A stretch of 37,468 bases of DNA from the NCBI GenBank assembly GCA_946484195.1, contig CAMLSW010000008.1:1-37468 (forward strand), given 5' to 3'. The notes beneath the pieces were generated by a model. The model had not been told where the DNA came from, made no database searches, and worked only from the letters and a program-made list of their open reading frames with translations. This document shows positions 1 to 37,468 of this stretch, one piece after another; the stretch's first letter is position 1, and the number at the start of each line of letters is the position of its first letter. This DNA is from an uncultured Clostridia bacterium. Lineage in GTDB: Bacteria; Bacillota; Clostridia; Christensenellales; UBA1242. The position numbers were made by a program, and so were the translations under genes.

Positions 1-13
1 ATCCACACCTTTT

Positions 14-667
14 TTACTTTCCTTCGATTTGTTTTTGAACTTCATCTGCTAAGTTGTCATTACGTTTTTCAAGACCTTCACCCATTTCATATCTAGCAAA
101 TCTTCTAATAGAGATTTTTTCTCCAATTTGAAGCGTCTTTTCGTTGATGTATTGAGCTACTGTCATATTTGGGTCTTTAACGAAAGCTTGTTCCATAAGA
201 CAAACATCTTGATAGAACTTCTTAACCCTTCCTTCAACCATCTTTTCAATGATTTGAGCAGGCTTGCCTTCATTTAAAGCTTGATTTCTAAGAATTTCTT
301 TCTCTTTCTCAAGCTCTTCTGCAGGAACTTCTTCAATCTTAACATATTTTGGAGAAGCAGCAGCTATTTGAAGTGCTATATCGTGTCCGATTTGTTGGAA
401 GGCTTCTGTTTTTGCAACGAAGTCTGTTTCGCAGTTGATTTCTACAAGAACACCAATCTTTCCGCCCATATGAATATAGGCAGAAACGATACCTTCAGAT
501 GCTATTCTTGATTGTTTCTTTGCTGCAGCGGCAATTCCTTTCTCTCTAAGCCATACAATAGCTTTTTCAAAATCGCCATCACTTTCAATAAGTGCTTTTT
601 TGCAGTCCATCATACCTGCATTGGTTTTTGCTCTAAGATCTGCAACGTCTTTAGCTGTAAAATTCAT
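14..667 (-). CDS. tsf: Elongation factor Ts (short form, 217 aa)
   Basis: [44 protein letters not shown] is a classic EF-Ts N-terminus; directly downstream of rpsB. Confidence 0.98.
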
Positions 668-669
668 AA

Positions 670-1581
670 TTATTCTCCTTTATCTTCTTTTTGTTCTTCA
701 GAAGCTGTAGTTTGAGTAGTAACTTCCTCTTTCTTTTCTTTCTTAGGTTCTACCTTTTTCTTTGCTGGCTTTTTCTTTGAAGGTTTCTTAGAACGGTTTT
801 CCTCTCCAGCTTCAGCAATTTCAAGGTTAGGTTTAGTTTCAGCAAGCACTTTCTCTAAATCTATATCTTCGTCTTGCACGTCATCTTTCTTGAGAGATAC
901 CCCTTCTTTAGCCTCAATTACAGCGTCTGCAATAGCTGATGCAATCAATTTAACCGAACGTATAGCATCGTCATTTCCTGGTATTACATACTCAATATGG
1001 TCAGGATTACCATTAGTATCAACAAGAGCAACCATAGGAATATTTAAAAGTTTGCACTCATTAACGCAAATATGTTCTACATTTGGGTCTACAAGGAAAA
1101 CTACCCCAGGAAGTTCTCTCATTTCCTTAATTCCGCCAAGGTTTTTCTCAAGTTTATCTCTTTCAGCCTTTAAAAGAGTAACCTCTTTCTTAGGAAGTAA
1201 GTCAAACTCACCAACTTTTTCCATTTGATTGAGTTTGTTAAGCCTCTCAATTCTTGACTTAATTGTCTTAAAATTGGTGAGGCATCCACCAAGCCAACGA
1301 GTGTTGATGTAGAACATTCCACATCTTTCTGCTTCCTCTTTTACAGCGTCTTGAGCTTGTTTTTTTGTTCCTACAAAAAGAACGTTTTTACCTGTAGCAA
1401 CAACATCACGTACAAATTGGTACGCCTTGTCTATTTGCTCAGATGTTTGTTCTAGATTGATGATATGAATATCATTTCTTGCAGTAAAAATGTATTTTTT
1501 CATCTTAGGGTTCCATTTTCTAGTCTGGTGACCAAAATGTACGCCTGCCTCTAGAAGTTGTTTCATTGAAATAACTGACAT
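670..1581 (-). CDS. rpsB: 30S ribosomal protein S2 with a Lys/Glu-rich C-terminal extension
   Basis: [32 protein letters not shown]...[13 protein letters not shown]...[26 protein letters not shown] upstream. Confidence 0.98.
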
Positions 1582-1749
1582 TTTTTAATCCTCCTTTGTT
1601 TTTGTCCTTCCCTATAATTTTCTAGCTCCTAATTGCGACCACAGACATAAGTCTTTTAAGCTGTATTTGGTATCGTTTGTTTATACAGCAAGTTTTTGGC
1701 AACTGCAACAGAATATATTATAGGTGCATATTTGTCCAATGACTTTGTA

Positions 1750-1778
1750 ATTATATCATAAACACCTAGATATGTCAA
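1750..1778 (-). promoter_or_regulatory. Sigma-A-type promoter for rpsB-tsf (TTGACA-17-TATAAT)
   Basis: Minus strand reads TTGACA (1773-1778), 17-nt spacer, TATAAT (1750-1755); implies an approx. 160-nt leader. Confidence 0.85.
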
Positions 1779-1795
1779 CAAATAAACGTCATCAA

Positions 1796-1830
1796 AATAA
1801 AAATTCCTAAATTAATTAGGAATTTTTTTG
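1796..1830 (-). terminator. Intrinsic terminator at the 3' end of secF, overlapping its last codons
   Basis: attcctaaattaattaggaat palindrome; minus-strand stem AAATTCCTAA/TTTAGGAATTT followed by TTTATTTTG. Confidence 0.6.
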
Positions 1831-2870
1831 CTATCTTTTGATTTTACTACCTTTTTAGCATTCTTCTTTTTAAAAACAACTGACCAAAAACTTGGCAAAA
1901 GAGTTTGAGATGTAAAGTAAGTTACAATTAAGCAAATCATAATGCCAAGAGCAACATTTCTCACCCCATCAACTGCCAATGCTGAGAAAAGAATTGATAC
2001 AAGCAGTAATGCAATATAGATTAAACTCTTATTAAAGGTAAGTTCTTTAGTCGTTGCATTTGCAATCTCGCTGTTTTTTGCTCTTTCAAATCTTCCTGAT
2101 GCCAAATTTGACTTCGTTTTTGAATAGTAGTAGAAAAGGTTAAATATCGACATTATAAATGTTGTAAGAAGTACTATTCCAAACGAAAGGTTTACAGTAA
2201 GTCTTGTAATAAGAACAAGCGATATTGTTAAAATAAGGTCTACTACAATTTGAAGAAGTCCTACAACAAATATGCTAGGATTATATCTAAATGCCATATA
2301 TATAGCAACTACTACATATGCAAAAACAATGCTAGCCACAATTCCAATTGCCCAGTTAAATGATGGCTTTGCTGGTGAAACGTCTATTGTAGAAACGGCA
2401 CTCGCATAATCGTCATAACCAAATGCTGTTATAAGGTCACTTCTAACCTTGTTATTTAACAATGCGATTTCACTTTCATCATCTGATATATTTTGATAGC
2501 TAACCTCTACTGCTTGACCAAGGTCAACCTTATAGTCAAGTATATTCATAGTTGAGGTTCTATAGCTGTCTATTTTTAGGTCATTATCTTTGATAACAAG
2601 CTCGATTTTATCGTAAACTTCATTGTAGTCATCTGAATTTGATAGGTCATATACTGCTATCTCTTCTCCAAAGCTATTGTCACTATTTACATAAATTTTA
2701 AAAGTGCTTTTGCCGGTAAAGTCCGTGCCTAAATTAAAACCAACAGTTGATAGCAATATGATGCCAACAATTAGAAGTACAGCTGGTACAATCAAAAAGT
2801 AGAGAAAATTTTTAGTAATATTGAATTTTGAAGATACAATCTTTTGATTTAATGCTTTCATTTTATTCAT
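1812..2870 (-). CDS. secF: Protein translocase subunit SecF
   Basis: SecF-like membrane protein downstream of secD; GGAGGTAACAATAATG supports a start at 2870 rather than 2909. Confidence 0.9.
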   Translation of the reverse strand: MNKMKALNQKIVSSKFNITKNFLYFLIVPAVLLIVGIILLSTVGFNLGTDFTGKSTFKIYVNSDNSFGEEIAVYDLSNSDDYNEVYDKIELVIKDNDLKIDSYRTSTMNILDYKVDLGQAVEVSYQNISDDESEIALLNNKVRSDLITAFGYDDYASAVSTIDVSPAKPSFNWAIGIVASIVFAYVVVAIYMAFRYNPSIFVVGLLQIVVDLILTISLVLITRLTVNLSFGIVLLTTFIMSIFNLFYYYSKTKSNLASGRFERAKNSEIANATTKELTFNKSLIYIALLLVSILFSALAVDGVRNVALGIMICLIVTYFTSQTLLPSFWSVVFKKKNAKKVVKSKDSKKIPN

Positions 2871-4272
2871 TATTGTTACCTCCATTTGCAGTATCGGTAA
2901 CCACTCCATCTGAGTTTCCTTCTTCTATAACAACCTCTTCAGTTGCTATCTCCTTTACATTTTTATCTCTATAAAGGTGAAGTTTTTTAGCTTTTGTGCT
3001 ATTTAATGGAAGGTAAATATTTAATAGATATCTAGTGATAACAAGAGATACAAAAATTGATACAATTGCACCAAGCATTAAGCAGATTGCAAAGCCTTTT
3101 AAGGCAGATGGTGCAAATATCCAAATTAATGCACTAGCCAAAATAACAACTATATGACTGTCAAGTATTGGCCAAAGTGATTTTTTAAGTCCACCTTTAA
3201 ATGAAAGATGTATTTTCTTGCCTATAGCATACTCTTCTCTAATTTTTTCAAAGATAATTGTATTTGCAACTGTGGCAAGCAAAAATGCAAAAATACATCC
3301 AAACACAGCAGAAAGGTTTAAGAGAATAAATGGAATTGCTTGCATAAAGAAAGCAAAGAGTACAAGGTAGAATACAAGTGATAAGCTACCAAGAAGTCCT
3401 AAATGCCCATATCTTACAATCAAGAAAGCAAATGTCAAAACTATTGTTATAATGCAGGCAATACCGATGAAAAGAAGAGTGTTTTTGCCAAGCGCTGGGC
3501 TAATATTACTCTTTTCAAGCAATGTTAAGTTTACATCTAGCGCACCACTCGTTATATTATAGGCAAGCTGAGCTGTTTGCATATTATTAGACGATGAAAA
3601 ACTAGAGTTTGTGCTTGTGAACACCAAAACATCCTCAGCGTCAGTGAGAGTAATTTGCCCTAAACTATTATCAGAGTTAATCTCGTCAATATAGATATAA
3701 GCGGTCTCTTTTCCGACATTTTCCGCTGAAGTTAACATTCTTGCAAGTTTTTCTTTTCCAATACTTGTAAACTCTAAATTGACAGTGTATGCGCTATTAT
3801 CATAATCATATCCAACATAGGCATATGAAATATCGTCGCTATTTAAAAATACTTCAGGATTTGTCAAAGTGTCACTGACTTCATCAAGAGTTATAAAAAC
3901 CTCTCTTGGAGATGCAAGATAATCAAGAGTTGTGTCTGTGCTCTGAGTTGACGAAACTTCAATTCTTACCTTATCGCCCTGTCTTGTTACATAGAGCTCT
4001 GGATAATTGCTATTATGTTTAAAGGCGTCTATTATTTGGCTAATTGAGCTGTCAATAGAGTCAGTCAAATCACTTTGACTATCTTTAAGCTCCGCGCTAT
4101 ATATTGCAGACACCCCGCCATTTACATCAATACCTTTCTCAATAGCTCCTATAAAGCCATTATATCTATCAGTACTTGCAGGTACATTAAAAGGACATAC
4201 ACTTAAAAGTACGCCCAAAATTGCTATTATGATAAGTAAAACATAGTTTACTATTGAGTATTTCTTTAACAT
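2863..4272 (-). CDS. secD: Protein translocase subunit SecD (divergent)
   Basis: N-terminal TM, GIDVNGGVSAIY (D-x-x-GG-like), multiple C-terminal TMs; overlaps secF by 8 nt. Confidence 0.88.
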   Translation of the reverse strand: MLKKYSIVNYVLLIIIAILGVLLSVCPFNVPASTDRYNGFIGAIEKGIDVNGGVSAIYSAELKDSQSDLTDSIDSSISQIIDAFKHNSNYPELYVTRQGDKVRIEVSSTQSTDTTLDYLASPREVFITLDEVSDTLTNPEVFLNSDDISYAYVGYDYDNSAYTVNLEFTSIGKEKLARMLTSAENVGKETAYIYIDEINSDNSLGQITLTDAEDVLVFTSTNSSFSSSNNMQTAQLAYNITSGALDVNLTLLEKSNISPALGKNTLLFIGIACIITIVLTFAFLIVRYGHLGLLGSLSLVFYLVLFAFFMQAIPFILLNLSAVFGCIFAFLLATVANTIIFEKIREEYAIGKKIHLSFKGGLKKSLWPILDSHIVVILASALIWIFAPSALKGFAICLMLGAIVSIFVSLVITRYLLNIYLPLNSTKAKKLHLYRDKNVKEIATEEVVIEEGNSDGVVTDTANGGNNNE

Positions 4273-4355
4273 CTATAATCCTTTTAATCGTGTTTTAACT
4301 ACTTACTCTCATAATTATAAAGAATTAAAAGGATTATGTCAATTAATTTTATGTT

Positions 4356-4775
4356 TTAGTTTGTACTTTTTTTAATATTTACACTAATTATGCCACAAAT
4401 TGCTCCAATAACCGCCCCAAATACAGCATCAGTGAGCAGAGACAAATCAAATGTGAAGCTTCCGCTAAGTATTGAAAACACCAAAAATGCAACCAAAGTA
4501 TAAATAAAACCAATTAAAAGTCCACTGACAAGCCCTAATTCTTTACACTTTCTAAGCCCAATAAAGACACCCAAAAATATACTAACACCCTTTATGACTT
4601 GATTGACAGGAGCTATAGCACTATCTGAGATGTTTGTAAACTTTAATAAAAATGCAAAAACCAGCACAAGCACAAGTGAAGTACAAAGCGCAAGTAAGGT
4701 ACCTTTTGCTATATATCCTATCAATGGATATTTATTCTTTGTGTTTTGTATATTTATTTTTGTTCTCAATTTCAT
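4356..4775 (-). CDS. TIGR04086/DUF3792 (YrzE-like) family membrane protein
   Basis: 139 aa, about 4 TM helices, located between yajC and secD as this family typically is. Confidence 0.65.
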   Translation of the reverse strand: MKLRTKINIQNTKNKYPLIGYIAKGTLLALCTSLVLVLVFAFLLKFTNISDSAIAPVNQVIKGVSIFLGVFIGLRKCKELGLVSGLLIGFIYTLVAFLVFSILSGSFTFDLSLLTDAVFGAVIGAICGIISVNIKKSTN

Positions 4776-4842
4776 AATTGACTCCTTTTAGTTGAAATAT
4801 ACATATTTTTTTAATTAACTACATTAAATAATTATGCCTGTA

Positions 4843-4886
4843 CAATAAAAAAAATAACTATCAGCACTAAAAACTGGTAGTTATTT
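4843..4886 (-). terminator. Intrinsic terminator downstream of the 4881-5717 ORF
   Basis: Minus strand AATAACTACCAG...CTGATAGTTATTTTTTTT, one mismatch in a 12-bp stem. Confidence 0.75.
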
Positions 4887-5717
4887 AAATATTCCATCTG
4901 GAAGCACATCGGTCAGTCGCAAATCTTTTATAGAAAACTTATTTTCTAAACTTGCAAGCCTATCTTTAAACTTTGCGTAGTCACTTACTACTCTATCAAA
5001 ATTTTTGCATTGTTTTTCATTGTTCTTCAAAAAGTCATCTCTATTATATAGATAAACCATAAAGCCAAAACCATAAAATCTATTGCTGATACCTTTAGCC
5101 CTGACATACTTATAAGGCTTAGCTTTCTTAATATAAGGTTTTAGCGACAAGTCTCGTCTATCTTTTAAAATATCCGCTTGACTTATCTCTTGCAAAGGTT
5201 GAAAATTAAAAATCTTATAGTAAAGCCCTTTATCCATAATCATATAGTTTGAACCATCAAATACATAATCCTTGCTTCCTATTTTAAAGGTGCAGACTGA
5301 ATGAAAAAGTCCATTATTTATGTTAAAAGGATTGATTGTGCCAAATATCAAATTTGTATTTATCTTTGAGTCTAGCGCAAAGTAGTATGCGCTTAAATGA
5401 CATTTAGTTTCTTCGCAGTATACGTCTTTAAATAGCCTGCTTGCGCATATAAAACTCCCCTGTCCTTCATAATTTTTGATGTTATACCAACTTCTTTTGC
5501 ACCTAATAAAATTCTGGTCAAAATATTTTTTGTAAACTAGGTTGTTTATCCTATAGCCCATATACTGCATCTTGCAAAACAGATGAAGCATAAAACAAAG
5601 CACCTCCCTATCGCTTAGCTTTTCTTTTTTTGCTTTTTGGCTAAGGTCAAAAGAATAGGAAGTTTCTTCAAGCAATCTTTTCTTTAAAAAGGTCTCACTA
5701 TCATAAATCTTCATCAC
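4881..5717 (-). CDS. Hypothetical protein, possible transglutaminase-like/cysteine-peptidase fold
   Basis: 278-aa ORF; ordered Cys (ETKCHLSAYYFA), His (GLFHSVCTF), Asp (YVFDGSNY) spacing resembles a transglutaminase-like triad. Confidence 0.6.
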   Translation of the reverse strand: MMKIYDSETFLKKRLLEETSYSFDLSQKAKKEKLSDREVLCFMLHLFCKMQYMGYRINNLVYKKYFDQNFIRCKRSWYNIKNYEGQGSFICASRLFKDVYCEETKCHLSAYYFALDSKINTNLIFGTINPFNINNGLFHSVCTFKIGSKDYVFDGSNYMIMDKGLYYKIFNFQPLQEISQADILKDRRDLSLKPYIKKAKPYKYVRAKGISNRFYGFGFMVYLYNRDDFLKNNEKQCKNFDRVVSDYAKFKDRLASLENKFSIKDLRLTDVLPDGIFK

Positions 5718-5774
5718 TTATATTTTAATATACAATAGGCAATATGTCAATAATTAAATGGCGTCATTTTTGTA

Positions 5775-5816
5775 AAAAAACACTTTCTGTATTATTTTAC
5801 AAAAAGTGCTTTTATT
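5775..5816 (-). terminator. Intrinsic terminator after yajC
   Basis: Minus strand AAAGCACTTT...AAAGTGTTTTTTT. Confidence 0.75.
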
Positions 5817-5819
5817 TGC

Positions 5820-6278
5820 TTATTTGTTTTTTGACTTCTTTTCTTCTTTTTTATCCTCTTTCTTTTCTTCGTTAGTTTGCTCACTACCCTCTTTTAAAGC
5901 CTGCGCATTATTATCGGTTTTTACTTCCTTGTCTTGCGCCTTTACTTCGCTTTCAGGCACATTTACAGTTTCCTCTTTAGTTTCTTGAGGTTCATCCTTG
6001 AAAACTGTGTAGATAGCATAGGCATCGACAGAAATATAACCTTTTTTCTTGTCTGTTCCGGTCTCAATAGTAACAATTTTTTTATCTTCTTCAAGATGTA
6101 AGTCTACTATTGTTCCATAAACACCACTAGTCGTTAAAACCTTATCACCTCTTTTAAGTGAGTTTGTTTGTTCTTGCATCTTTTGTCTTTCTTTTTTGTT
6201 TCTTACTGAAATTAAAATAGGATACAATATAATAAGTAGCACTATAAACACAATAAGAATAATTTGCGTTGGATCCAT
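5820..6278 (-). CDS. yajC: Preprotein translocase subunit YajC with acidic/Lys-rich tail
   Basis: Single TM then KKERQKMQEQTNSLKRGDKVLTTSGVYGTIVDL; classic YajC core. Confidence 0.95.
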   Translation of the reverse strand: MDPTQIILIVFIVLLIILYPILISVRNKKERQKMQEQTNSLKRGDKVLTTSGVYGTIVDLHLEEDKKIVTIETGTDKKKGYISVDAYAIYTVFKDEPQETKEETVNVPESEVKAQDKEVKTDNNAQALKEGSEQTNEEKKEDKKEEKKSKNK

Positions 6279-6352
6279 TTATTCCTCCTATAGACATCTT
6301 TTTGTCGTAATTTAGTCTAACATAAATATATTCAAATTCAAAACGAATTTAA

Positions 6353-8092
6353 CTATATTTTCTTTGTTTTTATTTCATTTTCAAGTCGGTCGATAAAATC
6401 TGACAAGTTTAGACCTGATTTATTTTCAAACCCTCTGCCTCTTATAGATATGGTATTATTTTTCTCTTCTTCATCGCCAACAATAATTAGATATGGCACT
6501 TTCATTGATAGAGCCTCTCTTATTTTGTAGCCAATCTTTTCGTTGCGAAGGTCGCTTTCAACCCTTATACCTTTTGCAAATAAAGTCTTTTTGATGCTAT
6601 CAGCATAGTCGTTGTTTCTTTCAGTTAAAGATAGCACTCTTACTTGCTCAGGAGCAAGCCAAAGAGGAAATGCGCCTGCAAAGTTCTCGATGAGGATGCC
6701 TATAAATCTATCTATAGCTCCATAAATAACACGGTGAATCATAATTGGAGTATGCTTTCCTCCATCCTCACCAACATATTCAAGTTCAAAACGTTGAGGA
6801 AGTTGGAAGTCAAGTTGAATTGTTGCACACTGCCAAGTTCTGCCAAGAGAGTCAGTAAGATGAAAGTCTATCTTAGGTCCATAGAAGGCACCATCACCTT
6901 CATTGACAATATAGTCAAGCCCTAATTCATCAAGCGCATTTCTAAGCCCTTCGGTTGCAAGAGTCCAATCTTCATCACTACCCATACTATTTTCAGGTCT
7001 TGTTGAAAGTTCCACGTGGTAGCTTAGATTGAACACCTTATAGACCTTATCAATTAACGACACAACGCCCTTAATTTCATCCTTGATTTGACTTGGCATC
7101 ATAAATATATGGGCGTCATCTTGAGTAAAACTTCTTACTCTCAAAAGTCCGCCAAGCTCACCTGATTTTTCATATCTGTGAACAATACCAAGCTCACCTA
7201 ACCTCAATGGTAAATCTCTATATGAGTGAGGCTCATTCTTATATACAAGAACACCGCCTGGACAGTTCATAGGTTTAATCGCATATGTTTCATCATCTAT
7301 TAAAGATGTGTACATATTGTCTTTGTAGTGGTCCCAGTGTCCTGAAGTCTCCCAAAGGTGACGGTTAAGCATTATTGGGGTCATAATTTCCTTGTAACCA
7401 GCCTCTCTATGAAGTTCTCTCCAATAATCTATCAAAAGATTGCGTACTATCATACCATTTGGAAGATAGAATGGAAAACCAGGCCCCTCTGGAGAAATCA
7501 TAAACAGCTTTAACTCTTTTCCAAGTTTTCTATTGTCTCTCTTCTTTGCCTCTTCAAGCATATTGAGATAATCGGCAAGCTCTTTCTTAGTCTTAAAAGC
7601 ATAGCAGTATACTCTTTGGAGCATCTTGTTGTTCTCATTGCCTCGCCAGTAAGCACCATTTACGCTATGAATTTTAAATCCAAAATTTTGAAGGCGTCTT
7701 GCACTATCAACGTGAGGGCCTCTACAAAGGTCAAAAAAGTCATCCCCAGTATAGTAAAGAGAAACTTCTTCGCCCTGTGGCAATTCATTTATAATCTCAC
7801 TCTTATACTCATTATCCTTAAAAAGTTTTAATGCCTCTTCTTTTGAAACAACTTTTCTAGTAAAATCTTCGCCTTTGTTGATTATCTCTTTCATCCTCTT
7901 TTCAATTTTATCAAAATCGTCTGGAGTGATTGAATAATCAAGGTCAATATCATAATAAAAGCCATCATCTATTGCAGGACCAATAGTGAGTTTTGTCTGA
8001 GGATAAAGCTCCATAATAGCTTTGGCTAGAATATGTGCAAGAGAGTGTCTTGCTTTCATCAGTTCTTCATCTTTTTCTCTTTTAATTTCCAT
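6353..8092 (-). CDS. thrS: Threonyl-tRNA synthetase, apparently lacking the N-terminal TGS domain
   Basis: RHSLAHILAKAIMELYP, PMNCPGGVLVYK, RSFTQDDAHIF, class II core and anticodon domain; starts directly at the N2 editing domain. Confidence 0.97.
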   Translation of the reverse strand: MEIKREKDEELMKARHSLAHILAKAIMELYPQTKLTIGPAIDDGFYYDIDLDYSITPDDFDKIEKRMKEIINKGEDFTRKVVSKEEALKLFKDNEYKSEIINELPQGEEVSLYYTGDDFFDLCRGPHVDSARRLQNFGFKIHSVNGAYWRGNENNKMLQRVYCYAFKTKKELADYLNMLEEAKKRDNRKLGKELKLFMISPEGPGFPFYLPNGMIVRNLLIDYWRELHREAGYKEIMTPIMLNRHLWETSGHWDHYKDNMYTSLIDDETYAIKPMNCPGGVLVYKNEPHSYRDLPLRLGELGIVHRYEKSGELGGLLRVRSFTQDDAHIFMMPSQIKDEIKGVVSLIDKVYKVFNLSYHVELSTRPENSMGSDEDWTLATEGLRNALDELGLDYIVNEGDGAFYGPKIDFHLTDSLGRTWQCATIQLDFQLPQRFELEYVGEDGGKHTPIMIHRVIYGAIDRFIGILIENFAGAFPLWLAPEQVRVLSLTERNNDYADSIKKTLFAKGIRVESDLRNEKIGYKIREALSMKVPYLIIVGDEEEKNNTISIRGRGFENKSGLNLSDFIDRLENEIKTKKI

Positions 8093-8112
8093 AATTTTCT
8101 CCTTTTAAAACA

Positions 8113-8303
8113 AAAAAATCGTCCCTTAAATTTAAGGACGACTAAATATAACCGCGGTTCCACCTTAATTGCATAAAAATGCCACTCATTAAATACTTAT
8201 CATCATAGCAGTGGTTTCAATATCATTCTAGCCAAGATTTTTCACCAACCAATCTTTCTCTGAGCGCATCAAATGTATCTACTTGTCTACTACTCCAAGT
8301 TCG
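8113..8303 (-). ncRNA. T-box leader upstream of thrS
   Basis: Minus strand AAGGTGGAACCGCGG (8152-8166) T-box sequence, then terminator CGTCCTTAAATTTAAGGGACGATTTTTTT. Confidence 0.93.
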
Positions 8304-8309
8304 AGAATA

Positions 8310-8338
8310 ATAATACCACATTAACAAAACTTTGTCAA
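8310..8338 (-). promoter_or_regulatory. Promoter of thrS/T-box (TTGACA-17-TATTAT)
   Basis: TTGACA at 8333-8338, TATTAT at 8310-8315 on the minus strand. Confidence 0.85.
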
Positions 8339-8356
8339 CAAAACAACGACAATTTT

Positions 8357-9136
8357 TTATGATTTGTAAATTTTTTCTGGAGAAACATATGAAATCTTAG
8401 AACTTGTATTGTTTATTGTTATGCGTTCTTCAAAAATTCGCTCTAAAAGGTCAATCGCACTACTGCTCTCTTTAAAGTATAGATTTATTTTTTGTGGAGA
8501 TAAATCTATAACAGAAGATACAATTGACTCTTCACTAAATATCTTATTTTGATACTGCCCTTCACTTAGAGTAAATATCTTATAACCATTATCTTCTTTG
8601 ACAATGCTAATCTCATCTTCACATATGTCAAGATTATCAACCAAAAACTTGAGAAGATCTATAAAACTATCAGAAGATATAAGATAATCACTATTTTCAT
8701 TTGATAATGATACAAGCTCAGCCCATTTTTCTTGCAGGGTTCGCAGTCTAAAATGGTAGAAAGACTCAATAAAAAAGTCGTGCTTAAGTTCTAGATTTTT
8801 CTTGACAATAAACTTGTCAGTCTCTTTATCAAAATTGAGAAGCGCCTTTTTAAAAGCAAGAAGTCCTATCTTATCTTGTCTTGGAAAAACTAGATAGCTA
8901 TCTAAAAAAGACATCTTAAAGCTCGTACATATTATCTCTATTATGCACGACGAAATCAATAATTTTGCTTTTTCTAGATAAGACTTATCAACTGCAACCA
9001 AAATAGATATATAGCCATTTTCTTCGTTTGAAGTAATTATACCCTGCATCTGCTCGATAGCGTCTGAAAGCGTCTTATAAAGCAAATTTGCTATTGCATA
9101 GTTTTCAGATTTAATATTTAGCGAAATCTCCCACAT
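8357..9136 (-). CDS. ytxC: Putative sporulation protein YtxC
   Basis: FYHFRLRTLQEKWAELVSLSNENSDYLISSDSFIDLLKFLVD matches the YtxC core pattern; adjacent to thrS as in Bacillus. Confidence 0.75.
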   Translation of the reverse strand: MWEISLNIKSENYAIANLLYKTLSDAIEQMQGIITSNEENGYISILVAVDKSYLEKAKLLISSCIIEIICTSFKMSFLDSYLVFPRQDKIGLLAFKKALLNFDKETDKFIVKKNLELKHDFFIESFYHFRLRTLQEKWAELVSLSNENSDYLISSDSFIDLLKFLVDNLDICEDEISIVKEDNGYKIFTLSEGQYQNKIFSEESIVSSVIDLSPQKINLYFKESSSAIDLLERIFEERITINNTSSKISYVSPEKIYKS

Positions 9137-9211
9137 AATTTCTCCTTACTATGATATTCTATGCAAGGTTAAAAAAAATACACTTCAAATTTTAAATTTA
9201 AAGCAAATAAT

Positions 9212-9240
9212 TTGACAAATAATAAAAAAATAATGATAAT
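9212..9240 (+). promoter_or_regulatory. Promoter of lipoprotein gene (TTGACA-17-GATAAT)
   Basis: TTGACA at 9212-9217, GATAAT at 9235-9240, then AGAGG RBS. Confidence 0.6.
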
Positions 9241-9261
9241 TAATATATAAAAGAGGTAAAA

Positions 9262-9984
9262 ATGAAAAAGTTAATTAAAATCTTGCTATCATTTTTGTGT
9301 CTATGTCCCTTGCTACTACTCACAGCGTGCGGTACATCTACCTACTATGTTATAAATGTATCGTCAAGCGATGATTATATAGGCACTTTTTCAAATAATC
9401 GAAATAATAACCCAAGACAACTTGAAGGCACTTCTATAACATTGACGGCTATAGAAAAAAGCTCTTCTAATCCATTTATATGCTGGGTTAAAGATAATAA
9501 GACAGTCGTTTCTACTAGTAGTGAGCTTCAAATGACATATAGTAGCCAGACCGCAGGCAACTATACCGCTGTCTTTGAAGAGGCGCCAAGCGGAATGATG
9601 TATACCGCTTTAGATAACCTTCGAATAAATAATTCAAATTACTATGGCGCTAATTTTGTACTTTACTACTCAAACACAATCAGTGGTAACGATGTGTATG
9701 TTGAATTTGAAAGAGGAAGTATTGGCTCAGATGGAACATTTAACTCATCTCACACATCAGTCTTATATCTAGGTAGCGTTGGCACGATAAACAACTTTCA
9801 GTATAAGTTTAAAATAGAGCTTACAGTGACCGATGGAGAAACGCAGGCCTTTGAAGCCACAACCGTTTTAACAAACAGCACTTTCAATAATACAAACACT
9901 GCCTCTGTTACTATTACAGATAGTAGTTCCAGTGATATAACACTAAATTTTGAGAAACTTAGCAAAAGTATGTACACTGTTTAA
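9262..9984 (+). CDS. Secreted lipoprotein with an InlB B-repeat-like segment
   Basis: Signal peptide with LLLTAC lipobox; GTSITLTAIEKSSSNPFICWVKDNKTVVS...NYTAVFE resembles the divergent InlB B-repeat. Confidence 0.75.
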   Translation: MKKLIKILLSFLCLCPLLLLTACGTSTYYVINVSSSDDYIGTFSNNRNNNPRQLEGTSITLTAIEKSSSNPFICWVKDNKTVVSTSSELQMTYSSQTAGNYTAVFEEAPSGMMYTALDNLRINNSNYYGANFVLYYSNTISGNDVYVEFERGSIGSDGTFNSSHTSVLYLGSVGTINNFQYKFKIELTVTDGETQAFEATTVLTNSTFNNTNTASVTITDSSSSDITLNFEKLSKSMYTV

Positions 9985-10050
9985 CTCAATGCTTTAATGA
10001 TTTTAAGCTTACAACTGTCACAATTAAATAATATTTAAAAATGAAAAATA

Positions 10051-10080
10051 AAAGAAGGCTGATTGCCTTCTTCTATTTTT
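10051..10080. terminator. Bidirectional terminator between convergent genes
   Basis: agaaggctgattgccttct flanked by A-tract and T-tract. Confidence 0.8.
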
Positions 10081-10089
10081 GGCTGAAAA

Positions 10090-10221
10090 CTATTTGCAGT
10101 CTTTAGCTGAACCAGACTTAGCACCGCAACCTTTAGCTTCTTTAGATGCCTCTACACTCTTTGCAGATTTAGACATCTTGCCACTCTTGGCTTTTCCCAT
10201 TTTGGAATTCTTACCAAACAT
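10090..10221 (-). CDS. Small Lys/Ser-rich peptide (43 aa), absent from ORF track
   Basis: CAGGAGGTGAAAACT-ATG; MFGKNSKMGKAKSGKMSKSAKSVEASKEAKGCGAKSGSAKDCK*; followed by terminator. Confidence 0.75.
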   Translation of the reverse strand: MFGKNSKMGKAKSGKMSKSAKSVEASKEAKGCGAKSGSAKDCK

Positions 10222-10480
10222 AGTTTTCACCTCCTGTTTTCAAGGTTTATTACCTTGTAATTACATTATGGCTAAAACTTTTGATTTTATACATAAAATG
10301 CAAACTATATTAAGTAAAAATACAATTAATTTTAACAAGTTATATAATAGCACTAATTTGCAGTGTTATAGACATAATAAATTAGTCATAAACTTAACAA
10401 ATATTCTTAGAAAAACTTAGCTACGCTTGAGTTTAAACTTCGCGTATGTTTTTTGGTTAATATGAATAATTTTTTACATT

Positions 10481-10522
10481 AAAAAAGGTACCTATGCTTT
10501 GTAGTGCTTAAGATACCTTTAA
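10481..10522 (-). terminator. Terminator after the DUF1292 gene
   Basis: Minus strand AAAGGTATC...GTACCTTTTTT. Confidence 0.65.
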
Positions 10523-10529
10523 ACTAGTC

Positions 10530-10994
10530 TTACTTTTTGGTTGTTGTCTTTGGTGCAGACTTCTTTCCAGCAACAGAAGTTGAAGATTTTTTAGCAGTTG
10601 CAGTCTTTTGTTTAGCTGCAGCTTTTTCTGCTTTTTCTTTCTTCTCTTCTTTTTGAGCCTCTTCAAGAAGGTCATAGTATTTATCAAATACTGCGATAGC
10701 TACTTCTTCATCTTCCTCTACCTTGATTACAGAATTGCCATCTTTGTCTTGGTCAACAACGAATACGATTGCCTCGTCATCGCCAATGCCTTCAATTTTG
10801 TCAAGTGGCTTTAATACGCAATAAAGTCTCTTTTCCTTTCTTACTTCATAAGGAATAACAGCAACTTGCTCGAAAGTAAGTTGTTTTCCAGCCTCATCAA
10901 CAAGAACGATTGGATCCTTATTGTCTTGGTCAAGAAGTACATCAAGAATATCAACAGGCTTTAATTCCTCTTGTTCATTTTTCTTTTCTTCCAT
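10530..10994 (-). CDS. DUF1292 family protein with Lys/Ala-rich tail
   Basis: IVLVDEAGKQLTFEQVAVIPYEVRKEKRLYCVLKPLD...VFDKYYDLL; adjacent to ruvX as in Firmicutes; MEEKK start preferred. Confidence 0.85.
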   Translation of the reverse strand: MEEKKNEQEELKPVDILDVLLDQDNKDPIVLVDEAGKQLTFEQVAVIPYEVRKEKRLYCVLKPLDKIEGIGDDEAIVFVVDQDKDGNSVIKVEEDEEVAIAVFDKYYDLLEEAQKEEKKEKAEKAAAKQKTATAKKSSTSVAGKKSAPKTTTKK

Positions 10995-10999
10995 AATTA

Positions 11000-11425
11000 T
11001 CAATTCCCCTTTTTTAAATTAATAAATGTCTGCAAAATTATCTGTGCAGCTATTTTATCTATGAGTTCCTTTCGCTTTTCCCTTCGAACACCGCTTGATA
11101 TTAAAATATCTTCTGCTTCAGCCGAGGTTAAGCGCTCATCTATAAAATAAACTTTCACGCCGGCGTAGTTTTCAAGCTTTTCTCCAAATGCTCTATGGAG
11201 TTTTGCTCGTTCACCCTCAGAGCCGTCCATATTAAGTGGAAGTCCGAAAGCAACTTCATCAACATCATTTTCTTTTATTATCTTATCTAGATGTTTTAAA
11301 GCGTCCTCTTCTCCACGATTTTGATAGACTTCGTAAGGGCTTGAGATGATACACAGTAAATCGCTTAAAGCAATTCCTATGCGTTTATCACCATAATCTA
11401 CTCCCATTTTTCTATGCTTTTGCAT
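11000..11425 (-). CDS. ruvX: Holliday junction resolvase-like YqgF/RuvX
   Basis: MGVDYGDKRIGIALSD, GLPLNMDGSEG, VYFIDERLTSAEAE. Confidence 0.96.
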   Translation of the reverse strand: MQKHRKMGVDYGDKRIGIALSDLLCIISSPYEVYQNRGEEDALKHLDKIIKENDVDEVAFGLPLNMDGSEGERAKLHRAFGEKLENYAGVKVYFIDERLTSAEAEDILISSGVRREKRKELIDKIAAQIILQTFINLKKGN

Positions 11426-11496
11426 TACATCTCCACTTAGAGTATACCCTTTTACAATTTTTTAGTCAAACATTTTAGTAAAAATTATCAATAAAA

Positions 11497-12198
11497 TTAA
11501 CTTTTATCAATAAATTTTAGTATTGACGATAAAGTTTCTGTCTTTTTAATGCAATCTTTCCAAATTTTCCTGTTATTAAAGTCCGCACTATCAGGATTTA
11601 AACAAATGGTTTTGACGCCAGTTTTATACACATCTTCATCGTTCTTACTGTTACCAAAAAATACAACTTCTTCAGGCTTAAGATTTAATTGTTTTAAAAC
11701 TATTGTCATATACTGGCTTTTATCCTCGATAAAATGGTCAAGTACTGTCACACTTTCTACTATATCGTCTTTATCAAAGATAAGCTCTTGCGCCTCAATT
11801 TTATAAATGTATTTTAAGTTGTCACCAAGCGCGCACTCAATTATGTTCTTTATTCCGCCAGATAATATAATTACTTTAATTCCAGCTAAATATAAGGATT
11901 TCAACACCTCTTCACTATCATCTAATAAAATCGTACCTTTTGCAATGTCCTCAAGCATTTGCCTTGAAAATTTCTCTTCTCTATAGACTTTAATAACTTC
12001 TTTTGCCCATTCTGTATAGCTTAGCTCTTTATTTTTATACATTTGGTATAAAGTCTCATCATCCTTTGTTCTTCCTATCTTTGCCCAAATTCTCGCCCAG
12101 CTGTTTGGCAGAGCGTTCGGTTTAGATAGCGTCCCATCAAAATCAAACACAACGAGTTTTGTTTTTATCCTATTACTTACAGTCATACAAGCTTTCAC
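11497..12198 (-). CDS. HAD superfamily phosphatase (phosphoserine-phosphatase-like)
   Basis: VVFDFDGTLSKP, VIILSGG, VVFFGNSKNDEDVYKTG motifs. Confidence 0.85.
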   Translation of the reverse strand: MKACMTVSNRIKTKLVVFDFDGTLSKPNALPNSWARIWAKIGRTKDDETLYQMYKNKELSYTEWAKEVIKVYREEKFSRQMLEDIAKGTILLDDSEEVLKSLYLAGIKVIILSGGIKNIIECALGDNLKYIYKIEAQELIFDKDDIVESVTVLDHFIEDKSQYMTIVLKQLNLKPEEVVFFGNSKNDEDVYKTGVKTICLNPDSADFNNRKIWKDCIKKTETLSSILKFIDKS

Positions 12199-14671
12199 CT
12201 TCTCCCATTGAGACTACAAGAGGAACGTTCAAAGTTGCAACATTTTCCATAGCCTCTTTTAATACTGTTTTTACCACTTCTTCTTCGCCCGGATAGGTGT
12301 CGATTATAAGTTCATCGTGGATTTGCAATATTAACTGACTTTTTAGATTTTTGTCTTTCAAACTTTTCGCAACTCTTATCATTGCGAGTTTTATTATATC
12401 TGATGCAGTACCTTGAAGAGGCATATTCATCGCCACCCTTTCCCCAAACATTCTTATATTATATTTAGACGAATTTATCTCAGGTATTTTTCTTATTCTA
12501 CCAAACTTGGTTACCGCATATCCTTTTTCTTTTGCAAATGCCACATTGTTATCCATAAATTCCTTAACTTTTGGATAACGCGAAAAATATGAGCTTATGT
12601 ATTTTTTAGCACTATCAACTGTAATCTTTATATTTTGTGATAAGCCGTACTCGCTGATGCCATAGATGATACCAAAATTCACCGCCTTTGCCTCTCTTCT
12701 CTCAAGTGGCGTAACCTTATCTATGTCGACATTGAAAATCTGTGAGGCAGTCAAACTATGTATATCTCTGCCTTCTTTATAGGACTTAATCAAATCTTCT
12801 TCTCCTGACATATCTGCAAGAAGTCTTAGCTCTATTTGATTATAGTCAGCTGAGATTATCTTTCCGCCACCAAACTTAGAGACAAAAATCTTTCTTAAGT
12901 TTTTGCCATAATCGTCTCTTGTTGGGATGTTTTGCAAGTTAGGCTCACTGCTAGATAGCCTTCCCGTGCTTGTCAGCGTTTGATTGAAGGTTGTATGTAT
13001 GACATCTCCACTTTCACTAGTAAGCTTTTCATAAACATCGATATATGTATTTTTTAACTTTGCAAACTTGCGATAAGTAAGAATATTATCAACTAATGGT
13101 ATATGACGAAGCTCCTCTAGTATCCCCGCTTTTGTAGATTGTTTTTTATTGTTATATGACTTTATACCAAGTTTGTCAAATAGAATATGCGCCACCTGCT
13201 TTGGTGAGTTTATATTAAACTCTTCTCCCGCTTCGCTATAAATTTCCTTTGTTAACTTTTCAAGTTTTTCTGAGTACTCCTTGTCAAGCTCGAAAAGTCT
13301 TTCTCTATTTACTCTAAAGCCATCTCTTTCCATATTAAACAAAATTTCAATTAGCGGTTTTTCTATATCCTCATATATAATATCTAGTTTATTCTCACTT
13401 ATCTGTTTCTTTAAACTATTATACTTATCTAAATAATCTTCAAGTGAAAAATTTGACGCTTGTTTTAGCCCTGCATTTATAATGTAGTCACCTACTGCCA
13501 AATCAAAGTAGTTATTTAGTTTTATACCATATTTGCAAAGCAAATGCATATCTTGTTTTGCTGATGCTGTTATCTTTAGCGCCTTATCATTTTCAAAAAT
13601 TGGCTTTAAAGAAAGTATAACTTCATCCACATCAAGTCCATCACTAAACATATCTATGACTTTATCTAGATAATAGATAGTTCCATCTATAATGAACTCC
13701 ATATCGCTTAAGTTATAGCAAAAATAGTCGCTCTTCAAACTATTTAGCTTATCTAAATTCTCCTTAGTAAGCTTTACTCTTTCGGTGACATTATTGGTGC
13801 TTTCATCCGTCGTCTCTTCGCTAAAAAGCAACTTGTTTCGTACAAGTGAAGTAAAATCCATCTCTTTAAAGAAGTTATATGCGCTTATCGGCAATGGATA
13901 AACAATTTTGCACTCTTCTAAATTAAAGTTTATATCACAGTCAGTTTTGATGGTTGCAAGAGTTTTTGATATATAAGCTATTTCTTTATCATTTATAAGC
14001 TTTTCTTGTAGTTTTGGTCTGATACTCTCTATATTTTTATAGACATTGTCAAGGCTTCCATATTCAAGAATTAAGGCTTTTGCTGTCTTTTCTCCTACAC
14101 CACTGACGCCTGGAATATTATCGGAGGTGTCTCCCATCAATGCTTTAAGTTCTATCACCTGCTCTGGAGTTATCTCAAACTCCTCTTTTATCTTATCCTT
14201 GTCGACTTTGTCAACCTCGCTAACGCCTTTTTTAGTCAGCCATACACTTGTGTTGTCGTCAATAAGTTGAAGTAAGTCTCTATCTCCTGACAATATTATC
14301 TTTGTGCAATCACAGCTTTTAGATATACTGCCAATTATATCGTCAGCCTCAATACCCGATTCTTCTATCGTCTTAATATTCATCGCACTAAGCATCTGCT
14401 TAATTAAAGGAAACTGGCTTATTAACTCCTCTGGCGTGCTTTTTCTTTGCATTTTATACTCTGGATAAATCTCGTTTCTAAAGGTTTTCCTCGCGTGGTC
14501 AAAGGCTATAACTAAATGAGTTGGCGAAAGTTCTCCTATTATCTTAATAAGAATATTTGCAAACCCAAACACCGCACCTGAAGGCTGTCCATTATGATTT
14601 GATAAAAAAGGAAGAGCATAAAATGCTCTATTTGCAATGCTATTGCCATCTACTATCAATAATTTGTCCAT
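12173..14671 (-). CDS. polA: DNA polymerase I (5' nuclease plus Pol A; degenerate 3'-5' exo domain)
   Basis: MDKLLIVDGNSIANRAFYALP, GDTSDNIPGVSGVGEKTA, SADYNQIELRLLADMSGEEDLI, LQIHDELI; start MDKLL at 14671 preferred over 14725. Confidence 0.97.
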   Translation of the reverse strand: MDKLLIVDGNSIANRAFYALPFLSNHNGQPSGAVFGFANILIKIIGELSPTHLVIAFDHARKTFRNEIYPEYKMQRKSTPEELISQFPLIKQMLSAMNIKTIEESGIEADDIIGSISKSCDCTKIILSGDRDLLQLIDDNTSVWLTKKGVSEVDKVDKDKIKEEFEITPEQVIELKALMGDTSDNIPGVSGVGEKTAKALILEYGSLDNVYKNIESIRPKLQEKLINDKEIAYISKTLATIKTDCDINFNLEECKIVYPLPISAYNFFKEMDFTSLVRNKLLFSEETTDESTNNVTERVKLTKENLDKLNSLKSDYFCYNLSDMEFIIDGTIYYLDKVIDMFSDGLDVDEVILSLKPIFENDKALKITASAKQDMHLLCKYGIKLNNYFDLAVGDYIINAGLKQASNFSLEDYLDKYNSLKKQISENKLDIIYEDIEKPLIEILFNMERDGFRVNRERLFELDKEYSEKLEKLTKEIYSEAGEEFNINSPKQVAHILFDKLGIKSYNNKKQSTKAGILEELRHIPLVDNILTYRKFAKLKNTYIDVYEKLTSESGDVIHTTFNQTLTSTGRLSSSEPNLQNIPTRDDYGKNLRKIFVSKFGGGKIISADYNQIELRLLADMSGEEDLIKSYKEGRDIHSLTASQIFNVDIDKVTPLERREAKAVNFGIIYGISEYGLSQNIKITVDSAKKYISSYFSRYPKVKEFMDNNVAFAKEKGYAVTKFGRIRKIPEINSSKYNIRMFGERVAMNMPLQGTASDIIKLAMIRVAKSLKDKNLKSQLILQIHDELIIDTYPGEEEVVKTVLKEAMENVATLNVPLVVSMGEGESLYDCK

Positions 14672-14681
14672 ATTATTCCTT

Positions 14682-14960
14682 TTATGCAATTCCGAAAAGC
14701 GACCTAAATACTCCAGGGATTGCAAGTGTTAAAATTAAAAGTATTACTGCTATAATAAGTAAAACAAAAAATACTATTTTAAGAGGATTACCAAATAAGT
14801 TAATGGCAGCATACGCTAGTGCTATACATAGTCCGCCATAGACCGATATATAATATTGAGCTCCTGTTGTTGCTCCTGCAATGTTGACATAACAAAGAAA
14901 ACCAATATAGACGATTGTTAAAATTGCAAGAACAAAATATAATATTGATTTCATATTCAC
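14682..14960 (-). CDS. Small membrane protein, about 3 TM
   Basis: 92-aa hydrophobic ORF upstream of polA. Confidence 0.6.
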   Translation of the reverse strand: MNMKSILYFVLAILTIVYIGFLCYVNIAGATTGAQYYISVYGGLCIALAYAAINLFGNPLKIVFFVLLIIAVILLILTLAIPGVFRSLFGIA

Positions 14961-15026
14961 CTCTAATTTAATTTTAACATATTACAAAATAATATGCAAA
15001 CATTTAACTGTTTGATTAAAGATAAA

Positions 15027-16067
15027 TTATTTTATCTCTTCAGTAGGACTTGCGGCTTGTAAAGACAATTTTTCTTTTGACTTTCTAAGCCTTATTTTGC
15101 TCATCCTCTCATCGTGTTTTTCTTTGTTTTTAAGAGGTTTTATCTTCTTGGACTTTTTCTCACTTGCTTTTTTGAGCTTTTTTTGCTTTCTCTTATTTCT
15201 TCTTACAAGCTTTTTAGGTATAGTGCCATCATCTGGCATACTATCAAGAAGAGACTCTGGGTTTGCTAAAATGTCATTGCAAAGCTTTAAGCATTTGCCC
15301 ATATAAAAGCCATCAGCAATACGCTCATCTAGGCTCATACCTAAATTTAAAAACTTTCCTATTTTTATCTCTTTATTGTTCTCAACATAAGGTTCCATCT
15401 TCTCTTTGCCCATTGAAACAAACATAGAGGTTGTACCAAAATTATATAGATGGTGATAAATATGCCCTATTTTGATTGATTTTAAGTTTGTTAAAAACAC
15501 ACTGGTATGGAAAGGACTTGCATTTATTAATCCCTTAGTCATCATACCGTGTCTATCTAAAAATCTAATAAAAGCCATTGCCCATCTGAACATAAAATCA
15601 GGTAATTTCACAAGCTTACCAGCTGCCTTTGTTGTTTTATGAACAGTGTCTTCTTGAGTATTTATAACAATCTCCTTGTCAACAATAGCTTTAACTTCTG
15701 GCAGACTTTCCCTTCCTGTGAACATAAATTTAAGGGTCACATCCTCACTATCCTCTTCAAGTTTTTTCTTGATATCCATTGAAACACTTATATAGTTTCG
15801 TTGATAAATAGAACCCCTCATAATAAAGCGATTCAATTTTGGTTTAGTATACAAAACCCTCACCAAAGTTGCAATCACGATATGCATATAGTTGTAACTA
15901 TTGCCATTACGCCTTTCTCTAGCTATAAACTCATCAAGCTTTTCGCAAGGCACCTTGACAGTTGTATAATTTACAGCGTCAATCCTTTGTGGCATAAAGA
16001 ATGGCTCTGCCTTGTCAATAATGTTCATATGTTTTACTTTTTTACCATCACATCTATGTCCGAACAT
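15027..16067 (-). CDS. Stand-alone 2-oxoacid-dehydrogenase E2/CAT-like acyltransferase with basic tail
   Basis: CAT-fold pattern; LGMSLDERIADGFYMGKCL corresponds to the DHRxxDG region but with Glu for His; no lipoyl domain. Confidence 0.7.
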   Translation of the reverse strand: MFGHRCDGKKVKHMNIIDKAEPFFMPQRIDAVNYTTVKVPCEKLDEFIARERRNGNSYNYMHIVIATLVRVLYTKPKLNRFIMRGSIYQRNYISVSMDIKKKLEEDSEDVTLKFMFTGRESLPEVKAIVDKEIVINTQEDTVHKTTKAAGKLVKLPDFMFRWAMAFIRFLDRHGMMTKGLINASPFHTSVFLTNLKSIKIGHIYHHLYNFGTTSMFVSMGKEKMEPYVENNKEIKIGKFLNLGMSLDERIADGFYMGKCLKLCNDILANPESLLDSMPDDGTIPKKLVRRNKRKQKKLKKASEKKSKKIKPLKNKEKHDERMSKIRLRKSKEKLSLQAASPTEEIK

Positions 16068-16069
16068 AA

Positions 16070-17341
16070 TTAAATATCTCCTCTAAACTTTTTTCTAATT
16101 AAATTTTTTTCTCTTCCGTTTTTACTTGGAACATAATAGACTCTATCCTTTAATGAGTCTGGCATATATTGTTGCTTTACATAACCACCATAATCGTGCG
16201 GATACTTGTATTTCCCGTGCCCATCCTTATTTGTACTAGGATGATTTTTAAGATGGTTTGGTACTTTGTTATCGGTATTTTTCACAGCGTCCTCCTGCGC
16301 CATATTCAAAGCTTTTATAACTGAATTTGACTTTTCAGCCTCACAAACATAAATGATTGCGTGAGTAAGCGGTATTAACCCTTCTGGAACGCCAAGTTTC
16401 TCGACAGCATACATAGCACTTGTTGCAAGCAGTAATGCATTTGAGTCTGCCATTCCTACATCTTCCGACGAATGTGCGACAAGTCGCCTTGCAATTATCA
16501 TAGGGTCGCATCCTGCTTTTATAAGCCTTTGCGAATAATATAACGCGCCCTCTACATCGCACCCTCGCAAACTTTTGCAAAAGGCGGATAAAAAGTCATA
16601 GTACATATTTTCATCCATAGACAGTGCTTTTCTGTCTGTGGACTGCTGTGCTGTTACCAAATCAATATGTATGCCATTATTTTTGTCGATAGGCGTTGTC
16701 ATCACTGCAAGTTCGAGTGAATTCAAGGCGTTTCTTAAATCTCCACCACTTGCAAAAGCAAAATAATTAAGTGCCTCTTCATCGCACTTGACTGGCAGGT
16801 TTCCAAGTCCGTTTTCTTTGTCTTGCAGTGCCCTAATCAAAGCCTTTTTTATGTCATTTGAAGTTATAGGCTTAAACTCAAAGACACGGCATCTTGAAAC
16901 AATCGCCCTTGTCATTGAGGTGTATGGATTTTCGGTAGTTGTGCCAATAAAATAAATTGAGCCATCTTCTATAGCCTCTAACACACAGTCAGACTGAGCT
17001 TTATTCCATCTATGGCACTCATCAAGGATTAAAAAGGTGTCGGTATTAAACATCGCCTTATCTTGCCTTGCCCTCTCAATGATAGCCTTAGCGTCACTCA
17101 CCCCAGATGTCACAGCGTTAATCTTGACATATCTTGCTTTAAGGGTATTTGCTATAATATTTGCAAGTGTGGTTTTGCCAGTCCCAGGAGGTCCATAAAA
17201 AATGCAACTACCAAGCGTGCCATATTTGATAGCTCTATAAAGTAATGTATTTTCCCCTACTATATGCTCTTGCCCAACAAAGTCATCAAAGCTCTTAGGC
17301 CTCATCTTTTCGGCAAGCGGAATCCTACCTGCAGTTTCCAT
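16070..17341 (-). CDS. rarA: Replication-associated recombination protein A (RarA/MgsA AAA+ ATPase)
   Basis: PLAEKMRPKSFDDFVGQEHIVG, GPPGTGKTTLANIIA, GTTTENPY, ASGGDLRNALNSLE. Confidence 0.95.
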   Translation of the reverse strand: METAGRIPLAEKMRPKSFDDFVGQEHIVGENTLLYRAIKYGTLGSCIFYGPPGTGKTTLANIIANTLKARYVKINAVTSGVSDAKAIIERARQDKAMFNTDTFLILDECHRWNKAQSDCVLEAIEDGSIYFIGTTTENPYTSMTRAIVSRCRVFEFKPITSNDIKKALIRALQDKENGLGNLPVKCDEEALNYFAFASGGDLRNALNSLELAVMTTPIDKNNGIHIDLVTAQQSTDRKALSMDENMYYDFLSAFCKSLRGCDVEGALYYSQRLIKAGCDPMIIARRLVAHSSEDVGMADSNALLLATSAMYAVEKLGVPEGLIPLTHAIIYVCEAEKSNSVIKALNMAQEDAVKNTDNKVPNHLKNHPSTNKDGHGKYKYPHDYGGYVKQQYMPDSLKDRVYYVPSKNGREKNLIRKKFRGDI

Positions 17342-17361
17342 CTCACTGCTATTTTACTATA

Positions 17362-18624
17362 CTAATCGGCAAAAGACAAGTAAATTTCATTATTTTTATT
17401 AAAAATTTCTTTTGTCAGCAATGTGTAGTTAAAATACTTAACTTTGTCGGCAAACATATAGCAAGCATTATTGTGAACAATAAAAACTCTTTTCCACCTT
17501 TTATTTCGGTACATTTTGACCTCTTTCAGGCCTTTAAAAGCTTGGCTTATTTGCTCCCCTTTTTCGCTTTTTGTTATTATTTGATTGCGTAATTTTATCC
17601 ACTCATTTTCGCTTTTTTCGTCAAAATCAAAATTTTGCCATTTTGACCAGATTTTATAAGGCAAAGAGAAGTTAAAAAGTTTGTCAAATGACTTGTCGTG
17701 TGAAGTCACTTTGATATCGAAAATTTCATTCATCTTGTCTTGCGAAATTTCAAAAAAAGTTTGCATATCTTTAGGTGAAAATAGGCAGTATTTGTTATCT
17801 CCAAAGTTAAAATAACACTTTTTATTTTGAAGTGGAAGAAGAGTTACTTCACACTTTAAATTAACACAAGCGTATGTGCAATAGTCAAGTCCGTTCATAT
17901 TTGAAAATGATATCTTTGCGTCTTTAAAATGATAATTAAAATATGCCTTTTGTCTATTTGTTAAATTGGTTACTTCAATAAAATTAGCATCTTTCTTAAA
18001 AAGATAATATCCTCTTGGAAGCGGTAAATTGACTTCAAAACTCGCCTTGCAAACCTGCTTATTTGTGTTAGTTAAATTAATAATGTAGTTCTTTCCGTTT
18101 AAAATAAAGTTTGTGATATTGAAAACGACACCTTTATCTATCAATTTTTTACTAAAATAATATGGTTGAAAGTCAAAATTAACTTCGCTATCATTAAATT
18201 TTATAAACTCTCTATTGTCCTTTAACTTAAAGTCACTGTGAACAATATAGTTTATATTTAATGCCTCTATTATTTGTCTTAATGAGTCTCCTATCTCATT
18301 ATCTAAAAGAATATAGGTATGATTTAATAACTTTATTTTTCTGTCAGATAAACTAGGCTGTTTTGTTAAAATTAGATTAAAATCAATCCTCTTTTTGACG
18401 TTATAAAAGGCTTTATAAAATAACTTGTCAAGGGGTTTTGAGTAGATAAAAATTGGCATCGTTCCGTCAATACCTATTGCATCCAAAAGAGAAAAGTCGA
18501 CTTCATCTGTAACTACATTAGGTGCATTATATTTAATTTTATTTATTATTAGGTTTTCAATTCGCTCTAGATATTCTTTTTTATTCATAATATCTTTATT
18601 GCCAATTTTTCTTGTTTTAGACAT
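17362..18624 (-). CDS. Conserved hypothetical protein (420 aa), possibly related to a GH94-type N-terminal region
   Basis: Long intact ORF; VTSHDKSFDKLFNFSLPYKIWSKW loosely resembles the GH94 linker pattern. Confidence 0.5.
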   Translation of the reverse strand: MSKTRKIGNKDIMNKKEYLERIENLIINKIKYNAPNVVTDEVDFSLLDAIGIDGTMPIFIYSKPLDKLFYKAFYNVKKRIDFNLILTKQPSLSDRKIKLLNHTYILLDNEIGDSLRQIIEALNINYIVHSDFKLKDNREFIKFNDSEVNFDFQPYYFSKKLIDKGVVFNITNFILNGKNYIINLTNTNKQVCKASFEVNLPLPRGYYLFKKDANFIEVTNLTNRQKAYFNYHFKDAKISFSNMNGLDYCTYACVNLKCEVTLLPLQNKKCYFNFGDNKYCLFSPKDMQTFFEISQDKMNEIFDIKVTSHDKSFDKLFNFSLPYKIWSKWQNFDFDEKSENEWIKLRNQIITKSEKGEQISQAFKGLKEVKMYRNKRWKRVFIVHNNACYMFADKVKYFNYTLLTKEIFNKNNEIYLSFAD

Positions 18625-18629
18625 AAAAA

Positions 18630-18653
18630 ATGACTAGTCATTTTAACTAGCCA
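18630..18653 (-). terminator. Terminator of rnpB
   Basis: Minus strand GGCTAGTTAAAATGACTAGTCATTTTTT. Confidence 0.7.
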
Positions 18654-18977
18654 GTTATGCTGTAAGCCGAGTTCTGTATTAGACAATCATCTATCTAGGC
18701 TTATTATTGCTAATAAGCTCAAGCGGTTCGTTCAGGGCGTGAGAGAACAAGCACATATTGCCCCTTTGACCTTGCATCAGGTGGAGTTTACAGAGCCTTG
18801 GTTATCTCTATCCAAGCGGTAGTCTCTTACACTACCTTTCCATCCTTACCTAATTTTTTAGGCGGTTTATTTCTGTTGCACTATTCCTAGGGTCGCCCCC
18901 GCCGACCGTTAATCGGCACCCAGTTCTCTTGATGCTCGGACTTTCCTCATCAAAATTGACGCGATTGTCTGCATAAC
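18654..18977 (-). ncRNA. rnpB: RNase P RNA (type A-like)
   Basis: Minus strand GAGGAAAGTCCGAGCATC ... GGCGACCC ... ACAGAACTCGGCTTACA; P1 formed by GTTATGC/GCATAAC at the two ends. Confidence 0.95.
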
Positions 18978-19012
18978 AAGTATATTATAACACATTCGTC
19001 TAATTTTGTCAA

Positions 19013-20380
19013 TCAACCTACTGTAAAAAGTGTTTTAACCCTATTGTTTTTCCTGTCTTGATAGAAAGCCTTAAGAATTCCATCTTGAGATATCTTAATT
19101 GCTATTCCATACCTTGAAAGTGTTGTTGCCGCGGCAAGTCTACCGCCCCCGTCACTGCCAGCTTCAATCTTTAATATTGCGCCAACTGCGATAATTGTGC
19201 CATCGCTGTCTATAACTGTTGCGCCGTCCATACTTACAAGCTCTTGTCTTAGTTTTCTGCTAAGTTCGTGGAAAGGTTTACCTGATATAATCTTTCTTAA
19301 ACACTCAACTTTGGTGCAATGTTGCTCCTCAAGAAAGGTTTGATAAGGTACATTGTAAACGGCTTCAACCGCGGAAAGCGATTGTAAGTTATAAAGCTTG
19401 CCCGCATCCTCAAGCTCTTGATTTTTCTTGATTTCAAAATACTTTTCGTCAAGTATATCGTGCGCATTGATGTGAGTAAGCGCGCCTTCTACTGCGTCCT
19501 TATTTAAGTAAACTATACAACCTCCGCTGTATGCAAAAGAGGCGTCAAGTGCTGTATAATATACACTTCTTCTTATGTCCTTTAACGAATAATTGCCTCG
19601 GTTTGATAAAAGTTGTATAACCTCTTCGTGAGAATATACATTCCAAACACCCATTCGTTTTGAAAAAAGAAGCTCTTTATTTTTAAAGATTAAAAAGTCA
19701 CCATTTTGTGTTAAAACAATGCCTATTCTCTTCTCATTACAGTATCTTGCCACCATTTCAAATTCATAAGGAGCGATACATACCATCTTCTTCACTCTAT
19801 TCATTTGAACGTAGCCAAGTAAATTTCCTTTTCTATCAAATTCAATATATGAGTCAATGCCATCAGACAAAAGCGCGAAGAAGTCTTTATTCATTATTTC
19901 GCTATATGATATTGCTTCAGGTTGGTCGGAGTTGTCTGTTGAAGTATTGATGATGATGCCTATTGCAATTTTGCGTCCCTCGTATGTTCTTGCCGCCCAC
20001 TTGCCAAGCTCATTTATAACACCAAACATTACATTTGCCGTGTCGCTATCACTAATTGACAGGCAAATAGACTTTTCGATTGCATTGTTTTGAAGGACAG
20101 AAACATAGCTTTCATCCTCTAAATTCAATTGAGAAATTTGATTTATCTCATTTAAAATTGACCTTAAAAGATTGACCTCAAACGTTTGAAATGGTTGTCC
20201 GCGTTTAAGGATAAGTCTATACTCATCCGCTTTAGAAGGCTTGATGAGAAGAGAACTTCGACTTCCAAAAGCAACCTCGCTATCACGTGATGAAGATTCC
20301 TCTTCTCCTTCGATAAAAGAGCCAGTGAACAATGGTAAAATCAATTTGTTTACTACTTTATAAAATTCTGTCTTTTCCAT
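19013..20380 (-). CDS. DisA_N/DAC-like domain protein with degenerate RHR motif
   Basis: C-terminal half: LDASFAYSGGCIVYL ... MDGATVIDSDGTIIAVGAILKIEAGSDGGGRLAAATTLSRYGIAIKISQDGILKAFYQD; DGA motif retained, GRLAA in place of RHRAA. Confidence 0.7.
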   Translation of the reverse strand: MEKTEFYKVVNKLILPLFTGSFIEGEEESSSRDSEVAFGSRSSLLIKPSKADEYRLILKRGQPFQTFEVNLLRSILNEINQISQLNLEDESYVSVLQNNAIEKSICLSISDSDTANVMFGVINELGKWAARTYEGRKIAIGIIINTSTDNSDQPEAISYSEIMNKDFFALLSDGIDSYIEFDRKGNLLGYVQMNRVKKMVCIAPYEFEMVARYCNEKRIGIVLTQNGDFLIFKNKELLFSKRMGVWNVYSHEEVIQLLSNRGNYSLKDIRRSVYYTALDASFAYSGGCIVYLNKDAVEGALTHINAHDILDEKYFEIKKNQELEDAGKLYNLQSLSAVEAVYNVPYQTFLEEQHCTKVECLRKIISGKPFHELSRKLRQELVSMDGATVIDSDGTIIAVGAILKIEAGSDGGGRLAAATTLSRYGIAIKISQDGILKAFYQDRKNNRVKTLFTVG

Positions 20381-20526
20381 TCACTGCCTCCTATAATTAA
20401 TAAATTTAATAAATAAAATATTTTTTAATATTAAAAATTGTTTTTATATTTTTTGTCATATATTAAAAATCTATAAAATAATAAAAATCACTAATTTTTA
20501 TAGATTATAAGCCCTTCTTTTTTATT

Positions 20527-20554
20527 AGTATATAATATTTTTTTAAATTGGCAA
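20527..20554 (-). promoter_or_regulatory. Putative promoter of the DAC-like gene (TTGCCA-16-TATACT)
   Basis: Minus-strand motif giving an approx. 140-nt leader. Confidence 0.5.
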
Positions 20555-20582
20555 GAACTTTTTTAAAATTTTTTTAATTTTT

Positions 20583-21314
20583 TTAAAAATTTTCAGTTAT
20601 TTTTTCATTTTCGTCATTATTTTTAGTTAAATTTTTCTGTAAAATCTTTATTACCTTAGATTCAATACGTGAAATATATGACCTTGAAATATTAAAAATT
20701 TCTGCAACCTCTTTTTGCGTCTTTATGTCATAGCCACAAATGCCATATCTATATTTTATAATCTCTTGTTCCATTGGCGAAAGACATTTTTCCATTGCGC
20801 GCTCTACATCTTGCATTAGACAACCAACTTCCACTTGATGAAAAACATCATCCTCTGTCTCGGCTGGTATGAGATTTGCAAGTTCCATTTCGTCGCTATC
20901 GGCCTTAGGTGAAAGCATTGCATTTAAAGAAACAATATCTTTATGTTTTTTATTTGCACGTATAAGCATTAATATTTCATTTTCAATGCAACGCGAGGCA
21001 TAAGTTGATAAAAGCACACCTTTTGAATTATCAAAACTATCTACTGCCTTTATTAAACCTATTGTACCGACAGATATCAAGTCGTCAGCCTCAAGAGAGT
21101 TATTGTACTTTTTTACAATGTGTGCAACAAGCCTTAAATTATGATTTATCAAAGTTTCTCTTGCCTTTTTGTCACCCTCTTGTAACTTTTTTATACATTC
21201 AGCCTCTTCCTCTTTGCTTAATGGTTTTGGAAAACCCTGTATAGTACTTACAAAAGACGTGAAACAGCAAATCTTACTAACAAATTTAGCAAAACTTTCA
21301 TAAATCATACACAC
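20583..21314 (-). CDS. sigK: Sporulation sigma factor SigK, uninterrupted, with pro-sequence
   Basis: FPKPLSKEEEAECIKKLQEGDKKARETLINHNLRLVAHIVKKY...DDLISVGTIGLIKAVDSF...ASRCIENEILM...SRSYISRIESKVIK. Confidence 0.93.
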   Translation of the reverse strand: MCMIYESFAKFVSKICCFTSFVSTIQGFPKPLSKEEEAECIKKLQEGDKKARETLINHNLRLVAHIVKKYNNSLEADDLISVGTIGLIKAVDSFDNSKGVLLSTYASRCIENEILMLIRANKKHKDIVSLNAMLSPKADSDEMELANLIPAETEDDVFHQVEVGCLMQDVERAMEKCLSPMEQEIIKYRYGICGYDIKTQKEVAEIFNISRSYISRIESKVIKILQKNLTKNNDENEKITENF

Positions 21315-21420
21315 CGCCCTTTAAAGTGATAACTATCACAATAATATTTGTATATGTTGAAAGTTGTCGAAATTTGCTTGTCTAGTCAAAATAATCGCAT
21401 AATAGATAATTTTGTTACAT

Positions 21421-21452
21421 AAAAAAACTATGGAATTTTTCCATAGTTTTTA
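21421..21452 (-). terminator. Terminator downstream of the 21466-22122 gene
   Basis: AAAAACTATGGAAAAATTCCATAGTTTTTTT. Confidence 0.85.
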
Positions 21453-21465
21453 GCATTTTAAATTG

Positions 21466-22122
21466 TTATTCATTTTCTGCTTCTGTCAATTCTCTTTCGT
21501 AATCAGCATTTTCTTTCTCTATTTTTTCTAATTCTTTCATTTGTCTTTCAGATATATTTTCGCCACGAACAGCCCTATAAAACTCAGGTCCACGTTTAGA
21601 GAAAGATAAAACTATGCTTAGAGTTATTCCATAAGATGTGCCAGAATGGTTTTCATCATCTAGTATTTTATTTGCCTCTTCAATTGTCCCGCCATTATCT
21701 AGGCATTCCATTATATCAAGAGCATTTTCAAGATCATTGCCGTGATACAAATCGTGCGCACGAACATCAACGCAATACTTCCACATTTCTTCTTGCTGTG
21801 GATAAATAAACTTTTTACCGCGTTCTATCCATTCAGGTATTTTTTCTTCAGCTTTTTTCTCTTCGGCAGCTCTTTTTTCTTCCATTTCCTTATGTAATCT
21901 AGCTTGTCTTACTTCAAAGTCCTTTTTTGACATTCCTACGACTTTTTGATAACAAGAGTCTACATCGTCAAGCATTGAATAAAGTTTATGACCGTTAAAT
22001 TCATAATAAACGTTTTTCTTCTGAGCCTTATAATCACCTAATAATTTTACTACATCATCAAGATCATACACGCTATAACTCTCTACTTTTACAGCATTTT
22101 CCATTATTTTTTTAGAATTCAT
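21466..22122 (-). CDS. Hypothetical protein, charged/coiled-coil centre
   Basis: ORF start adjusted to MNSKKIMENAV: AAAAGGAGAGAAAT-ATG, and the promoter lies inside the longer ORF. Confidence 0.75.
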   Translation of the reverse strand: MNSKKIMENAVKVESYSVYDLDDVVKLLGDYKAQKKNVYYEFNGHKLYSMLDDVDSCYQKVVGMSKKDFEVRQARLHKEMEEKRAAEEKKAEEKIPEWIERGKKFIYPQQEEMWKYCVDVRAHDLYHGNDLENALDIMECLDNGGTIEEANKILDDENHSGTSYGITLSIVLSFSKRGPEFYRAVRGENISERQMKELEKIEKENADYERELTEAENE

Positions 22123-22146
22123 ATTTCTCTCCTTTTGTATGAGTCT

Positions 22147-22175
22147 ATTATAACATATAAAACTTAATAAGTCAA
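22147..22175 (-). promoter_or_regulatory. Promoter TTGACT-17-TATAAT
   Basis: TTGACT at 22170-22175 and TATAAT at 22147-22152 on the minus strand. Confidence 0.85.
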
Positions 22176-22246
22176 GTATAGTTTCAAAAAAATATGCAAT
22201 TAATAATTTAATCACATTAAGAAACTAAAAGCAATGACAAATATGT

Positions 22247-22516
22247 TTAGCCCTTAAGCCCCTGAGCTTGACGTGGCATATTCTCTACGACTATATCGTA
22301 AATCTCACCAAGTGATGCGCAATATTCAAGCACTTTCCAAGGCGTGTTTGTATGAAAATGAAGTTTTAAAAGCTCTTCGTCGCCAACTACTAAAAGGCAA
22401 TCGCCTTCTATGTTCTTTGTAATATAGTCTCTTACCTTGTCATCAGATAAGTCTTTGCCTTCAAGCAAAAGTTGAGTATCAAATTTGTAATTGATTTCTT
22501 CAAATTCTTCGTCCAT
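22247..22516 (-). CDS. Stand-alone homologue of the FakA/YloV (DAK2-fusion) post-kinase domain
   Basis: YKFDTQLLLEG...GDCLLVVGDEELLKLHFHTNTPWKVLEYCASLGEIYDIVVENMPRQ matches the FakA GDSLVVVGDDELVKVHVHT..PG.VLEYA...G.L..I.IENMREQ pattern. Confidence 0.75.
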   Translation of the reverse strand: MDEEFEEINYKFDTQLLLEGKDLSDDKVRDYITKNIEGDCLLVVGDEELLKLHFHTNTPWKVLEYCASLGEIYDIVVENMPRQAQGLKG

Positions 22517-22534
22517 TTTAAACTCCTTTTATTA

Positions 22535-23431
22535 TTAAAATAGATTATCAATAAATTCGTTATAGTCAAACAATTCAAGGTCATCAACACCTTCACCTAC
22601 ACCGACAAACACAACAGGAAGATGATAATCTTTTTCAATCGCTATTACCACTCCACCCTTTGCAGTACCGTCCAGTTTTGTAAGTATTATGCCATCAATA
22701 TGAACAAACTCATTAAAGGCATTTATTTGATTGAGAGCATTTTGCCCAGTAGTTGCATCAAGCACAATAAAATTATACTTATGAGCTTCCGGATACTCGC
22801 GATTGATAACCTTATCTATTTTCTTAAGCTCTTCCATAAGGTTGGTTTTCGTATGAAGTCTACCTGCAGTGTCGACCAAAAGTACATCCGTTCCTTTTGC
22901 CTTTGCACTTGATATGCCGTCATATACAACAGCTGCTGCGTCCGCGCCTTCTGCGTGCTTGATTATTCTCGTCTTTGTTCGATCTGCCCACTGAGAAAGC
23001 TGGTCAGAGGCTGCCGCTCTAAAGGTATCACCAGCAACCAAAGTGACTTCTCTCTTCTGGTTTTTAAAGTATTTTGAAAGTTTGCCTATCGTCGTAGTTT
23101 TGCCTACGCCATTAACACCTATAATTGTGATGATGGCAGGATACTCAAGTTTTATCTCTTGCAACGCAGCAAACTCATCTTTCAAAATCTTCTTCAACTC
23201 ATTTTTAACATCTTCAGCTGTTCTTATCTTATTCTTTCTTGCCTCAAGTCTTAGCGAGTCAACAATATCCATACTTGTTCTAACGCCAATATCGCAAGAG
23301 ATTAAGATGTCAGTAAGCTCGTCATAAAAATCATCATCAAGTTCGCCGTGACTTAAAAGAGCATCTATCTTTCTAGCTAGTGCCTCGCGTGTTTTCTTAA
23401 GTGCGTTGCCAATTTTTTTAAATAAGCCCAT
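22535..23431 (-). CDS. ftsY: Signal recognition particle receptor FtsY
   Basis: GVNGVGKTTTIGKLSKYF, DTFRAAASDQLSQWADR, DTAGRLHTKTNLMEEL, TKLDGTAKGG. Confidence 0.97.
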   Translation of the reverse strand: MGLFKKIGNALKKTREALARKIDALLSHGELDDDFYDELTDILISCDIGVRTSMDIVDSLRLEARKNKIRTAEDVKNELKKILKDEFAALQEIKLEYPAIITIIGVNGVGKTTTIGKLSKYFKNQKREVTLVAGDTFRAAASDQLSQWADRTKTRIIKHAEGADAAAVVYDGISSAKAKGTDVLLVDTAGRLHTKTNLMEELKKIDKVINREYPEAHKYNFIVLDATTGQNALNQINAFNEFVHIDGIILTKLDGTAKGGVVIAIEKDYHLPVVFVGVGEGVDDLELFDYNEFIDNLF

Positions 23432-23432
23432 T

Positions 23433-26400
23433 CTAACCCTCCTGTGCGTGCTTAATTGCGTCTGATAGTAGTACTGACACTATCTTAGATACGCCTTTTT
23501 CTTCCATTGTGACGCCATATAATGCATTAGCATATTCCATTGTCGGCTTTTTATGTGTAATAAGAATAAATTGGGTGTCAGTTGAAAGCTTTTTAAGATA
23601 TTTATCTACAATTTCAACATTAGAGTCGTCAAGTGCAGCCTCTACCTCGTCAAATAGACAGAATGGAAGAGGTTTTATTCTTAAAATTGCAAATATCACA
23701 GCCATAGCAGTCAAGGACTTTTCTCCACCTGAAAGTAAGGTCATATTTTGAATTTTCTTGCCAGGTGGCTGAGCAAATATCTCAACGCCAGACTCAAGTG
23801 GGTCATTTTCGTCTGAGAGAGCAAGTTTTGCAGTGCCACCGCCAAAAAGCTCTCTAAATGTGAGTTTGAAGCTTTCATTTATCCTATTAAGCTCATTATT
23901 AAACTTTTCAATCATTATGCCTGAAAGGTCTTTAATAATCTTGTTAAGGTCATCTTGTGCTTTCTCAAGGTCCATAGCCTGACTATTTAGGTCGTCATAT
24001 CTATCAAGCAGTGTCTTACAGTCCTCAATAGCATTTACATTGACATAGCCAAGTGCATTTATGTCCTTTTTGAGCTTACCTATCTCTGGCATTGCAACTT
24101 CAATATCAAAGTCAGCCCGTCTTAAATCAAGGCAAGTGCTATACGAGAGTGAATACTCTTCATATATTCTCTCTTGCATCTGCTCAAGTTCGGTGTCAAC
24201 CTTTGACAAGTTCATCTCTTCCCTGAATTTTTTGTCTCGTAAGTTAGACAAATCATCCATAAGAGCCGACTTATTGTTGTCGAGTTCTTTAATCTTATCA
24301 GAAAGTCTTGCTTTATCTTCCTCAACACTTGCCCTCTTCTTGATTTGCTCTTCAAGCTCAACCTTTTTAGCTGAGGATGGTGCTGATGCTAATTTTTGTT
24401 TAATCATCTCCTCGCAAGAGTTGATAAACTCTATATTTTTATTTAACTGCTCATCTATATTTACTAAATTAACATTATACCTACCAAGGTCATTATCAAG
24501 TCTTTCTATGTCAGTTTTAACTGAATTAATCTTGGTTTTTGTCTCGGCAATTTCAACCTTTACAGTTAAAATATTATTGTTGATTTTGTCGCGCTCAGCC
24601 CTAAGTTTTTCAAATTTCTCTTTCTTTTCTCTTATAAGCTCGTCCGCATCGACTTTATTGCCAGAAAGAGCACTCTCAATTTTTTCTGATTTGACAAGCT
24701 CTTCGCTAATAAGCTTTAACTTATTCTTAACGGTTGTAGCCTCCATCTCGGCGACCTTATAGTTATCTTCAGCCTCTTCCACCGTCGCCTTAACGCTGTT
24801 AAGTTTTTCTTTATCTGAAGCAATCTCAATTTCAAGGTTATTCTTCTTTGACGAGAGCTCGTCAAGTTCCTTCTTTTGAGAGGTAAATTTTTCGCTATCT
24901 AAAGCAATTTCTTTATTAATTTCTTCCACTCTCTTTTCAAGTTTAATTATCTCTATGCCAAGAGTTTCTATCTCACGCTCGCGCCCAATCAAGTTTGACG
25001 ATTCTGCTTTTTTGCTACCGCCTGTCAGTGACCCTTGCGGATTTACAACATCACCATCAAGAGTTACTATTCTAAAGGCGTATCCACTTGATTTTGCCAA
25101 AGTTACAGCAGTGTTAAGATTATCTACAATTACAGTATTGCCAAGCAAGTTGCTAACAACATTGTCAATATCTCTATTATAGTCAACAAGCGAGCTTGCA
25201 AGCCCAAAACACCCTTGTTTGCCAGCAATAAGCCTTTCGTCAAAAGCCCTTCTTTTCATTGAGGTTATAGGCAAAAATGTGGCACGACCAAAAGAGTTAT
25301 CCTTTAAAAATTTAATTAATTCTTTTGCACCATCTTCGTTATAGGTTACTATATTTTGAACGGCGCCACCGAGTGCAACCTCAATTGCAGTTTCAAATTT
25401 TTCTGGAACTTTAATTAAGGACGCCACAACACCAACGATATTTCGTTTTATGAAAGTGTTTTTCTCGCTTTCTCTAAGTAGTTTTTTGACAGCATAAGAG
25501 TAGCCTTCATACTCATTTTGCAAATCAGTTAAAAGTTTCTTTCTGTTTTCGTAAACTTTGATTTGTGTGTTGATGTTTGCCTTCTCGTTTTCAAGCTCTT
25601 TAATCTTTCGCTCTAAAAGATAACTGCCACTTGCAATAGAGTCTTGCTCTTGTTTAATTTTGCTGAGTGATTGCTCCTTAGTCTCAAGCAAACTTTGACT
25701 TTCTGACAAGATTTTCTTATTCTCTTCGCTCTTATTTGAAAGATTTGCAAGGTCCTCATTTAAATTATTTAAGCTTGTGCTAAGTAATTCTTTCTCGGCA
25801 AGCAATCTTGAAAGTGAACTTTTAATATCACTAAGTGAGCCAAGGGTTTCAATGATTTTTTGTTGTCCTTGCCCTGCCTCGTCCTCACTTAAAGCAAGCT
25901 CATTTGCTATAGCAGAATAATTTTCAGACAATTCGTCAAACGACTTCTCAAGTGCCTCTAAATCGGCATTTAAGGAGCTTAACTCTTGTGTCTTCTTCTC
26001 CTTCTCCTCCTGACAAACCTCAATAGCAGTTTGCGTATTTGATTTGTCTAGATTGAGCCTATCGTTTTCTTTGTATGTATAGTTAATTCGCTCTCTTGCA
26101 AGTTTTGTTTCGCTCTCCTGCTTTTCAAGATTGATGGTAAGCTCTAAAATTTTGTCATTAAGAGCAGACAAGGTCTTGTCAAAATTTGTCAAATCAAACA
26201 TTGCTTTGTCGTAGTTTTCGTTTGCACTGTCAAGGTCGCCCTGTCTCATATCAATCTGCTTATTTAAAGCGTCAAGTTTTAGATTGATTTTCTCTTTAAC
26301 GTCATTCGCATTCTCGTATTGATAAATGTATGCGTTGACTTCAAGGTCCTTCAATCTGCCTTTATATTCAAGGTATTTTTTTGCGTTTTCTGCCTGTTTC

Positions 26401-27017
26401 TTTAAAGGTCCCATCTGCCTTTCAATTTCAGACAAAATGTCCTTAACTCTAGTAAGGTTATCGGTGGTACGTTCAAGCTTTCTCTCCGCCTCTTTCTTGT
26501 CGTTTTTATATTTAGATATACCTGCAGCGTCCTCAAACATTGCCCTTCTATTTTCTGGTTTTGCATCGACAAGTTCAGTCACCTTACCTTGACTTACAAC
26601 AGAATATCCATTCTTACCAAGCCCGCTATTGTAAAGAAGATTTGTGATATCCCTAAGGTGGCAAGTGTTTCTATTGATTAAATACTCGCTCTCGCCCGAG
26701 CGATACAATTTTCTTGTGATTGCAAGCTCATCATAATCAAAATTAAAAAATCTAGTACTATTATCAAAGGTTAAAGTAACTTCACAATAAGACAAACTTT
26801 TTCTTTTTTCTGTACCATTAAAAATGACGTCTTGCATACTGTCACCACGAAGAGTTTTAGGACTTTGCTCACCTAAAACCCAACGTATAGCATCTGAAAC
26901 ATTGCTTTTACCACAGCCATTTGGTCCAACAATTGCTGTAAAATTATCATTAAATTCAATAGTGGTTCGGTCTGCAAATGACTTAAACCCCACCATCTCT
27001 ATCTTTTTGAATATCAT
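23433..27017 (-). CDS. smc: Chromosome segregation protein SMC
   Basis: GFKSFADRTTIEF, GPNGCGKSNVSDAIRWVLGEQSPKTLRG, hinge, LLSGGEKSLTAMAVIFAI, DEVEAALDD. Confidence 0.98.
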   Translation of the reverse strand: MIFKKIEMVGFKSFADRTTIEFNDNFTAIVGPNGCGKSNVSDAIRWVLGEQSPKTLRGDSMQDVIFNGTEKRKSLSYCEVTLTFDNSTRFFNFDYDELAITRKLYRSGESEYLINRNTCHLRDITNLLYNSGLGKNGYSVVSQGKVTELVDAKPENRRAMFEDAAGISKYKNDKKEAERKLERTTDNLTRVKDILSEIERQMGPLKKQAENAKKYLEYKGRLKDLEVNAYIYQYENANDVKEKINLKLDALNKQIDMRQGDLDSANENYDKAMFDLTNFDKTLSALNDKILELTINLEKQESETKLARERINYTYKENDRLNLDKSNTQTAIEVCQEEKEKKTQELSSLNADLEALEKSFDELSENYSAIANELALSEDEAGQGQQKIIETLGSLSDIKSSLSRLLAEKELLSTSLNNLNEDLANLSNKSEENKKILSESQSLLETKEQSLSKIKQEQDSIASGSYLLERKIKELENEKANINTQIKVYENRKKLLTDLQNEYEGYSYAVKKLLRESEKNTFIKRNIVGVVASLIKVPEKFETAIEVALGGAVQNIVTYNEDGAKELIKFLKDNSFGRATFLPITSMKRRAFDERLIAGKQGCFGLASSLVDYNRDIDNVVSNLLGNTVIVDNLNTAVTLAKSSGYAFRIVTLDGDVVNPQGSLTGGSKKAESSNLIGREREIETLGIEIIKLEKRVEEINKEIALDSEKFTSQKKELDELSSKKNNLEIEIASDKEKLNSVKATVEEAEDNYKVAEMEATTVKNKLKLISEELVKSEKIESALSGNKVDADELIREKKEKFEKLRAERDKINNNILTVKVEIAETKTKINSVKTDIERLDNDLGRYNVNLVNIDEQLNKNIEFINSCEEMIKQKLASAPSSAKKVELEEQIKKRASVEEDKARLSDKIKELDNNKSALMDDLSNLRDKKFREEMNLSKVDTELEQMQERIYEEYSLSYSTCLDLRRADFDIEVAMPEIGKLKKDINALGYVNVNAIEDCKTLLDRYDDLNSQAMDLEKAQDDLNKIIKDLSGIMIEKFNNELNRINESFKLTFRELFGGGTAKLALSDENDPLESGVEIFAQPPGKKIQNMTLLSGGEKSLTAMAVIFAILRIKPLPFCLFDEVEAALDDSNVEIVDKYLKKLSTDTQFILITHKKPTMEYANALYGVTMEEKGVSKIVSVLLSDAIKHAQEG

Positions 27018-27182
27018 AAAATCCCCTTTAACGCAATAGGTTATATACTAAAACTAAACATAGTATAGCAAATATTCTTACTTTTTCAAAATGTTTTGCT
27101 ATTAAATAAACATAGGAAATTAAACAAATTTAGAGAAGTTTAACCGCAATTACATTTATATTTTTAATATCATACCCGAAAA

Positions 27183-27824
27183 TTATTTGTCAATCAAAAA
27201 CAATTTATCAATAGCCTTTTTAGCAGCAGATTGCTCGGCTTCTATTTTGCTCTTCCCTGCGCCTGAAGATATTTTATCTTCGTCCATATAAAAACTTGAA
27301 ATAAAACCATCGTTTGTAGGCTCGGTCACATACTGCATCTTGCATTTAAAATTACCTTGCACAAGCTCTTGCAATTTTGATTTATAATTATCATCAACTA
27401 TGTTTTTATAATTTTTTAGGTCAAAATGCTTTTCTATAAATTTATTTACCTCTTTTAATCCGTTTTCGCCAGCGTCAATATAAATCGCACCTATCAACGC
27501 CTCAACAATGTCGCCCTTTACCGCCTTTGAGATTGCACCTTGATAGCTCTTTCCCAAAATAACATCCTTTTCAATGTCGAGTTTATCGAATATGGTTGCT
27601 AGATAGTTTTCTGACACATAATGACTTCTAAGCACCGTCAATTTACCCTCATCGTCACTGCAGTTTTTAAAAAAATATTCACCTACAACAAAATCTAAGA
27701 TGCTATCTCCTAAAAACTCGAGCCTTTCATAATTTAGTTCAGATTTTGAGGAGTGAGTTAAGGCTCTTTTTAATATGCTGTCATCTTTAAATCTATATCC
27801 TATTTTCATAACTTCTCCCATCAT
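27183..27824 (-). CDS. rnc: Ribonuclease III
   Basis: ALTHSSKSELNYERLEFLGDSILDFVVGEYFF; C-terminal dsRBD. Confidence 0.96.
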   Translation of the reverse strand: MMGEVMKIGYRFKDDSILKRALTHSSKSELNYERLEFLGDSILDFVVGEYFFKNCSDDEGKLTVLRSHYVSENYLATIFDKLDIEKDVILGKSYQGAISKAVKGDIVEALIGAIYIDAGENGLKEVNKFIEKHFDLKNYKNIVDDNYKSKLQELVQGNFKCKMQYVTEPTNDGFISSFYMDEDKISSGAGKSKIEAEQSAAKKAIDKLFLIDK

Positions 27825-27965
27825 TTTAAAATAACATAAACAAATTGCTAATATAAATCAATAAAAATTTTCTTTGAATAATCCTTATTAAAAAATGTAT
27901 ATATCCTAGATTTTTTCTTGCTAATAGAAAACACAAACATATAAAAATCTTTATATATCAAAATA

Positions 27966-28973
27966 CTAATCTACTTGAGTATTTAACTTGTCAATAGCCT
28001 CTTCAATTTTTTGATTTAAATGATTTTCGTGAAGTACTATTGTCTGCTCTATTGATGATAAAATATTATTTCTCTTGCAAGAGCCGTGATTTTTAACAAC
28101 AAGCTTTTTACAGCCAAGAAGCGGTGAGCCACCGTGCTTACTTAAAATGTCTACTCTATTTTTGATATCTTTAAAAGTCTGTTTCATAAAAAGATAGCCA
28201 ATTTTACTTAAAAAGTGAGATTTTATGCTTTGCTTTAAGATTGATATTACCGCACCAACAGCGCCTTCAGTACCCTTTAATAGTGCATTTCCAGCAAAAC
28301 CGTCTGTGACCATAACATCAACATCACCACTCATAAAGTCTCCGCCCTCTTTGTTTCCAATAAAGTTAATTGGAGCGTTTTTAAGGAGTGAATAGGTCTC
28401 CTTTGCAAGTTCATTGCCCTTTTCTTCTTCAACGCCATTGTTTAAAAGCGCAACTCTTGGCTCCTTTACATTATATATAATTGAATAATAAGCAGAGCCC
28501 ATAAGTGCAAAATGCAAAAGATTGACTGGTTTACAATCAATATTTGCACCACTATCAATAATAATGACATCGCTACCTTTTTTAGTAGGCAAAATTGGCG
28601 CAAGGGCTGGTCTTGATATGCCTTTAATTCTACCAATTTTCATAATAGCACCAGCAAGAACCGCACCAGTACTTCCTGCACTTACAAGACCAATCACATC
28701 ATCCCTTGTCTTTAAAATATCGTAAGCAACAACAAGAGATGAATTAGGTTTATGCCTTATAGCCTCTGTTGGAACATCCTCATTAGTTATAACATCATCG
28801 GCATTAGCTATCTCTATCCTTTCTGTTCTGCCTTTTAATATTTCTTTAATCTTATCTTCCTTGCCACAGAGGATAAGCTCTAAGTCCTTATGTTTTTTTA
28901 ATGCTAAAAGCGCTCCTTCTACAATTTCTAAAGGTGCGTTGTCTCCTCCAAAAGCATCTACAACAACTTTCAT
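27966..28973 (-). CDS. plsX: Phosphate acyltransferase PlsX
   Basis: MKVVVDAFGGDNAPLEIVEGA, VSAGSTGAVLAGA, HGGSPLLGCKKLVVKNHGSC. Confidence 0.97.
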   Translation of the reverse strand: MKVVVDAFGGDNAPLEIVEGALLALKKHKDLELILCGKEDKIKEILKGRTERIEIANADDVITNEDVPTEAIRHKPNSSLVVAYDILKTRDDVIGLVSAGSTGAVLAGAIMKIGRIKGISRPALAPILPTKKGSDVIIIDSGANIDCKPVNLLHFALMGSAYYSIIYNVKEPRVALLNNGVEEEKGNELAKETYSLLKNAPINFIGNKEGGDFMSGDVDVMVTDGFAGNALLKGTEGAVGAVISILKQSIKSHFLSKIGYLFMKQTFKDIKNRVDILSKHGGSPLLGCKKLVVKNHGSCKRNNILSSIEQTIVLHENHLNQKIEEAIDKLNTQVD

Positions 28974-29014
28974 AATCTTCTAATCTCCTTTAAATGAGTA
29001 ATCTATAAGTAATA

Positions 29015-29048
29015 ATATCAAATTATGTTTCATTTTGCAAACTATTTT
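29015..29048 (-). promoter_or_regulatory. Putative plsX promoter (TTGCAA-17-TATTAT); endpoints approximate
   Basis: Minus strand TTGCAAAATGAAACATAATTTGATATTAT upstream of the AAAGGAG RBS. Confidence 0.6.
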
Positions 29049-29160
29049 TATAAAATTTCTGTGACGAAACTTTAGTTATGTAACATTTTAAATATAATGC
29101 TATATATACTATTATGTCTCGCATACATCATACTATATATAGTATTATGTAGATCAAAAT

Positions 29161-29196
29161 AAAAGGAAAGGCATAATATAAACCTTTCCTTTTTAA
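29161..29196 (-). terminator. rpmF terminator
   Basis: 11-bp stem AAAAGGAAAGG/CCTTTCCTTTT, U-tract on minus strand. Confidence 0.75.
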
Positions 29197-29202
29197 ATAT
29201 TT

Positions 29203-29394
29203 TTACTTCTTTTCTTCTTTCTTCTCTATAATAGTTTCACCTTTATATGTGCCACACTTCTTACAAACTGTATGAGGTTGTTTCATCTCGTGACATTGTG
29301 GGCATTCAACAAGTGTAGGCATAACTGCTTTAGAATTTGCAGAATGTCTTGAATTTCTTCTTGCTTTAGAAACTTTATGTTTTGGAACTGCCAT
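29203..29394 (-). CDS. rpmF: 50S ribosomal protein L32
   Basis: MAVPKHKVSKARRNSRHS...CPQCHEMKQPHTVCKKCGTYKG. Confidence 0.97.
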   Translation of the reverse strand: MAVPKHKVSKARRNSRHSANSKAVMPTLVECPQCHEMKQPHTVCKKCGTYKGETIIEKKEEKK

Positions 29395-29437
29395 TTTATC
29401 CTCCTTAAATAATACGTTATTTAACTTATGCTATTCA

Positions 29438-29466
29438 ATTATAAACATTATAATTATATTTGTCAA
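29438..29466 (-). promoter_or_regulatory. rpmF promoter TTGACA-17-TATAAT
   Basis: TTGACA at 29461-29466, TATAAT at 29438-29443 on the minus strand. Confidence 0.85.
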
Positions 29467-29793
29467 GTTATTTTTAAAGATTTCAAATATTTAGTTTTGA
29501 TGTTTTTGTTTTTATTTAGGCTCTTACCTTATCTGTCAATTGTTTAAACAATTTTTAAAACCATAATTTATTTAAGTTTATATATTTTTTAAAGACACAT
29601 TAAAAACAAAATTATCAGTAATAATTTAGCATCGTTACAGTCTTATTAAAATAGGAATCACTATTAGAATTATTATAAATGTTTGTTTCACCTATTCGCA
29701 TTACACTTAAGATTTTTTATAATACATAATTTAATCTTTATCGATATGGTTTTTAACGCTGACTAACAATTTTAAAATATAAATACTACAATA

Positions 29794-30993
29794 TTACTTC
29801 TTAATAAGCGACATTGTGTCTCTTGCAATCAATAACTCTTCATCTGTAGGTATCCTAAACACCTTAACCTTAGAGTTTTTCGCGCTAATCTCTTCTACAG
29901 TACCTCTTGGAAGATGATTGTTTTTCTCTACATCTATCACTATGCCGTAGTTTTCCATATCTTTAAGAGCGTCTTCTCTTAAATCTTCTTGATTTTCACC
30001 TATTCCGCCGGTAAATACTATTGCGTCAACCTTTCCAAGTACTGCCATATATGAGCCAATATACTTTTTAACTCTATAAATTAACATATCTAGCGCAAGT
30101 CTAGCTCTAGAATTGCCCTGTTCTATTGCGCTATTAAGCTCTCTCATATCGCTTGACACACCGCTAACACCAAGTATGCCACATTGTTTGTTTAGGTAAT
30201 TTACCATTTGGTCTGCATCCATATTTTTCTTGTGTCCTAGAAAACTTACAACGGTTGGGTCAATATCTCCAGAACGCGTTCCCATAATCAAGCCTTCAAG
30301 CGGTGTCAAACCCATTGTTGTATCAACGCTTTGACCATTTTTGATTGCGGTAATTGAAGAGCCATTGCCAAGGTGCACTGTAATTATATTTATTTCTTCA
30401 GGCTTTTTACCTAAAAGCTTTGCAGTTTGTCCCAACACATATCTATGGCTTGTTCCGTGAAAACCATATTTTCTTACGTGATACTGCTCGTAATCTTCAT
30501 ATTTTATTCCATACATATATGCTTTTGGTGGCATAGTAGCGTGGAATGATGTATCAAATACAGCAACTTGAGGCGTGTTTGGCATAAGAGCTACGCAACC
30601 TTTATATCCTGCCATATTTGCGTGAGCGTGAAGTGGTGACAAGTCACTAACTTGGTCTAATAGTTCTACTGTTTTGTCAGTCATTAAAGTGCTTTGACTA
30701 AACAGCCAGCCACCTTGCACAAATCTATGACCAACGGCGTCAATTTCAGAAACATCTTTAATCACGCCTTCATTTTTATCGGTTAGAAGCTTGAAAACAT
30801 TCTCCATTGCCACCTTGTGATCAGGCATTTTAACTTGAACTTCTTTCTTGTCTCCTTTTGTTTTGTAACCTATAAAGGAGCCTTCAAGCCCTATCTTCTC
30901 GCAGTTACCTTTTGCGATTACGCTTTCGTTATCCATATCAAATAGCTGGAATTTCAAAGAAGAGCTACCAGCGTTTACTACTAAAATTTTCAT
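29794..30993 (-). CDS. ackA: Acetate kinase
   Basis: MKILVVNAGSSSLKFQLFD, GHRFVQGG, FGTSHRYV-type segment FHGTSHRYV, VFTGGIGEN. Confidence 0.98.
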   Translation of the reverse strand: MKILVVNAGSSSLKFQLFDMDNESVIAKGNCEKIGLEGSFIGYKTKGDKKEVQVKMPDHKVAMENVFKLLTDKNEGVIKDVSEIDAVGHRFVQGGWLFSQSTLMTDKTVELLDQVSDLSPLHAHANMAGYKGCVALMPNTPQVAVFDTSFHATMPPKAYMYGIKYEDYEQYHVRKYGFHGTSHRYVLGQTAKLLGKKPEEINIITVHLGNGSSITAIKNGQSVDTTMGLTPLEGLIMGTRSGDIDPTVVSFLGHKKNMDADQMVNYLNKQCGILGVSGVSSDMRELNSAIEQGNSRARLALDMLIYRVKKYIGSYMAVLGKVDAIVFTGGIGENQEDLREDALKDMENYGIVIDVEKNNHLPRGTVEEISAKNSKVKVFRIPTDEELLIARDTMSLIKK

Positions 30994-31985
30994 TTTTCCT
31001 CCTTATTTGTAATATTATTTGCTTGCAATGCTGTTATTGCTGTTGCGGTTATTATATCTTCAACGGTGCAACCTCTTGATAAATCATTTATTGGTTTATT
31101 TAGACCTTGCAAAATAGGCCCTATAGCATTTACACCACCAAGATATTGCATTGCTTTATAGCAGATGTTTCCACTGTTTAAATCAGGGAATATCAAGATA
31201 TTTGCATCACCTTTTATAGGGCTATTAGGAGCTTTTTGTTTAGCCACCCTTTCAACCATTGCACTATCAAATTGCAATTCCCCATCGCAAAGCACACCCG
31301 TCTTTTTAAACTTTTCATAAGCTTTTCTAACAATCTCTACGTTCTCATCCTTAGCAGACCCCTTGCTTGAAAAAGACAAAAATGCAACTTTTGGTTCGCT
31401 TAATCCAAGGCACCTATATGTTTCTACGCTTTGACAAGCTATTTGATACAATTCATCTTCATTTGGGTGCATAATAACTCCGCAATCTGCAAGTATGAGA
31501 CATTTATCCTTCAAAAACTTGTTTTTACCAAACATTATAAAACAAGAAGATACAACACCACCCTTTTTCTTTGCTTTTACAATCTGAAGCGCCGGTCTTA
31601 CTGTATTTGCGGTTGACGCCTCGGCGCCAGCAACCATACCATCCGCCATGCCACAGTCAACAAGCAATGTTGAAAAATAGTAAGGGTCAAGAGAGAGCTT
31701 GTCTGCCTCTTCAAGCGTCATACCCTTATCTTTTCTCTTTTCATACAATCTTTTTGCTAAATCTTCTCTATTTTGGAAGGTTTTAGGATTTATTATTTGA
31801 AAATCAATTAAAGATTTATCTCTAATTACAAGCGCGCTTTCATCGCCGATTAAAATTGGGCGCGCTATATTCTTTTTTTGAATATATTTGATAGCCTCTA
31901 GCGTTCTATCACTAAAGCCAGCCTCTGGAAAAACAATGGTTTTTCTTAGCTTGCTTGCTTTTTTATACAACTCTTTTACTTTCAT
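30990..31985 (-). CDS. pta: Phosphate acetyltransferase
   Basis: FPEAGFSDRTLEA, GMADGMVAGAEASTANTVRPALQI; overlaps ackA by 4 nt. Confidence 0.97.
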   Translation of the reverse strand: MKVKELYKKASKLRKTIVFPEAGFSDRTLEAIKYIQKKNIARPILIGDESALVIRDKSLIDFQIINPKTFQNREDLAKRLYEKRKDKGMTLEEADKLSLDPYYFSTLLVDCGMADGMVAGAEASTANTVRPALQIVKAKKKGGVVSSCFIMFGKNKFLKDKCLILADCGVIMHPNEDELYQIACQSVETYRCLGLSEPKVAFLSFSSKGSAKDENVEIVRKAYEKFKKTGVLCDGELQFDSAMVERVAKQKAPNSPIKGDANILIFPDLNSGNICYKAMQYLGGVNAIGPILQGLNKPINDLSRGCTVEDIITATAITALQANNITNKEEK

Positions 31986-32164
31986 TTATAATCCTTTTAA
32001 CTATTAATTTATTAAAGCTTTTAAACATAGAATATATAAAGTTTTGACCGATTTTGCTAGTTTACACTTATTTCTACTTTTAGATGAGTGACCTTTTTAT
32101 ATTCTACTAGCCAATACAATTATATATTTTTAAAAGAGTGATGTCAAATTTTTGGAGTTGATAA

Positions 32165-33091
32165 TTGAAAAAATATAATGTTTTTTTATCGATTTTTATC
32201 GTTTATATCTTACTTAATATGATTATATTCCCAGGGCTTTACATTGGACAGGCCTTAGACGGCATTTCAGCCTGGTCGTTCAATGTTTTACCAAGCGTAC
32301 TACCCTTTATTTTCTTTACAAAAATACTTTCTTCATTAGGCATTATAGAAAAATTTTCAAATCTATTTAAAAAGCCAACGAAGGTCTTATTTAACACCCC
32401 ATCCATCTCTTCTTATGTGTTTTTAACAAGCATTATATCTGGTTATCCTGTTGGAGCTAAAATGACTGCCGACCTTTATGAAAGCGGAAAAATAACAAGA
32501 AGTGAAGCTTATAAAATGACCAGTTTTTGCTCTACTTCTGGTCCGATGTTTATAATTGGCGCAGTGGGAATAGGTATGCTCAAAAATGCAACCTATGGCT
32601 ACATCATCTTTTTGGCTCACATACTAGGTGCATTATTAAACGGGCTTTTATATAGAAAATTAAAGTTAAATAATGATGGTTACTCCTCTCATAGCATAGA
32701 AAAAAAATCGCAACAAGGCGATTTGTCTTCAATAATTCTAGATTCGGCTCTTAGTATAATTTCAGTAGGAACAATAATAGCAATATTTTTTATTGTCATA
32801 ACCTCGCTTTCGCCTCTTTTCAACCTTATGCCAAGCCCTATAGCCTGCATACTTGAAGGAATTGTAGAGATAACAAGAGGCTGTATTGATATTTCCTCTT
32901 CGCTTAGCGGTATATCTGCAATTCTTTCTTGCACGTTTATAATAAGCTTTGGTGGCATCTCGACAATTTTACAATCTATAACAATGCTTAGCAGGCTAAA
33001 AATGCCGGTTAAGCTTTTTGTACTTCAAAAACTTTCGCACGCAATTTTGTCAACTATAATAGTTTTCGTTCTAGTGTTATTAATTTTGTAA
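32165..33091 (+). CDS. ylbJ: Sporulation integral membrane protein YlbJ (TTG start)
   Basis: Nucleoside-recognition (gate-like) TM protein, SVLPFIFFTKIL...SGYPVGAKMTADLYESGKITRSEAYKMTSFCSTSGPMFIIGAVG. Confidence 0.88.
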   Translation: MKKYNVFLSIFIVYILLNMIIFPGLYIGQALDGISAWSFNVLPSVLPFIFFTKILSSLGIIEKFSNLFKKPTKVLFNTPSISSYVFLTSIISGYPVGAKMTADLYESGKITRSEAYKMTSFCSTSGPMFIIGAVGIGMLKNATYGYIIFLAHILGALLNGLLYRKLKLNNDGYSSHSIEKKSQQGDLSSIILDSALSIISVGTIIAIFFIVITSLSPLFNLMPSPIACILEGIVEITRGCIDISSSLSGISAILSCTFIISFGGISTILQSITMLSRLKMPVKLFVLQKLSHAILSTIIVFVLVLLIL

Positions 33092-33286
33092 ACAAAACTG
33101 CGATGTTTAAACTCAAAAGTCAAGCTTTAATCTGCTTATGCAAAATACGCTATTATACACACCAAAAGATACAGCAAATAGTACAAATCAAATAGTTTTT
33201 CCATCGCTTATCAAATACCTAGCTTGATTTAAACTCAGCCAAAACAAAACTATTGCAAATAGATTTATTTTCTATATTTCTCTACA

Positions 33287-34036
33287 TTAGTCTATATTTA
33301 AAAGGTCGAGAAGTTCGCGCACCAAAAATTTAACTTGTTTAACCTTACAAGCTCTTAATGCTAAAGCAAGAGAATATGTAATCTCGCTATCTCTTAAGTC
33401 GGTGGTTTTTACTAGCGCCTTACAAACGATTATTGCGTCATTGATATTTTCAGAAGAGTTATAATATTGTAGTTCGCTTATTATTTGAACAGCTATCTTT
33501 TGAGCCCTCTTAAATGTATCACCGCTTAGCTCTTCTTCGTCATCCTCATCTTCGTCGTCTTCCTCTAATTGCTCATCTTCTTCGTACTCATCAGCAATAT
33601 CAGCCTCATTCTCATCGGTTTTAACCTTAGAATAGCCAAAAGCCTCTGCAAGCAGATTTCTAAAAGGCACAACCATTTGATTGATAAAGGCTTTAAAAGG
33701 GTTTTCTTCCCTTCCATAAAACCTTTTAACAAATTCAACAAGGTCAATCTTCTTGTTGTCTATATCAACCAAAGTACAAAATACAAATGCTATGATTTTG
33801 TACTCTTCTGTTGGCATATCACAAATAAACTCCCCTTGTCCATCTTGGATAAACGCCTTAGAAAACTCTCTATCACGATTGAATTGCTCAAGGCACTCAC
33901 CAATCAATGAGCATAACTCGTCATTATGTGCCAAGATATGCAACATTCTTTGCAATTTATACTCGGCAACCAAAAACTTGCAATTAATAAAATCATCGCA
34001 GGCCATAAAAAATTCATCTAATGTATTCTCTTCCAT
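33287..34036 (-). CDS. Conserved hypothetical protein with an internal poly-Asp/Glu linker
   Basis: ORF; start MEENT at 34036 preferred (AAAAAGGGGATACT-ATG). Confidence 0.75.
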   Translation of the reverse strand: MEENTLDEFFMACDDFINCKFLVAEYKLQRMLHILAHNDELCSLIGECLEQFNRDREFSKAFIQDGQGEFICDMPTEEYKIIAFVFCTLVDIDNKKIDLVEFVKRFYGREENPFKAFINQMVVPFRNLLAEAFGYSKVKTDENEADIADEYEEDEQLEEDDEDEDDEEELSGDTFKRAQKIAVQIISELQYYNSSENINDAIIVCKALVKTTDLRDSEITYSLALALRACKVKQVKFLVRELLDLLNID

Positions 34037-34099
34037 AGTATCCCCTTTTTGATATTCTAACATAATCTTATAAAAAAACAAACAAATTATTTAAAAAAT

Positions 34100-34127
34100 T
34101 TGATTTATTTTTTAAATATGGTATAAT
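34100..34127 (+). promoter_or_regulatory. Promoter TTGATT-16-TATAAT with extended -10 (TGG)
   Basis: TTGATT at 34100-34105, TGG immediately before TATAAT at 34122-34127. Confidence 0.75.
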
Positions 34128-34133
34128 ATGCTA

Positions 34134-34691
34134 ATGGATAAAGTACTTACAGAAAAAGAACAGATTGTTTTAGAAAAATTAATTATGCTTTTTGTTATTG
34201 ATAAGATGGAAATACCACTCACTGAGGACTCCATCTTAGATATTTGTAGTGTAAAAAATGTTTGGATTAAAAATTATATGGACTGCAAGGCAATCATTCA
34301 CGACCTTGTTGACAGCAAACTACTCTACAAAATCGGCGACGAAAGCGAAGGTAAAGAGCTTTTTAATTTGACCTACGAAGGTAGAGAGTGTTTGTCAAAC
34401 CTTTATAGAAGGATACCCCTTGCTACTAGAGAAGAAATCTCAGCATATCTTCAGGCTAATAGGCTAAACGTTAAATCTTCTCAAGAATATAGCGCCACAT
34501 ACTCAAAAAATGATGATGGCTCCTATAATGTAGAGCTTAAAATATATGAGCCTTTAATAACCAAACCGATGTTTGTTCTCAATATAAAAGCACCTTCTCG
34601 TCAAGCAGCAAATGAAGCAATTCATAAGTGGAAGGCTAACGCTCCTAGCATATATGAGCTTATTTATGAAAAGCTAATCAATATTGATTAA
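34134..34691 (+). CDS. DUF4364 family winged-helix protein
   Basis: LTEKEQIVLEKLIMLFVIDKMEIPLTEDSILDI...LTYEGRECLSNLYRRIP; start at the second ATG is favoured by promoter position. Confidence 0.82.
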   Translation: MDKVLTEKEQIVLEKLIMLFVIDKMEIPLTEDSILDICSVKNVWIKNYMDCKAIIHDLVDSKLLYKIGDESEGKELFNLTYEGRECLSNLYRRIPLATREEISAYLQANRLNVKSSQEYSATYSKNDDGSYNVELKIYEPLITKPMFVLNIKAPSRQAANEAIHKWKANAPSIYELIYEKLINID

Positions 34692-34712
34692 AAGCTTCTA
34701 ACATTTAAAAAT

Positions 34713-34760
34713 AAAGCTATTATGTTTTAGTTATATTTTCATTACATAATAGCTTTTATT
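34713..34760. terminator. Bidirectional terminator between DUF4364 gene and rnhA
   Basis: Perfect 12-bp stem AAAGCTATTATG/CATAATAGCTTT. Confidence 0.8.
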
Positions 34761-34780
34761 TTCTTATTTACACTAAGATA

Positions 34781-35215
34781 TTAAGTTAACTTTGTTATCT
34801 CACCACGAGCCAAAGCATCACAGCGATTATTGTAGGCATTATCGGCGTGCCCTTTGACTTTATGCCAAGACACATTATGTTTATTTGTAAGGTCTATAAG
34901 CCTCTGCCATAAGTCTACATTCAAAACTTTTCCTTTAGAGGTTTTCCAACCATTATTTTGCCAATTCCCTACCCAGTTTTGCAAAAAAGCATTGACCACA
35001 TAGGCAGAGTCGCTATACACCTCAACATTACAACTCTCTTTTAGTGCCTCTAGCCCCTTGATTACCGCGGTCAGTTCCATTCTATTATTGGTGGTCTCTT
35101 TTTCACCCCCAGAGATTTCTTTCTTTTTATCTCCATAAAAAAGAATTGCTCCCCAGCCACCCTTGCCTGGATTGCCTGAACAAGCACCATCTGTGTATAA
35201 TACTATATCTTTCAT
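34781..35215 (-). CDS. rnhA: Ribonuclease HI
   Basis: VLYTDGACSGNPGKGGWGAIL, NNRMELTAVIKGLEAL, YSDSAYVVNAF, KVKGHADNAYNNRCDALAR; start coupled to HIT stop (TGATG). Confidence 0.96.
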   Translation of the reverse strand: MKDIVLYTDGACSGNPGKGGWGAILFYGDKKKEISGGEKETTNNRMELTAVIKGLEALKESCNVEVYSDSAYVVNAFLQNWVGNWQNNGWKTSKGKVLNVDLWQRLIDLTNKHNVSWHKVKGHADNAYNNRCDALARGEITKLT

Positions 35216-35619
35216 CAGTTTACCTTCAACCTCTGGCAAATCTCATCTAAGCTCTCGCTATTCTTTTTAAGGCTTGGAAAAGTCCTAAAGCCATCATCGC
35301 TTCTGCGTGGCAAAATATGAAAATGAAGGTGAAAAACGCTTTGCTCGGCTGATTTGCCACTTGCATTAAGTACATTAACCCCTTCAAAACCGCAATTTCC
35401 TACTAAATGCTTTGATATGGTTTTGATAGCTTTGGTTACATTTGTAAGGTCCTTATCACTTGCGTCTAAAATGTTTGTACAATGGCTTTTTGGCACTACT
35501 AAAATGTGCCCATTCGCGTCATTACTAATATCAAGAAAGGCGTATGTATACTCATCCTCATAGATTTTGTATGAAGGAAGTTCGCCTTTAATAATCTTGC
35601 AAAATAAACAATCTTCCAT
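35215..35619 (-). CDS. HIT family (Hint-like) protein
   Basis: CLFCKIIKGELPSYKIYEDE...HLHFHILPR. Confidence 0.96.
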   Translation of the reverse strand: MEDCLFCKIIKGELPSYKIYEDEYTYAFLDISNDANGHILVVPKSHCTNILDASDKDLTNVTKAIKTISKHLVGNCGFEGVNVLNASGKSAEQSVFHLHFHILPRRSDDGFRTFPSLKKNSESLDEICQRLKVN

Positions 35620-35640
35620 ATTTTCTCCTTAATTTGTGAT

Positions 35641-36489
35641 TTATTCTTCTAATAGATACAAAATGCCAAGCGTATTTTCACCGCAGTGACAAGAAATGGT
35701 ACTACCTGCTACTGAAGAGACAACTTCGTCAAAGATGTTTTTGCTCTTAACATATTCGACCACGTCTTTTACAAACTCCTCGTCTTGACAAGTATGAGTG
35801 ATAAAACAAAGTTCTCTTCTTGGCTTATTATGTAGCCTAAGCATATCATCAATATATTTATAAATAACGCTATTGAATTTACCCATATACTTGCCTGTGT
35901 TTTCAATCTTGCCATCCACAAGCTCAAGTCTTGGTTTAATTTTTAATAGGTTCGCTCCAAATCTTGCCATTGCCGAGCATCTTCCGCCTTTATACAAATA
36001 GTCAAGCTTATCCACAACAAAAGATGCTTGATTGTAATCCGCTTGCAACTTAATTTTTTCGGATATTTCTTTGCCAGAAAGTCCTGATTTTGCAAGCTGA
36101 CAAGCATATAAAACAAGCAAGCCAATGCCTGTTGACAGTGATTTGCTATCGGCAATAAAAAGTTTGTCACAGCCAATCTCCTCTTTTGCTTGGCAAGCAT
36201 AGCTATAGGCAGATGAAAGTTTACTTGAAATACCCATATATACCACTTCATCACCACTTGCTAGCAAATCCTCAAAGAAATGTTTAAAATCTTCAATGCT
36301 TCTTGCGGCAGTTTTGGGAAGTTGACCAGTTTTTCCGACATAATCAAATATCTCCTTTGGTGTTATATTGACCCCATCAAGATATTCCTTATCGTTAAGT
36401 ATTACCGCAAGCGGAAAAACTGCAATATTATTCTCTTCAATTTGATTTTTGTTTATGTCTACACAACTATCTGTACATATTCTAACCAT
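35641..36489 (-). CDS. DegV family fatty-acid-binding protein
   Basis: MVRICTDSCVDI...ISSKLSSAYSYA...YLYKGGRCS...HCGENTLGILYL. Confidence 0.95.
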   Translation of the reverse strand: MVRICTDSCVDINKNQIEENNIAVFPLAVILNDKEYLDGVNITPKEIFDYVGKTGQLPKTAARSIEDFKHFFEDLLASGDEVVYMGISSKLSSAYSYACQAKEEIGCDKLFIADSKSLSTGIGLLVLYACQLAKSGLSGKEISEKIKLQADYNQASFVVDKLDYLYKGGRCSAMARFGANLLKIKPRLELVDGKIENTGKYMGKFNSVIYKYIDDMLRLHNKPRRELCFITHTCQDEEFVKDVVEYVKSKNIFDEVVSSVAGSTISCHCGENTLGILYLLEE

Positions 36490-36620
36490 AACACCCCTCT
36501 TTTTTTATTATAACTATTAGTTAAACATTTGGCAAATTAATTTGGCAATTTAAAGTAAGTTTTATGAGATATTTTGTATAATAGCCACTTTTCTACACAC
36601 AATAATAGTGGAGGTTGAAA

Positions 36621-36782
36621 ATGAGTAAACAATGGAAACCTGGTGAACAAGCACCAAAATCTGGTAACTATTCTTGCTATGATGAGAACGGCAGATGCGG
36701 TGGAAGTTGCTACCTTGAAAAAGGACAACGTTTCCCTGCAACACAACATTCAGGCTCTCATTATGAAATGGACGAAGAATAG
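36621..36782 (+). CDS. YjzC-like small protein (53 aa), absent from ORF track
   Basis: GTGGAGGTTGAAA-ATG; MSKQWKPGEQAPKSGNYSCYDENGRCGGSCYLEKGQRFPATQHSGSHYEMDEE*; xxKPGxxAPxxGxY...KGxRFPxT pattern. Confidence 0.8.
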   Translation: MSKQWKPGEQAPKSGNYSCYDENGRCGGSCYLEKGQRFPATQHSGSHYEMDEE

Positions 36783-36790
36783 TCAAAAAA

Positions 36791-36817
36791 TATCCGCTAA
36801 TTAGCGGATATTTTTTA
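36791..36817 (+). terminator. Terminator of the YjzC-like gene
   Basis: Perfect palindrome TATCCGCTAATTAGCGGATA followed by T-tract. Confidence 0.9.
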
Positions 36818-36824
36818 TTGTATA

Positions 36825-36903
36825 GTAAACAATTGTAATTTTTATTGTGATTAGAACAGTTGAAATTTTTATTAGAACAATTGTAACTTTTATTTTGATT
36901 AAA
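36825..36903. repeat. Three degenerate copies of an AT-rich unit (a(g)aacaattgtaattttatt...)
   Basis: aaacaattgtaatttttattgtgatt / agaacagttgaaatttttatt / agaacaattgtaacttttattttgatt. Confidence 0.6.
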
Positions 36904-36938
36904 AGAACTTTAAATTTCTAAAGGTTTTCAATAACTCT

Positions 36939-37118
36939 TTAACTACGTTTCCAATAGTAACTCGAATACTGCCCTGTAAAATTGCTTGCATTGGTGCTAG
37001 GATTTGTTACATCAATAGGTGTTCCGCTTGTTGCAGTTGATGATGTAGTTACATACCAACCTGTAGTGTTTGGGAAGGTTACGGAGGTTAAGTTCGTACA
37101 GTGGCTAAATACATTATA
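36939..37118 (-). pseudogene. C-terminal remnant of a BspA-like leucine-rich-repeat (LRR_5) surface protein
   Basis: Minus strand YNVFSHCTNLTSVTFPNTTGWYVTTSSTATSGTPIDVTNPSTNASNFTGQYSSYYWKRS*; in-frame TAG immediately upstream, no start codon. Confidence 0.7.
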
Positions 37119-37157
37119 CTACTACGTATTTTTTCAATAAGGATGATTAAAAACAAT

Positions 37158-37468
37158 GCAAACTAAGTTTGGGTGTCGTTGACACCTCTTTCCTTTAACA
37201 AACTCGGGCGGACCAAGATAAAACACAATAACAGACAAACTCAACGACACTTGTCCAGCATAATGCTGGTGCAAACTAAGTTTGTTGGCGAACGTAAGGC
37301 TCGAAACCTAAATTTGACGGACCAAGGCAAAATAAAATTACAAGAAAACTTAACGATAATGATGCAAACTAAGTTTGGGTGTCGTTGACACCTTTTCCTT
37401 TAACAAACTCGGGCGGACCAAGGCAAAATAAAATTACAAGAAAACTTAACGATAATGATGCAAACTAA
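37158..37468. repeat. Mosaic repeat array of palindromic modules with a 96-bp direct repeat, continuing past window end
   Basis: 54 nt at 37319-37372 identical to 37415-37468; gcaaactaagtttg at 37158, 37271, 37364; ggtgtcgttgacacc at 37172 and 37378; ccagcataatgctgg at 37255. Confidence 0.9.

Follow-up and report, generated by a model that had tools for sequence, protein, structure and literature searches.

The window, a stretch of 37,468 nucleotides at the end of contig C8 of the 1.34-Mb, 88-contig Clostridia metagenome-assembled genome (MAG) G000, closes with an array of small hairpins that probably belongs to a REP-like mosaic repeat family specific to its genus, growing and reshuffling by recombination or template switching and encroaching on the ends of neighboring genes. 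The family is dispersed, keeps to a single orientation, has covarying stems and boundaries at gene ends, appears at sites that are empty in relatives, and turns over its modules between sister species. A preliminary description of this DNA had named recombination-mediated or retro/REP-like amplification of shuffled modules among its suggestions, and recombination-driven, REP-like amplification is still the best reading once the arrays of G000 and its sister species G032 (CALVNW01, "uncultured Clostridia bacterium BRZ_ES__bin107") are printed side by side and turn out to be permutations of a few modules. The same description held that the layout fits none of the standard repeat classes, which is not supported, since mosaic palindromic repeats such as BIME, NIME, and BOX are built in this way.

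The features of the array are collected in Table 1. H1 (GCAAACTAAGTTTG) has its only 3 copies in 37 kb within the array, against 0.01 expected, and no shuffle contains 3 or more. H1, H2, and H3 lie where they had been placed, and TCAACGACAC (37241-37250) is, as had been pointed out, the reverse complement of GTGTCGTTGA (37174-37183). The piece at 37289-37303 (cgaacgtaaggctcg) is a degraded hairpin of the array type. A protein-coding repeat was considered and rejected, since not all of the unit spacings (60, 96, and 109) are divisible by 3 and the array is not spanned by any ORF of at least 100 aa.

Table 1. The hairpin array at the window edge and the two genes beside it
Feature	Position	Strand	Basis
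YjzC-like small gene, upstream of array site	36621..36782	+	Pfam PF14168, E = 3.4 × 10−6
BspA-like surface-protein gene, 3' remnant (last 58 codons + stop), joined to array head	36939..37115	-	73% identity over 55 aa to C terminus of the C26 surface protein
H1 hairpin, copy 1	37158..37171	+	sequence; shuffle test
H2 hairpin GGTGTCGTTGACACC, then T-rich tail (terminator-like on +)	37172..37186	+	sequence
Linker 1, GGACCAAG...ACGACACTTGT, foot TGT included	37210..37254	+	sequence
H3 hairpin CCAGCATAATGCTGG	37255..37269	+	sequence
H1 hairpin, copy 2	37271..37284	+	sequence; shuffle test
Degraded foot-hairpin CGAACGTAAGGCTCG	37289..37303	+	sequence; like CGAGCGTAAGGCTCG elsewhere in genome
Linker 2, ends in foot GAT	37319..37363	+	99% identity to orthologous G032 site, query 116-220
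H1 hairpin, copy 3	37364..37377	+	sequence; shuffle test
H2 hairpin, copy 2	37378..37392	+	sequence
Linker 3, identical to linker 2, 96 bp further on	37415..37459	+	direct-repeat comparison
Fourth H1, start only; cut by contig end (k = 55 assembly break)	37460..37468	+	terminal k-mer counts

The repeat unit in G000 and G032 consists of a linker of about 43 nt, reading GGACCAAG...ACGATAAT, followed by a foot of 3 nt and a hairpin of 15 nt. Each foot keeps to its own hairpin or hairpins: GAT goes with [G/C]CAAACTAAGTTTG[C/G], GGT with CCAACCTAAGGTTGG, TGT with CCAGCATAATGCTGG, and CGC with CCAGCGTAAGGCTGG or CAAGCGTAAGGCTTG. Together with its T-rich tail, the second hairpin, GGTGTCGTTGACACC, resembles a terminator when read on the array strand. 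Units run head to tail in one direction, and mixed orientation is found in none of 34 arrays having at least 3 modules each. The stems vary in a pairwise manner, with C-G, A-T, and G-C at positions 2/14, A-T and G-C at 4/12, and C-G and A-T at 5/11. Among 32 distinct hairpins selected by the foot as the sole criterion, stem pairing is 80% versus 53% when shuffled, with 0 of 10,000 shuffles reaching 80%, a figure to be read with the small number of hairpin types in mind and with the kinship among sequences that inflates such tests. RNA folding of the whole array is no better than that of shuffles on either strand (z = -0.68 and -0.38), hence the conserved part is the small hairpin. An Rfam search of the window gives RNase P as the sole family, the array reaching no gathering score, and with these folding scores the earlier suggestion of an array of compact structured RNAs is not borne out. 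Two further elements are seen beside arrays at G032 L052/L058 and G000 L026, namely a repeated module TTTCTAAGGGGTATTTT...GCCTTTGGCAAC...CGCGCCTATCGGCGAT and a recurrent hairpin GGGTATCCAAAA-TTTA-TTTTGGATACCC.

A genome-wide search for the modules finds the family dispersed across both genome and genus. The window array as a query has 45 matches in G000 and 23 in one other species, G032, and a census combining fetched stretches with searches counts at least 18 arrays in G000 and 16 in G032, both genomes being MAGs and G000 80% complete. The string SCAAACTAAGTTTGS occurs in 25 of 101 genus genomes with up to 41 copies, where a reversed-pattern control has zero matches; in 2 of the 25 (G005 and G026) the match lies apparently within a coding gene. 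In those two species GCAAACTAAGTTTGC occupies the same position in the apparent coding gene (L091:1501-1515 in G005 and L104:1501-1515 in G026), either by coincidence or as an intragenic hairpin. Other species of the genus have different linkers, for example AGAGCGGAAATAAAG...CGGACAGT, and stems such as CGAACATTTGGTTCG and CGAGCATCTGGCTCG, and keep the order of linker, foot, and 15-nt hairpin. Searches of phage and plasmid records gave no match to the array.

The sister species G000 and G032, at a median identity of 98.4% over 56 conserved genes, nevertheless carry different arrays at shared sites. Writing L for the linker, A or a for H1, B for CCAACCTAAGGTTGG, C for H3, D for CCAGCGTAAGGCTGG, E and F for other hairpins, and T for H2, the array downstream of sigG reads TLALLBATLDTLBLCDALAL in G000 versus LA.DTLALAL in G032, and the array downstream of plsY reads LCFA versus E.LBATLATLCFA. 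The feoB array is identical in both, and the units proximal to the host gene tend to be common to the two genomes. The G032 counterpart of the window site consists of just a single linker and a single full hairpin, flanked by the YjzC-like gene and a tRNA-Ser gene, whereas the window has the truncated surface gene (58 codons) plus at least 3 units.

The array tails lie against conserved genes encoded by the opposite strand, facing their 3' ends and sometimes cutting into them. Over the fetched loci, which come from many species of the genus, 38 of 79 tail hairpins have an opposite-strand stop codon within 400 nt, and the distance from tail to stop is exactly 0 nt in 8 of the 38 and -10 nt in 5. 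The uniform-chance value for the 8 zeros is 5 × 10−14, a few of the ORFs concerned being short. In G029, each of two distinct tRNA-Leu genes has a hairpin directly abutting its CCA end, at 0 nt. One gene has a lone hairpin beside its stop codon in both G095 (L080:1501-1515) and G012 (L081:1501-1515), with flanks that have diverged between these species, a pattern that may point to the hairpin being under constraint.

In secA, gltX, tilS, murE, and a U32 peptidase gene, the stop codon itself comes from the hairpin. SecA ends in CCGQT-stop in both G000 and G032, with the TAG inside the hairpin; the ending is CCWDKDH... in most relatives examined, and CCGK-stop, CCGKDK-stop, or CCGRNQ-stop in a few. 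GltX has changed from ..HKF-stop in array-free relatives to ..HNQP-stop in G000 and G032, and the U32 peptidase likewise from ..VEKK-stop to ..RTQP-stop, while MurE of G032 (..NEQT-stop) and TilS of G000 (..KTQT-stop) also take their stop from a hairpin. In array-free relatives, the GltX, U32, and MurE orthologs have normal ends, often followed by an intrinsic terminator. Behind secA, array-free G007 and G018 have what we take, on recognition of the proteins, to be a HicB-like gene and then genes of the secE-nusG-rplK-rplA region, and in G000 and G032 an array plus a surface-protein gene is inserted ahead of the HicB-like gene. Arrays have been gained at sites that are empty in relatives.

To account for these boundaries, we propose that arrays would grow and reshuffle via recombination or template switching among many near-identical modules, and would repeatedly overwrite adjacent intergenic DNA until selection halts them at the last tolerated base, that being a stop codon, a tRNA CCA, or a point a few codons inside a gene where the hairpin carries TAG. 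Gene-end arrays occupy the places of intrinsic terminators in relatives and, on this reading, may act as mRNA 3'-end hairpins. Encroachment limited by selection would explain the 0-nt, the -10-nt, and the tRNA-CCA classes together; the breakpoints it refers to are deduced from assembled MAGs, whose contigs break inside arrays, and no read-level donor-recipient event was seen. Two other routes could also give exact abutment: an insertion mechanism recognizing the 3' ends of genes, and selection favoring a hairpin right at the stop. The second of these belongs to a reading we consider possible though unlikely, that the hairpins are kept for a 3'-end function as mRNA stabilizers, terminators, or regulators close to the stop codon. 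They do sit at stop codons, H2 looks like a terminator on the array strand, and array-free relatives have intrinsic terminators at the array positions. However, H1 has no T tract in the direction of the host gene, abutment on tRNA genes does not fit control of translation, and the sister species differ freely in module content.

Arrays often lie directly upstream of BspA-like surface-protein genes. The surface family, comprising secreted BspA-LRR proteins and others, has a common N-terminus MKSLRxKLF..IGVWAVGE with 33 matches in G000 and 24 in G032, for example L139:7840-9318 (-) and L138:4271-5662 (+), and is present in only 13 of 101 genus genomes. All 5 genomes with at least 6 H1 copies fall among those 13 (hypergeometric 1.6 × 10−5), a statistic that ignores phylogeny and leaves the link phylogenetically confounded. 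Some surface cassettes have been replaced, as identity between G000 and G032 is 49.7% for the secA-site surface protein and 89% for those at the murE and C32 sites. On the encroachment reading, arrays would in addition provide homology for swapping or losing the neighboring surface-protein genes. The surface protein encoded upstream of rpmH (L021:14088-15527, -) matches a G032 paralog at 84% over 167 aa and other paralogs at 45% over the full length, and by that pattern is likely a chimera. There are also 36 promoter-like sites in several species, composed of TTGACA, a poly-G run of 5-9 G, and TAAAAT or TATAAT with spacers of 14-19 nt, which mostly precede genes for BspA-like and other surface proteins (such as L025:3386, L043:1986 (-), L055:6216, L056:3652, L092:1690 (-), L160:1384 (-), and L184:1422) and are candidate slipped-strand phase-variable promoters. 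The most far-reaching picture would be that of a transposase-free, genus-wide hairpin system that inserts itself or encroaches, exact to the base, at the 3' termini of genes (stop codons and tRNA CCA), supplies stops to essential genes, and serves as a platform for swapping phase-variable surface cassettes; taken whole, we regard it as doubtful.

None of the enzymes looked at follows the distribution of the arrays. A REP/REPIN-type system would use a RAYT, a Y1 HUH transposase acting on single-stranded hairpins, which might have been missed or recently lost. The fixed 5' foot, the high copy number, the placement at 3' ends, and the hairpin-supplied stops are all REP traits (PMC3733652, PMC12306157), and Y1 transposases do occur in 12 of the 101 genus genomes. 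Against this, no Y1 is found in G000 (80% complete), G079 (98%, with 22 H1 copies), or G098 (75%, with 39 copies), none of the 8 Y1 loci examined is flanked by array hairpins, and the family lacks both the GTAG tag and inverted pairs. The nearby REP transposase for which the preliminary description proposed a search is not found in G000 or in array-rich G079, and the IS200-type Y1 of G032 (L112, G032:C4:81612-81968) is broken by an internal stop codon and lacks flanking array hairpins. We find a RAYT origin improbable. Reverse transcriptase (PF00078) was set aside as a candidate, being present in 7 of 20 genomes and absent from G032, G098, and G008, and so not linked to the arrays.

Quite improbable as well is insertion targeted precisely to gene 3' termini by a DNA- or RNA-guided enzyme, with the hairpin as the 3' end of the element. 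The 8 exact stop-codon and 2 exact tRNA-CCA junctions are what it would give, and exact junctions include single hairpins outside arrays (G095, G012, and G029), but other junctions lie 10 nt inside genes or at other distances, no common target motif extends beyond the stop or the CCA, and the same two classes of boundary are what arrays encroaching under purifying selection should give.

An integron-like array, attC or CALIN, with surface proteins as its cassettes is very improbable. It shares with our arrays hairpins that adjoin exchangeable genes, the array plus surface gene at the secA site behaves as an exchangeable cassette, and GTTAGGC is present within some hairpins. However, by inspection the major hairpins lack the RYYYAAC and GTTRRRY box pair, and the units are gene-free hairpin chains. 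No integron-specific integrase was identified, PF00589 matches being found everywhere at the family level, not resolved to IntI, and tyrosine recombinases, also rejected as candidate movers, number 1-10 per genome and do not clearly separate array-rich from array-poor genomes.

The last matter is the contig end. The direct repeat reported there keeps its 96-bp spacing, and its length is 55 nt (37318-37372 and 37414-37468) instead of 54. The final 55-mer of the contig is present in two copies and the final 56-mer in one, contig C13 opens with a 55-mer self-repeat of like kind, and C36 contains the 55 bases that end C54. Given the 55-mer and 56-mer counts and the likeness of C13, the 55-nt identity and the run-off are a k = 55 de Bruijn graph break. 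A terminal repeat of exactly 55 nt with the contig ending at that point does favor an assembly artefact, an explanation with next to no probability and refuted for the array by independent arrays within contigs, in two MAGs, and at orthologous sites. The window-edge array is real, and its count of at least 3 units is a lower bound, since the contig breaks at 37468.

Proteobacteria are the main group from which such REP-like mosaics are known, and our literature search found nothing comparable for Clostridia. How such mosaics spread without a transposase, as the CGTC REPs and Neisseria NIMEs notably do, is an open question. In the present case, conserved proteins are 98% identical between two species whose arrays share sites and differ in module order, and close relatives have the sites empty, so that turnover, boundaries, and surface-gene exchange can be read directly. 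The hairpin-supplied stops in secA, gltX, and others show the reach of such repeats into essential genes. Like REP/PU elements and BIMEs of the GTAG superfamily, the array family consists of short intergenic palindromes in many copies per genome, mosaic with other motifs and located at gene 3' ends, often by the stop codon. REP termini can supply TAG stops (PMC3733652), and E. coli REPs no more than 15 nt from stops stall ribosomes, a finding cited in PMC12306157. The array family is set apart from the known REP classes by failing their defining tests of tag, stem length, orientation, and RAYT. It has feet GAT, GGT, TGT, CGC, and CGT in place of the GTAG tag, its units have one orientation (0/34 mixed) whereas BIMEs and REPINs alternate or invert, it is without RAYT or Y1 transposase in G000 and G079 at the completeness given above, and its stems are of 5-6 bp with several covarying types per genome, in a Clostridia host. 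In CGTC REPs the stems are 8-9 bp long and begin with AT pairs, and head-to-head dimers predominate, with none reported for Firmicutes in PMC3733652; the array stems start with C or G, all units are head to tail, and the CGT foot is found in only part of them. Streptococcus BOX elements, boxA-(boxB)n-boxC, vary between strains in the number of middle modules (PMC3049150), and the array family is likewise modular with variable module number, but it has no fixed A and C ends, permutes several hairpin types, and has no sequence relation shown to BOX. Neisseria NIMEs (NIME/dRS3) are short palindromes that cluster between genes as large mosaics, with other repeat families interspersed (PMC3733652), and with them and the CGTC REPs the array family has in common palindromes without a dedicated transposase in mosaic clusters. 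In its workings it resembles the REP/BIME and Neisseria NIME mosaics, probably diversifying by recombination.
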